In this document: positions 1 to 58,432 of the stretch, one piece after another
How positions within the stretch are numbered: the first letter of the stretch is position 1
How the letters are laid out: every line of letters begins with the position of its first letter
Assembly (NCBI GenBank): GCA_022821875.1
Contig: JAJECV010000104.1
Span: 1 to 58,432, forward strand
DNA length: 58,432 nt
Direction of reading: 5' to 3'
From: Rhodothermales bacterium
GTDB lineage: Bacteria; Bacteroidota; Rhodothermia; Rhodothermales; Bin80
Made by a program: the position numbers and the translations under genes
Notes under the pieces: generated by a model
Seen by the model: only the letters and a program-made list of their open reading frames with translations
What the model was told of the DNA's origin: nothing
Databases searched by the model: none

Positions 1-2
1 GG

Positions 3-218
3 ACGGAACTGGAACTGGGGTACGGGATCCCGTGGAAAGAGGGGGCCGCACGGTCCGTGATGGGGGTGACCCGGTTGCCGCAGGGAAGGATGTACCGGCT
101 GGGCGGCGAACTGCGTCCGTGGGAGCGGCTGTCCCTCTCGGTCTTTGGATTGGCGCATGGACATGAAACCGCACTGGGGGATATCGGCGTGAATGTGCAG
201 GGGACGCTTCGGTATTAG
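3..218 (+). CDS. C-terminal fragment of an outer-membrane beta-barrel-like protein
   Basis: An open frame enters from the window's left edge and ends at a TAG stop at 216-218; no start is inside the window, so this is a 3' fragment of about 71 codons. The translation alternates hydrophobic and polar residues with many Gly and aromatic positions, and it ends in 'NVQGTLRY'. A terminal aromatic residue after amphipathic strands is typical of outer-membrane barrel proteins assembled by BAM. The fragment carries no enzymatic motif. It is convergent with the serine hydrolase gene across about 270 bases. Barrel assignment is by residue pattern only; the rest of the gene lies outside the window. Confidence 0.5.
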   Translation, partial: TELELGYGIPWKEGAARSVMGVTRLPQGRMYRLGGELRPWERLSLSVFGLAHGHETALGDIGVNVQGTLRY

Positions 219-492
219 ACTACTGCAAAGTCTTTGTCGTTTTCGGAAATGATTTCGTCCGGCACAAGGCGGTCTAATTCGAAAAATTATATCTCAGTGA
301 ACTGTTTACAGGAGCATCTCCATTTACATGTTCACGCGGCAAACCGATTCTTCCCAGTCCGTGTATATGCAATAATTAGGGAAGAACCACGGTGAGATCG
401 GCTCGCCACTGGAATACACAAAACAGCGTCGGTACCGGGACGATGGGTGTAGAACCCCTTGAATCCCAAAAATCATTGCATGCGTGGAATTT

Positions 493-1767
493 TCATTCGT
501 TGAATTGCTGATTGGAGAGAGGCCAGAAGAACGCTTCATAAGCTGCATCGGCCATCAACCCTCGAATTCCCCGAAAACGTTCGTACTCATCTCTTGTCGG
601 GTAAACACGGTTCGTGAGCAGGATCACCCAGATCTCCGAGTCAGGATCAATCCACAGCGAAGTGCCTGTGAAACCGGTGTGACCATAACTCCGTGGCCCA
701 AAATATAGGCCCGCAGAGGAGGGTTCATCATTCAGATTCCGGGTATCCCAGCCCAATGCACGCGTACTCAATGAAGAATCAACGACCGCAGTAAACAGGT
801 CAATCGTGCGAGACTGAAGAAATGCCCGCCCGTCAAGAGAACCCCGCTGCACTATCATCCGGGCAAATTGGGAGAGATCAATCGCCGTAGAGAAAAGTCC
901 GGCATGACCGGCAACCCCGCCTAACGTCCAGGCGGTCTCGTCATGAACCTCTCCCTGGATCAGACGATTCCGGAAGTAATCGTCCCGTTCCGTCGGCACA
1001 ACCGCAGGGTCGGACTTTCCCGTGCCGCGAAAACCGGTTGACTTCATCCCCAGTGGATCAAAAATATTTTGGGTACACCACTGATCAAATGGCTCGCCTG
1101 TGATTTCTTCAATGACCAGTGCAAGTGAAATCATGCCAAAGTCGCTGTAACGATATTCCTCCCCGGGTTCGGTCAAGAGTTCAGCAGAGAGGATTGACTC
1201 CAGAACGGCCTCACGCGTGATGATTCCATCCTGATAGAATGGATGCCATGCAGGCAGTCCACTCGTGTGGGTCAAAAGATGCCGTATCGTAACAGATTGC
1301 CGCTCCGATGTGTTGAACGCATCCAGATAACGGGACACAGGGGCTTCTATGTCCATCTGCCCCCGCTCATAAAGAATCATAGCGGCAGTAGTTGTGGAGA
1401 CAACTTTGGTCAGGGAAGCCAAGTCAAAGAGCGACTCCGGCAGCATGCGTTTTCTGGAACGATAGGTATACGCACCATAGCCGGTCATCTTGATAATTTC
1501 AGATCCCTTCCCCACAGAGATCACCGCACCGGGAAAAGCCCTCGCATTGATATACTCGAAGATCAGGGAATCCATGCGTACAAGAGCATTTGGATAAACA
1601 ACCGTCGGTGAATCCAGTTTAGAGATGGATGGCTGGATCGTGGGTACGTTAACAGACCCTGGATCCAGCGATCCCTGGATTACCGTTTCTCTGGAAGATT
1701 GGCAGGCCCCCAAGACCAGGAGCCCGAAAATAAGAAAACGAGGATCCCAACGAAATGAGTCTTTCAT
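493..1767 (-). CDS. Serine hydrolase lipoprotein, class C beta-lactamase / penicillin-binding fold
   Basis: This 424-residue protein has the three active-site motifs of the class C beta-lactamase (PF00144) superfamily: S118-L-T-K121 with the nucleophilic serine, Y207-S-D209, and H363-T-G365. The N-terminus is a lipoprotein signal with lipobox 'LGAC' (Cys22), so the enzyme is probably anchored to a membrane facing the periplasm or outside. Family members hydrolyse peptidoglycan peptides, esters or D-amino-acid amides; the substrate cannot be read from sequence. Its start codon (ATG at 1767-1765) is close to and divergent from the ferredoxin gene, so the two probably share a short promoter region. 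It is a stand-alone gene, and resistance to beta-lactams should not be assumed. Confidence 0.88.
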   Translation of the reverse strand: MKDSFRWDPRFLIFGLLVLGACQSSRETVIQGSLDPGSVNVPTIQPSISKLDSPTVVYPNALVRMDSLIFEYINARAFPGAVISVGKGSEIIKMTGYGAYTYRSRKRMLPESLFDLASLTKVVSTTTAAMILYERGQMDIEAPVSRYLDAFNTSERQSVTIRHLLTHTSGLPAWHPFYQDGIITREAVLESILSAELLTEPGEEYRYSDFGMISLALVIEEITGEPFDQWCTQNIFDPLGMKSTGFRGTGKSDPAVVPTERDDYFRNRLIQGEVHDETAWTLGGVAGHAGLFSTAIDLSQFARMIVQRGSLDGRAFLQSRTIDLFTAVVDSSLSTRALGWDTRNLNDEPSSAGLYFGPRSYGHTGFTGTSLWIDPDSEIWVILLTNRVYPTRDEYERFRGIRGLMADAAYEAFFWPLSNQQFNE

Positions 1768-1826
1768 GGTTTATCAGCGTAGCAGCGTTATATTTCGGTT
1801 CATTTCAGGTTAAAAACCCAGACATT

Positions 1827-2198
1827 ATGCCAAAGATAACAATCCCGGAGCATGGGAGTTTTGAAGTGGAGCAGGGGCAGCGGCTCGTCAATGCGTTGCA
1901 GGCACATGGAGTCAACCTTGGCCATCGCTGTGGCGGTTACGCACGCTGCACGACCTGTCGCGTAGAGTTTATTGATGGGGAGCCGGAGATCATTTCCCGG
2001 GCGGAGCAGGACAAGTTAAAAGCAAGTGAATTGTCTGGTGAAGTTCGCCTCGCATGCCAGATCCTCGTAGAGGAGGATATGACACTCAAGCCGCTGATGA
2101 TGGTTGAGGAAATGGGCTGGTCTGACCCAGGCCCACCTCCCGAAGAGACCGTCACGCCACTCCCCGACTGGATTGAAAATTCGCTGGATGGCGCATAA
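1827..2198 (+). CDS. [2Fe-2S] ferredoxin
   Basis: A 123-residue protein with the plant/adrenodoxin-type [2Fe-2S] pattern: Cys35, Cys41 and Cys44 in 'CGGYARCTTC', and Cys77 in 'LACQ'. It would carry one electron between a reductase and an oxygenase or biosynthetic enzyme in the cytoplasm. An upstream in-frame ATG at 1755 would overlap the divergent hydrolase gene and add a non-conserved leader, so the ATG at 1827, giving 'MPKITIPEHGSF', is preferred. About 40 residues after the fold are acidic and Pro-rich ('PGPPPEETVTPLPDW') and are not part of the ferredoxin fold. The redox partner is not encoded next to it. Confidence 0.87.
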   Translation: MPKITIPEHGSFEVEQGQRLVNALQAHGVNLGHRCGGYARCTTCRVEFIDGEPEIISRAEQDKLKASELSGEVRLACQILVEEDMTLKPLMMVEEMGWSDPGPPPEETVTPLPDWIENSLDGA

Positions 2199-2284
2199 AA
2201 CCGGAGAGCGCTGCGTCCAGATGGGATTTTGATTTTCTATTTTGCGTATCAATACTGCCCAATTCCTTCCGATATTGAACCTCA

Positions 2285-2320
2285 CATGAAGGATGCGGGG
2301 CGAAGCCCGGCCTCTTCATG
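2285..2320. terminator. Imperfect inverted repeat, possible terminator or RNA hairpin
   Basis: The outer arms CATGAAG (2285-2291) and CTTCATG (2314-2320) are perfect complements. Inside them GGGC-GAA-GCCC forms a second stem with a GAA loop, so the whole segment folds into one long hairpin with a bulge and two mismatches. It lies between the ferredoxin stop and the cellulase start. No T-run follows, so intrinsic termination is uncertain; an mRNA-stabilising hairpin or a dispersed palindromic repeat are alternatives. Confidence 0.4.
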
Positions 2321-2413
2321 CAAGAGTGAGATAGAAACATTATATTGCCTGAGTTTCAAATCCTGAAAATGCAACTGTTCCCTGCGAGGCAGTTGCGCAA
2401 AAATTGGGGAGTA

Positions 2414-5053
2414 ATGAGAAAAATGATCTGTCTGCCTCAGGCGGGTATCCTCGTTTGCCTGATCGGCAGTGCTTTATTCGCATCCGCGGGAATGGCGCAG
2501 GGCACCGCTACCTATGAACTCACCTTTACATCAACATGGACCGCTGACACACACCCTGCGGGCTATCCGCCCAATCCTCATTTTTCCGGAATGATTGGGG
2601 GGACACATAATGATGCCGTTCAGTTTTGGAGTACGGGAGAGGTCGCAAGTGATGGAATTAAGTCCATGGCTGAACTCGGTGCCAAAGGAACGTTTCGAAG
2701 CGAAATCAACCGCACTAAAGAGGCGAATAATGCGGATGCGATCATTGATGGGCGTGGTTTAGGACGTCCTCCAACCTCTGCAAAAACGACATTCAAAATC
2801 CGCCCGCCGTGGAATCTGGTCACGGTTACATCCATGCTGGCTCCCAGTCCAGACTGGTTTGTCGGCGTTTCCAGTCTGAATCTGCTGGATGAGAATAAGA
2901 ACTGGATTGACACACTGGTGGTAGATTTATATGTGTACGATGCAGGAACAGACAGTGGCCCCAATTATACCTCCCCGAATCAGACCACCAATCCAAGACA
3001 GAAGATCAAGCGCATAGGGGAGTCGCCATTCCTTGTTGACGGCGAAGTCAAACCCGTCGGAACGTTTCGCTTTGAGTTGAAGACAGTTCAACTTCCCGCT
3101 GAAGGCTACTTCAGTGTGAATGGAACGGAGATTCTGGGGTGGAATGGTCAGCCAGTCGTCCTAAAAGGGATGGGACTTGGAGGATGGTTACTGCCAGAAG
3201 GTTATATGCTCCACATCTCAACCCCGGGGACAGACGGACCTACCGGGATACGAAATCAGATGGCTGAACTCATCGGTGAGGCAGATACGGAGGCCTTCTT
3301 CGACCTGTTCACAGAGAAATATGTACAGGAGAAAGACATCGCTGCCATCAAAGAGTGGGGATTTGATCATGTTCGCCTCCCTTTTCATTATCGTCTGTTC
3401 TATAATCCTGAAATGGATGTGTGGAACGAGGAGGGGTTTGAACTGCTGGACACCTTTCTTGCGTGGTGTCGAAAGTATGAACTCGCAGTCCTCCTTGATA
3501 TGCATGCCGCTCCAGGGGCACAGAGTGAGGGAGGGATCGCAGATAGTGACGGGGAAGCCCGGCTTTGGACCGAACCCGACAAATACTGGCCGCAAACCGT
3601 TAAGATCTGGCGGGAAATCGCACGCCGCTATAACGATGATCCCGTCATTATGGGATATGATCTGATTAACGAACCGGTGGTGCCCAGCGAAATGGCAGCA
3701 GACTTAGCCGAGTTGTATACGCGCATTATCAATGCAGTCCAACCCATCTCCCCCAATCATCTGTTCTTTCTTGAAGGAAATTTCTGGGCGACATCGTTTG
3801 ACGAACACCTGCGGGAGATTCCGAACCTCAGAGAAAATATCGTCTACACGTTCCATCATTACTGGAAGGGAGTGGATCAGGGAGCAATCCAGTACCTGCT
3901 CAACCTCAGGCGCGAAGATCAGGTTCCACTCTATCTAGGGGAGACAGGAGAGAACTCCAATTCATGGTTTTATGCCCTGACAAGGTTGGCAGAGGAGCAT
4001 GAAGTCGGGATCAACTGGTGGACACACAAAAAAATTGAGACGACAACCAGTCCGCTCAGTTCACCGTTTGCGCCGGGTTACGAGGACGTAATCAAGTATT
4101 GGCGCAGAGAAGGCCCCAAACCCGCAGCCGATGCAGCATCCCGAGCCCTTTTGGCAATGGCACAAAATCTGGAACTGGATTCTGCCAGAGTAAATCATGG
4201 TCTCCTGGCTGCATTCTTTGATCCTGAGTTTGGAACGAAGCAGAAACCGTTCAAAAAGCATGAACTCCCCGGTATCGTGAACGCAGCTGACTATGACATA
4301 GGAAATCAGGGAATCGCATACAATGACACGGACCACTGGGCCACTACGGGCAGCCCCGGAGGTGGCAACAGTGGTACGAAGTATCGAAATGACGGCGTGG
4401 ATATTCAGATATCTACAGACCCCGAGGGATTTGAATACAATGTTGGATGGACACAGCGTTTTGAATGGATGGAATATACCGTAGACATTCTGGAAGACGG
4501 AATCTACGAAATCGATATCCGGGGTGCAAGTAATACTGGAGGGACTCGAACCGGAGCAGATATAATCCTTTCCGTGGATGGTGAGCGAATTGGAGAAGTT
4601 GAAATTGGCAATACCCGCGGCTGGCAGAACTGGGTGACCCGTCAGGCCCGTACGCCCGAGTTAAAGACCGGCAGTGGACGTATTCTCAGAGTAACTTTTG
4701 CAGATCAGGATGTGAATATCAATCGGATGACCTTCCGTAAGGTGGCCGCGGTGAATGTGGAACCTGAGCGAAGGATCATCGAATCGGAACTGATTGCAAC
4801 CTACCCGAATCCGTTCACCGATGAGGTGAACATATCGTTCTCTACCCCGGAACTGGTATCCGTTTCCGCAATGCTATACGATGTGCTTGGACGTCAGGTA
4901 TTTGAATCAGAAAAAGCCTCGTATAATGCCGGGAATCATGAATTTGCACTGGCTCCAGATCTGGCACCGGGTGTGTATATCTTGCGGTTGCAACTCACAG
5001 GGGCGCAGGATCCCCAGATGTTCACACAACCCCTGATCGTCGGAGGCAGGTAG
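2414..5053 (+). CDS. Secreted spondin_N / glycoside hydrolase family 5 / carbohydrate-binding protein with T9SS tail
   Basis: About 879 residues in four parts. After a signal peptide ending near 'AGMAQG', residues about 30-222 match the spondin N-terminal domain ('HPAGYPPNPHFSGMIGGTHN', 'SPDWFVGVSSLNL', 'DAGTDSGPNYTSPN'). Residues about 235-565 are a GH5 (cellulase/endoglucanase) TIM barrel with acid/base Glu420 in 'LINEPVV' and nucleophile Glu510 in 'LYLGETGEN'. Residues about 620-760 look like a beta-sandwich carbohydrate-binding domain. The tail (about 785-879) has 'YPNPF' and 'LYDVLGRQV', a type IX secretion sorting domain, so it is probably exported and surface-attached or released. An upstream TTG at 2345 also opens the frame, but the signal peptide begins at the ATG at 2414 or 2423. 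GH5 covers many beta-glycans; the substrate is not determinable. Confidence 0.88.
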   Translation: MRKMICLPQAGILVCLIGSALFASAGMAQGTATYELTFTSTWTADTHPAGYPPNPHFSGMIGGTHNDAVQFWSTGEVASDGIKSMAELGAKGTFRSEINRTKEANNADAIIDGRGLGRPPTSAKTTFKIRPPWNLVTVTSMLAPSPDWFVGVSSLNLLDENKNWIDTLVVDLYVYDAGTDSGPNYTSPNQTTNPRQKIKRIGESPFLVDGEVKPVGTFRFELKTVQLPAEGYFSVNGTEILGWNGQPVVLKGMGLGGWLLPEGYMLHISTPGTDGPTGIRNQMAELIGEADTEAFFDLFTEKYVQEKDIAAIKEWGFDHVRLPFHYRLFYNPEMDVWNEEGFELLDTFLAWCRKYELAVLLDMHAAPGAQSEGGIADSDGEARLWTEPDKYWPQTVKIWREIARRYNDDPVIMGYDLINEPVVPSEMAADLAELYTRIINAVQPISPNHLFFLEGNFWATSFDEHLREIPNLRENIVYTFHHYWKGVDQGAIQYLLNLRREDQVPLYLGETGENSNSWFYALTRLAEEHEVGINWWTHKKIETTTSPLSSPFAPGYEDVIKYWRREGPKPAADAASRALLAMAQNLELDSARVNHGLLAAFFDPEFGTKQKPFKKHELPGIVNAADYDIGNQGIAYNDTDHWATTGSPGGGNSGTKYRNDGVDIQISTDPEGFEYNVGWTQRFEWMEYTVDILEDGIYEIDIRGASNTGGTRTGADIILSVDGERIGEVEIGNTRGWQNWVTRQARTPELKTGSGRILRVTFADQDVNINRMTFRKVAAVNVEPERRIIESELIATYPNPFTDEVNISFSTPELVSVSAMLYDVLGRQVFESEKASYNAGNHEFALAPDLAPGVYILRLQLTGAQDPQMFTQPLIVGGR

Positions 5054-5501
5054 CATCGACCATTTTCCAGACTGGAACTCAAGGATATGCATCGGATGCC
5101 AAGAATATGCTGCCCCTGCCGCTTTATTGGTACAGACATCTGTCCGAGTCAACAATGGTGATTTTCCGGGAACCAGAAATGCATTCGAAATAGGGGTGAC
5201 CGATTACATATACTGGGAGTCTGACTCAGAAAGTCAGGGACAGCGTTTCAGGATAATCGGGGATTGATCGTATGCATTTGAATTTTGCAGTACATCATGG
5301 CAGTTTCATCCCCTTGCGGTGAATACGGGACATTGTGCGTACAAGAAGAATCCCGTTTGGGTCAAGAGACCATTTCCACAGCAGGGCTTGTTTTTTGTAC
5401 TCTGTCAGATTGCTCCCTAGGAGTATATCCTGTGGATTGACTTGATCGCAAGCGCGTTCAACCTGGAAGTTACCGAACTTGGGTCTCCGGGATTGAAAAT
5501 T
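5054..5501. other. Intergenic region without a recognised gene
   Basis: About 450 bases between the GH5 gene and the CCA-adding enzyme. A short inverted repeat CTGACT-CAGA-AAGTCAG lies near 5220-5237. A TTG at 5442 could start the next gene further upstream, but I prefer 5502. I see no RNA gene or convincing promoter box. Confidence 0.4.
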
Positions 5502-7088
5502 ATGACGAACCTGTGTGAATTACTGCATACACTACCCCAGTACCAATTACTCAGAGCAGTGGAGGATGAAGCCCAAAACCGGCAGTTGGATGTATATGCG
5601 ATTGGGGGATTCGTTCGGGATGCACTTCTGGGCCGCTCAACGACCGACATAGATTTTGTTACACTGGGAAAAGGATCGGGGATCAAATTAGCCCGCGCAG
5701 TCAGCACGCGTCTGGGCGGCTCCGTCGCTCATGTCTATCCGAATTTTGGAACGGCAGCGGTCCGTGTAGGAGATACGACCCTGGAGTTTGTCGCCGCGCG
5801 GCGGGAGAGTTACCGGAAAGATTCTCGCAAACCCATTGTGGAGGATGGCACGCTTGAGGATGATCTGCTGCGTCGGGATTTTACGGTGAATGCACTGGCG
5901 ATCAGCCTCACTGGAAAAGAGTCCTTCGGAGAACTTCTGGATCCATTCGGTGGACTGATGGATCTGAATGCCGGCAGGCTCCGAACACCGAGATCTCCAG
6001 ATATCACGTTTGCAGATGACCCCCTGCGGATGATCCGGGCTGCCCGGTTTTCAACTCAGTTAGGGTTTCACATTGATGAGGAAACAAGACAGGGAATGAA
6101 GCAGGAAGCGAAACGTCTGGGAATTGTGAGCCAGGAGAGGATTACCGATGAATTGCATAAAATCATGGCCGGCGCAACCCCCTCTACGGGCTTGAAAATT
6201 CTGGAAGAAACCGATCTCCTGCGTGAATTTTTCCCCGATCTCAGTGCACTCAGAGGTGTCGATACGGTGGCAGGACAGCGCCATAAGGATAATTTTTATC
6301 ACACCTTGCAGGTAGTTGAGAATGTGGTGGAAACGGCACCGCCGGATAAATACTGGCTTCGCTGGGCAGCCCTGTTGCATGATATTGGAAAGCCGCGAAC
6401 CAAACGATTCATCCCCGGCAGCGGATGGACTTTTCACGGCCACGAAGACCGTGGATCAAGGATGATTCCCAAACTGTTCAGGAAACTGCGCCTCCCGACA
6501 GATGAGCGGATGGCGTATGTCAAAAAGCTGGTGGCCCTGCATCACAGGCCGGTTGCCCTCGTCGATGATGAAGTCACCGATTCTGCGGTCCGGCGACTGC
6601 TGTTTGATGCCGGTGAAGATCTGGATGACCTGATGATCCTGGTTCGAGCAGATATCACCTCCCGTAACCCGCAGCGCGTACAACGTTATCTACGGGCGTT
6701 TGATTTGGTGGCCCGTAAGTTTGAGGAGGTGGAAGCCAAGGATCAACTGCGGAATTTTCAACCGCCACTCGGAGGGAAAGAAATCATGGAGGTGGTGGGG
6801 ATCAAAGCCGGCGTGGCGGTCGGTATTATTAAACACGCGGTCCGTGAAGCGATTCTGGACGGGAAAATTCCGAATGAACACGATGCCGCATTTGCGTTGA
6901 TGATGCAAATCAAGGAGGACGCACTGCGTCGGGCCAAACTCTATGAAGAGGTCGTGCTGTCCATGCATGTAAGCGAGAGATCCGCGGCCCACGCCCTAAA
7001 GCAGGCAATCATGACGGGACATATTCCCGAAGATTATCCTGCGGCGCTGGAATACCTGACCTCTATGAAAGCACGGCTACTCGCCTGA
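5502..7088 (+). CDS. cca: CCA tRNA nucleotidyltransferase with HD domain
   Basis: A class II nucleotidyltransferase that adds or repairs the 3' CCA end of tRNAs. The head domain has 'IGGFVRDALLGR' and the metal-binding 'TDIDFV', followed by 'RRDFTVNALAISL' and the 'DDPLRMIRAARFSTQLGF' region that reads the template-free nucleotide site. A C-terminal HD phosphohydrolase domain is marked by 'LLHDIGKPRTKRF' and later 'HHRP'. Length from the ATG at 5502 is 528 residues, normal for bacterial CCA enzymes carrying an HD domain. An in-frame TTG at 5442 would add 20 residues with no family similarity. Poly(A) polymerases share this fold, so that role is the main alternative. The 3' end overlaps the convergent unknown gene by 12 bases. 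Confidence 0.88.
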   Translation: MTNLCELLHTLPQYQLLRAVEDEAQNRQLDVYAIGGFVRDALLGRSTTDIDFVTLGKGSGIKLARAVSTRLGGSVAHVYPNFGTAAVRVGDTTLEFVAARRESYRKDSRKPIVEDGTLEDDLLRRDFTVNALAISLTGKESFGELLDPFGGLMDLNAGRLRTPRSPDITFADDPLRMIRAARFSTQLGFHIDEETRQGMKQEAKRLGIVSQERITDELHKIMAGATPSTGLKILEETDLLREFFPDLSALRGVDTVAGQRHKDNFYHTLQVVENVVETAPPDKYWLRWAALLHDIGKPRTKRFIPGSGWTFHGHEDRGSRMIPKLFRKLRLPTDERMAYVKKLVALHHRPVALVDDEVTDSAVRRLLFDAGEDLDDLMILVRADITSRNPQRVQRYLRAFDLVARKFEEVEAKDQLRNFQPPLGGKEIMEVVGIKAGVAVGIIKHAVREAILDGKIPNEHDAAFALMMQIKEDALRRAKLYEEVVLSMHVSERSAAHALKQAIMTGHIPEDYPAALEYLTSMKARLLA

Positions 7089-7475
7089 TACATTTGGACG
7101 TACATCCCAGATCAGCATCTGCTCAATGTTGGCATAGTCCTCCTCGCCATCAGGATCCGTAAAGGAGTAATCCCCAAGCATGGTGCGAGCCATTGGACTC
7201 AGTCGCTGCCAGAAAATTCCCTCCTGATCGTGGAACTCATCAGGGAACGGACTGGGAACCTCATAATTGGGGTGATAGGTCTTATACGTCTTATGCGCCT
7301 GATAAATAGCGGACCGGCGCGCCCCGGGTTCCGAGACGCTAGATCCCGTTACTTCAAAGGGGGTCACGGTGATCGTGGCGATCACCGTACCATCCTCAGC
7401 TTCTTCATATTCCGGGCGCATGACCTCAAAATCCAAAGGCTTGGGATATGCGCTCCGTTCGTCAAAATCAACCAT
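7077..7475 (-). CDS. Small conserved-looking protein of unknown function
   Basis: I do not recognise this 132-residue protein. The ATG at 7475 is chosen because AGAGG sits just upstream on the minus strand, five bases before it, and the upstream extension to 7565 is low in coding character. The product is acidic, has no signal peptide or membrane segment, and contains 'VIATITVTPFEVTGSS' (beta-rich) followed by Tyr- and Pro-rich stretches and 'YANIEQMLIWDVRP'. Its 3' end overlaps cca by 12 bases in a tail-to-tail arrangement. The good start signal and full-length frame make it a likely real gene. Confidence 0.6.
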   Translation of the reverse strand: MVDFDERSAYPKPLDFEVMRPEYEEAEDGTVIATITVTPFEVTGSSVSEPGARRSAIYQAHKTYKTYHPNYEVPSPFPDEFHDQEGIFWQRLSPMARTMLGDYSFTDPDGEEDYANIEQMLIWDVRPNVSGE

Positions 7476-7828
7476 TTTTCCTCTGTTGAAAATGCTTTTA
7501 CCCGTACACACATGCATAGGTTCGCTTTTTATCCACAGACAAGGGCGATTTTCTGGTGAATTCAATGTGTGATCCTGTGCGATCCTGTGGATAGAGTAAA
7601 CAGGCTTAAAATAATGACATTTGAATCCGAAAAAATCTCAACAAGGCGAAAATATTGGCTTGATGGCCTTCCATTTCCCGAAATTTGGGCAAAGAATTTT
7701 TTTTGCCCGAACTGGAACCAAAGGTTTAATGGCATTTATACTTTTTTTCCTTATTTTGTCGGAGAATCGGGGCACTGTCCCAATTACTATAACCTCATGT
7801 CAACTTACTCATTGCACTAGATCTTACC
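7476..7828. other. Intergenic leader upstream of nrdJ, with hairpin
   Basis: This AT-rich 350-base stretch must hold the divergent promoters of the small unknown gene and nrdJ. An inverted repeat GGGCAAA (7687-7693) and TTTGCCC (7702-7708) extends to about ten pairs over 7684-7711. Two copies of GATCCTGTG lie at about 7571-7590. I looked for a B12 riboswitch and an NrdR box and could not recognise either. Short open frames here look like chance. Confidence 0.4.
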
Positions 7829-10780
7829 ATGAACTCGTCGTCTGCCAAATCTAAATCATCGTCTGCCGCTTTCCACAAGGGCCTTAAGATTGAACGTGTT
7901 TTCTCCACGGAGGGAATGAACGCGCTGGATTCAACCGAGTGGGAGAAGCGGGATGCCGCAATCAAGAATCCCCAGGGAGAGTCCGTATTTGAGCAGAGAG
8001 ATGTGGAATTCCCGAAAGACTGGAGTGCTCTGGCGACGAATGTGGTTGCGTCAAAGTACTTCTACGGAGATCTGGCCAAGACCCATATGGAGCCGGATGA
8101 GGGAGGACGTGAGCATTCCCTGCGCCAGTTGATCTACCGCGTGACGCGGACCATTGCGGACTGGGGATACAAGCAGGACTATTTTTCCAGCCGGGAGGAT
8201 GCAGACCGGTTCCATGATGAATTGACCTGGCTGTGTGTGCATCAGTATGGTGCCTTCAATTCACCGGTGTGGTTCAATGTCGGTCTGCATGACCGCTATG
8301 GCGTAAGAGACTCTGGAGGCCGGACGATCTGGGGCTGGGATGCAAAAAAGCAGGGGATTGTGGATGTTGATCCTTATGAGTATCCCCAGGGATCAGCCTG
8401 TTTCATCATCTCTGTGGAGGACTCCATTGACGACATATGGCAGTTAATGTCCGAGAGTGCACGGCTGTTCAAGTTTGGATCCGGTGTCGGGGCAGACTGG
8501 TCGACGCTTCGGTCCACACATGAAAAATTATCGGGGGGGGGCGTACCAAGCGGACCAGTGAGTTTTATGCGCGTGCAGGATGCAACCGGCGGAACCATCA
8601 AGAGCGGAGGGAAAACACGCCGGGCTGCAATTATGCAGACACTGAAGATCTGGCATCCTGATGTGGAGGAATTTATCAATTCAAAGAAAGAAGAAGAGAA
8701 AAAAGCCTGGGCATTGATTGAACAGGGGTACGATGGATCCTTCAACGGCCCGGCCTATGGCTCGGTGGCATTCCAGAATGTGAACCAGTCGGTGCGGCTG
8801 AATGACGAATTTATGAATGCGGTAGAAACGGGGACTCCGTTTGCACTTTGCAAAGTGACCACCGGAGAGGTAGTCCGACAGGTGGATGCCAATATGCTTC
8901 TGGATCAGATCTCCCAGGGAACCTACATCTGTGGTGATCCAGGGGTGCAATACGAAGATATCATCCAGAAATGGCACACCTGCAGTGTCACCGGCCCCAT
9001 CAATTCCAGCAATCCCTGTTCAGAGTACATGTTTCTGGATAATTCCGCGTGTAATCTGGCCAGCCTGAACCTGCGCAAGTTCCAGAAAGAGGATGGATCG
9101 TTTGATGTAGAGCGCTTCCGGGCCGCGGTTCGAATCTACATTACCGCAATGGAGATCATTGTGGATAACGCAGGGTATCCGAGTGAAAGCATTGCCAAAA
9201 ACAGCCATCTGTTCCGCCCACTGGGACTCGGCTTTGCCAACCTGGGTGCACTCCTGATGGCGATGGGCCTTCCCTATGACAGCAATCAGGGCCGTGCAGT
9301 TGCGGGTGCCGTTATGGCCATTGAACATGCAGAAGCATACGCCCGGAGTGCAGAGATCGCAGCCAATCCCAAGATTGGTCCCTTTGCCGGCTATGAAGAG
9401 AATCGTGAGAGCATGCTCAATGTCATGCGAATGCACCGTGATGCTGCGAGTGAAATTGATGAAAGCTGCCCGGAATATCTGTTACATGCTGCGGAAGAGT
9501 CGCTAAACCGAATGGTATCACTCGGCGAGCGCTATGGATACCGCAACTCACAGGTTACCGTGCTTGCTCCGACTGGAACGATTGCCTTTATGATGGACTG
9601 TGATACCACCGGGATTGAGCCGGATATTGCGCTCGTAAAGTATAAGTTACTGGCTGGGAAGGGAGACGGTACGCTCAAAATTGTCAACCGTACCGTACCC
9701 GAAGCGCTCACCCGTTTAGGATACCGTGAAGAGCAGATTGAGAAAATACTGGCGTACATCAATGAACATGATACAATTGAGGGAGCGCCCGACCTCAAAG
9801 AAGAAGACCTCCCCGTCTTTGATTGTGCATTCAAGCCTTTTAACGGGACGCGCAGCGTACACTTCATGGGACATATCCGTATGATGGCTGCCTGTCAGCC
9901 CTTTGTATCGGGTGCGATCTCCAAGACCGTAAATATGCCCGAAGATGTTACCTCAGAAGAAATCGGAGAGGCCTATGTGGAAGGCTGGCGCCTGGGATTG
10001 AAAGCCCTGGCCATCTACCGTGAAAACTCCAAGCGCAGTCAGCCTCTGTCCACCTCCGAGGGAGGGAACACAAAGAATGCTGTATCGGGAGACGGACTGC
10101 CGACGGAAGCCGAAATCGTTCTACCACAGGTCGCCCGCAAATCTGTACGTAAGCGTCTGCCGGATGAGCGAAATTCCTACACACACAAATTTAGCGTCGG
10201 AGGACACGAGGGATACCTGCATATAGGACTCTATCCAGATACAGGGCAGCCAGGTGAAATCTTTATCACGATGGCAAAAGAGGGCTCAACGATATCGGGA
10301 CTGATGGATGCTTTTGCCACGAGTATCTCCATCGCCTTGCAGTACGGAGTGCCACTGGAAGATCTATGCTCTAAGTTCAGTTACATGCGCTTTGAACCGA
10401 GCGGATACACGAACAACCAAAGGATTCCAACGGCCTTGTCTATCATGGACTACATCTTCCAGTACCTCTCGCTCAGGTTTTTGAATGCATCGGTCATGGC
10501 GGAAGATCTGAAGGATGCCGTTCAGGATATGGAGGCAGAGGCGCAGGTACGTTGGGACATAGCCGAAATAAAGGAAATCCCGTCGCAGTCCGAGCCAGTA
10601 CCCGTGAACGCTCCTCAGATGGCGGAGGCAGTTGGAGAGATGGAAACCGTGAAGATTGAGAATGGCACGTATCAGAATCAGGACGATGCACCGATTTGTT
10701 CGGACTGCGGAGCGATCACAGTACGCAGCGGTGCCTGCTATGCCTGCTTGCAATGCGGAAGTTCCAGTGGGTGTGGGTAA
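7829..10780 (+). CDS. nrdJ: Vitamin B12-dependent ribonucleoside-diphosphate reductase (class II)
   Basis: This 983-residue enzyme makes deoxyribonucleotides using adenosylcobalamin as radical source, so it works with or without oxygen. It has the class II signatures 'FGSGVGADWSTLR', 'GGTIKSGGKTRRAAIM', 'NPCSEYMFLDNSACNLASLN' and 'LAPTGTIAFMMDCDTTGIEP'. A TSCPD-type domain follows ('HEGYLHIGLYPDTGQPGE', 'GLMDAFATSISIALQYG'). The C-terminus is a zinc-ribbon-like tail with 'CSDCG' and 'CYACLQCG' that ends in 'SSGCG', matching the redox-active Cys tail of NrdJ enzymes. No nrdAB genes are nearby and no small subunit is needed. Length and domain order are normal for this family. Confidence 0.95.
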   Translation: MNSSSAKSKSSSAAFHKGLKIERVFSTEGMNALDSTEWEKRDAAIKNPQGESVFEQRDVEFPKDWSALATNVVASKYFYGDLAKTHMEPDEGGREHSLRQLIYRVTRTIADWGYKQDYFSSREDADRFHDELTWLCVHQYGAFNSPVWFNVGLHDRYGVRDSGGRTIWGWDAKKQGIVDVDPYEYPQGSACFIISVEDSIDDIWQLMSESARLFKFGSGVGADWSTLRSTHEKLSGGGVPSGPVSFMRVQDATGGTIKSGGKTRRAAIMQTLKIWHPDVEEFINSKKEEEKKAWALIEQGYDGSFNGPAYGSVAFQNVNQSVRLNDEFMNAVETGTPFALCKVTTGEVVRQVDANMLLDQISQGTYICGDPGVQYEDIIQKWHTCSVTGPINSSNPCSEYMFLDNSACNLASLNLRKFQKEDGSFDVERFRAAVRIYITAMEIIVDNAGYPSESIAKNSHLFRPLGLGFANLGALLMAMGLPYDSNQGRAVAGAVMAIEHAEAYARSAEIAANPKIGPFAGYEENRESMLNVMRMHRDAASEIDESCPEYLLHAAEESLNRMVSLGERYGYRNSQVTVLAPTGTIAFMMDCDTTGIEPDIALVKYKLLAGKGDGTLKIVNRTVPEALTRLGYREEQIEKILAYINEHDTIEGAPDLKEEDLPVFDCAFKPFNGTRSVHFMGHIRMMAACQPFVSGAISKTVNMPEDVTSEEIGEAYVEGWRLGLKALAIYRENSKRSQPLSTSEGGNTKNAVSGDGLPTEAEIVLPQVARKSVRKRLPDERNSYTHKFSVGGHEGYLHIGLYPDTGQPGEIFITMAKEGSTISGLMDAFATSISIALQYGVPLEDLCSKFSYMRFEPSGYTNNQRIPTALSIMDYIFQYLSLRFLNASVMAEDLKDAVQDMEAEAQVRWDIAEIKEIPSQSEPVPVNAPQMAEAVGEMETVKIENGTYQNQDDAPICSDCGAITVRSGACYACLQCGSSSGCG

Positions 10781-10969
10781 ACAGAATAACCCTCTGCACA
10801 CATGAATTAGAGAGTTTATGTGCTTGTTCAGGCGGGCTTGCCAGGGTGTGTACCGCCATTTAAGTAATGAATGCCTTGGTGCAGCATCCGTGAGTTGGAC
10901 ACGCCGTAGCAAATGCTGTAGTAATGGGCGGTCAGACAAGCGAAAAATGTACAATATGATGGCGGTGTC

Positions 10970-11791
10970 ATGCACCAACTCAAACGTCTCACTCCCAAAA
11001 CAAACGGCGAAGCACTAGACCAGTACTTCACTAAGTTCAAAGTCGTACAACGCTGCCTTAACGAGTTAAGGGATCTGTCCGATTATGATCTCGTGATAGA
11101 GCCGTCTGCGGGGAGCGGTGCGTTTCTGAACGCAATCGAGCATAAAAACAAGGTCGGTCTGGACATAGATCCGCAGCACAAGGCCGTTGTGCTGGCGGAC
11201 TGGTTTGAATATGATGTACCCGACAGGTACAATCGTGTACTGGTTGTAGGCAATCCGCCATACGGCCGGTACCATAAGTTGTCATCTGCTTTTATTCAGC
11301 GGGCGATGTCATTTGAGAATGTTCAGACGATTGGCTTCATACTCCCGAATGTCTACCGGAAGCACACGCGGCAGCGTATCATCCCGACGCACTGGCGTAT
11401 TGTGTCAATTACAGACCTAGGCCGAGACTGCTTCACACTTGATGGCAAAGACTACCATGTACCCACTAGTTTTTTTGTACTGGATCAGTCAGAGGGGCCG
11501 GATTTACGAGTGCAGCATCCGCTGAACGTCACAGGCACCAGAGATTTTGACTTTGCAACATCGAGAGATTTTGACTTATTCGTATTTGGTGCCTCACCGA
11601 AGCGGGTAATCACGGATCCGGCACCGAATAACCGAGGACATTATCTGAAAGCCAAAATCCCTTTGCCGACGCTGATAGAGCGAATTAAGAGGGTGGACTG
11701 GAATGGGAATTCCTGTGCGAATGGAGGCGTATACTGGCTGACCAAGTACGAATTTGCAGAGCAATACGACAGGTACTATGCGTCACGCTGA
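10970..11791 (+). CDS. Adenine-specific N6 DNA methyltransferase, orphan type
   Basis: A 273-residue SAM-dependent methyltransferase. The SAM-binding motif I is 'IEPSAGSGAFLNAI' (about 43-56), motif II is 'VGLDIDP' (62-68), and the catalytic motif IV is N95-P-P-Y-G99. The order (SAM motif before NPPY) is that of gamma-type N6-adenine methyltransferases. It is compact, without a large target-recognition domain, as seen in phage-borne or solitary methyltransferases. No restriction enzyme of matching type abuts it, though the type III system begins about 470 bases downstream on the same strand. It may protect DNA from another nuclease or be a phage remnant; an RNA substrate is possible but less likely. 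Confidence 0.8.
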   Translation: MHQLKRLTPKTNGEALDQYFTKFKVVQRCLNELRDLSDYDLVIEPSAGSGAFLNAIEHKNKVGLDIDPQHKAVVLADWFEYDVPDRYNRVLVVGNPPYGRYHKLSSAFIQRAMSFENVQTIGFILPNVYRKHTRQRIIPTHWRIVSITDLGRDCFTLDGKDYHVPTSFFVLDQSEGPDLRVQHPLNVTGTRDFDFATSRDFDLFVFGASPKRVITDPAPNNRGHYLKAKIPLPTLIERIKRVDWNGNSCANGGVYWLTKYEFAEQYDRYYASR

Positions 11792-12258
11792 ATTAGATCG
11801 GTCTATACGGTTCGTGCCTGCCGAACCTGAAAGTTTCCGCCTGGCTACCCCAAATATGCACAGGACAGGAACGCGGTTCACAGACTTCGCCCAGAAAGCA
11901 ATGGAGAGAGCTATTTTTACCGCATTCCCCGCGTGGTCATTCCGCGGTACGGCCGAACTACTTCAGCAAAAACAAACCCGTGAATATCATGAGCCTGCAC
12001 ACTGAACGATGCCCCGGATCAACCAAAGAATTGAAGATGAAAAAGTCCCCGATTTGCGAAGAGGATGCACCATATTCTATATCTTGTCAACCGATACATT
12101 CCTCGCCCACTGACATGATATCTCAAACGGAAAGAGTGGAACTGATCTCGAAGGTTGAAATTTCTGGCTTAACCGCTGTGATGCGGACTTTCCTGCATGA
12201 CCATCAAATAACCTGTATAAATTAGTTGCCTTTCCATGAGACGTACTTTGCTGAACCG
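11792..12258 (+). other. Gap between orphan methyltransferase and type III system
   Basis: About 470 bases with two short open frames (11754-12005 and 11980-12225) that overlap real genes or each other and resemble nothing I know. They could be remnants of a small gene. The mod promoter should lie here; no convincing TAnnTTTG element was found. Confidence 0.35.
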
Positions 12259-15200
12259 ATGAACCAGAAATACGAAAAACTGAAGACCCTGCTCAAGGAA
12301 CTCTTCCAGCTTGACCAGCCCGATCTTGACTTCGGGCTCTACCGGATCATGCACGCAAAAAGTGCTGAGGTATCGCAGTTTCTTGACAATGATCTGCTAT
12401 CCCAGATAAAGGCAGTGTTCGGGAGGCACAGGGGCGCTGACAAAAAATATCTGGAAAAACACATGTCTGAATTAATCACCGGTGTTAAGTTAGCCGGGAT
12501 GAATCCAGATGACTCGCCCAGGATTGCGGATATAAAAATACTGCTCGAAGCAGCCGTAGACTTCGACGCACTGGAAAGCGATGTCTACGATCACCTTTAC
12601 CGGTTCTTTAAGCGCTATTACTCCGATGGCGACTTTCTTGCCAAGAGAGTTTATAAACCGGGGGTCTATGCCATTCCTTACGAGGGCGAGGAGATCGCGC
12701 TCCACTGGGCGAATAAGGATCAGTACTACATCAAGACCTGTGAGTATTTGCGTGACTATGTGTTCCGGTTGAAACCGGAAGACGAAATAAATCCGATGCG
12801 CGTCCACTTTCGGCTTGTGGATGGCACCGAGGGGGAGCATGCCAATGTTAAAGCCGCCAACGGAAAGAACCGTGTGTTCATTCTGGTGGAACCAGGAGAA
12901 TCGGGGCATGACTTCATTGCCGAGGAGAATGATGACAAACAGAATTCCGAACTCGTCATCAACTTTAATTACCGTCCGGCCACACTCAGCGACTGGCCTG
13001 CGAAGAGACACAGTGCAAAGAGAAAGCCTCCTACTCAAACGGACCTCATTGATCTCGCTGTTAAGCGGATTCTGGATGTGACCAACTTATCGCCGTGGAT
13101 TGCGGAACTGAGCACACCGCATGTAATGGCAAATGGAGAAAAGGCGGACTACTGTCGGCTGGAAGCACATCTCCGGCGATATACCGCTCGGAACACTTTT
13201 GACTTTTTCATTCACAAAGATCTTGGTACCTTCCTCCGCCGTGAACTGGACTTCTACATTAAAAACGAGGTCCTTCACCTTGATGATGTAGAAAATGAGT
13301 CCATCCTTCGCGTTGAGAAGTACCTCCATAAATTCAAAATTATCCGCGTGATTGCCGGAAAGATTATTGACTTTCTGGTTCAGATTGAGGAGTTCCAGAA
13401 AAAACTGTGGCTAAAGAGGAAGTTTATCATTGAAACGCATTATTGCATCACTGCAGGCTGTATTCCGGAAAAATTTTACCCTGAGATCGTTGCAAATGAG
13501 GCGCAGAGGGAGGAGTGGATTACGCTCTATTCAATTGACCGGATTAATGGTGACCTAGTCACTCCCGGGTACAGCGGCAGGCTTTCGTCCGAATTTTTAC
13601 ATGGGCATCCAACACTGGTGGTGGATACACGGCATTTTGATTCGAACTTCATTGAACGAATACTTGAATCGATGGATGATATTGATGAAATTACCGATGG
13701 AGTACTTTTCCATGGAGATAATTTTCAATCGTTAACGGCTATGCAGAACCGCTATCGCGGCCTTGTTGACTGCATTTATATTGATCCCCCCTACAACACT
13801 GGCGAATCGGAAATCTCATACAAAAATTCGTATCTCCGATCATCTTGGTTAACATTAATGGCGAGCCGACTCGCATTGACACCAAGCTTGTTGAAGACTG
13901 ATCCCGTTCTATTCATAGCTATTGATGACTTCGAAATGGTCAACCTAGCTAAACTTATTGACACCGAATACCCCTCGCTTCGGCGGGAGACCATCATTAT
14001 CAACCACCATCCTCAGGGTGGTAAAGCAAAGACATTAGCGCACACTCACGAGTATATGATCGTTTGCGTACCGTCATCATCAGATCGAACACTTGTCGGA
14101 AGAATAATCAAAAACGGAGTTGAACATCGTCCATTCAAGCGAAGTGGAACGGCAGAAAGCAATTTTCGCTACGCTCGCCCGAACAGTTTCTTTGCTATTC
14201 TGATTGATCTCCAAAGCAAACAGATAATGGGGATTGAGTGCCCACCAGCAAGAGATGCCATCTACCCGACGAGGCCAACCAAAGAAGGATGGATCAGAGT
14301 CTATCCGATTGGGGCAAACGGAGAAGAAAGAGTTTGGCGTCGTGCTTATGAGTCTTGCCTCGAATTGATAGCCCGCAAAAAGTTAATCTGTACTAATAAG
14401 TCTACGATTTATCAATTGATTGAAGCAGAGGAACGCAAGTCAGCCCTGTTCAGCAACTGGGTAGATCCCCGCTTCAATGCTGGGACTTTTGGTGCAAACC
14501 TATTACGAAATATCATCGGTGAGCAAAATCCTTTTTCTTATCCGAAATCAGTACATACGGTCGAAGACTCTATCTTCGCGGCTGATCTTGGCAAACACCC
14601 CTGTATCCTTGACTATTTTGCAGGATCCGGTACTACCGGCCATGCTGTCATCAACCTCAATCGAGAAGACGGTGGCCGGCGTAAATTCATCCTTGTGGAA
14701 ATGGGGGATTACTTCGACACGGTTTTGCTTCCACGCCTCAAGAAGATTACGTTTACGCCAGATTGGAAAGATGGTAAGCCTGCACGTCTTGCCAATCCAG
14801 AAGAAGCAGAGCGCAGCCCGCGTATCATCAAGGTGGTACGCCTTGAATCCTATGAGGACACACTAAACAATCTGGTCACCCAACGGTCCGAAACCCAGCA
14901 GTCAGTCCTTGATGCTCCCAAAGCACAAGGAATGGATGGCTTCAAAGAGCAATATATCCTGCGCTATATGCTGGATATGGAGACACGTAATAGCCAGTCA
15001 CTCCTGAATATTCAGGCCCTTACCGATCCAACTTCTTATCAACTCAAAGTCAAGCGACCTGGATCGGATGAAAGTCGCAGAGTTAATGTCGATCTGATCG
15101 AGACCTTTAACTGGCTGATTGGTCTCAAAGTTGGACAAATCTCTGCCCCCCGGTCGTTTACGGTCTCGTTCAGGCGAGACACTGAAAAACGCCTTTGTCT

Positions 15201-15504
15201 GGAAGGCGAACTCAAGCAGGATGCGGGCGGGCCCTACTGGTTCCGCACCTTGACCGGCACCACGCTAGACGGACGTAAAGCACTTGTTATCTGGCGGAAA
15301 CTGACCGGTGACCACGAAAAAGATAATCTGGTTCTTGACGAGTGGTTCACCGCAGGCTATTTAAACACAGACTGTGAATTCGACACGATCTGGGTCAACG
15401 GTGGAAATAATTTAGAAAACATCAAGTCGCCCGGTGATCTGTGGAAGGTGCGGCTCATCGAAGATGATTTTCACCGTCTGATGTTTAACACGGAGGGGCA
15501 GTAA
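12259..15504 (+). CDS. mod: Type III-like restriction-modification methyltransferase (Mod), large form
   Basis: From the ATG at 12259 the product has 1081 residues. The catalytic motif D509-P-P-Y-N-T-G lies before the SAM motif '[10 protein letters not shown]' (from about 787), the beta-class order of type III Mod enzymes that methylate adenine. The region between them is the probable target-recognition domain. Most type III Mod proteins are about 550-700 residues; this one has a roughly 450-residue extension before the catalytic core, with a helical charged start, plus a long C-terminal region. The frame is also open from a TTG at 12226, but the ATG gives a cleaner start. Its stop overlaps the res start (TAATG), so the two are translationally coupled. 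Confidence 0.88.
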
Positions 15505-18500
15505 TGGCAAGAAGGCACCGATACATCCGCAAAAAACCTCAGATGCCGTTTGGCAGCAAACTGGTGCTCAATCAATGGCTCCTATCGCTGTTTAAGGCAA
15601 AACAGTTTGATGACCTGACGGCTCCCTTCAGGAGCGGGGCACACGATGGGCTGGACGAAAACAACATCCATCATATCCACCATGCTCTGAAAGGAATATT
15701 TATCAACCCAAACCAACTCCCTGAAGAACTTCTGCTGGAGTACGACCAGAATATTGTAAAGCATACGCAGCGTCTGAACGAGCGGCGGATTACCCGCGGG
15801 GAGGCACCAATCATCTGGAAATACTTTCAGTATCTCAGCCTGCTTTTTTGTGAGATCTATCTTGACCGATACTTTCGAGATCCAAAATCTCTCCTTATGG
15901 AATTGAATCGGCAAGTGCAAATTTACAATAGGGGAGCCCCGGATTCAGATCAGATTTCGGACTTTGATGCATCCGTGGAAGCATGGCCCCAACTCAATAA
16001 ACTTGCCTTTTGGATGGCGACCGGCAGTGGTAAGACACTTCTGATGCATATCAATATTCTGCAATACTGGGATGCCATGTCCCGACACGGCAGGCTGCAT
16101 AAACTGAACCGGATTCTACTCCTGACACCCAATGAAGGGCTCTCAAAACAGCACCTCCGTGAATTTGACCGGGCAGGCATTGATGCGGAGTTATTCGATA
16201 AGAAAGGGCGAGGGGTATTCAGCGGCTTATCCGTTGAGATCCTGGAAGTGACCCGGCTGCGTGACGAAATGGGAGATAAGACCGTTGCCGTCGAAGCATT
16301 TGAAGGAAATAATCTGGTGCTTGTGGATGAAGGGCACCGCGGGACCAGTTCCGGCAAAGGAGGGACATGGATGGGCTACCGTAATGCCCTGTGCGAGAGA
16401 GGCTTCTCGTTCGAGTATTCGGCAACCTTCGGTCAAGCAATCAAGGGAAACCCAGACCTTACGGATTTGTACGCGAAGAGCGTATTGTTTGACTACTCAT
16501 ACCGCTATTTCTATGCCGATGGATACGGCAAGGATTATCAGATTCTCAACCTTGACCGGCACACACACCATGATCACCTGGAGTTATATCTTGTGGCATG
16601 CCTGCTCACCTTTTTTCAGCAGCAGCGCCTGTTCAAGGAACAGGAAGAGCCTTTGCGTCCATTCAAGATTGAAAACCCTCTTTGGATCTTTGTCGGGGGG
16701 CGCGTAACCGCAACCTTAGCCAAACGGGATGCATCAGATATTATTGAGATCCTGCGGTTCCTGGACAGTTACGTAATGAATCGTGCAAAAAGCGTTCAGC
16801 ATATAGACAGGGTGCTGAGTGAGGGGTTAATTGCCTGGGATGGTACGAATCTTTTCTCCGGCCGCTTTCCATATCTCAATACCCGGGGACTCTCGTCCGA
16901 TCAGATCTATGATGAGACACTCAGTACAATTTTTAACGCACCCGGCGGGGGACAAATGTATATTGAGAATCTCAAGGGAGTGAGCGGCGAAGTCGCTCTG
17001 AGACTAGGTATAGAAAACGAAGCCTTCGGGCTAATCAATGTAGGCGACGATGCCAAGCTTGTTCGGCTTTGTGCAGAGGAAGGACTTCATACAGGAGAAA
17101 AAGAGTTTGCAGAATCATTCTTTCATAAACTGAATCAGCCGCATTCAAAGATCAATATTCTGATCGGCTCCAAGAAATTCACCGAAGGCTGGAACAGCTG
17201 GCGGGTTTCAACCATGGGGCTGATGAATGTGGGCAAAGGAGAAGGTGCACAGATTATTCAGTTATTCGGCCGGGGAGTACGACTCAAAGGTTGTAATATG
17301 AGTCTCATGCGCAGCAGTAAGGCACAACTTCCAGAGGGACTCAAGCCTCCTGAACACATCAGCCTGCTGGAGACCCTCGGCGTTTTTGGTATTCAGGCAG
17401 ACTATATGATACAGTTCCGGAATTTTCTCGTTGAGGAGGGACTTCCCATTAATAATGACCCTATCGAGTTCCTGTTACCTGTAATCAAAAATCTTGGAAA
17501 ACAGCCACTGAAGACGATTCGCATCAAAACGGAAATTAATGGTGTGAGTACGGAGCTGGAGGATGCATTCCGCATTTTGGCCCCCGTTCCAACTGTATCA
17601 GCACCAGACCCCGTCAGCGATCCTGATACCATTTATCTCCAGAAGCATAAGGTAAATCTCAACTGGTATCCGAAGATTCGTGCGATGAAGTCCGATGAAC
17701 TCAAGGGGGGAGATCGCAATGTTGTACCGAATGAAACTCATTTTCAGCCGGGTCATGTAGCCTTCATGGACTGCAACCGTCTTTACTTTGAACTTGAGCG
17801 CTTCAAGGCAGAGCGAGGCTGGTACAAATTGAATATCCCGCGACCTGTCATTGAGAAACTGCTTGCTGATCAGAGCTGGTACTGCCTTCAGATACCTGAA
17901 GAGGAAATGATCGGGGATTCCTACGAAAAGGTGCAAATATGGGAGGAGATTGCACTGGCTTTGCTAAAGAAGTATACCGAACGCTACTATACCTTCCGCA
18001 AGCGCATGTGGGAACTCCCCCACCTTGAGTATAGCACCGTGAGCGGTGACGATCCAAATCTCCTCGGTTTGAAAGAATCAGCAGACGAAGGGTATTATCG
18101 GATACTGATTGATCAGTCAGAGATAGAAATTGTCGAAAAATTAGAAGAACTCAAAGCGGCGATTGAAAAGGGAGAGATGAAACCCTGGGCTTTTCAAGGC
18201 ATCAAAGTACTTTGGTTTGGATGTCACCTCTATCAGCCCCTGCTTAGCCTGGATTCCACGGTCGTTCAGATTAGTCCTGCCCCGCTTAACAAAAGCGAGC
18301 GGGATTTTGTGGAAGATCTCAAGGCATTCCATGATGAGAATGAGACCTTCTTTAAGACCCGTGAATTGTACCTGCTGCGAAATCTCAGCCGCGGCCGCGG
18401 GGTCGGCTTCTTTGAAGCGGGCAATTTTCACCCTGACTTCATCCTGTGGCTCTTGGAGGACGGTCAGCAAAAGGTTATCTTTGTAGATCCCAAGGGAATC

Positions 18501-18737
18501 CGCAATCTCGGACCGAACGATCCCAAAATCCAGTTCTTTGAGACCATTAAGGAAATTGAAGACCGTCTGAGTGATCCGTCTGTCTCCCTCCACTCCTTTA
18601 TCGTGTCAAATACTCCTTCGGCCAAGATGCGCGAAATATGGAATATGAAGAAAAGTGAAATGGAAAAACGGAACGTACTCTTCCAGCGAGAAGACAAAGA
18701 TGTCTACATTGGAAAAATCCTGAATCCAACGGGATGA
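15504..18737 (+). CDS. res: Type III-like restriction enzyme subunit (Res), superfamily 2 helicase-nuclease
   Basis: A 1077-residue protein with helicase motif I 'WMATGSGKT' (Lys177), motif II 'LVDEGHRGT' (DEGH in place of DEAH), and motif VI '[11 protein letters not shown]'. A C-terminal PD-(D/E)XK-type nuclease is suggested by '[14 protein letters not shown]' followed by 'VIFVDPKG' near residues 975-995. In type III systems Res and Mod form a complex, ATP hydrolysis drives communication between two head-to-head sites, and cutting occurs at a fixed distance. A strong GGAGGGG ribosome site lies at 15492-15498, inside the end of mod, before the overlapping ATG at 15504. Both subunits look intact. 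Confidence 0.88.
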
Positions 18738-18861
18738 AATGAGATTGGTTATGTTCCTGCTAATTTCCCATGCTCGGGTATCTGCCTCTAACACTGGACA
18801 TTTTTTTTCTGATTATCTCGGCAGGTTCATCTGAATACGCACATGTCAGATCAACAAGCAC

Positions 18862-18926
18862 CTTGTTGCCCGTACGTCCCTCTGATTGGAAACTTTTAAG
18901 TGGCCGCCTGAAATAAAGTTACTGTC
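18862..18926. repeat. 65-bp dispersed repeat, copy A (possible insertion-sequence end)
   Basis: This segment shares about 65 bases with 45796-45860, with roughly eight differences and one gap. Both copies contain CTGATTGGAAACTTTTA, then GTGGCCGCCT and AATAAAGTTA. The pattern resembles the repeated ends of IS21-family elements, but no transposase is present, so that family is only a suggestion. Copy A lies just after the type III res gene, between it and the convergent dtd gene. Confidence 0.6.
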
Positions 18927-18937
18927 ATTGACAACCC

Positions 18938-19426
18938 CTACCGAATCTCTGTTTGAGAGACTTGAGAATTTTGAGTCTTTTCCGGGCTGCGTTCAATCCA
19001 GATCGTGACCGGCCCGTCATTGACCAGAGAAACCTGCATTGAGGCACCGAAACTGCCACTGGCAACCGGATGTCCAAGTTCTTTGGAGAGGCGATACTTC
19101 ACATACTCATACAGAGGTTCGGCAACCGCAGGGCGAGCCGCTTCTGTAAAGGAGGGCCGGTGTCCTTTTCTGGCATTGCCATAGAGGGTGAATTGCGATA
19201 CAAGAAGAATGTCTGCACCAAGGTCACGAACCGATACATTCATCTGCCCCGCATCATCCGGGAAAATGCGCAGGCGTACACACTTGCGTACCAGCCAGTC
19301 TGCTTCCCGTTGACCATCCTGTGAATGAATTCCCAGAAAGATGAGCAGGCCCCGGCCAATACTGCCAACCGCAACATCATCTACGGTGACCGAGGCTTTC
19401 TGAACACGTTGCACAAGAGCAATCAT
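18938..19426 (-). CDS. dtd: D-aminoacyl-tRNA deacylase
   Basis: A 162-residue protein with the two DTD signatures: '[17 protein letters not shown]' (the SQFTL active-site strand) and '[10 protein letters not shown]' (the NxGPVT motif). The enzyme removes D-amino acids, and Gly from tRNA-Ala, that were wrongly attached to tRNA. It begins '[17 protein letters not shown]', as the family does. A C-terminal tail of about 15 polar residues is extra. Its ATG overlaps the rdgB stop (ATGA), so it is the second gene of a two-gene unit whose common theme is removing incorrect building blocks. Confidence 0.94.
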
Positions 19427-20031
19427 CCTTTCTTCAATTTACCGAGAAAACTCACCAGCGCCATGGCACTCTGCGCCCGATGGCTGATTTTATTCTTCTC
19501 TTTTCTGGACAGCTGTGCAAGACTGACACCGGCCCCGTCAGGGATAAAGATGGACTCATAACCGAAACCCTGAGTAGACAAAGAAGTCTCTGCAATACGT
19601 CCATTGAGCCGTCCCTCAAAATAATGGATCCCTTCAGGATATGCCAAAGCTAATATGGTCATAAACCTCGCCGTGCGATCTGACTTATCCGCAAGTAACT
19701 CAAGCACCAAGGCGCGGTTCGCCTTCGCGTCCGCCCGCTCACCCGCAAAACGCGCCGAGTGTATGCCGGGCCGCCCACCCAGTGCGTCAATATAGAGACC
19801 CGTGTCATCCCCTAGTGTCCAGAGTCCGGTATGTTTTTGAGCACTTAAGGCCTTCAACGCTGCATTACCTCTGAGATCAGGAGCGGTCTCATCCACCGGG
19901 GGCGCATCTGGAAACATAGATAAGTCAATGACCTCAACCGGCGCAGAAGCCAATAAAAGCTTCAATTCACCTGCTTTATAAGTATTGCGCGTGGCTAAGA
20001 CCAGTTGCGGGAGAGATTGAGCGGGGACCAT
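19423..20031 (-). CDS. rdgB: Non-canonical purine NTP pyrophosphatase (XTP/dITP diphosphatase, HAM1 family)
   Basis: About 202 residues from the ATG at 20031. It contains '[12 protein letters not shown]' (the SxNxxK-E nucleotide motif), '[20 protein letters not shown]' with catalytic Asp residues, and '[12 protein letters not shown]' followed by '[11 protein letters not shown]' at the C-terminus. The enzyme hydrolyses ITP, dITP and XTP to monophosphates and keeps deaminated purines out of nucleic acids. The frame stays open upstream to 20121, but that extension has no similarity to the family. It overlaps dtd by four bases. Confidence 0.93.
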
Positions 20032-20570
20032 ATTAATGTTTGACCTTGAACAACACCCAGAAAATACGCCAACCCGGAGAGATCCACTTAGATTTTGCTT
20101 CAGAAAGCCTAATTGCCTCATGTAGATTTTTGTCCGCGGAGCAATTAGTATGTTTCAACCTGACAGCCAGTTACCAGATATCCTTATCAAACATTGCAAG
20201 ATGTAATGTCTGGCGCAAGAACAAAATCATATCATCTTTGTAGACCCTCCGCGAACATGTCCCGAAAGATGGCCCTGCTGTCAGGGTATCGTACGGGACG
20301 GCCCGATTCGCCGGCCCCCAAAGTGCTTGCTTTGGTCGTAGTACGCGGGTATGTCCTATATCTTTCTTATTACGGCACGATCTTTGATCAGTTTCCATTG
20401 TAACACCCCGCTTGGTGCACGATTGCACAGGGATTGTCTAGTCAGTAATCACTCACATCTTCATTACTTTGATTCTTTCTCCAATATAGTTTTCGATGGT
20501 GCGGCCCTGCTAAATCGGTAGTATGGCAGCAAATCCGGGATCTTTTGCCTCTGTAGGCTATCCCCAATTC
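20032..20570. other. Divergent intergenic region between rdgB and the TonB receptor
   Basis: About 540 bases that must carry promoters for rdgB-dtd (minus) and the receptor operon (plus). A CATCTTTG near 20234, one base off the TAnnTTTG consensus, and 'AATATAGTTTT' near 20483 are weak candidates. I found no tRNA or recognised riboswitch; short open frames here look like chance. Confidence 0.35.
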
Positions 20571-22901
20571 ATGAGACATATTTGGAAGTTTTCATTGCTG
20601 CTGCTGTTGATTCATCCAGAATTTGCAGCAGCACAGAGTTTCTCGGTCAGCGGCTATGTCGAGGACGCAGCGAGTGGGGAACGGATTCCGCGTGTGAATC
20701 TGTATCTGATTGATCAACGAGCAGGAACGAGCACAAACGATTTTGGGTACTTTAACCTGAATGTACCCGGCACAGTGTCTAGACACACAGACATCAAAGT
20801 GTCCGTCACGCATGTGGCCTATGTGTCCCAACTGTTGGAATGGTCTGTGCAATCGGATACGACACTGGTCCTTCTCCTGCAGCCCCGTATCGCTGTGCTT
20901 GATTCAGTCATTGTAACGCCCGAACTTGCGGGGATGCAGGCGGGAACTCAAATGAGCCGGCACACCCTTTCCGCCGCGCAGATTGAAGCCATGCCCGCAA
21001 TCCTGGGCGAAGCAGATGTGATCAAGGCGCTTCAATTCCTGCCGGGCGTTCAGCCGGGAAAAGAAGGGTTCAGCGGAATCCATGTCCGGGGAGGACGGGC
21101 AGACCAGAACCTGATCCTGCTGGATGGGCTGCCACTCTACAATCCGACCCATGTTCTGGGCCTGTTCAGCGTGTTCAATCCCTCCGCCCTGAAACAGGTG
21201 GAGATGCTCAAGGGAGGCTTTCCCGCCCGGTATGGAGGCCGCCTCTCCTCAATCATCCGGCTGACCATGAAAGAAGGGAATCTGAAGCACTTTGGCGGAG
21301 AAGGAAAACTGGGCTTCCTGACCTCCCGGCTGATGCTCGAAGGACCCATTGTGCGCGACCGGGCCTCCTGGATCATTTCTGCACGCCGAACCTTTCTGGA
21401 TCAGGCCACCCGGTGGTTTCAACCCAAAGAAAACCGATACGGGGTGTATTTCTATGACCTGAATTTCAAGGCCAATTATATTATTTCCAGAAAAGACCGG
21501 ATTTACCTGAGCGGCTATATGGGGCAGGACACCTACTCACATCGTACCCGCCCCAAACGGAAAAATCTCCTCGGAGACGAGACGCATATGAGGGTAAACT
21601 GGCGGAACCGGCTAGTTTCACTGCGGTGGAACCGTCTTGTGAGAGATCGCATGTTTATTAATCTCACGGCAGGCATTGTCGGGTATGACGTTACGAGTCG
21701 GTATACGTCTAGAGAGACGGTCTTTGAGGAAACAGAGACGTACCTCTCTTCCTGGGAATCCTCCATCCTGGACTACACGGTCCGTCTGGATGCCGAATAC
21801 AAGCCTGGACTGCGTCACTATTTTCGCTTCGGAGCCGAAGCTACATCCCGCCTGCTCCTTCCATCATCTACGAACGATGCAGTTACGGGGCCGGAGAATT
21901 CTGGATCCAGATCACGCCCATCCTCACGCTTTGAGATGGAAGAATATGCTCTGTATGCTGAAGATGAGATCTATCTTCCCTGGGAAATAGCCATGAACCT
22001 CGGACTGCGTTTTTCAAGTGGGCAAAATGAAGGGCACAGAACACGGGCCGTCGAACCGCGGATCAGCCTGAATATGCCGCTGAGCAGCCGCATGGATGCG
22101 AAGGTATCCTATGCTTTTATGCAGCAATACATTCATCGATTGACAGGAAGCGGAGGTTCGCTTTCCCGGGATATCTGGATCCCTTTCATGCCGGGACTGG
22201 ATCCGCAGAAGGGTTCGCAAATTGCAGCCGGACTGGCATATCGCTTCCCGGGACAGCAGATCCGTATTACTCTGGAGGGATACTATAAACATTTGGGAGA
22301 TCAGATTGAATACCGACCGGATGTACTTCCCTATCACGCCGCGGTGCGGGGCTGGCCTTCCGTTGTTGAACGGGGGCAGGGAAAGGCCTATGGGGTGGAA
22401 ATTCTGCTGCGGCGACAGCAGCGCCGCCTGCGCGGCTGGATCGGATATACCTGGAGCCGGTCCAGACGATTATACGATGGGCTGAACGGAGGCGAGGCTT
22501 ATCCTGACGGGTATGAACGTAAGCACGACTTCTCTATAGTCAGCCAATACCAACTGACCGAATATACCCTGCTTTCGGCTTCCTGGATTTACAGCAGCGG
22601 GTATCCGATCTGGCTGCCTGCCGGACGATACTTTGACTACAACTATGGAGAAGATTGGTTTGAGTACGGTTCCATCAACCGTGCCCGCGTTCCCGCAGCC
22701 CACAGGCTTGACCTGACCGCACAGTTCACCAAGGAAATTAAATGGGGCAAACGCACCTTCAGTCTGGGGCTCTTCAATGTGTATAACCGGCGCAATCCCT
22801 CATTTGTCTATCCGAAAAGAGACTACTATGGAGTTATTCGCTGGCAGCGGCTCTCCCTTGTACAACTGATCCCGGATTTTTCTTACGCAATCCGATTCTG
22901 A
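20571..22901 (+). CDS. TonB-dependent outer-membrane receptor with N-terminal carboxypeptidase-regulatory-like domain
   Basis: About 776 residues from the ATG at 20571, where the signal peptide 'MRHIWKFSLLLLLIHPE' begins; an ATG at 20523 would add a poor leader. A CarboxypepD_reg-like beta-sandwich follows ('FSVSGYVEDAASGERIPRVN'). The plug domain contains 'GVQPGKEGFSGIHVRGGRAD' and 'ILLDGLPLYNPTH', and a barrel follows that ends in 'PDFSYAIRF', with the terminal Phe expected for BAM assembly. Such receptors import a nutrient across the outer membrane using the TonB motor; the ligand is unknown. It is the first gene of an operon: its TGA overlaps the next ATG. Confidence 0.9.
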   Translation: MRHIWKFSLLLLLIHPEFAAAQSFSVSGYVEDAASGERIPRVNLYLIDQRAGTSTNDFGYFNLNVPGTVSRHTDIKVSVTHVAYVSQLLEWSVQSDTTLVLLLQPRIAVLDSVIVTPELAGMQAGTQMSRHTLSAAQIEAMPAILGEADVIKALQFLPGVQPGKEGFSGIHVRGGRADQNLILLDGLPLYNPTHVLGLFSVFNPSALKQVEMLKGGFPARYGGRLSSIIRLTMKEGNLKHFGGEGKLGFLTSRLMLEGPIVRDRASWIISARRTFLDQATRWFQPKENRYGVYFYDLNFKANYIISRKDRIYLSGYMGQDTYSHRTRPKRKNLLGDETHMRVNWRNRLVSLRWNRLVRDRMFINLTAGIVGYDVTSRYTSRETVFEETETYLSSWESSILDYTVRLDAEYKPGLRHYFRFGAEATSRLLLPSSTNDAVTGPENSGSRSRPSSRFEMEEYALYAEDEIYLPWEIAMNLGLRFSSGQNEGHRTRAVEPRISLNMPLSSRMDAKVSYAFMQQYIHRLTGSGGSLSRDIWIPFMPGLDPQKGSQIAAGLAYRFPGQQIRITLEGYYKHLGDQIEYRPDVLPYHAAVRGWPSVVERGQGKAYGVEILLRRQQRRLRGWIGYTWSRSRRLYDGLNGGEAYPDGYERKHDFSIVSQYQLTEYTLLSASWIYSSGYPIWLPAGRYFDYNYGEDWFEYGSINRARVPAAHRLDLTAQFTKEIKWGKRTFSLGLFNVYNRRNPSFVYPKRDYYGVIRWQRLSLVQLIPDFSYAIRF

Positions 22902-23917
22902 TGAAACCCTGGACGATCATCGTTGCGGCCGTTTTTTCCTGGCATTGCTCGGTTCCGGTTGAACTGGAATTTGAATCCGACTATACCCCTAAAGTGGTGG
23001 TAAACGCAGAGTTCGCTCCAGATGAAGAGTGGATGGTGCAACTGAGCCGGAGCGTTGCCTATGCCGACAGTATAGATTGGAGTCAATATGTACTCACCAA
23101 TGCCTCGGTCAGAATCCATGATTCCCAGGGAAATATGGAATCCCTGATTCATATGGGCAAAGGAATCTATCAATCCCCCGCGAGCAATACTCCAAGGGCA
23201 GATACCCGGTACACGATTACCGTGAATGCTCCCGGGTTGGCAGAAGCCCGGGCATCTTCTATTGCCCCCTCCGCTGAAATGGCATTGGTTGATATCCGTG
23301 AGGTTCCATCCGCTGATTCCACCAATCGTTCATTTCGTGTGCGCCTCCGTATTGAGGATCAGCCGGGGCAGGACTACTACAGCCTGGCTGTACAATACTT
23401 GCGGCCCCTTTGCCAGAAAGAGGAATCAGGAGGATGGGAGATCAATGCAGTCGAAGGAGGAGGGACCTCTGCGTACTCTACGAGATTTGATTCGGATTTC
23501 CCTGCAATGCGTACTTCAATACCGGATGTCAACGACCCAAGCGGCGCCTGGTCATCCGAAGCGTTCGGGTTCATCGACGGTCAGGCATACTTCTCGGACC
23601 GCTCGTTTGAGGGGGAATCCAAGTTGATTGAACTGGCGCTGAATGTGCCGCACTATGAGGCTCTGACTCCCCATCTCCAGATTTCTGTGGCAAATTGGAG
23701 CGAGGAATTATGGTTCTATACCGAGTACCTGTTCCTGAACTACATTTTTGAGCCGAATATTTTTGAGGATACCCCCAAAGTGATTTATTCCAATGTTCAC
23801 GGGGGATTAGGAGTATTCGGAGGAATTGACTATGAATACCTGCGGTTTGATCATAAAGGTGCATCATGGAATGAGGAAGACCTGCAAGTGGACATGATCC
23901 AGCCCTGCACACAATAA
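22901..23917 (+). CDS. DUF4249-family outer-membrane lipoprotein
   Basis: A 338-residue exported protein beginning 'MKPWTIIVAAVFSWHCS'; Cys16 may be lipidated, although the lipobox is not ideal. Beta-rich segments such as 'PKVVVNAEFAPDEEWMVQLS' and 'TNASVRIHDSQGNMESL' match the DUF4249 family, which almost always follows a TonB-dependent receptor in Bacteroidota. It is therefore probably the surface partner of the receptor just upstream, with which its start codon overlaps (TGATG). The ligand is unknown. Confidence 0.8.
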   Translation: MKPWTIIVAAVFSWHCSVPVELEFESDYTPKVVVNAEFAPDEEWMVQLSRSVAYADSIDWSQYVLTNASVRIHDSQGNMESLIHMGKGIYQSPASNTPRADTRYTITVNAPGLAEARASSIAPSAEMALVDIREVPSADSTNRSFRVRLRIEDQPGQDYYSLAVQYLRPLCQKEESGGWEINAVEGGGTSAYSTRFDSDFPAMRTSIPDVNDPSGAWSSEAFGFIDGQAYFSDRSFEGESKLIELALNVPHYEALTPHLQISVANWSEELWFYTEYLFLNYIFEPNIFEDTPKVIYSNVHGGLGVFGGIDYEYLRFDHKGASWNEEDLQVDMIQPCTQ

Positions 23918-23992
23918 AGACATCGGATCCGCTATGCCTAGACGGTTGACCTCACCTCCCCCTGATCCAGCCCCGAACTCCCGAACCTTAAC

Positions 23993-26380
23993 ATGATTTT
24001 TCTCTTCGTCATCTTATCTGGACTAGGCCAGTCAGCCCCATCCTGCCCGCCTGATTGTATTGTAGAGGCGGCATCTGCCACCAGCCTCATTCTGATTGAT
24101 GGCGTGCTGGACGAAGAGGATTGGCAGCAGACTTCGCCTGCCGGAGAATTTCTTCAGGCAACCCCCGATGAAGGCGAACCGGCCGCGTTCAAAACTCAAG
24201 TGCGTATTCTGCACGACCAGCGGGTTCTTTATGTGGGAGCAACCCTGCATGATCCCGACCCACGCCGGATACGGCGCACTCTTGGCCCCCGTGACCAATT
24301 CAACCGTGCCGACTGGTTCTCTATCGCACTGGATGCCAATAATGATCAGCAGTCAGCCTTTCATTTTGCGGTCAATGCAGCGGGCGTGCGTGTAGAAGGA
24401 TTTGAGGTGGATGGGATCGCCCCCAGTGAATGGACCACAGAGGATGTGTTTGGAGAAGAACTCCTTCAGTTTGATCCCGCCTGGGATGCCAAATGGTCTG
24501 CAAAAGTAAGGGTGGACAGCGTAGGCTGGACCGTAGAAATGGCCATTCCGATTTCCGTGCTCAGAATCACAAGCCTTCGGGAGCGCAACTGGGGCATCAA
24601 TTTTCGTCGCTGGGTCGCCCGTGCCGCCGAATTCAGCGAATGGGCTCTGGTGCCGCTTCAGAAGCGCAATGTCGGCACGGTATCCCAATTTGGAACCCTT
24701 CATCTGGCGCAGACCGTCCATCCGACCATCTACCGCTACGGCTACATGCATGCAATGGTGGCAAATTACCGGAGCGTAGGAGAGGAAATGACCACGACCG
24801 TTCCTGTTCCAGGCATTGATGGCGGCCTTGCACTGGGGCGTGACATTCTTCTTCAGGCAAGTCTGGCCCCGGAGATTTATCCGGCAGACCTCAACACATA
24901 TGTTGACGATTTCTCTGTAATTGATGCAGAAATTTCTAATTACGATCAACTCTTCCCTGCGAGCCGTCAGTTGATCGCCTCTACGGCATCCGGCTCCAAT
25001 CAATTATTTGACCGACTGCATGGCATGTCCTGCCTTATTCCATTGGTGGGCGGCGCATCGCTGCATGGACGGCTTCCCGGCAGGATCACACTGGCCGGGA
25101 TTGGGAAAGTATCTCTCCCGTTTGACAACGGTTTCTATATACCCACCGGATTCACAGGGCGCATCCAGAAAGATATCGGAACAGCATCCCGGATTGGAAT
25201 TTCGGGGGCTACGGAACCGTTTAGCCCGGAGAGCAACGAAACCACAACTCCCTTTGAGGGGATTTTGTCTGGATTCTCAATGGACTGGGACCTCCGCAGC
25301 CAGCGTCGCCCGGCACGCCTGGCCGGTCAGATCGGGGTCTCCCAGTCCTCAGGCAGAAACTACTGTAACCGCTACAATGAGCAAGAAGATCCCCCGGAGT
25401 TTCGTGACGGGGCTGCGGCCCGCGTTGAATATGGGCAACTGGGCAAAACCTACAACTGGTTTACCCGCATAAAAGTAACGCATCCAGACTATATGACCCC
25501 CCCGCTTTATCGACGGCTCCTTCCAGACCGGACCGAGGTGAGCGTCGGGGTCCGGCACGCGCGTGCAAATCAATCCGGGATCATCCGGCAGGGCCAGTTC
25601 AATATGGCAATCTCTCAATGGCTTGCCTATTCGGATCTCAAACCGGAAGAAACCATTCTGACGGGCGAGGCCGCTGTATTAACCTCTGGATATAATCAGA
25701 TATCGCTTGGACTCCATGTCGGCATACAGTCATCCGGGCATTTACGCCTGGGAGCAGATGCCTCCGCATCCACCGATATTCGCCGACGATTGATTCTTAC
25801 CCCTGGCGCGGGGCTGAACTGGATGCAGAATGGTCTTCGGATTTCGTATGGCCTGATCAATGTTAGAGGGGGACTCGGCACCAGGCTTACGCTGGAGATG
25901 CAGATCATGTCCACGCACACCTCTGGAAATATGAACTCACCAACCTGGCTGTCCGAATTTCTGGCAAGTGAGCCGATCTTTACGACCCGGCGCGATGATA
26001 TGCATCCGTTATTTCAGTGTCACTCAAACTTCGGGGTAGCGGATATCCGGGAAAAATCGTCTAACTGTGTCCGGGCCTATATCTTCGCCACGATTGGGCT
26101 ATTCTCAAGGCTGAACTTTGAAATCGGGCTCCATGCACTGGGAACTGGTACCACGGATCACCTGAACCGGCAACATATGGAAGGCGGGCGAGCAGATCTG
26201 ATTGGCAGAGTTATATGGGAGTTCAAACCTAGTGCATTTATAACCCTCGGAGCCCATCTGGGAAGATCTGCCGCCTCTCAGGCAGAATGGGAACATCTGC
26301 CTGACTTATTGACGATTCCCATGCAGGGGGATAATTACCATCTTTTCAGTTTCTCAATTACCCGCCGATTACAGCGCTGA
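23993..26380 (+). CDS. DUF5916 protein with N-terminal CBM9-like domain
   Basis: A 795-residue exported protein. Residues about 35-230 form a CBM9-like beta-sandwich ('LILIDGVLDEEDWQQT', 'VLYVGATLHDPDP', 'NRADWFSIALDANNDQQSAF'), as in DUF5916 proteins. The rest is beta-rich with regular strands ('MNLGL'-like alternation, 'HLFSFSITRRLQR' at the end) and is probably an outer-membrane barrel. The start has a short hydrophobic leader ('MIFLFVILSGLGQSA'). It follows the DUF4249 gene by 75 bases on the same strand and may belong to the same uptake unit. No function has been shown for the family. Confidence 0.78.
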   Translation: MIFLFVILSGLGQSAPSCPPDCIVEAASATSLILIDGVLDEEDWQQTSPAGEFLQATPDEGEPAAFKTQVRILHDQRVLYVGATLHDPDPRRIRRTLGPRDQFNRADWFSIALDANNDQQSAFHFAVNAAGVRVEGFEVDGIAPSEWTTEDVFGEELLQFDPAWDAKWSAKVRVDSVGWTVEMAIPISVLRITSLRERNWGINFRRWVARAAEFSEWALVPLQKRNVGTVSQFGTLHLAQTVHPTIYRYGYMHAMVANYRSVGEEMTTTVPVPGIDGGLALGRDILLQASLAPEIYPADLNTYVDDFSVIDAEISNYDQLFPASRQLIASTASGSNQLFDRLHGMSCLIPLVGGASLHGRLPGRITLAGIGKVSLPFDNGFYIPTGFTGRIQKDIGTASRIGISGATEPFSPESNETTTPFEGILSGFSMDWDLRSQRRPARLAGQIGVSQSSGRNYCNRYNEQEDPPEFRDGAAARVEYGQLGKTYNWFTRIKVTHPDYMTPPLYRRLLPDRTEVSVGVRHARANQSGIIRQGQFNMAISQWLAYSDLKPEETILTGEAAVLTSGYNQISLGLHVGIQSSGHLRLGADASASTDIRRRLILTPGAGLNWMQNGLRISYGLINVRGGLGTRLTLEMQIMSTHTSGNMNSPTWLSEFLASEPIFTTRRDDMHPLFQCHSNFGVADIREKSSNCVRAYIFATIGLFSRLNFEIGLHALGTGTTDHLNRQHMEGGRADLIGRVIWEFKPSAFITLGAHLGRSAASQAEWEHLPDLLTIPMQGDNYHLFSFSITRRLQR

Positions 26381-26391
26381 TTGTGTTGGTA

Positions 26392-26410
26392 TGTCTATCT
26401 CAAATAGACA
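26392..26410 (+). terminator. Perfect 7-bp stem hairpin after the DUF5916 gene
   Basis: TGTCTAT, a five-base loop CTCAA, and ATAGACA form a perfect stem 11 bases after the stop codon. No T-run follows, so it may be a weak terminator or an mRNA end-protecting hairpin. Confidence 0.4.
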
Positions 26411-26831
26411 GATGGACATATATCACCTACCCGTTCCTTTCGGGAGACCGTACAGGCGGGAGACTTCACGCCAAAAGATGCCTGTGGACAATTTAATGTC
26501 TGGGGAAACGAGGTTTCTGCAAAACGAATAATCCAGACTAAAAAGCGATCCTGAGTACACTCAGATGAACAAAAACCTTCAAAATTGAGAGTTCTGCAAG
26601 ATGCCCCCTTATCCGTGATTACTCCGCATGGAACGTGTGCTGACAAACCGTACGACCATCTGCGATCCGCATGTTCAAATCTCTGATATTGTGTTCTCCG
26701 GAAAATTCGTGTACAGACCTGTCCAGGTGCTTTCATTTTCATACATCATTCGTTATCCCTATCTCAATGCAAAGTTGTCCGCATGATTGCAAAAATCGGC
26801 GGCATATTGTCATTTACGAAACAAAAAATCT
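26411..26831. other. Intergenic region before the oxygenase pair
   Basis: About 420 bases with no gene I can support. A long frame reading into the oxygenase gene from 26787 lacks similarity between the two paralogues, so it is treated as leader. Confidence 0.35.
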
Positions 26832-26839
26832 TATCTTTG
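26832..26839 (+). promoter_or_regulatory. Bacteroidota-type -7 promoter element
   Basis: TATCTTTG matches the TAnnTTTG consensus of the Bacteroidota primary sigma factor. It lies 20 bases before the ATG of the first oxygenase gene. A TTG-containing stretch about 24 bases upstream may serve as the -33 box. Confidence 0.55.
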
Positions 26840-26858
26840 GACTCCAAACTTATCCACA

Positions 26859-29288
26859 ATGGCAAACCAAGACATTACCCCTGAACAGGCGAACAAACAG
26901 CGCCTCATTGAACTGCTTGAATCCGTTGATCGTCCGGGAAATTACTGCGTAGGGGGGAGCCTGCCGGTATTCATGCCGCAAATCACCCTTGAAAATGTGG
27001 GCACCCTCTCATTTCCCGTACCCCAGGTACAGATTGACGCACTGGTTGAGATGGCGGAGCAAGCCCCCTACGGCAAAGGAACCAAGACGCTCACCGATAC
27101 GTCCGTACGTGACTGCTGGCAGATTGATGCCAGTCAGATTCGCGTAACCGGCAAAGCCTGGGCGGATTCGTTCAAGGAAATCACGAACCTCGTGAGCGAG
27201 GGTTTGGGGCTTAACCAGGGACAGCTCGGTGCCAAACTATACAAGCTTCTTGTCTATAAGGAGGGCGGATTTTTTGCCGCCCACCGGGATACGGAGAAAG
27301 TTCCAGGGATGGTTGCAACCCTGTCCCTATCGTTGCCGACTCCTGGAGAAGGCGGGGAACTCTCTATTCGCCACGGAGATCAGGAAACCGTCTTCAACAT
27401 GAATGCAGAGGAACCATCCGAGCTTTCGTATGCTGCATTTTATGCGGATTGCCTCCATGAGGCCCGACCGGTGACGAAAGGCCATCGCATCTCTCTCATC
27501 TACAACCTGTTTGTTCAATCCGGCGAACAGTGGAGTAGTGCACCCGATTATAGTGAATTGGTGGGGAAGGTCAAGGAATGTCTGGCAGACTGGGTGGACA
27601 GTGGTACAACCGAGAAAATCGTTTGGGTACTTGATCACTCCTACAGCGAAGAAGGACTCTCGTTTAACACCTTGAAGGGTACTGACGCAGCGGTGGCACA
27701 AGTTCTGGCAGAGGCCGCCGGTCAGGCAGACTGTGACATGCACGCTGCTATACTGCACATTCAAGAGACGGGCGATCCAGAAATAGATTATGACGGCAGT
27801 TACTGGGGAGGCACCATCGTTGGCTCGACCATTGAAGAACTGCATGACCGTACAGAGCATCTGGAAAACTGGGTCGCACATGATGACAGCCACCCACCTT
27901 TCGGCAATATTTCCGTCCGTGAGGGAGAACTTATTCCGATTGACTCAACGGATGACCTGGACCCTGACGAGGAACGGATAGAAGAATACATGGGCAACGC
28001 CGGCCCGACACTGGAGCTCATCTACCGTCTGGGATCGCTTGTCGTGTGGCCTAAGTCAAACACCCTGAACATTGTGGCGCGGGGGGGCCTCCGGCACGCC
28101 GTGTCCTGGGTGGCAACCCAATGTGATAAGGTGAGCGGCACCGAAATGCAGCGCATGCTGTCTAAACTGACAGACATGTGGCCGGAAAGCCGCAGTTTCT
28201 ATAACGACCATAACCGGCCCGTAATGCTGCAGATTCTAGGCACAAACGGCAATGCGGACCTGGCGGCAGATTTTCTCAATCAAACCGTGCTGATCCACTA
28301 CGATGGCAGTGAAAATGAGCAACTCGCCAAACTCATGCCCGTGGTCGGCCCTGAGTCCGCCGAAGAGTTTTTGCCAAAATTGATAGAACAGTATCTGATC
28401 AAGTATCCGAAAGAGGTTCTATCTCTGCTTGCACGGATCACAGAGATTTTGGGACAGGCGGAACCGGTCTGGCACAAGATGATGCAGGGGCCGGCAAAAC
28501 TTGCCCTCTCATCAGTTCGCCCGTTACTGGAAAATGTTACAGAAATCGTCACTAGAGTGCACTACGATAATGCTCGGGGGAATAATGAGTGTGGCATTTC
28601 GAAAGCCTATAATGATAACCCCCTTGATTCCACTATAATCCGCAGCATTTTCTTGCTCACTTGGCACCTGAATCTGACACAGGAATCTGTTGAAACGGCA
28701 GCGACAATTGCAAACTTCCCGAAGGCAGTCACACCAGATCGCATGGTACCCGAGGCGCTGGCAGATCTTTCCAGGATTGAACGAGTTCGCAGTACCGAGG
28801 CCTACAGGTTACTCTGGAGGCAATCTGTTGATTTCCTGCTCCAGCGCAGCAGTGCTCTCCCTGAAGCCCCGGTCAACTGGATCATTGATGCTGACATTCC
28901 CTGCACCTGCGAACTCTGTACTGATCTGCAGGAATTTTGTCTGAACCCTGATCGCCGCACCAAAAGCTTCAAGGTCGCCAAGGCATCCCGTCGGATTATC
29001 CACAAGACGATTCAAGTGCTTGACCTGAACATGGATCATGTCACCGAGCGTAAGGGAAGCCCCTACACCCTGCACTGTACCAAGAACCGAGACGGTCACA
29101 AACGCAGGCTTATTGAGTACTCCGAAGATGTAAAGCATATTGAACGTCTGTTGACACTGACTCCCGAGAATGCAACAGGAAACGCAGAGGTACGACGGAT
29201 AAAGCGTCTTGAAGCCGCCAAGAGGACGTTTCAGAACAGCCGGTCAGACATGGATCCCCCCGTCTCCAAATCGTATCCTGACAATTGA
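26859..29288 (+). CDS. Large 2OG-Fe(II) oxygenase, paralogue 1
   Basis: An 809-residue protein whose residues about 50-220 are a prolyl-4-hydroxylase-like 2-oxoglutarate/Fe(II) dioxygenase domain. The iron triad is H142-R-D144 ('FFAAHRDTEK') and H200 ('DCLHEARPV'), and Arg210 in 'GHRISLIYNL' would bind 2-oxoglutarate. The long remainder is helical and unassigned, and it carries a conserved Cys cluster 'CTCELCTDLQEFC' near residue 685. No signal peptide, so cytoplasmic. The ATG at 26859 is chosen because the second copy begins with the same block ('QxxHR/QRLIELL'). A near-identical gene follows 155 bases downstream. The substrate (protein side chain, nucleic acid or small molecule) is unknown. 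Confidence 0.82.
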   Translation: MANQDITPEQANKQRLIELLESVDRPGNYCVGGSLPVFMPQITLENVGTLSFPVPQVQIDALVEMAEQAPYGKGTKTLTDTSVRDCWQIDASQIRVTGKAWADSFKEITNLVSEGLGLNQGQLGAKLYKLLVYKEGGFFAAHRDTEKVPGMVATLSLSLPTPGEGGELSIRHGDQETVFNMNAEEPSELSYAAFYADCLHEARPVTKGHRISLIYNLFVQSGEQWSSAPDYSELVGKVKECLADWVDSGTTEKIVWVLDHSYSEEGLSFNTLKGTDAAVAQVLAEAAGQADCDMHAAILHIQETGDPEIDYDGSYWGGTIVGSTIEELHDRTEHLENWVAHDDSHPPFGNISVREGELIPIDSTDDLDPDEERIEEYMGNAGPTLELIYRLGSLVVWPKSNTLNIVARGGLRHAVSWVATQCDKVSGTEMQRMLSKLTDMWPESRSFYNDHNRPVMLQILGTNGNADLAADFLNQTVLIHYDGSENEQLAKLMPVVGPESAEEFLPKLIEQYLIKYPKEVLSLLARITEILGQAEPVWHKMMQGPAKLALSSVRPLLENVTEIVTRVHYDNARGNNECGISKAYNDNPLDSTIIRSIFLLTWHLNLTQESVETAATIANFPKAVTPDRMVPEALADLSRIERVRSTEAYRLLWRQSVDFLLQRSSALPEAPVNWIIDADIPCTCELCTDLQEFCLNPDRRTKSFKVAKASRRIIHKTIQVLDLNMDHVTERKGSPYTLHCTKNRDGHKRRLIEYSEDVKHIERLLTLTPENATGNAEVRRIKRLEAAKRTFQNSRSDMDPPVSKSYPDN

Positions 29289-29443
29289 GCCGTGTCCAGA
29301 AACAATCTCACGCCAAAAAGCAACTGGAGAATCATAACTTTCACGATGAGAAAGTCCACCTGTCCTGAGGCGGATACAGCAGGCGGAGAACCTGAGATGC
29401 AGGATTGTATTTACCGTTTTATTCGGTTCCAGACATAACCATC

Positions 29444-31834
29444 ATGGCAAGCCAAGAGACTCATTCTGAACAGATAAACAAACACCGCCTCATTGAACTG
29501 CTCAGGTCTATTGACCGTCCGGGAGATTACTGTGCAGGAGGGACGCTGCAGGTGCCGATGCCGCAGATCAGTCTCAAAAATATGGAACCCCTCTCATTTC
29601 CTGTGCCAAAGGCGCAAATCGACGCACTGATTGAGATTGCGGAACGCGCCCCCTATGGTAAAGGGACCAAAACACTCACCGATACATCCGTACGTGACTG
29701 CTGGCAGATTGATGCACGAAAAATCCGAATAACCGGCAAAGCATGGGCGAATTCTTTCAAGAAGATCATGAACCTCGTGAGTGATGGCTTAGGGCTTCAA
29801 CAGGCACAACTTGATGCAAAACTATACAAACTCCTCGTCTACACGGAGGGGGGATTCTTCGCAGCCCACCGGGATACAGAGAAAGTGCGGGGGATGGTGG
29901 CAACCCTCTCTCTGTCGCTGCCAACTTCCGGAGAAGGCGGGGAACTCTCCATTCGCCACGCAGGGAAAGAAACCGTCTTCAACATGAATGCTCAGGAGCC
30001 ATCCGAGTTATCGTATGCTGCATTTTATGCGGACTGCCTTCACGAAGTCCAGCCGGTGACAAAAGGCCACCGCATCTCACTTGTATATAATCTGTTCATA
30101 CGATCTGGCAAGAAATGGACCGGGGCACCTGATTATACAGACTTAACCGATAAGGTAAGGGAATGTCTAGTAGACTGGATCGACAGCGGTGAGACCGAAA
30201 AAATCGTCTGGATGCTTGATCACTCATACAGCGAAGGAGGCCTCTCGTTTAATACGTTAAAAGGCACCGACGCAGCGGTGGCACAGGTTCTGGGAGAGGC
30301 TGCCGACCATACAGGCTGTGATATGCACGCCGCCGTGCTATACATTCAGGAAACGGGCGAACCTGATCTAGATTATGATCCCGACGATTGGGGAAAAGTC
30401 ATAATTACTTCAACCTTTGCGCACTTCATTGAACGTGATGAATATCTGGAAAACTGGATCGCCCGTGATGGAAGCCGCCCGCCTTTCGGAGAACTTTCAA
30501 TTCAGGAGGAAGAACTGCTTCCTACTGCTTCAATTGACGGATTAGAACCTGACGAGGAACTGCTGGAAGAATACATGGGCAACTACGGTCCAACCCTAGA
30601 CCTCATCTACCGCGTCGCCGCCCTTGTTGTATGGCCCAGAACGAATACTATCAAAATTGTGTCAAGTGCTGAATTCGGAAATGCAGTGTCCTGGGTAGCG
30701 ACACAGTCTAACCAGATCAGTGATGCTGCAATGCGACACCTGCTAGTTCAGTTGGCAGAACTGTGGCCAGAAGATCAAGACAGAGATAACGATGATCATC
30801 GTTCGACCGTGCTTGGATTCTTGAGTACCGCCGGTAATGCGGGCATGGCCACGGACTTTCTTGATCGGGTGATACAAGTCCACTACAACGGCAGCGAGAA
30901 CAAGCAACTTGCCGACCTCATGCCCCTGATCGGTCCTGATACTGCTAAGGAATTCTTGCTGCACTTGATCGAACAGCATATGCTGACACATCCCACAGGG
31001 ATTCTGTCCTTACTGGCAATGATTACAGAAAAACTGGCGCAGCATGAACGGGTATGGTACGATATGATACGAGAAACCGTGCAATCCATTATTTCGCAGC
31101 TTCCCACAGTGCTGAAGAAGATTACCGAAACCGTCAGCAGAATGCCCCAAAACGATGGCCATGGGAAGAATGAGTGTATTACCTGGGGGCCTGATTGCGA
31201 AAATCCCCTTGATTCTACGGCAATCCATAATCTTTTTGCACTCACCTGGCATCTGGATCTCCCACAGGAGTTCCTGGAAGCGGCAACGACGATTGCCAAC
31301 TTCCCAAAGGTCGCTACACCAGACCGTATGCTCCCCGAAGCTCTGGCAGACCTGTACAAGATTGAACAAGTCCGCAGTACCGAGACCTACAAGCTACTCT
31401 GGAGGCAGTCCGTTGACTTCCTGCTCCAGCGTAGCAGTAGTGCTCCCGCCGAAAAATCCAGTGACTGGATCATTGCTGTTGATGTTCCCTGCACTTGCGA
31501 ACCCTGCACGGAACTGCAGGCATTTTGCCTGAACCCTAGTAGACGTACAAAAACCTTCAGGATTGAGGATGCCGCGCGTCAGCGTATTCAGGAAGCGATT
31601 GACGGACTTGGTCTGGACATCAGCTACGTAACTGTGCGTAAGGGCCACCCTTATGCGCTGAGATGCACGAAGACACTGAAGGGACACAAGCGCAGACTAG
31701 CCCAATACTCCGAGGATATCAATTATATTGAGCGCCTGCTGATGCTAATGCCAAAGGATGAGGCAAAAAATGCGGAGGCAGATCGGATAAAGCACCTTGA
31801 GGCAGCCAAGGCGGCGTTCCCAGACAACCGTTAG
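29444..31834 (+). CDS. Large 2OG-Fe(II) oxygenase, paralogue 2
   Basis: A 796-residue tandem duplicate of the preceding gene. The dioxygenase core is kept with the same residues ('FFAAHRDTEKV', 'DCLHEVQPVTKGHRISLVYN'), as is the Cys cluster 'CTCEPCTELQAFC'. The N-terminal third is almost the same as in paralogue 1, while the C-terminal half differs more, including short insertions and deletions. Both copies are full length and keep all iron ligands, so both probably work, perhaps on different targets. The frame is open from 29405, but alignment with the paralogue supports the ATG at 29444. The gene is convergent with the TIR/SLOG operon. Confidence 0.82.
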   Translation: MASQETHSEQINKHRLIELLRSIDRPGDYCAGGTLQVPMPQISLKNMEPLSFPVPKAQIDALIEIAERAPYGKGTKTLTDTSVRDCWQIDARKIRITGKAWANSFKKIMNLVSDGLGLQQAQLDAKLYKLLVYTEGGFFAAHRDTEKVRGMVATLSLSLPTSGEGGELSIRHAGKETVFNMNAQEPSELSYAAFYADCLHEVQPVTKGHRISLVYNLFIRSGKKWTGAPDYTDLTDKVRECLVDWIDSGETEKIVWMLDHSYSEGGLSFNTLKGTDAAVAQVLGEAADHTGCDMHAAVLYIQETGEPDLDYDPDDWGKVIITSTFAHFIERDEYLENWIARDGSRPPFGELSIQEEELLPTASIDGLEPDEELLEEYMGNYGPTLDLIYRVAALVVWPRTNTIKIVSSAEFGNAVSWVATQSNQISDAAMRHLLVQLAELWPEDQDRDNDDHRSTVLGFLSTAGNAGMATDFLDRVIQVHYNGSENKQLADLMPLIGPDTAKEFLLHLIEQHMLTHPTGILSLLAMITEKLAQHERVWYDMIRETVQSIISQLPTVLKKITETVSRMPQNDGHGKNECITWGPDCENPLDSTAIHNLFALTWHLDLPQEFLEAATTIANFPKVATPDRMLPEALADLYKIEQVRSTETYKLLWRQSVDFLLQRSSSAPAEKSSDWIIAVDVPCTCEPCTELQAFCLNPSRRTKTFRIEDAARQRIQEAIDGLGLDISYVTVRKGHPYALRCTKTLKGHKRRLAQYSEDINYIERLLMLMPKDEAKNAEADRIKHLEAAKAAFPDNR

Positions 31835-32170
31835 CGCGGACGGATTCACCAGACTCCACTCCAAAGCGAATCCCGACGATTGAGCGATTCATTACAGATT
31901 CAATATGGGCGATTGTATCTTCGAATAAACTTGGCGATGAGCCGCCCCCTTCTGTCTGGTGTCAAGTTTATCGTCATTAGACCTCTAAAACTGGTCATTC
32001 ATATGCAATTTCGTTGGAAAATTCAGTGTATGAGTGCGGATCACATTCCGTCTGATGATTTCTGCAGATGCAACCGCCTGTTTCTCTCCAATCAATCAAT
32101 TTTCAACCGACACACATCTGTTGAGGAGTCATACTGTAAATCCTCCCATTCCAGCATGAACACACCCAAA
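31835..32170. other. Convergent intergenic region between the oxygenase pair and the TIR/SLOG operon
   Basis: About 335 bases. A plus-strand frame near 31879-31980 ('FITDSIWAIVSSNKL') reads somewhat like coding sequence but has no start and a quick stop. No clear terminator hairpin was seen. Confidence 0.3.
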
Positions 32171-32791
32171 TCAATCCGAGAAATTCCTGTACCGCATAGG
32201 CTGAGATAGGTCATATCGACATTGATGACGATCATGGAATGCTGCATCAACGAGGTATCGCAATGTATCAGGGAAAGTAACTATTCTCCCCCAAGGCACA
32301 ACAGATATTCTGGCTTGAGGATTTAATAGATTATCAATGATCCGTGCAGGCGTGTAGGGGAAAACATATTCATATTCACTCCGACTTAGAATCACATTCC
32401 AGTTAACTATATCTGGATAGACATTTTCTTTCTCATTCTGCCTCGGCGCAACAACGAAATCCGAAGTCCCTGGAAGATTGATCACTAAGATACCCGATTT
32501 CTTGTTGACCGCTCCATCGTACATGCTTGAGTAAATCTCCCAATCAACATGTTTTCTGCCCTTGGTTCCCTGTCCGACAAGCACAATTGTTACAGTGGAA
32601 TCCTGCAGGTAACCGTCTCTAATGATCTTTCGTATCTGGTCACTCGGAAGAGAATCATTAATGTCACCAGTATCTACGGATTTGTCGATAAATATCTTAT
32701 GGTGATCCGCCATCTGTACAAGGTGGTCCTTGTAGCACTGATCCTGATGGTGATAACTGACGAACACCTTATGCATGGGGAAATCCTTCAT
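32171..32791 (-). CDS. ThsB-like TIR-domain protein (MTH538 TIR-like family)
   Basis: A 206-residue protein beginning 'HKVFVSYHHQDQCYKDHLVQ', with 'IRKIIRDGYLQDSTVTIVLVG' and 'HVDWEIYSSM'. This is the pattern of the Thoeris ThsB/DUF1863 TIR-like family. Glu85 in 'VDWEI' sits where TIR NADases carry the catalytic Glu. In Thoeris, ThsB senses phage infection and makes a cyclic ADP-ribose isomer from NAD. Here the ATG follows the SLOG gene's TAA with no gap, so the proteins are probably made in a fixed ratio. About 60 C-terminal residues ('VVPWGRIVTFPDTLRYLVDA') extend beyond the core. Signal synthesis is inferred from the family, not shown. Confidence 0.8.
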   Translation of the reverse strand: MKDFPMHKVFVSYHHQDQCYKDHLVQMADHHKIFIDKSVDTGDINDSLPSDQIRKIIRDGYLQDSTVTIVLVGQGTKGRKHVDWEIYSSMYDGAVNKKSGILVINLPGTSDFVVAPRQNEKENVYPDIVNWNVILSRSEYEYVFPYTPARIIDNLLNPQARISVVPWGRIVTFPDTLRYLVDAAFHDRHQCRYDLSQPMRYRNFSD

Positions 32792-33679
32792 TTAATTGAC
32801 TTGAGGGGACCTCCTTTGGCGTAATCTGTACATTCCCCGAAGAATCAGAAAGATAATCTGAGTCATAAAAGGGGTACTGGCCAGCACTTTGTTCTCCTTA
32901 GCCGTCAAACCATTATTCAAATTCTCTCCAGTCCACTGCTTGAACTCGCCACGACCAGACCAGCTGCCATTGCGTGATAGGCCGTCCCTTGGTTTGTCTA
33001 TACCAAGCGTCTCTGCTATATCACGGGTACATCCGCCAAACCCGCCAATCAAGAATAATGGCTGCCCTGCGCAAAGGGACACCATTGCTTCTTCGGCCAC
33101 TCCCGGCATACGCCCCTTAAAGTTTTCTACCTGACCGCCAAGCAGTACTCGTGCATCGGTCAACGAACTCTGGAGTTCACGCATTGCGGTCAGCCCAGAA
33201 ATCCATTCATCCTGGGTTGGAGCACGTGTTGATAGATTGCGCCGAGTCTCTAAGGTCAGAGGAGTCCCGTCACAATCAAGGAGCACCACCTCACCTGTGC
33301 CTTGAAGGTCATCAATGAGTGCATCGATCTGATCTACGGGAGTGCCGATATGAACAGGCCACGCTAAATGATTAGTGACCCTTGCCGGATCCTTTTTTAA
33401 GTCAGCAGAGGATGTATACCTCAAGACTAGTCTAAAGAGAAGTTTTGAGAATCCCCAGGTTCGTAGATCCCCGCCATAGGCAAGGTTGATATCAATCGCA
33501 AGAAGTTGAAGCGCAATTCTAGCCGTGATCTCCCTGAGGTGCCCCTCACCCAATCCTAAGAACCGCATATCAGGGCTATCTGACGTTGAAACTGCAACTG
33601 TCATTGGAGACTTAACTGAATTCATATCGTGTTCTCGGCTAACCATTGGGAGATTGTTTGGACTCGGAGACCATCCCAC
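32792..33679 (-). CDS. SLOG-domain protein of a TIR-associated operon
   Basis: Up to 295 residues from a GTG at 33679; in-frame ATGs at 33646 and 33625 are equally plausible. The core 'GLGEGHLREITARIALQLLA' followed by 'INLAYGGDLRTWGFSKLL' matches the SLOG nucleotide-binding superfamily, in particular the branch reported to associate with TIR proteins (TPALS). A second Gly-rich segment, 'PLFLIGGFGGCTRDIAETLG', lies in the C-terminal half. The C-terminus has a short hydrophobic patch ('FMTQIIFLILRGMYRL') and a basic tail, which might touch the membrane. Unlike type I ThsA, there is no SIR2 domain. It lies 28 bases after the double-TIR gene and abuts the ThsB-like gene. A sensor for a TIR-made nucleotide is the inferred role. 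Confidence 0.72.
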   Translation of the reverse strand: MGWSPSPNNLPMVSREHDMNSVKSPMTVAVSTSDSPDMRFLGLGEGHLREITARIALQLLAIDINLAYGGDLRTWGFSKLLFRLVLRYTSSADLKKDPARVTNHLAWPVHIGTPVDQIDALIDDLQGTGEVVLLDCDGTPLTLETRRNLSTRAPTQDEWISGLTAMRELQSSLTDARVLLGGQVENFKGRMPGVAEEAMVSLCAGQPLFLIGGFGGCTRDIAETLGIDKPRDGLSRNGSWSGRGEFKQWTGENLNNGLTAKENKVLASTPFMTQIIFLILRGMYRLRQRRSPQVN

Positions 33680-33706
33680 GTTTTCGTAAACAGATCCATT
33701 TCCTCC

Positions 33707-34816
33707 TTACTGAGGGGAGGATCTGGATAAACTGCAGCCCCCCTGCATTTTATGTTCCCCCGCAGTAGCGACTACTGAAAGAAGTTCCGGTGGTCGAGAC
33801 ATGAAAAATGTATCTGCTGGACGCTCCGGCAATACCGCAACCCGGCAGCGCCAGAGAAAATCTAGAAGCACCTCGTCTATCAGCCGGCTGGCAATTTGAG
33901 GAAAAAGACTTTTCGCAGCAGGATCCATACGAATGACCGGAACATTACCGAGATATGGGAAAGATCGTTCATCGCCTGAACGAAGACAATCCACAACAAT
34001 CATGGGAACCCCCATCCGTTTTGCCTCAATAACCTCCGTGCGGCACCATTGACTGGAGGAATAATTATCCGTGTGAATTGCAAGAAAGATGGATTTCCCG
34101 ATATGATGGTGAATGACATCAAGGAATTGCGTACCTGCAGGAATGTCATAGATGTCAAGAAAACTGGATAAGGCACTGTTATTTTGGAGCCAACTTCGTA
34201 TTGCCTTCGCGATTTCCTCTCCATCTTGGTCACGCTTCGTATGGCTGAGAAAAATATGTATTTTTTCAAGATGTTGCTCAAGCCCAGTTTCTTCCTGTCC
34301 TGAATGATTGAGCATGTACAGGTACAGTCGTAACATCCGGGCAAATTCATATCCTAGCTCACTAATAAATCGCTGCTCACGTACCTCTCCCGCCGAATCC
34401 CACTTGTCCCAGCGGAGAAACTGTTGCTCCAATTTTAAATCGTCCAGAATGCCCGGCTCCATGGCAACCGGGAGCAGACTGGTGCCGAGACCTTGTACGG
34501 ATACTTTTGTACTTAAGTCATGGATGTATTCAACCCATTCAGTATCCTGCACGAGACCACCATCAATCATTGCTACAATAATAATGGGACATTCGGCTTG
34601 CCAATTCACATGCAGAGGAACGGGAGAGCCAAGATTGTCCGCTCTCTGGAAAGTTACCTCAATACCGGCTTGACCCGTAGGTTCAAGAAAGCCACCCCTA
34701 TCGAAACGATCTTGAATCTGCTGTGCTATACGAGTTCCCTCATCAAAGTCGGGATGCCACACAACATAGACCAGTAACGAGGGAGATAGTATATATTCCA
34801 TCAGTAATTTGGACAT
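33707..34816 (-). CDS. Double-TIR protein, first gene of the TIR/SLOG operon
   Basis: A 369-residue protein. Residues about 186-330 form a clear TIR domain: 'KIHIFLSHTKRDQDGEEIAK', 'IPAGTQFLDVIHHHI', 'SIFLAIHTDNYSSSQWCRTE' with putative catalytic Glu261, then 'AKRMGVPMIVVDC'. Residues about 10-165 repeat the TIR layout more loosely ('LLVYVVWHPDFDEGTRIAQQ', 'CPIIIVAMIDGGLV', 'EWVEYIHDLS', 'LLPVAME') and probably form a divergent, perhaps inactive, TIR-like domain. No signal peptide or membrane segment. The ATG at 34816 or 34801 could be used. TIR enzymes of this kind cleave NAD or make NAD-derived signals. In this operon it could be either effector or sensor. Confidence 0.8.
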   Translation of the reverse strand: MSKLLMEYILSPSLLVYVVWHPDFDEGTRIAQQIQDRFDRGGFLEPTGQAGIEVTFQRADNLGSPVPLHVNWQAECPIIIVAMIDGGLVQDTEWVEYIHDLSTKVSVQGLGTSLLPVAMEPGILDDLKLEQQFLRWDKWDSAGEVREQRFISELGYEFARMLRLYLYMLNHSGQEETGLEQHLEKIHIFLSHTKRDQDGEEIAKAIRSWLQNNSALSSFLDIYDIPAGTQFLDVIHHHIGKSIFLAIHTDNYSSSQWCRTEVIEAKRMGVPMIVVDCLRSGDERSFPYLGNVPVIRMDPAAKSLFPQIASRLIDEVLLDFLWRCRVAVLPERPADTFFMSRPPELLSVVATAGEHKMQGGCSLSRSSPQ

Positions 34817-35272
34817 GCGCTCAACTCAATTACTCTTTGCTATTCTAACCGATCACCTTGCAAGTCTGCAGTTCTTTAAATGTATTGTTGTCGGTCCATT
34901 CGTAAACTCGAATGGAAGGGTTTTGATCCACCGGGATGTCCAAATTTTCGATTTGATTTGCGTGGATTTTCTTTTGATCTCAAGGTGTTGTACGATCTAT
35001 GCAGGCAGCTCAATGATCACATCCGACGGTGTCGAATTTGGCGTTACTTCGTGCCACAATCTGACAGAGATTTGATGCCCGACAGAAATAACTGAACTTT
35101 TAACGATTCAAAAACTTGCTACCCTGCCCTGCTGCGCATGCTTTGCTCCCGAAATGAATCTCTCAGGGCCCCTCAGTGAAATACATAAAAACTGCGGTGG
35201 ACCACCAAGGAAGCCTCCCTTGCGGATATACCTGGAGCAGAGCACACCCCTGCGATTTCGGCCGGGATCGAA
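34817..35272. other. Promoter region of the TIR/SLOG operon, with a possible gene remnant
   Basis: About 455 bases upstream of the double-TIR gene. On the minus strand, segments such as 'HQISVRLWHEVTPNSTPSD' (about 35085-35030) and 'TLPFEFTNGPTTIHLKNC' (about 34921-34870) read like coding sequence but are interrupted by stops and have no start. This may be the decayed end of a gene that once preceded the operon, or chance. The operon promoter must be within this stretch, but no TAnnTTTG match was seen. Confidence 0.3.
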
Positions 35273-36601
35273 CTAGTTTGCTGTCAGACTTTGTCCATCC
35301 CAGGTGACCATTTTCTCCATTTCAATGGAAGCATTGATCATATGAGCGCAGGCAGCAGCGTGATGCCCCACCTCTGCATCCTCCTTCGTCGCACTACCGT
35401 CACGAATGGCATCAAGCCATTCCCGAATATGTACATGCATGGAATCCTCTCCCTCTGCATGATAAACCTCTTCACCGGCAATTGTCGACTGGGGGCGGCT
35501 GGAAGGCATCTCTTCATGCCGAATTGCAGGGTCTGCAATATAGGCATCCGCCAACGCTTTCGGCCAACTGGCAGTGATCCAGCCATTGCTCTCATTGACC
35601 CGTTCGGGAATGAATCGGAGTCCACCTCCAAACACCAGGGATCCCTCCGTTCCCAGAATCCGCATCCCCCCTGAATTGCCTCCCTGATTGTTAAATGTAC
35701 CACTGAGGTTCACCATAAAGCCATCTGAATACTTCAGGGATGCATTGATCGTATCCGGCACATCCCGGGAGTGGATCCACCGGTACAGATCTCCCATGGC
35801 CATCACGCGTTCAGGGATTTGCGCATTCATTACATAGTTGATTGTCGTACAGGTATGGACATACAGATCTGTAGACAGGCCACCCGAGTAGTCTTTGTAG
35901 CACCGCCAGCGAAAGAACCGCTCAGGATTGTACGGTCGCTTAGGTGCCGAACCGAGGAATAGATCCCAGTCCACGGTCTCCGGGGACGCGTCGGGAGGGA
36001 TCGGGTAAATCCATGCACCGGAAGCAGTATTCCGGTTCGTGCTTGCACGGATCATCGTCACCTGTCCAAGTTTTCCTTCCTGGATCATCTGTCGTGCCTT
36101 TTGTACCAGAATCCCGTTGGGGCCGGGACTCCCCACCTGCACCGCAAGGTTATTTCGTCTCTGCGCCTCAATGATACCTGCCCCCTCCTCAATGGAATAG
36201 GTCATCGGCTTTTCGATGTACGCGTGCTTACCTGCATTCAACGAATCAACCGAGTGCTGGTAATGCCAGTGATCCGGGCTGGAGATCACCACCGCATCAA
36301 TGTCATCCCGGGATATGATTTCGCGGTAGTCTGCCATTGTGTCGGCCCTGCCATCTGTACGATCCCTGATACGCTCTAGACGGCCGGTATAGGCATCGCA
36401 GGCAGCTACGACCTCAACCTCAGGAAATGCTTTCAGAGACTCCACCAGCCCGTGCGCTCTGGCCCCGGAACCAATCATTCCAATAGTGATGCGGTCACTC
36501 GGAGCAACGAAGGAGGGACGAGCCCCCATCGCAAGCCCCGCGGTGCCAATTGCGCTGGAACGCATAAAATCCCGCCTGGATACTAAAAAACGCTGTGCCA
36601 T
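35273..36601 (-). CDS. Gfo/Idh/MocA-family oxidoreductase with Tat signal
   Basis: A 442-residue NAD(P)-dependent sugar or polyol dehydrogenase. The N-terminus has a twin-arginine signal ('VSRRDFMRSSAIGTAGLAMG'), so it is exported folded. A Rossmann domain follows ('ITIGMIGSGARAHGLVESL', 'EVVAACDAYTGR'), with the 'HAYIEKPM' motif carrying the conserved Lys and the C-terminal alpha/beta domain typical of the family. It ends a minus-strand group with the DUF1080 and CBM9-like genes, separated by 18 bases from the former. Together they look like a unit for oxidation and hydrolysis of 3-keto-type disaccharides. The substrate is not determinable. Confidence 0.87.
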   Translation of the reverse strand: MAQRFLVSRRDFMRSSAIGTAGLAMGARPSFVAPSDRITIGMIGSGARAHGLVESLKAFPEVEVVAACDAYTGRLERIRDRTDGRADTMADYREIISRDDIDAVVISSPDHWHYQHSVDSLNAGKHAYIEKPMTYSIEEGAGIIEAQRRNNLAVQVGSPGPNGILVQKARQMIQEGKLGQVTMIRASTNRNTASGAWIYPIPPDASPETVDWDLFLGSAPKRPYNPERFFRWRCYKDYSGGLSTDLYVHTCTTINYVMNAQIPERVMAMGDLYRWIHSRDVPDTINASLKYSDGFMVNLSGTFNNQGGNSGGMRILGTEGSLVFGGGLRFIPERVNESNGWITASWPKALADAYIADPAIRHEEMPSSRPQSTIAGEEVYHAEGEDSMHVHIREWLDAIRDGSATKEDAEVGHHAAACAHMINASIEMEKMVTWDGQSLTAN

Positions 36602-36619
36602 GATTATGAAAAAATACGA

Positions 36620-37618
36620 TTACAAGATTGGTGTTAAGACAAGGTTTCGGTAGAGAACACGACCATGATCTCCTTGAAGATAAATGGGACCCGGTGCAGT
36701 TTCATCTGCTGTCATCGCCCCACCCGTGACTCCAAGGACCGGCTGGTTATCAATGATCTTTGTGCCATTCAAAACAACCGTAAGATGGCGCTGATAGAGT
36801 GTAATATCCATGGACTGCCATTCACCCGCGGGCTTTTCCACAGTGGCCGTCGGCTGGATTCTGCTGTAGAGCGCCCCCATGTGATGACTGTCTGCATCCA
36901 TCCCGTAGGTGTCAGCAACCTGGATTTCATAGATCCCCCGAAGATAGACCCCGCTGTTGCTGCCTTTTGGGATGTTCACATCCAGCGTGAGGCGAAAATC
37001 CTCAAAGGTTGCATCCGTGCGAAGATTCCCGTAACGGATATACTCACCGTCTTCGGGCTGTACCGGGTCATTGACCAGCATGCCGTCTTCGGCTTTAAAA
37101 CCATTGACCTGTGCATCGTTGATCAGCCCCCATCCCGTGAGATCTGTACCATTGAAGAGTTCAATCGGATCACCATAAGTTACCTGGGACAGATCCGGCG
37201 CAGACGGTAGTTCCGGGATTCGCTCTGCCGTAAATTCTACGATCTGGCTACCGATCCCGGAGTGGTCAGGAAATTGAGCCGTGCCGGCCAGACGGTCCCC
37301 GTCAGGCCGGAGTGTAAGCATGTTTGTGAAGGTAAGGGTCCGCTGTTCCCCATCTGCCAGATCCCGGTCGACCGTCTGGGTCCGTGTGACTGTCAATTGA
37401 TCCCCGGTAATATTTGCACTGGCCACCGGAAGCACACTGCCACCATACCAAAGTAACGACGCATCTACCATACCCTGATCATGGGTAACCTCAAGCCAGC
37501 CTGCTCCTCCAGGCAAATGGAGCGCCCATCGCCCCTCAAAGGAAGCAATATGGTCCTGAGCATCGACGGAAAACGTACATAGCGCGAAGAAAATCGCAAA
37601 TAGGAATCTTGAAGGCAT
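36620..37618 (-). CDS. DUF1080 (3-keto-disaccharide hydrolase-type) exported protein
   Basis: About 332 residues from the ATG at 37618, where a signal peptide begins ('MPSRFLFAIFFALCTFSVDA'). The C-terminal half is a LamG/jelly-roll DUF1080 domain ('IELFNGTDLTGWGL', 'NIPKGSNSGVYLRGIYEIQV', 'GPIYLQGDHGRVLYRNL'). Members of this family hydrolyse 3-keto-glycosides made by Gfo/Idh/MocA-type dehydrogenases, which matches the next gene in the operon. The N-terminal 150 residues form a separate beta-rich domain ('GRWALHLPGGAGWLEVTH'). The frame extends upstream to 37690, but that part lacks a signal peptide. Confidence 0.83.
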   Translation of the reverse strand: MPSRFLFAIFFALCTFSVDAQDHIASFEGRWALHLPGGAGWLEVTHDQGMVDASLLWYGGSVLPVASANITGDQLTVTRTQTVDRDLADGEQRTLTFTNMLTLRPDGDRLAGTAQFPDHSGIGSQIVEFTAERIPELPSAPDLSQVTYGDPIELFNGTDLTGWGLINDAQVNGFKAEDGMLVNDPVQPEDGEYIRYGNLRTDATFEDFRLTLDVNIPKGSNSGVYLRGIYEIQVADTYGMDADSHHMGALYSRIQPTATVEKPAGEWQSMDITLYQRHLTVVLNGTKIIDNQPVLGVTGGAMTADETAPGPIYLQGDHGRVLYRNLVLTPIL

Positions 37619-37670
37619 AAGAGTTTTTCTGATTAGTGCGGCTAGAATATAACAAGATTTAATAATATCA

Positions 37671-38516
37671 TTATTCGGCTCGCCGCTCAATGGGAGTTTG
37701 GGGGCCGGTCAGAATCATGCGTCCCCAGGTTGCATCATCATCTCCCGTCCCGTAAATCATAAAGTGTCCGCCGTAGGGTCCTCCATCCGGGTCACAGTGA
37801 ACAATCTCCAGTCCGTAGACATCTCCGACATTGGGAGGTGTCCAGCGGGAGTCACTGACTCCCAATGTCGGTGCCATTTGCACCTTTGCCTCCAGTATAA
37901 AATCCGCCTCTCCCGTTCCCCAGGGATCAAATTCAAACGCATACGACACCGCCTCTGCCGGAATCGGTTCTTCCAGTTGTCGCTCCGTGGCCGTTCCATG
38001 CCGCCACCATGCCGCGTAGTCCGGGCGGGTTGCATCTGCAACAAAGCAGAACGCATTGTCCCCGTGCCCGAAATATTCTGGAGCCTCATCTCGGGGAGCT
38101 TCTACAAAAAAACAGATACTGTCCCGCAAATACCACGCTTGCGGCTCGTTCCCCGGGGCATCCACATCATTCACATTGTCCTTCACCTCGGCCCCGAAAT
38201 ACAGATATTCCGAATCCCACGCGACATAGTAGCGGGCCTGGAGATCATTTTCTGGATGTGGCTCATTGCCATGATCAGTAAGCCGGTTCCGCCGGCCACC
38301 ATCGTACCAGAATGTATGACGAAGACGATAGATATCCCAGATACCGTCTGTAAACGCAAAATCTTTCCACTCGGATAATTGCCCGTCTATTTCGGGGGTT
38401 AGTTCCAGTTGGGGTACCAGAATTTTGACCGTTTCTGTTGGACGCGGGGCATCCTGACCGATTGCAAAGTACGCCGGAACGATCAGCAAAAAAAAGCAAG
38501 CCGTACGCTTATTCAT
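37671..38516 (-). CDS. CBM9-like carbohydrate-binding exported protein
   Basis: A 281-residue protein with signal peptide 'MNKRTACFFLLIVPAYFAIG' and a CBM9-like beta-sandwich ('PEIDGQLSEWKDFAFTDG', 'YYVAWDSEYLYFGAEVKDN', 'SICFFVEAPRD', 'DFILEAKVQMAPTLG'). Related domains bind sugar ends or occur in cellobiose-dehydrogenase cytochromes. It is the first gene of the operon with DUF1080 and Gfo/Idh/MocA genes. Its 5' half and promoter are duplicated upstream (39447-39860). No catalytic motif seen; a substrate-binding role for the operon is inferred. Confidence 0.8.
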   Translation of the reverse strand: MNKRTACFFLLIVPAYFAIGQDAPRPTETVKILVPQLELTPEIDGQLSEWKDFAFTDGIWDIYRLRHTFWYDGGRRNRLTDHGNEPHPENDLQARYYVAWDSEYLYFGAEVKDNVNDVDAPGNEPQAWYLRDSICFFVEAPRDEAPEYFGHGDNAFCFVADATRPDYAAWWRHGTATERQLEEPIPAEAVSYAFEFDPWGTGEADFILEAKVQMAPTLGVSDSRWTPPNVGDVYGLEIVHCDPDGGPYGGHFMIYGTGDDDATWGRMILTGPQTPIERRAE

Positions 38517-38541
38517 GATTGATAAGAAATTTGTTGGAGCC

Positions 38542-38549
38542 TAAAGTTA
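38542..38549 (-). promoter_or_regulatory. Probable -7 promoter element of the CBM9 operon
   Basis: Read on the minus strand this is TAACTTTA, one base from TAnnTTTG, 26 bases before the CBM9 start. The duplicated copy at 39842-39849 has the exact consensus, which supports this being the promoter. Confidence 0.5.
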
Positions 38550-38685
38550 GCAGTTCTCAGAATATCCTGCACCATCATACGTAGTACCCTTCGTAAAACA
38601 AACGCGTAATCCTGCGGCATTGAGCGTTTGACTGGAAATCCAGATATTTCAGGCAGACCACTTCCAGGTAATGATTCCCGATGGA

Positions 38686-39444
38686 TTACGGTCCCGTTGC
38701 CATACCTCGCTTCCTTGCTTTATAATTGTCATGGTTGGACAGGTACTTGGTGTGTCTCCTTATGACTTCGGCCGATAAATCATTAAAGTGGCACTCCACC
38801 AGAATCTCTGCTGTGTGCGGATAGACCTTTGACAGATCGCTGATCACCCAGCCGATTCCCGTCTGAATGAATCTCTCCCGCTCTTTGACCAAAACAATGA
38901 TGGTTGACTTGATCAGGGGATGGTATGTCTCATCCTGAACCACCGCCCTGAAGGGCACAATTGACGCACGTCGATTCCATAAGTTAGATTCCCTGCACCA
39001 ACCGGCAATACGTTCGGCAGCTTCCGGACCATGGCGAACGATTGCCGGTCCGAGCACGCGCACACAAAACCAGTCTGTGGTAGACCAATCAACAAATGCG
39101 CCGCAAGAGAACAGATCTTCAACTTCCGTCAACAAGTTATCGGCTTCCACCCGTTTCTGTAGATATTTCTGAATGTACAGCGTACCCGCAAACTTATCTT
39201 CGGCATGTTCCTGTCTGATCAATGATACTGCAAGATCTAACTCTTCTTCTCCCGACAGTTGCTGCAGTCCGTGAAACTTCCTCCATTCAGCCACAATTCT
39301 GGCAACATCGGGGGTCTTGATACCGCGATAACGAATGGCATGCTTCAGATAGTTCTCAAACCACCTCTTGGTATGCATATCCGCCGCATCATCCAGCCGT
39401 CTCTGCAGATCGTAGATTAACTCAGATATACCGGAATTACTCAT
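38686..39444 (-). CDS. AlkD-like DNA alkylation repair protein
   Basis: A 252-residue all-helical HEAT-like protein of the AlkC/AlkD DNA glycosylase family, which removes bulky or cationic alkylated bases without base flipping. Telling segments are 'DWSTTDWFCVRVLGPAI', 'WCRESNLWNRRASIV' and 'QTGIGWVISDLSKVYP'. Length is normal for the family. The ATG at 39444 lies two bases after the end of a truncated CBM9 gene copy, so this gene appears to sit in a duplicated or rearranged spot and may use the duplicated CBM9 promoter. Confidence 0.83.
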   Translation of the reverse strand: MSNSGISELIYDLQRRLDDAADMHTKRWFENYLKHAIRYRGIKTPDVARIVAEWRKFHGLQQLSGEEELDLAVSLIRQEHAEDKFAGTLYIQKYLQKRVEADNLLTEVEDLFSCGAFVDWSTTDWFCVRVLGPAIVRHGPEAAERIAGWCRESNLWNRRASIVPFRAVVQDETYHPLIKSTIIVLVKERERFIQTGIGWVISDLSKVYPHTAEILVECHFNDLSAEVIRRHTKYLSNHDNYKARKRGMATGP

Positions 39445-39446
39445 AT

Positions 39447-39860
39447 TCCCGCAAATACGATGCTTTGTTCTCGTTCCTTGGGGCCTCTACACCATTACAT
39501 TATCCCTCACCCAGGCTCCAAAATACAAATATTCCGAATCCCACACAGCATCATAGCGGGTCTGGAACTCATTGCCATGATCAGCAAGCCGGTTCTGCCG
39601 GCCATCATCGTACCACAACGTGTGACAAAAACGGTGGATATCCCGGACACCGTCTGCGAATGCAAGATCCTTCCGCCCGGATAATTGCCCATCTATTTCG
39701 GGGACTATTTGCAGTTGATGTCCCAGAAGTTTGCCAGTTTCTATTGAGCGCTGGCCCCTTGGCCGATTACAAAATACACCGAAACGATCAGCCAAAAACA
39801 AGCCTTACACTTGACACTGATGAAGCGAAACCTGTTGACCCCAAAGTTAGCAGTCCTGAC
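39447..39860 (-). pseudogene. Truncated duplicate of the CBM9-like gene (5' half plus promoter)
   Basis: The minus-strand translation 'PEIDGQLSGRKDLAFADG', 'YDAVWDSEYLYFGAWVRDN' parallels the intact CBM9 gene at 37671-38516. The signal-peptide part ('ACFWLIVSVYFVIGQ') is in another frame, so a frameshift separates the two. DNA similarity runs to TTTGCGGGA at 39447, where the alkD leader begins, and no 3' half exists here. It is a decayed partial duplication. Confidence 0.75.
39842..39849 (-). promoter_or_regulatory. -7 promoter element in the duplicated CBM9 leader
   Basis: TAACTTTG on the minus strand matches TAnnTTTG exactly. It is the counterpart of 38542-38549 and could now drive the alkD-like gene through the CBM9 remnant. 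Confidence 0.5.
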
Positions 39861-40291
39861 AATACTATGCACAGAATCTCTTTTGAAGATCCAGAAACCA
39901 GAGATATTATATACCTGGCGGGAATAAACACTCATTTCCGGCCCAACATCAAGTAGGCCGTAACCGGCCCTGGACCTCTGAATTCGTCCCCACCAATATG
40001 TTTCTTCCTTCGCCGACAAATATTGAGTAAGTCTTATAATCGGGATTGAAATGAAGCGGCCCTTGATTAACACTGAACATGTGCGAAACCCAACGCGCTA
40101 CTGGAGGGTATATATCCAGCCTATTCGTTTGTTTGGACTTTTCCGGAAGTATTCGCGATTTGCATCCGAAGCAGATGATCGCAGTTGGCAAAGCAAGAAT
40201 TTCATGTTGGTGTGGATTTTACAGTTCCGGTTTGAGGCGATAGTTAGTGATCTGAGTTCCGCACCGAAAATAACCTGTTGGATTAAACTAA
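39861..40291. other. Intergenic region before the cytosine methyltransferase
   Basis: About 430 bases. GGCCG-TAA-CCGGCC at about 39956-39969 is a near palindrome. On the minus strand 'HFNPDYKTYSIFVGEGRN' (about 40050-39998) reads like coding sequence without a supported start, possibly a gene scrap. The methyltransferase promoter must lie near 40200-40290. Confidence 0.3.
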
Positions 40292-41401
40292 ATGTTGGTT
40301 GATAATCAATGGAGCGAACGTATCAGATCAGGGGAGAGTGCGTCTTTGATCCGATGCGTTGACTTATTTTGCGGAGCAGGTGGACTGACACATGGACTCA
40401 CCTCGGTGGGAATTAATGTCGGGCTTGGCATTGATATTGATCCGAGCTGCGAATATCCGTACACAGCAAACAATAATGTCTCGTTTCTCTTAAAATCAGT
40501 CAAAGACACCACTTCTGCGGACATTTCAAAATTCTTTGATGACGCCCCCTTAAGGATGTTGGCAGGATGTGCACCCTGTCAGCCGTTTTCGTATTACAGC
40601 CGGGCACGGTTAAACTCGTCTGACCGGCGATGGCATCTCCTAGAGCAGTTTTCGCGTCTCGTTCGGGAGACTACCCCCCATCTCGTTACTATGGAAAATG
40701 TTCCGCTACTGCAGCGTGAAGATGTATTTTCCAGTTTTCATACAGAACTTCGGCAGCAAGGATTTGATGTGATTTATCGTGTGGTCAACTGTGCTGACTA
40801 CGGAGTACCTCAACAGCGGAAAAGACTCATCCTGCTTGCTTCTCGTCTGGGTCCTATCAGCCTGATTGCGCCAGAGACCCCGGAGGGATATCGTATTACC
40901 GTAAAAGATGCAATTGGCAATCTTGTTCCCCTGAAGGCGGGCGAACGCTGCAGTTCCGATTCAATGCATCAGGCCTGTGACCTCTCCCCTATTAATCTGC
41001 AGCGTATTCAGGCCTCAAAGCCGGGTGGGAGCTGGCGGGACTGGGATGAGCATTTGATCGCCAAATGTCATCGCAAAAAATCTGGACGTACATATAGTAG
41101 TGTTTACGGCAGAATGGTGTGGGATAAGCCGTCACCTACGATGACAACACAGTTTTATGGCTTTGGTAACGGCCGTTTTGGACACCCCGAACAGGACCGG
41201 GCAATTTCGCTGAGAGAAGGTGCAATTCTGCAGAGTTTTCCCGTGAATTACAAATTCACCCCTGAAGACACATCTGTTTGTAAGAGAACCGTCGGCCGAT
41301 TGATCGGTAACGCTGTTCCAGTCAAACTTGGGGCGGCGATTGGTAAAAGCATCGTCTCCCATGTCGAAAAACGGCTCGAATCAAAAGAGCGGATACTATG
41401 A
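40292..41401 (+). CDS. C5-cytosine DNA methyltransferase
   Basis: A 369-residue enzyme with the ordered C5-methyltransferase motifs: I 'CVDLFCGAGGLTHGL', IV 'GCAPCQPFSYYSRA' with the catalytic Cys of PCQ, VI 'VTMENVP', VIII 'PQQRKRLILLASR', and the C-terminal 'RLIGNAVPVKLG' (motif X). It methylates cytosine in a short DNA site. The next gene is a GHKL-nuclease of a type II restriction family, so this is the modification half of a type II system. Length is typical of family M.HgiDII-like enzymes. The recognition site cannot be read from sequence. Confidence 0.92.
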   Translation: MLVDNQWSERIRSGESASLIRCVDLFCGAGGLTHGLTSVGINVGLGIDIDPSCEYPYTANNNVSFLLKSVKDTTSADISKFFDDAPLRMLAGCAPCQPFSYYSRARLNSSDRRWHLLEQFSRLVRETTPHLVTMENVPLLQREDVFSSFHTELRQQGFDVIYRVVNCADYGVPQQRKRLILLASRLGPISLIAPETPEGYRITVKDAIGNLVPLKAGERCSSDSMHQACDLSPINLQRIQASKPGGSWRDWDEHLIAKCHRKKSGRTYSSVYGRMVWDKPSPTMTTQFYGFGNGRFGHPEQDRAISLREGAILQSFPVNYKFTPEDTSVCKRTVGRLIGNAVPVKLGAAIGKSIVSHVEKRLESKERIL

Positions 41402-41559
41402 CGTTTCCCATGTCTTGTTGTTTTCTTATGATGCTGTTGCCACTAACATTGCAATCCAAGGCTCTTCTGGGCTCCAGGAACATCGGTATTGGACTTCAAA
41501 AGTATCATCAAAACAGTGCCAATTTAGGATCAACGATAAAAACATAACCTTAAAGCTAT

Positions 41560-43554
41560 ATGAGTCTCCCAAAATACAGTGACCCATCCCCGAGTACGGA
41601 GCAAGCCTTTGAAATGAGGGTGGGGTTGAATGTACTTGATCACCTGGGAATTAACCTGTACAGCAACATCGCTGCCGTTCTGACCGAGGTGATCGCCAAT
41701 GCATGGGATGCGGATGCAAAAAATGTCACCATCCAGATTGATCATGGAGAAGACAGCCGTATTACGATGACTGACGATGGAGTCGGCATGACGATTGACG
41801 ACATCAACAACAAATATCTTCTGGTTGGGTATCGCCGACGTGATCAGGATATGAATAATGGGAGGCGCACGAAAAAGGGACGAACGGTTATGGGGCGAAA
41901 AGGATTAGGGAAGCTTTCGCTATTCTCAATCGCAGATGTTATTGAAGTTCAGTCTGCAAAAGATGGGCAGTCTCATGGGTTTCGGATAAGCGCTGTTAAA
42001 ATTCGCGAAGCCGCAAGAAACCAGTCCCGGATCTATTATCCTGAATCCTTGAACAGAAACAAACTTGATATCAAGCAAGGCACCAAAATTGTCCTCAAAG
42101 AAATCAAACGTCAGCGATTAGAGCCTGGTACAAGAGCATTACGCAAGAGACTCGCAAGACGATTTTCCATTATTGGAGAGACGCACGATTTCAGGATTAC
42201 GATCAATGAGGAACCGGTTACATATCATGACCGGGATGATCTCTCGAAAGTTCAATTTCTTTGGATGCTGGGAGAGTCGGATATTGAATCTGGAGCCGCC
42301 CCCGGATTAATCAAGAAAGCAAACCTTCCAGGTCAACTTGATCACTGGGATAAGAACTGGAAAGTTCGTGGATGGATCGGAACAGTCCAGAAACCGAAGC
42401 AACTTGACAACCCGGATGTTGGCAACCTCAATAGCATTGTGGTCTTTGCCCGTGGGCGTCTGTTTCACGAAAACATCCTGGATAAAGTCAATAATGGGAG
42501 GCTCTACACAAAATACCTGACAGGGCAAATTGAGGCGGATTTTCTTGACGATGACCATAATGCTGACATTGCCACCAGTGATCGGCAGCGCATTCAGGAG
42601 GATGATCCGCGCTACATCCAATTACTCGAGTTTCTCAAGTCAAGTCTAAAGAAAATTGACGGACAGTGGAACGAATTGCGTCACAGAAGCGAACTGAAGC
42701 AAGTTAAGGCAACATTCCCTGCTCTGGATGCATGGTTCAAATCTCTGCCCGAAGGTTACAGGAATCAGGCAGAAAAACTAGTTGCGAAATTGAGTTCTCT
42801 TCCATTAGAGGAGGAAGATGATCGGAAACTTCTGTATAAACATGGGATCCTGGCATTTCAAAGAATGAAGGTTCGCGGGTCAACGAGGGAATTGGTCGAT
42901 CACATCGGAGAACCAGGAAAACTTCTGCAAATTCTCTCGGATCGGGACGCATTTGAAGCCTCACTTTACAGAGATATCATCAGGTCACGTCTTGAAGTTA
43001 TTGAGCAATTTCAATCTCTCATAGAGGATAACCAGAGGGAAAAACTACTCCAGGAGTTTCTCTTTGATCATCTATGGCTTCTTGATCCCGCATGGGAAAG
43101 GGCGACCTCCAGTGCTGTGATGGAATCACGTCTAACAGAGGAAGGCGTGATCATTCAGGATATGACAGCAAAGGAGAAACTTGGCCGTGTTGACATAGCC
43201 TATCGCACAGATGCGGGAAAGCATATTATTGTTGAATTGAAGAGAGCCGAACGAAAGATAAAGCTCCTAGACCTAGTGGAACAGGGGCAAACCTATGTAG
43301 ATAAGGTGAAGAAAATACAGCAAAATAAAGGGGCTAATTCACCTAATATTGAAGTTGTATTTGTTGTCGGGAAGCCCTTGGACGAGGAAAGCAACAATCC
43401 TGCACGTGTTAAGGCATCCATGGAATCGGTGTCACCGGGCAGTCGTATTGTGCACTATGATTTTCTTATACAGAATGCTCTGGAAGCCTATTCGGAGTAC
43501 TTGGAGAAAAGTGCAGAGATCGACAAGATCGACGAGATTATTGATCAATTATAA
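41560..43554 (+). CDS. GHKL ATPase-nuclease fusion, BbrUII/HgiDII-type restriction enzyme
   Basis: A 664-residue protein. Residues about 20-200 are a GHKL (Hsp90/MutL/histidine-kinase) ATP-binding fold: N-box 'LTEVIANAWDADA', 'MTDDGVGM', and 'GRKGLGKLSLF'. The C-terminal third has a PD-(D/E)XK nuclease core with Asp545 in 'GRVDIAY' and Glu559/Lys561 in 'IIVELKRAER'. This matches the BbrUII/HgiDII family, in which a GHKL ATPase domain accompanies a type II restriction enzyme. With the cytosine methyltransferase 158 bases upstream it forms a complete restriction-modification pair. HgiDII itself recognises GTCGAC; sharing that site here is only a guess. MORC-like silencing ATPases are the closest eukaryotic analogue. 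Confidence 0.8.
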   Translation: MSLPKYSDPSPSTEQAFEMRVGLNVLDHLGINLYSNIAAVLTEVIANAWDADAKNVTIQIDHGEDSRITMTDDGVGMTIDDINNKYLLVGYRRRDQDMNNGRRTKKGRTVMGRKGLGKLSLFSIADVIEVQSAKDGQSHGFRISAVKIREAARNQSRIYYPESLNRNKLDIKQGTKIVLKEIKRQRLEPGTRALRKRLARRFSIIGETHDFRITINEEPVTYHDRDDLSKVQFLWMLGESDIESGAAPGLIKKANLPGQLDHWDKNWKVRGWIGTVQKPKQLDNPDVGNLNSIVVFARGRLFHENILDKVNNGRLYTKYLTGQIEADFLDDDHNADIATSDRQRIQEDDPRYIQLLEFLKSSLKKIDGQWNELRHRSELKQVKATFPALDAWFKSLPEGYRNQAEKLVAKLSSLPLEEEDDRKLLYKHGILAFQRMKVRGSTRELVDHIGEPGKLLQILSDRDAFEASLYRDIIRSRLEVIEQFQSLIEDNQREKLLQEFLFDHLWLLDPAWERATSSAVMESRLTEEGVIIQDMTAKEKLGRVDIAYRTDAGKHIIVELKRAERKIKLLDLVEQGQTYVDKVKKIQQNKGANSPNIEVVFVVGKPLDEESNNPARVKASMESVSPGSRIVHYDFLIQNALEAYSEYLEKSAEIDKIDEIIDQL

Positions 43555-43866
43555 AAATGCGAAATATCCCCTAATTGAGGCCAATCTAATTGGACAATAC
43601 CGTTCAAATTTATTCATTATCCAAAACTGTAACCTCATGTTGATGGGGATGGGATGTGCGTGTGCCATATTTCTTTTGAATCTATGATTGTCAAATGAAT
43701 ACGCTCTGAGCCGTGGAAAAGTTGTGTGACGAAGCCGGGAACCGTACTGACTGCACCGTGTTTGAAATAATATGGACTCAAAATTTGCTTTCACTAATTA
43801 TATACTCTCTTTCCAAACTAATACCGAGAAGCAGTCCATATGCTGAATTAAAACCTTTGAGATCGC
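43555..43866. other. Intergenic region after the GHKL-nuclease gene
   Basis: About 310 bases, AT-rich, with no gene or hairpin I can support. GGAGG at 43878-43882 lies just inside the broken DUF4365 gene and may be its original ribosome site. Confidence 0.35.
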
Positions 43867-44365
43867 TTGATTGATAACGGAGGACTTCTTATAGAGCCGG
43901 ATCAGATGGAGGTTTTGCCGCAAATATATGTGAGGACACTTGCGGCTAAAGCAGGCTATCTGACTTCGGTGCCCGAACCTGATCGGGGTAGCCTTGACCT
44001 AAGACTCCAGGCCGGAGGTGATTATCGTCCTGCACTTGACCTGCAACTGAAAGCCACGACAACATTCCCGGAAAGCATTCTTTCTTTTCAGTTGTCCATA
44101 AAAAATTACCGTGAACTCTCAGATCAAGACACAGACACCCCGACTTCTCGTGATTCTGGCGCTGCCAAAGGAGCGGAAGCAGTGGATCTCGGTCACTGAG
44201 CAAGAACTTGTGCTCCGCCGCCGAGCCTATTGGCTTAGCCTGTAGCAGAACTACAGCGAAATCACCGACCAAGAAACCGTTACGGTTCACATTCCGTTAC
44301 AGAACATGCTGAATATTAAGACTCTGCAAGATCTAATGGAAAAATCCAGAAAAGGAGAACTCTAA
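43867..44365 (+). pseudogene. DUF4365 gene with a frameshift and an in-frame stop
   Basis: The first frame reads 'RGSLDLRLQAGGDYRPALDL' then 'QLKATTTF', the D...QxK pattern of DUF4365, which resembles a PD-(D/E)XK nuclease core. After 'NYRELSDQDTDTP' the similarity moves to another frame ('RLLVILALPKERKQWISVTE'), so one base is missing in the four-C run at 44138-44141. A TAG at 44243-44245 then interrupts that frame before 'QNYSEITDQETVTVHIPLQN'. There is also no clear ATG at the start. The original end (TAA 44363-44365) overlaps the next ATG. Either a real pseudogene or, for the C-run, a sequencing error. Confidence 0.72.
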
Positions 44366-45492
44366 TGAGTATTAATCTTTACGGCCGAAATACATTGCTA
44401 GATGTGTCACCAACCGCCCTTTCCGCCTACGCACGCACCGCTGGCTGGGAAAAGCATGGTACATACCGGACACACTCGGACATCTATGTTGGCGAGGGTC
44501 TGCCGGAAATCATCATCCCTCGGACAGAACACTTGGGAGACTACGCAAGTGTAGTGGAAAGATTAATCAAAAGTTTTGCCCGTGCCGGGCATCAAGAAGA
44601 AACCAGCGTCTATCGCTCGCTCGTGACGACAGACCGTGATGCCATCCGCCTCCGTGTCGGAGAGAGTGAAGAGGGTAGTGTAAAGTTGAACAAAGGAGTG
44701 AACTTAATTCAGGGGGCCCGTGATATGCTTCTGGCAATTGCATGCTCTCTGGATAAATCTAACGAAGTCTACCGGGTGGGACCTAAAGCGACAGAGATAG
44801 TGTCCAGATTCCGTTTAGGACAGACCGAACGGGGGAGTTTTGTGGTAACACTCTTAACGACAATAATCCCGCCCCCGATTCCATCACTGTTTCCTGATCA
44901 ACCAGACCCGGACGCACCTGTTGAACGTCGGCTAACTACCCGCTTGATGGAAGCTTTGACAGTTGTGCGTACAGCTGTCGAACAGACTGTCTCAGGAGAT
45001 GAAGATGCTTTCCGTGACGCGACGAAGAGTGGCGTAAGTGCAAACCTGTGTGATGCTCTGGATAAAATTCTCAGTTCTTTCTCAACTCTGGATGTAAGTG
45101 TATCTTGGGCTCAGATTCGACCGAATACACGGCCAAATCGCACCATACGATTTGGCGTTAAGGATGCACCTTTATTACAGCATGTGGCCCAAATATTCCG
45201 AGAGCATGCTCCACAGCCTGACATTGAGTTGTCAGGGCATGTACAGTTACTGAGACACCGGGAAAACGAAGAGGATGGAACGATCCGCCTGAACACTTTC
45301 GTTAACGAAAAACAGCATTCGGTTACAGCATTATTGGAGCGTCAGGATTATGAACAGGCCGTCCAGGCTCACAGGGAAAAAGCAATGGTTGTACTTTCTG
45401 GTGACCTTGGACGCATGGGACAACGGTGGAGGCTGTGGAATCCAAGCCTAAAACGTGTACTCTCGCAAGAGGAAGCTGACATCGACAATTAG
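44365..45492 (+). CDS. Unknown protein coupled to the DUF4365 gene
   Basis: I do not recognise this 375-residue protein. It has no signal peptide or membrane segment. The N-terminal 100 residues are mixed alpha/beta ('IYVGEGLPEIIIPRTEH'), a Pro-rich linker follows ('TTIIPPPIPSLFPDQPDPD'), and the C-terminal half is largely helical before a beta-rich end ('EQAVQAHREKAMVVLSGDLG'). Its start codon overlaps the DUF4365 stop (TAATG), and AAGGAG lies just upstream at 44350-44356, so the two were probably co-translated and work together. The gene is intact although its partner is broken. A hairpin terminator lies 25 bases downstream. Confidence 0.7.
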   Translation: MSINLYGRNTLLDVSPTALSAYARTAGWEKHGTYRTHSDIYVGEGLPEIIIPRTEHLGDYASVVERLIKSFARAGHQEETSVYRSLVTTDRDAIRLRVGESEEGSVKLNKGVNLIQGARDMLLAIACSLDKSNEVYRVGPKATEIVSRFRLGQTERGSFVVTLLTTIIPPPIPSLFPDQPDPDAPVERRLTTRLMEALTVVRTAVEQTVSGDEDAFRDATKSGVSANLCDALDKILSSFSTLDVSVSWAQIRPNTRPNRTIRFGVKDAPLLQHVAQIFREHAPQPDIELSGHVQLLRHRENEEDGTIRLNTFVNEKQHSVTALLERQDYEQAVQAHREKAMVVLSGDLGRMGQRWRLWNPSLKRVLSQEEADIDN

Positions 45493-45516
45493 TACTTCTA
45501 ACGGAACGGCTTCGTA

Positions 45517-45545
45517 GGGCCAAGAAATGGCCCGGTGCTTTTAGC
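45517..45545 (+). terminator. Probable intrinsic terminator
   Basis: GGGCCA (45517-45522), loop AGAAA, TGGCCC (45528-45533), followed by GGTGCTTTT. A GC-rich stem and a short T-run 25 bases after the stop codon suit transcription termination of the restriction block. Confidence 0.6.
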
Positions 45546-45609
45546 ATCAGGAGTACTTATTGCTCCCCTCCTTCTGTTTCCCGTTCATTGCGCCTTGAGT
45601 CCATTTCCA

Positions 45610-45684
45610 CTTCCTGCCCTCCAAATCAGGTGTGCGGGTTTCCGCCCCCGGCTCTCCAGACGGATCATGCGGCTCGCTATCGGA
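45610..45684 (-). mobile_element. Possible group II intron fragment
   Basis: On the minus strand this reads GAGCCG...GGCGG-AAA-CCCGC...TTTGGAGGG, like the conserved stem 'GAGCCGGATG..GGAAA.CC..GTCCGGTTT..GAGGG' near the open reading frame of bacterial group II introns. No reverse transcriptase or domain V was found nearby, so it would be a scrap. Recognition is by memory of the motif only. Confidence 0.3.
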
Positions 45685-45795
45685 ACACTATACTTCGTTC
45701 GTTGATGGCTTCCATCGGGGGATGCACACTCCCCGAAAACATCACGACCTCCACATTGCATACTGCCTGACCTCGTTACGCCCAGACAGTTCAGC

Positions 45796-45860
45796 CTCGT
45801 TGCCCGTGCTCCCCACTGATTGGAAACTTTTATGTGGCCGCCTAGAATAAAGTTAATGTC
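45796..45860. repeat. 65-bp dispersed repeat, copy B (possible insertion-sequence end)
   Basis: Partner of 18862-18926, with the shared blocks CTGATTGGAAACTTTTA and GTGGCCGCCT. It lies about 300 bases after the second restriction block. No transposase is present. Confidence 0.6.
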
Positions 45861-45908
45861 GCTACACATACATGCAACGTCAGAATATCCCTGCATTCAT
45901 ACATTCAC

Positions 45909-46145
45909 ATGGACACTTTTAAAATGAACGCAAAAATTCCGGAGAAAGAAGCGGTTCTCAGTCGAAACCCAAACGTAGACAGAAAGTTGGTTGAAGCTCA
46001 CGAAGAGTTGGAAAAGGAACTTCACGAACTGGGAGTAGATACACGAACACGCTACACTATGGGGATCCCTATCACAGAAAAACACAGGAACCCTGTCCTT
46101 TTAATTACAGGCCGGCGAAGGGGACGCAAAGAGGATACAGATTGA
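45909..46145 (+). CDS. Small charged protein of unknown function
   Basis: A 78-residue open frame with an internal ATG at 45924 as alternative start. The sequence 'RKLVEAHEELEKELHELGVD' suggests one amphipathic helix, followed by 'TRYTMGIPITEKHRNPVLL' and a basic tail 'TGRRRGRK'. It has plausible coding composition, but I recognise no family and see no clear ribosome site. It may be a small regulator or a chance frame. Confidence 0.42.
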   Translation: MDTFKMNAKIPEKEAVLSRNPNVDRKLVEAHEELEKELHELGVDTRTRYTMGIPITEKHRNPVLLITGRRRGRKEDTD

Positions 46146-46279
46146 AGCCGGAAATAGTTTTGCGGTCCTCTTGACTATGCATGTGGGTTTAGTGATCAGC
46201 GCTTAGCATATCGCTGGTTCGTCGTCTCAGAACTAATCGTCCCAGCGCATGAAAAGCCAGTTGGATGGTATAACCTGGA

Positions 46280-46726
46280 TCAGAAACGAATATAGCCGCC
46301 TAACTGGAACAGGGTTAGCACATCGTCGGATACGTTTCCGAAATGAACCGATAGACGCGCCCCATAACGACCCCCAATCGTCAAACTGGCTCCAAAAGTC
46401 GGAGACACATCCCCTCCGTCATACTCGATGCCGCTGCGCAGTGCCGGCCGGATCGCCTGATCGGTACTGCCGAGCCGGATGGAAGCCCCGATCCGGTTTG
46501 CCGACCCTGCAAAATTATGGCAGCGGTAGGTTTCCACCGTGCCATAGAGTGATACCGGACCAGTCACCTCCGTACTGACTCTTGCATATTTACCGGGACA
46601 GGCATCCGCACTCCCGCCCACAAGCCCCGCCTCAAGCATGAATCGTCCCGTCGAATCCTGCGCCAATAACTGCGCAGGGACGAGTAAAACCCAGACCAGC
46701 AACAACTTCCAAACTCCAGTTTTCAT
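46280..46726 (-). CDS. Small exported beta-rich outer-membrane-like protein
   Basis: A 148-residue protein with signal peptide 'MKTGVWKLLLVWVLLVPAQL' (cleavage near 'LLAQ'). The mature part has short alternating strands ('SLYGTVETYRCHNF', 'GARLSVHFGNVSDD', 'LTLFQLGGYIRF') and ends in Phe, as outer-membrane barrels do. Size suits an eight-strand OmpA/OmpW-like barrel. Two Cys residues may form a disulfide. It lies 35 bases downstream of the decayed sulfatase gene and may use the promoter element at 46770-46777. Confidence 0.65.
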   Translation of the reverse strand: MKTGVWKLLLVWVLLVPAQLLAQDSTGRFMLEAGLVGGSADACPGKYARVSTEVTGPVSLYGTVETYRCHNFAGSANRIGASIRLGSTDQAIRPALRSGIEYDGGDVSPTFGASLTIGGRYGARLSVHFGNVSDDVLTLFQLGGYIRF

Positions 46727-46760
46727 TTGAGCCTATGTTTAGGGCGGATGATCGCCTCCT

Positions 46761-47982
46761 TTACCCTCCCAAAGTTAACGGCTGCGGGGGAATATTGCAC
46801 AACCATTCATAATCCCATTTGAGGATCCAAGGATTTCCAGTCCTCTGCTGATGGGTTCGAATCCTCGCCTGATACTCCCCCAGTACTGCCTGCGCACCGA
46901 GATTGCCGGCAAGATTGCGAACCTCATTTGGACCGCTCTCAAGGTCATACAGCTCAAACTCCGGGCGGTGCAGGTAATCATGGACCCGGCGCTTTCCGTA
47001 GTGTGACAACCCGTTTGCAAGTGTACTCTGCCAGATTTCTGATGCATGAAGATCCGTGGCAAACGGATACGGCAGTCCATGGGTAATATTCCAGATCAAC
47101 TTATAACGGCGCCCCCGAACAACCCGCATGGGATAATACATCGTGACCTCATGGAAAGTATGGGAGGTAAACACCTCATCCCAGCCCGCAGAAAGACACT
47201 GCGTCATTATTTCCTTGAAACTGCGCCCGTACACAGGAGGAGGAAGTTCCGGTCCCGCACCTGCCAAATCCAGAAGAGTCGGCGTTAAATCCGCCCAGGT
47301 GATCACCGCACCGCTGCACCGACATGTAATAACGGGCAAGTTCGGCCCGGGTTTCGGGGAGATCTGGCAAATAATCCGGGACCAGAACATCGTCCGGAGA
47401 GACCGGATCGCTCCCGTCCCGTACGAAAGGGCGGTGCGGCTCATTCGTGCAGAAATATAAAAAGAACGGGCGTGAATCGCTCCGGGTAAATACGGGTGCA
47501 CATGCTTCAGCACGCTCCAGGGGAGAAGCCCCTGGTAACGCAATTTCATCCTCAAACGCATAGACAGATGGCGGGGCCACATGATACTTGCCAGTCCTTA
47601 CCGTCCGGTATCCCGCATGCCGGAGGAGCACCGGCAGAGACTGTACATGATCAAAGGTCTTGAAATGATGAAAATCATGTATATGACTACACTAACCGCT
47701 GGTGTGATTATAGAGGCCGGTCAGGATGACGGACCGGCTGGCACTGCAGGATGCCGTCGTGCAAAAGGCATGTGTAAACCGTGTACCGTGCTCCGCCAAC
47801 AGGTCAAGACCCGGGGTTTTAATCACAGGATTCCCGTAGCAGCCGGCATCCCGGGTTCCCAGATCATCCACAGCAACCATCACAATGTTTGGCGGTTTCC
47901 GAAACTGGAACCGGCCTGCCAGCACGGAAGCGGCAGAAACTGTCTGAAGAAATGACCTCCGAGTGAACCGTTCACTATACAT
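46761..47982 (-). pseudogene. Sulfatase pseudogene 1 (nonsense mutation plus internal deletion)
   Basis: The gene begins with a Tat-like signal ('MYSERFTRRSFLQTVSA'), then 'PPNIVMVAVDDLGTRDAGCY' and the sulfatase formylglycine motif C-S-A-S-R. A TAG at 47692-47694 interrupts the frame after 'LTGLYNHTSG', where a Gln codon would be expected; the same frame continues with 'LLRHAGYRTVRTGKYH'. After 'ELARYYMSVQRC' (about 47306) the reading shifts to another frame at 'AVITWADLTPTLLDLAGAG', and some 50-60 residues normally found between these points are absent. The C-terminal part is otherwise readable. It is not expected to give an active enzyme. It is divergent from the cytochrome c gene. Confidence 0.85.
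46770..46777 (-). promoter_or_regulatory. -7 promoter element for the small outer-membrane protein
   Basis: TAACTTTG on the minus strand matches TAnnTTTG and lies 44 bases before the ATG at 46726. It is inside the last codons of the sulfatase pseudogene, so chance is possible. Confidence 0.4.
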
Positions 47983-48072
47983 CGTAGTAATGGCTTAAGT
48001 TTTGATTCATTTTGGGAATAGTGCAATCTGTAATTCCCTGACTTCGAAAACACAATCACCTCTTATCACCTA

Positions 48073-51000
48073 ATGACTCCAAAAAAATTCTCTTACGCAC
48101 CATCGGCAATCATCCTTGTACTTGCTGCACTCTGCATGCAATGCGGATCCAGTTCACCGGGACCTCTACAACCTCTTTCCCCAGGGGATCATGTTGTGCT
48201 CATCGGGAATAATTTATGCTCCCGCATGATGAATTTTGGATACTTTGAGACAGAGTTGCATCAGCGGTTCCCTGAATATAAGTTAACGATTCGGAACATG
48301 TGTGACGGGGGCAATACGCCGGGTTTTCGTCCACACCCGGGGCGCGTTTCTCCGTGGGCCTTTCCAGGGGCGGACAGTTTTTACACAGAACTGGCCCAAC
48401 GCTCAGATAGCCAGGGCCACTTCGAAACCCCGGACGAGTGGTTGACGCGGTTGCAGGCAGATGTGATTGTGGCATTTTTCGGCTTCAACGAATCATTCAA
48501 AGGCCTGGAAGAGGTAGATTCCTTTGAAAAGGAAATGGATGCGTTTGTGCAACATACGCTCTCGCAGACCTACAACGGGGAGAGGGCACCCGGCTTGGTG
48601 CTGATTTCTCCGATTGCCTTTGAAGACTTGTCTCACGAGATGGATCTCCCCGACGGTACGCAGGAAAATATCCGCCTATCCGCGTATTCGGAAGCGATTG
48701 AGCGCGTTGCAGCGCGGTATTCACTGCCCTTTGCCGATGTCTTTTCGACCTCTAAACGCTGGTATCGGCGAACGCTGGCCCCCCTCACGATTGATGGCTC
48801 ACAACTCAATGAAGAAGGATATATACTTCTGGCACCCGACGTCGCAGATCAGGTATTTGGAGGCGAAGAGGTACTGGACCGCCAGGCACATACCCGCCTG
48901 CTGGCGGCCGTCCGGGATAAGAATTGGCACTGGCATAATGATTTTAAGATCCCCAACGGAGTGCATGTATACGGGCGGCGATATAATCCGTTTGGCCCGG
49001 ATAACTATCCTGCAGAACTGGAAAAGATTCGCCAGATGACGGCAATCCGGGACACCGCAATCTGGCTGGCCGCCGAAGGAACGTTCATGGATATTGCAGC
49101 TGCCGATGCACAAACGCATGAACTTCCCGAGGTGGAAACCAACTATGTGCCAAGTGACAAAAACGGGAACCTTGAGTATCTGTACGGAGACGATGCCCTC
49201 GCAACTTTTACAACCGCCCCCGGATACGAAGTCGAACTGTTCGCTTCTGAAGTGGAGTTCCCTGATCTGGCTAATCCGGTTCAGATGTCCTTTGACAATC
49301 AGGGGCGTCTGTGGGTTGCGGCGATGCCTACCTACCCGCACTGGAAACCGGGAGATCCGCACCCCAATGATAAACTGTTAATTCTTGAAGACCTGGATCG
49401 GGATGGCAAGGCAGACCGGCAGATCATCTGGGCGGACAGTTTACATATTCCCGTCGGATTTGAATTTGCCCCCGAGGGAGTCTATGTGAGTCAAGGCACA
49501 AACCTCATGCTCCTGTCCGATACGGACGGAGATGATCAGGCGGACACCCAGCAAATCGTACTGAGCGGCTTTGATGACCATGATACCCATCATGTAATCA
49601 GTGCATTTACCACAGACCCATCCGGTGCAATCTACATGGGGGAAGGTCTCTTTTTGCATACCAATGTTGAGACCTCTTATGGGCCGTCTCGAGGAACGAA
49701 TGGGGGGTTTTTCCGCTTCAACCCGCAGCGGCGCCACCTTGAACGAACCGCACAGCTGTCCATCCCGAATCCGTGGGGGATTGCATTTGACAAGTGGGGG
49801 CAGCCGTTTTTTGCAGAAACCTCGGGCCCGGATGTGCGCTGGATGCTGCCTGGCACCGTAAAGCCGCGTTACGGCGTAGCGACACATAAATCCTATAACC
49901 TGATTGAAGATGCGCATCGTGTGCGCCCGACCTCCGGTATGGAGTTCGTGTCCAGCCGGCACTTCCCGAACGAAGTTCAGGGAGATCTCCTGATCAACAA
50001 CACCATCGGGTTTCTGGGCATGAAGCAGCATACCATGATGGATGACGGGACCGGGTATGTGAGTACGCACCGCCAGGATCTGATTCAAAGCAGTGACGGA
50101 AACTTCCGCCCCGTAGACATGGAATTTGCGCCGGACGGATCTCTGTATTTTCTTGACTGGCATAATGTACTGATCGGTCATATGCAGCATAATGCGCGTG
50201 ATCCCCTGCGTGACCATGTGCATGGACGTGTTTATCGAATCACCTACCCCGCCCGTCCGCTCGTCGAACCCGCAAAAATACATGGCGCAAGTATTGAGGA
50301 ACTACTCCACAATCTAACCTTGCCGGAGTACCGTACCCGCTACCGTACCCGGCGAGAACTGCGAGGCCGGGATCCCGCCGAGGTACTGTCTGCGCTGGAT
50401 CTCTGGATCTCCGGACTGGATTCCAGTCACGAAGGCCACGAACTTCATCTACTGGAGGCACTCTGGGTAAGCTGGGGATTAAACCAGGTGAAACAAGACC
50501 TGTTAGAGGAACTCTTGAACGCAGAAAATTTTCGGGTTCGCGCTGCCGCGGTTCGGATCCTTCGATATAATCCGCAACTTCCGAAGCAAATTGAGTTAAT
50601 TACGGAAGCAGCAGACGATCCGCATGGCCGTGTGCGCACAGAAGTCATGGCGGCGGCATCCTATCTGAGTCCAGAGCTCGGATTACCGATTGTCGAGAAA
50701 GCAAGCCAGAATGAACTTGACAAATGGAATATGAATGTGTCCGTAACAGCGCTGGCACATTTACAGGGACAGCGCGTTCCGGCAGATCAACCGGACGAAG
50801 AAACGCCCGACCTGAATGCCCCGGATTTGGCACTTTATACACTCGGCAGAGAAATTTATGCACGGGACGGCTACTGCAGTACCTGCCACCGACCCGACGG
50901 GAAGGGACTGCCTGCATCCGGTTTCCCTCCACTGGCGGGAACCGAATGGGTCTTGGGTGACTCTGAGCGGCTGATTAAACTTACCCTGGACGGCCTCATA

Positions 51001-51225
51001 GGACCAATTACCGTCCTGGGACAGGATTATCCTGGGCAAGTTCCGATGACCCCCTTCCGGAACCTGCTCACCGATCAAGAAACTGCCGCGGTATTAACGT
51101 ATGTGCGCAATGCATTCGGCAACCGTGCATCCGCAATCCGCCCAGACCAGGTGGAAACCGTGCGAAACAATACCGCAAACAGACGAGGATACTACACGGC
51201 CGAGGAACTCCTCAACGATCAATAA
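48073..51225 (+). CDS. SGNH / beta-propeller / HEAT / cytochrome c fusion lipoprotein (PVC-type heme-binding family)
   Basis: A 1050-residue exported protein with a lipoprotein-like N-terminus (Cys near 'LCMQCGSS'). Residues about 35-260 form an SGNH-hydrolase-like domain ('[16 protein letters not shown]', '[15 protein letters not shown]', '[15 protein letters not shown]'). Residues about 370-740 are a glucose-dehydrogenase-like beta-propeller ('[19 protein letters not shown]', '[19 protein letters not shown]'). HEAT-like helices follow to about 910. The end is a cytochrome c with '[11 protein letters not shown]' (heme near residue 935) and 'VPMTPF' giving a likely Met ligand. Such proteins are common with sulfatases in Planctomycetes and related groups. 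Oxidation of a carbohydrate coupled to electron transfer is inferred. Sulfatase pseudogene 2 follows after 17 bases. Confidence 0.83.
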
Positions 51226-51242
51226 AAGGCTGCATCTGCATA

Positions 51243-52910
51243 ATGAGAGTTGGCGGCTTGATTTTTTTGAATCTTGCAATCATTCTGTCCGGGTGTAGTT
51301 CGCCTGATCCCTTGTCACGCCCAAATGTGATTCTCGTGATCACAGATGATCAGGGATATGGGGATATCGGTGCACATGGGAATTCCGCCATCAAAACCCC
51401 CGTACTTGATCGCCTGCACGACGAAAGTGTACGTCTGACAGATTTTCATGTAGATCCAACCTGCTCGCCGACGCGGGCGGCACTCCTGACAGGACGCTAT
51501 TCCACCCGAACCGGGGTTTGGCACACCATCATGGGACGCTCTTTGATGGCACCTGAAGAGGTTACACTGGCCGAACTGTTCGCTGAGGCGGGGTACCAGA
51601 CAGGAATGGTCGGCAAATGGCATTCAGGAGATAATTACCCGCTTCGTCCACAGGATCAGGGCTTTCAGGAAGCCTTCTATCATCCGGCGGACGGGGTTGG
51701 ACGGGGTCATAGAGCAGACCACGGGATCTTTGACCGATGTGTGGTTTGATGATGCACTTCGTTTCATTGAGGAGCATCAACATGAACCGTTCTTTCTGTA
51801 TCTGGCAACGAATGCACCGCATAGTCCGTATTTTGTGGAGGAAAAATATGCGGCGCCATGCCGGGAGGCAGGCTTTTCGGATGTTATGGCACGCTTCAGC
51901 GGCATGATTACCAATATTGACGACAACATGGGGCGGCTATTGGCAAAACTGGATTCGCTTGAGTTGAATGAGAATACGATCTTGATCTTCATGACCGATA
52001 ACGGTTCCGCAGAGGGATGGATCAATCGGCGTGAGGGAGAGGGAACCTGGGGAGGATTCAATGCGGGGATGCGCCACGGAAAAGGATCCGAATATGACGG
52101 GAGGCATCGCGTTCCCTTTTTCTTACGATGGCCGGCTGCCGGCTGCACGGACTCCCGGGAAATAGATGCCCTGACGGCACATATTGACGTATTGCCCACG
52201 CTGGCCGAACTCTGTGACCTGTCCTTACCGGCAGATCTGGACGGGATAAGCCTAGTGCCAATGCTGAATGGGAATGATCCCGTTGAACGTATACTTTTTG
52301 TACACTCACAGCGCGTTCCCTACCCGATCAAATGGCGTAAGTCCGCCGTGATGACCGGGCGCTGGCGACTGGTAAACCAGAATGAGCTGTATGATATCCT
52401 GAAGGATCCCGGGCAGGAATCCAATCTTGTGGAACAGTTCCCGGATGTAGCCCATGAATTACGCGCCGCATATGAACGGTGGTGGAGCCATCTTACGCCG
52501 GCCTTCGACAAATATGTGCGGATCGGTCTCGGAGCGGATGCAGAGAATCCCCTGACGCTGAATCCGCATGACTGGCATGTAAACCGTCAGTCTGAATCCA
52601 TATGGAATCATCGGTAAGTCCAAAATGGTCTGACCGGCAACGGCTATTGGGCGGTTGATCTGCTCCAGTCCGGCAGCTGCACTTTTGAACTGCGCAGATG
52701 GCCGAGGCATATGGATAAGTCTATGGAGAGGATTACGGCACGCATAAAAGTCGGAGAACAGGAAACTCAAATCGCCCTTACTCCAGATCAGACTTCTGCA
52801 GCCTTTACGTTCCCGCTCACGCGGGCCCCACTGCGATACAGATCTGGCTGGTTCAACCGGATGGCAGGGAGCATGGCGCCTATTTTGTCTATGTGGAGCA
52901 AATAACATGA
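51243..52910 (+). pseudogene. Sulfatase pseudogene 2 (two frameshifts and an in-frame stop)
   Basis: An arylsulfatase with lipobox 'ILSGC' (Cys18), '[18 protein letters not shown]' and the formylglycine motif C-S-P-T-R. Near 51689-51707 two copies of GGACGGGGT stand side by side, and the frame changes there: '[16 protein letters not shown]' continues only in another frame as '[19 protein letters not shown]'. That frame ends at a TAA (52615-52617), yet coding-like sequence goes on after it ('YWAVDLLQSGSCTFELRRW'). A last frameshift near 52830 restores 'IQIWLVQPDGREHGAYF', with a stop at 52908-52910. Three lesions make it clearly non-functional. It was once in an operon with the cytochrome c gene. 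Confidence 0.83.
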
Positions 52911-53287
52911 GAACCGGTTCAATTGGACGTAATCTGGGCCTGCATGTATCTATACAAAACATCCCTATACCCGCCATCAACCTATGATCGGCATAATATC
53001 AAACTCAGCTTCGCATAGGTGTCATAATTGTACACACTCTGCTTTACAGGACAGCCTTCCGTACAATCCAGATTTTGGTTTAGACACAGTTTATCCATAC
53101 TCTTAGAAGTCCTCCGCAGGTGAGCCAGTGCAACAAGAACCAATTTACGCACCATATCTATACCTATACAGAATCTTTTCGTGATGCCGAGAAGCCTGCA
53201 ATCCGACCGGGTTTGTGATCAATCCCGTTGTACCCACCATCTCCACAATTTGGGAACTGATCTTTTGAATGACGCTCTTTGTACGGC
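52911..53287. other. Intergenic region before the SLC13 permease
   Basis: About 375 bases, AT-rich, with no gene supported. A CTCTTTG near 53275 is a partial -7-like match but lies too close to the start to be convincing. Confidence 0.35.
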
Positions 53288-55669
53288 ATGCTGACCCCTG
53301 ATATCATTATCGTTCTGGTGATTGTCCTGAGCGCAGTCATCCTGTTCGTAACCGAATGGATACGCTATGACGGTGTTGCGCTCATCGTTTTACTTGCACT
53401 GGCAATCAGCGGTGTAATCCCGATGTCACGCGCAATTGAAGGGTTTGCGAATCCTGCTGTCGTGACGATTGCGGCGGTGCTTGTACTCAGCGGAGGGTTG
53501 TACCGTACTGGTGTGGCCAACCTTCTTGGTGCCCAGGTGCTGCGTTTTGCCGGAAATTCACCAGTGCGCCTAACCATGGTCATGATGCTCACTGCCGGGC
53601 TGATGTCGGGGGTGATGAATAACATTGCCGCCACGGCGCTCCTGCTCCCGGTCGTCCTTGACATTTCCCGCCGTCTTGGGATGCGCCCTTCCAGGCTGCT
53701 CATCCCGCTTGCCTTTGCTTCACTGCTTGGAGGAATGACCACACTCATTGGAACCGGACCCAACATCCTTTTATCGACCATTATTGAGCGATCCGGCCAG
53801 GGTTCCTTCGGCCTCTTTTCGTTCACACCGGTGGGCATTGCGGCGCTCGTTCTGGGTATTCTTTACATGATCCTCCTAGGGCGTCACTTTCTTCCCGACC
53901 GGCGCTCCAAAAATGATCGTTCCATGACCGAGGTGGATCTGCGTGACCGCTATGCCCTGAATGATGCAATTTTTTGCTTACGGGTACCGGAACTCTCCGC
54001 CCTTGACGGGCGGAGTTTGGTGCAGACCCAACTTGGACGTGCGTTAGGGGTTGATTTGCTGGCCGTCCAGCGCAATGGTCATATTCTCCGGGCCCCCAAA
54101 CCGGATTTTTTGCTTCAGGGTGAAGATCTTCTCATCTTTGAAGGCACTCCCGATGGTCTGGATGATTTACGCTCATGGGGACAACTGGACAATCACAATC
54201 ATTCAGAGGACCTTCTGCACCTGCTGACGGAAAACGCCGCCGCTTTTGCTCAGGTGGTCGTTGATTCAGGTTCAACCATTGCCGGAAGCGCGGTGCGGAA
54301 TCTGGATTTTCGGAATCGCTTTCATGCCCATATCCTTGCAATCAAACGCGGAGATCAGATCCATACGGTATCTCTATTGGAGACCCGGCTCCGGGCGGGA
54401 GACATATTACTCCTGCTCGGGCAGCAGGAACAACTGGAGCAGCTGGACTACACAGACGAATTCAGTTCTATTGAGTGGGTGGATCTTGATGCAGCCACCA
54501 GAGAATACGGCCTCTACCGGCTCCTGACCCATCTCGAAATTCCCCAGGGATCTGCGCTGGATGGACGCAGTCTGGCATCCACCCGTCTTGGTTATGCCTT
54601 TGGATTGACCGTTCTTGAGATCCAGCGAAATGACGCATCCGGCACAGAGAAAATCTTCCTTCCTGGTGCATCCGACCCGCTCCAGTCGGGGGATCGTCTG
54701 ATTGTGCAGGGAGGTCCGGAGTCCTACGCGGTGTTCCGGGCACTTCAGCTCCTGGAGAACCACGAAACCGATGGCCCGTCTATGGTGAGAGAATTGGAGT
54801 CGGAAGACATTGGGTTCGCAGAGGTCACGCTTGCCCCCACTTCAAAGAATATTGTGGGCCGGTCCCTGAGTGAGATTTTCTTCCGGGATTCCTATGGTCT
54901 CTCTATTCTGGCGATCTGGCGTGGAGGGGAGACGATCCACTCGAATATCCATCTCAGTGAGACTCCACTGCAATTCGGAGATGCTCTTCTGGTCTATGGT
55001 CAACGGAAAAAGATCCAGCTGCTGGGGAAAGACCCGCGCTTTCTGGTGCTTACCGGTGAACTCAGTGAGGTATTTCGGACCCGTCGCGCCCCGATTGCAG
55101 GATCAATCATGCTGGGGGTCATCCTGTGCGCATCGCTCAACCTCCTTCCGGTGTATATTGCAGCATTAGCGGGAGCGCTGCTGATGGTATTTACCGGCTG
55201 CTTAAGGGGGAACGAAGTCTACAAACTCATTGAGTGGCGGGTGGTTGTCTTATTGGGCGGGATGCTGGCCCTTGGACTGGCTATGGAGGAATCCGGCGCG
55301 GCCGAACTTCTGGCGCGTGAGGTCATCGGACGGGCGGCGGAGGCGGGCCCCCGGTTCCTGATCGGGAGCCTGTTTCTCCTTTGTGCTTTGGCCGCGCAGT
55401 TCATCCCCACATCTGCCGTTGCGGTTCTGGTTGCACCGATTGCACTGAGTACGGCACTAGATTTGGGGATCTCCGCCGAAGCGTTGCTCATGGTCGTTGC
55501 CGTGGGCTCATCCTGTGCGTTTTTGACTCCTTTCGGCCATCCCGTAAATCTTCTGGTCATGAGTGTCGGTGGATACAAAGTGACCGATTACACGCGCACG
55601 GGGGCTCCTCTCTTTGTCCTGCTGCTTCTTTTGGTTGTTTTCTTTTTACCCGTAGTCTGGCCACTGTGA
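53288..55669 (+). CDS. SLC13-family permease with four RCK_C (TrkA_C) domains
   Basis: A 793-residue inner-membrane transporter from the ATG at 53288 (an in-frame TTG lies 9 bases upstream). The N-terminal half has about six membrane helices ('IIIVLVIVLSAVILFVTEW', 'ALIVLLALAISGVI') and the transporter motif 'LIGTGPNILLSTIIERSGQG'. The C-terminal half has further helices ('IAALAGALLMVFTGC') and 'LTPFGHPVNLLVMSVGGY', the family's second repeat motif. Between them lie four RCK_C regulatory domains, recognisable from 'LDGRSLVQTQLGRALGVDLL', 'NLDFRNRFHAHILAIKRG', 'LDGRSLASTRLGYAFGLTVL' and 'LSEIFFRDSYGLSILAIWRG'. Two are usual. Substrates of the family include sulfate, dicarboxylates and other anions; sulfate would fit the sulfatase neighbours, but this is inference. 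Confidence 0.85.
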   Translation: MLTPDIIIVLVIVLSAVILFVTEWIRYDGVALIVLLALAISGVIPMSRAIEGFANPAVVTIAAVLVLSGGLYRTGVANLLGAQVLRFAGNSPVRLTMVMMLTAGLMSGVMNNIAATALLLPVVLDISRRLGMRPSRLLIPLAFASLLGGMTTLIGTGPNILLSTIIERSGQGSFGLFSFTPVGIAALVLGILYMILLGRHFLPDRRSKNDRSMTEVDLRDRYALNDAIFCLRVPELSALDGRSLVQTQLGRALGVDLLAVQRNGHILRAPKPDFLLQGEDLLIFEGTPDGLDDLRSWGQLDNHNHSEDLLHLLTENAAAFAQVVVDSGSTIAGSAVRNLDFRNRFHAHILAIKRGDQIHTVSLLETRLRAGDILLLLGQQEQLEQLDYTDEFSSIEWVDLDAATREYGLYRLLTHLEIPQGSALDGRSLASTRLGYAFGLTVLEIQRNDASGTEKIFLPGASDPLQSGDRLIVQGGPESYAVFRALQLLENHETDGPSMVRELESEDIGFAEVTLAPTSKNIVGRSLSEIFFRDSYGLSILAIWRGGETIHSNIHLSETPLQFGDALLVYGQRKKIQLLGKDPRFLVLTGELSEVFRTRRAPIAGSIMLGVILCASLNLLPVYIAALAGALLMVFTGCLRGNEVYKLIEWRVVVLLGGMLALGLAMEESGAAELLAREVIGRAAEAGPRFLIGSLFLLCALAAQFIPTSAVAVLVAPIALSTALDLGISAEALLMVVAVGSSCAFLTPFGHPVNLLVMSVGGYKVTDYTRTGAPLFVLLLLLVVFFLPVVWPL

Positions 55670-55957
55670 CTTCAGGCGGTATACCGGTTTGGGCAGGGAC
55701 CTGGAGGATCACGGCCCTTGCAGAGCAGATCTGTCCAGAACAACACTCCCTCCAGATACTTTGACCGCAGGGGGCAATAGAAAACATAGAGCGGCCGCCG
55801 CCGGGCACTTTTGCCGGAGAAAAAAGCCTCGCCTCAATGCATGAACAGCCTGCCCCCGGAACTAAAACGACAGGATCAAATGAAAAATCAGTATACTAGT
55901 ACAAACTCACCATTCTCCAACCCCGCTTAATCCGGGGCATTCCCCTTGAACAAAGAG

Positions 55958-57709
55958 ATGATTTTTTTCAATCACAACAAATGGCTGCGGTTCACAGTGT
56001 GGATTGGAGCACTGATTTTCCTGACCTGCTGCCTGAGAGGCGGTGCAAATGCGGCCTTTGCCCTTGAAATGGATCCGGATCGCTGGCCGATCAAATTGTC
56101 GGCATCCGATGTGCCGTCTGCCGAACCCTCCTCCAATACTGCGGCAGTCGTGATCCGCCGCTGTGACGACATCAATACAGCAAGTGCCGGCGATCTTCAG
56201 CGCGTCAAAGGCATCGGCGCGGCCAAGGCACAGGCGATTATCAACTATCGCAATCAGTTTGGTCCATTTGAGTCTCTGAACGAGTTAACGCGCGTCAAAG
56301 GCATTGGGCCGGCCACGATTGAGAATTTCCGCAGCGCAAACTTTTGCGTGCCGGAATCCACCAGATCTGGCAATTCCGCCGAACCCGAAGCAGAGCCCCC
56401 ATCCAATGATCCAGCGCCCACTGACTGCAGCAACATCAATACAGCGAGTGCCACGGATCTTCAGCGTGTCAAGGGGATCGGTACATCTAAGGCGCAGGCG
56501 ATCCTGGACCACCGCAATCAGATCGGGACTTTTGAGTCTCTGGACGAGTTGACGCGTGTAAAGGGCATTGGGCCGGCCACGATTGAGAATTTTAGAGAGG
56601 CAGGTTTCTGTGCGCGGGAATCTACCAGTACCGACGACGAGTCCCAAGCACAGGAACCCTCCGAGGATTCAACCGACAGCAATTGCACCAACATCAATGC
56701 GGCAAATGCCTCGGACCTTGAGCGCGTTAAAGGAATTGGCCCGGCCAAAGCGCAGGCGATTCTGGACTATCGGAAGCGGTCTGGCACCTTTCAGTCCCTG
56801 GATGAACTGGCACGCGTAAGGGGGATTGGGCCTGCTACCGTAGCGAACTTCCGCAGTGCAGGCTTTTGCATCCACGAATCTTCCGGTACAGGGAATCATT
56901 CCGAGGATCAGTCGCAATCCTCCCTAGATGATTCAACGACCACTGCCAGCAGTTGTGACAACATCAATGCAGCGAGCGCTGCGGACCTTGAGCGGGTTAT
57001 GGGAATTGGCCCCATCAAAGCACAATCTATTCTGGACTTACGCCATGCGAACGGAGCATTCCGTTCCCTGAACGCCCTGCTTGAAGTTCAGGGGATCAGT
57101 CCTCCCACGCTCAGAAATTTCCTTGATGCCGGGTTTTGTGTTGAGGTGCCGGACACCGCCGCACCTCTGGAAAAGCCCGCTCCCGTACCCTATGCTAGAA
57201 GCCTGTACGGATCCTGGTGGGACGAAGATGGTGACTGTCAAGACACGAGAGAGGAGGTATTAATCGCTAACAGCCGCATTGCGGTAAATCTGGATGAGGC
57301 CGGTTGCGAAGTCATTGCGGGCGAATGGCTTGATGTGTATACCGATTCGGTCATTGTAGATCCCAAATGGATTGACATTGACCATTTTATTCCACTGGCC
57401 GAGGTGCATCGCAGCGGGGGGATGGAGTGGACGTACGTAGATCGTGTGATGTATGCGAATGATTTGAGTAAGGATGGAGCACTGATCCCCGTCTCGGCCG
57501 GCACGAACCGATCAAAAGGAGACCGTGACCCTGCACAATGGCTCCCGCCAAACGAGAGTTATCACTGTCAATATATTGAGCGCTGGATCGCCCTCAAGGA
57601 AACATGGAAACTAACCATGGATCCTGATGAGCACCAGGCCGTAGAGGAGATACAGTCCAAATGCATGCAGGATCCCGAAATCTCCGCATCCAGTGGCCTG
57701 GATCAGTGA
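55958..57709 (+). CDS. Exported protein with four helix-hairpin-helix modules and an HNH nuclease domain
   Basis: About 583 residues. The N-terminus has a signal peptide ('LRFTVWIGALIFLTCCLRGG'). Four ComEA-like helix-hairpin-helix modules follow, each of the form 'NIN-AS--DL-RVKGIG-AKA' with a second 'RVKGIGPATI' hairpin and a closing Cys. They start at about 56164, 56428, 56692 and 56962 and are joined by acidic Ser/Pro-rich linkers. The C-terminal domain has 'YGSWWDEDGDCQDTREEVLI' and 'DIDHFIPLAEVHRSGG' with His476, then 'NRSKGDRDPAQWLPPN', the pattern of secreted HNH/DUF1524-type endonucleases. It should bind DNA non-specifically and cut it outside the cytoplasm. A TTG at 55946 could replace the ATG at 55958. 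The DNA-level repeat units are about 264 bp. Confidence 0.82.
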   Translation: MIFFNHNKWLRFTVWIGALIFLTCCLRGGANAAFALEMDPDRWPIKLSASDVPSAEPSSNTAAVVIRRCDDINTASAGDLQRVKGIGAAKAQAIINYRNQFGPFESLNELTRVKGIGPATIENFRSANFCVPESTRSGNSAEPEAEPPSNDPAPTDCSNINTASATDLQRVKGIGTSKAQAILDHRNQIGTFESLDELTRVKGIGPATIENFREAGFCARESTSTDDESQAQEPSEDSTDSNCTNINAANASDLERVKGIGPAKAQAILDYRKRSGTFQSLDELARVRGIGPATVANFRSAGFCIHESSGTGNHSEDQSQSSLDDSTTTASSCDNINAASAADLERVMGIGPIKAQSILDLRHANGAFRSLNALLEVQGISPPTLRNFLDAGFCVEVPDTAAPLEKPAPVPYARSLYGSWWDEDGDCQDTREEVLIANSRIAVNLDEAGCEVIAGEWLDVYTDSVIVDPKWIDIDHFIPLAEVHRSGGMEWTYVDRVMYANDLSKDGALIPVSAGTNRSKGDRDPAQWLPPNESYHCQYIERWIALKETWKLTMDPDEHQAVEEIQSKCMQDPEISASSGLDQ

Positions 57710-57831
57710 CAGAGGAGCCGTCGTGGATTACATCCTCCGCTCTGTAAAGCTGGGCATGTGAAGCAATCCAGAGATTTTCCGGTATGCTGCCCCAAGTCCG
57801 GAAATCATCACTTCAGTTTATTGCGAAGAAA

Positions 57832-57865
57832 CCCGCACTGAACGCGGGAGGGACAAACTCCTCCC
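57832..57865. terminator. Two overlapping hairpins between convergent genes
   Basis: CCCGC (57832-57836) pairs with GCGGG (57844-57848), and GGGAGG (57846-57851) pairs with CCTCCC (57860-57865). The stems share bases, so only one forms at a time. Their place between two convergent genes suggests a bidirectional terminator, though no T-run follows. Confidence 0.4.
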
Positions 57866-57919
57866 GATCCCGCATCATTTCATGCAAGTGTCCATTCCAA
57901 CCATCCGTGATAGAATCGA

Positions 57920-58432
57920 TTACTTGAGCAGGGTCATCATTCTGACGGCTCTCTCTTTTTCGGTTTGCAGAACATACATGTAAGTGTCACTGGCCAGTCC
58001 TGTTCCGCTGAACCGCACGCTGTGGCGACCGGCCGGCTGCACACGATCCAGCAAGATCTGCACCTTCTGCCCCAGCAGATCATACACGGTGAGCGTCACC
58101 GGTCCGGTTCGGGTCAGCGAAAATTCAATGGCGGTCGTCGGATTGAATGGATTCGGGTAATTCTGCTCCAGCGAAAAGTCCGTGGGGATCTCCTCCCCAA
58201 GAGATTCTATGGATGTCGTGGGATCCGGCAAGACATGAATGGCCCCGGAGGGTACGCCGAGCCCCACCGCATTCCTTGCCGTGACCCGATAAAAGCGGGT
58301 GGCGACGGAGGGAGGGAATGTATGGCGGTAGGCCGTGGCCGTCACGTCGGCGAGTTTCTCCCAGGTGAATCCGGCATCCTCGGACATCTCAACCTGATAG
58401 CTGATGACGGGAGTTCCCCCGTCGTCCACCGG
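57920..58432 (-). CDS. C-terminal part of a fibronectin type III protein with T9SS sorting domain
   Basis: The frame enters from the window's right edge (in frame from 58432) and ends at 57920, so only about 170 C-terminal residues are seen. The first part is a fibronectin type III-like domain ('GTPVISYQVEMSEDAGFTWE', 'RFYRVTARNAVGLGVPSG'). The end is a type IX secretion sorting domain: 'NYPNPFNPTTAIEFSL', 'VYDLLGQKVQ', 'AGRHSVRFSGTGLASDTYMY'. The full protein is probably a large secreted or cell-surface protein; its enzymatic part, if any, lies outside the window. The neighbour is convergent. Confidence 0.85.
   Translation of the reverse strand, partial: PVDDGGTPVISYQVEMSEDAGFTWEKLADVTATAYRHTFPPSVATRFYRVTARNAVGLGVPSGAIHVLPDPTTSIESLGEEIPTDFSLEQNYPNPFNPTTAIEFSLTRTGPVTLTVYDLLGQKVQILLDRVQPAGRHSVRFSGTGLASDTYMYVLQTEKERAVRMMTLLK

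Follow-up and report, generated by a model that had tools for sequence, protein, structure and literature searches.

The fusion of a DNase with an HhH domain of ComEA type has a characterised precedent. DNaseTA of Thioalkalivibrio sp. K90mix combines a DNaseI-like EEP domain with a ComEA-derived (HhH)2 domain and is active up to 4 M NaCl, the (HhH)2 domain being the key to activity at this salt concentration (PMC4777378). Likewise, bovine DNaseI gained salt tolerance when it was fused to the (HhH)2 domain of DNaseTA or to the ComEA domain of Bacillus subtilis (PMC4777378). Human EEPD1 (9yi2) also carries tandem ComEA-like HhH domains ahead of a nuclease-fold domain, but it is a repair protein that works inside eukaryotic cells, and its domain is of the EEP type. 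ComEA itself normally has a single module, lacks a nuclease and works together with ComEC. Among nucleases, endonuclease I of Vibrio cholerae (EndA) is an exported enzyme with the motif EWEH, in which E79 is the metal residue and H80 the base, while N127 lies on a helix (PMC5305256).

Here we describe an ORF from a Rhodothermales bacterium, located in a window of 58,432 nucleotides (the whole stretch of DNA that was analysed), which joins four ComEA-type HhH modules to one HNH nuclease domain behind a putative export signal. On its sequence, the protein would belong with DNaseTA to a class of HhH-tethered exported DNases. In both, a DNase is joined to ComEA-type HhH, which in DNaseTA raises affinity as well as salt tolerance; DNaseTA, however, has an EEP fold with one C-terminal HhH domain, whereas the present protein has a His-Me finger domain preceded by four N-terminal ones. 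All parts of the protein and the principle of an HhH-tethered DNase are already known. What is new is the GmrSD_C-type HNH domain as the fusion partner, the number of modules, the cysteine pair in each of them and the setting in a competence-free family. The features of the locus are as follows.

55946..57709, + strand: whole ORF of 587 aa with a TTG start; the in-frame ATG (Met5) at 55958 is the start taken in the sequence-only reading
55946..56062, + strand: putative Sec-type signal peptide (residues 1-39) with probable cleavage after AFA and no lipobox (hydropathy; AFA followed by LE in the sequence)
56162..56347, + strand: HhH module 1, residues 73-134, terminal Cys pair, two GIG hairpins (Pfam, ortholog alignment)
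56426..56611, + strand: HhH module 2, residues 161-222, terminal Cys pair, two GIG hairpins (Pfam, ortholog alignment)
56684..56869, + strand: HhH module 3, residues 247-308, terminal Cys pair, two GIG hairpins (Pfam, ortholog alignment)
56954..57139, + strand: HhH module 4, residues 337-398, terminal Cys pair, second hairpin degenerate (GIS) (HHH_3 search, ortholog alignment)
57191..57676, + strand: His-Me finger nuclease domain (HNH, GmrSD_C/DUF1524-type) with four conserved Cys, residues 416-577 (Pfam, alignment, model)
57374..57385, + strand: catalytic motif D-I-D-H (D479, H480), invariant in 24 and 22 aligned sequences
57506..57508, + strand: N521, invariant in the alignments, in model helix 518-524

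In the ORF listing of the window, the 587-aa frame is the longest at 55946-57709 (+). Comparison with the nearest ortholog gave a dN/dS of 0.22 overall and 0.13 for the HNH domain, and the gene is therefore under constraint. Residues 18-29 form an N-terminal hydrophobic segment with a mean Kyte-Doolittle value of 2.37, and hydropathy revealed no second membrane-like segment elsewhere in the protein. The four orthologs likewise begin with a hydrophobic segment. The segment at residues 18-29 and the AFA-LE context that follows fit a Sec signal peptide, a call made from hydropathy and cleavage context rather than by a dedicated predictor. Lipoprotein anchoring was rejected on account of the missing lipobox. 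The T9SS sorting domain TIGR04183 was not among the best 25 of the 35 NCBIfam families listed for the whole protein, and residues 407-587 searched alone gave no NCBIfam match; T9SS secretion was accordingly dismissed for want of a C-terminal tail. A neighbouring ORF does have such a tail (TIGR04183, 28.5 bits against a cut-off of 23). The protein is thus predicted to cross the inner membrane, with release from the cell as a possibility. The mature protein contains 12 cysteines, eight in the HhH modules and four in the HNH domain. Since all 12 are kept in the alignment of intact orthologs, they imply six probable disulfides and an oxidising compartment.

Pfam assigned four HHH_3 modules (PF12836; E 1.5e-75 for the whole protein) and one GmrSD_C domain (PF07510; E 5.6e-07, 30 bits against a cut-off of 23), which bears out the array-plus-nuclease architecture proposed from sequence alone. 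With 57.8 to 73.9 bits per module in the window's own genome, the HHH_3 matches lie far above chance (cut-off 27), and the NCBIfam ComEA models TIGR01259 and TIGR00426 match all four modules (E 9e-79 and 8.5e-66, respectively). Each module is 62 residues long. The sequence-only reading had noted a conserved cysteine closing each module; this cysteine is there, but it is really one of a pair that occupies both ends, exactly 61 residues apart (C73/C134, C161/C222, C247/C308 and C337/C398). These positions are kept in the aligned orthologs, except in module 2 of L024, where one extra residue lies between the cysteines. AlphaFold modelled the four modules with a pLDDT of about 80-92, whereas the linkers scored below 50 and are disordered; a short strand pair adjoins the cysteines at both ends of each module. 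In Foldseek the modules matched ComEA of Geobacillus and Thermus (8dss, 2duy; rmsd 1.2-1.3 over ~60 residues), with about 36% identity. The hairpin-1 lysine (GIGxxKA) is retained in all four modules. In module 4 the first hairpin is retained, while the second reads GIS and is GIG in none of the orthologs. ComEA-type modules of related genomes do not have the cysteine pair. In a module tree, a supported branch (97/93) separated the 20 modules of the arrays from 13 further modules of ComEA type in related genomes. This tree, of 63 columns and with midpoint rooting, suggests that the array likely arose by internal duplication, without proving it.

The sequence-only reading had proposed an exported DNA-binding nuclease. 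The nuclease part of this proposal withstood the alignment of 24 sequences from many phyla, in which D479, H480, N505 and N521 are invariant and no catalytic residue has been lost. The HNH domain was modelled with confidence (pLDDT 91.8), and its best structural matches were V. cholerae EndA (2g7f; Z 10.0, 130 aligned residues, rmsd 3.5) and Vvn (1ouo; Z 9.7), both of them periplasmic or extracellular endonuclease I enzymes, well above the next group, Cas9-HNH, at Z 5.6 and lower. Foldseek alone returned no match for this domain at E 0.001, and a PDB sequence search with it found no direct match. D479, H480 and N521 appear to match E79, H80 and N127 of EndA, a likeness of fold and residue order rather than an active-site superposition. 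Endonuclease I nevertheless differs in its lack of an HhH array, in an identity of only 10-15% and in its Pfam family, which is absent from the matches of the present protein. Neither is the two-domain make-up of the type IV restriction enzyme GmrSD found here, as Pfam gave no match to GmrS (DUF262, PF03235) in the same protein. Closer in sequence are the 'HNH endonuclease family proteins' of Streptomyces and many other phyla, signal-peptide HNH/DUF1524 proteins with a nuclease domain that is 38-49% identical and has the same cysteines and catalytic motif. These, however, consist of the nuclease domain alone, mostly with a signal-peptide-like start, or join it to LTD or Excalibur domains. A second exported-looking GmrSD_C HNH protein of 265 aa is encoded elsewhere in the window's own genome (L005, contig C144), where it adjoins a gene of the same orientation for a PLD-like nuclease.

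Intact copies of the gene were found in the window's own genome and in the same-genus genomes G001, G002 and G004. The copy in G005 (L026:3644-5460) is interrupted within the HNH domain: an in-frame stop follows the NxSKG motif, and at this place a conserved Arg has been substituted as well. Because the gene is missing in five of the nine congeners (G003 and G006-G009) and broken in another, it is dispensable. The named copies L023 to L026 come from MAGs, one of Rhodothermales that is named in the jk18x style and others labelled 'Bacteroidetes' that bear CAR names. The jk18x bins are derived from Caribbean Ircinia sponges (PMC9531527), and from PMC8163846 we infer that CAR stands for Carteriospongia; the genus with this architecture is sponge-associated. 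None of 80 named loci outside the genus has HhH and HNH in one protein, and no other genome among 114 of the order and about 395 of the phylum has the two together in a contig scan with two peptide patterns that sampled other phyla rather than exhausting them. Matches in phages and plasmids were HNH-only or HhH-only, and an origin from either was discarded. The architecture had been called unusual, and the exact fusion was indeed found only in this one sponge-associated genus; the idea of a DNase tethered by HhH, on the other hand, had already been characterised (PMC4777378).

Nucleases have been fused to modules of ComEA type on more than one occasion, since a related genome of the same class encodes a protein (L110:1465-3177, -) with PLD-like, SNase and ComEA-type HhH domains. 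This protein resembles the present one in joining nuclease-type domains to ComEA-type HhH, but its nuclease folds are different and it has a single module. In several other genomes of the class, HhH matches fall in open frames about 650-700 aa long.

We consider it probable that the protein is a non-specific DNase that acts outside the cytoplasm and that its HhH array, stiffened by disulfides, tethers it to DNA, with a gain in both affinity and salt tolerance. The protein would be exported by Sec through the inner membrane and fold in an oxidising compartment, either the periplasm or the outside. One disulfide would staple every HhH module and two the HNH domain. The modules, as beads on flexible acidic linkers, would grip the DNA backbone without sequence preference, and the array would keep the C-terminal His-Me finger domain on DNA for repeated non-specific cuts, even at marine salt. 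A likely use would be the degradation of DNA outside the cytoplasm for nutrient scavenging or the clearance of extracellular DNA in the sponge matrix. Several findings count against this reading. The modules have a low net charge (-1 to +4), and that of the HNH domain is strongly negative (-20); moreover, a route past the outer membrane is called for with neither a T9SS tail nor a secretin, and the gene is dispensable.

Some ComEA-type HhH domains, such as PsbU of photosystem II, are structural only, which likewise counts against a DNA tether. The fold matches of the modules include PsbU, which is ComEA-like in fold and is not known to bind DNA. The array could thus be a structural or protein-binding scaffold, leaving the HNH domain alone to contact DNA, and the near-neutral modules and the loss of the second hairpin of module 4 in all orthologs agree with this. 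We nonetheless regard a scaffold as quite unlikely, as neither the two GIG hairpins nor the lysine of hairpin 1 have been lost from modules 1-3; in V. cholerae ComEA the HhH1 lysine pair is essential for DNA binding (PMC3879209). Modules of ComEA type could also point to a ratchet that feeds transformation, and DNA uptake was indeed among the roles first proposed. The protein shares the HhH domain with ComEA, but it is not a small non-catalytic protein, and the fused nuclease would destroy the cargo. Furthermore, none of the 16 genomes of the family (G000-G015, one of them single-contig) has ComEC, whereas 42 of 43 genomes from elsewhere in the order encode it. Nine family genomes, including the single-contig one, were searched for a secretin and for true PilT. 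None has a secretin, while both order controls have one, and their PilT-family matches are weak and partial compared with strong ones in the controls. DprA does occur in most family genomes, but its family has other roles, and it was rejected as a rescue for uptake. DNA uptake is therefore very unlikely, and a part for this protein in transformation is barely conceivable.

The same absence of a secretin from the genus, combined with a signal peptide and no T9SS tail, favours the periplasm, and a purely periplasmic role is possible. The enzyme might then stay there as a barrier that destroys incoming phage or other foreign DNA, in line with the periplasmic Vvn among its nearest folds and with the reported enrichment of defence genes in sponge symbionts (PMC8163846). 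We judge such a barrier to be rather unlikely, since PADLOC gave no match and no defence gene is common to the neighbourhoods of the gene. Of the anti-phage role suggested earlier, only this barrier survives as a rival; membership in a known defence system was rejected for lack of a PADLOC match. The C-terminal position of the nuclease domain in an exported protein would also suit a secreted antibacterial toxin that uses the HhH array to hold target DNA. This idea, too, had been raised before, and it fared poorly: the protein has no T9SS tail, Pfam detected no known toxin-delivery domain, and homologous HNH proteins are mostly solitary with signal-peptide-like starts. No conserved neighbour was found as a candidate immunity gene, an accA region being common to L024 and L025 (two species) only, with nothing shared with the window or L026. 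A toxin is thus highly improbable.

For the tethered DNase, a further step can be put forward tentatively, although we find it doubtful: that a disulfide-locked multivalent HhH array, evolved in a lineage without uptake machinery, has made ComEA-type modules serve an exported nuclease as a processive clamp. If so, salt-proof DNases could be reached by a modular path, with the number of modules and the decay of module 4 as means of tuning the enzyme. In this genus, ComEA-type modules have outlived competence and persist only within a nuclease. With its cysteine pair, each module would be a DNA-binding unit stapled independently of the others, which may be of use in building salt-tolerant DNases. 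In ecological terms, the finding suggests that sponge-associated Rhodothermales degrade DNA.

Other features of the window may be mentioned. Adjacent large ORFs of 1092 and 1077 aa at 12226-18737 (+) resemble a type III restriction-modification pair, and at 40292-43554 (+) a DNA cytosine methyltransferase-like ORF precedes a large ATPase-like one, of GHKL type as judged by eye. Tandem paralogs of 833 and 809 aa at 26787-31834 (+) have the same make-up, with an N-terminus that by eye is 2-oxoglutarate/Fe oxygenase-like. The overlapping ORFs at 51243-51749 and 51697-52617 (+) resemble halves of one sulfatase, perhaps frameshifted.
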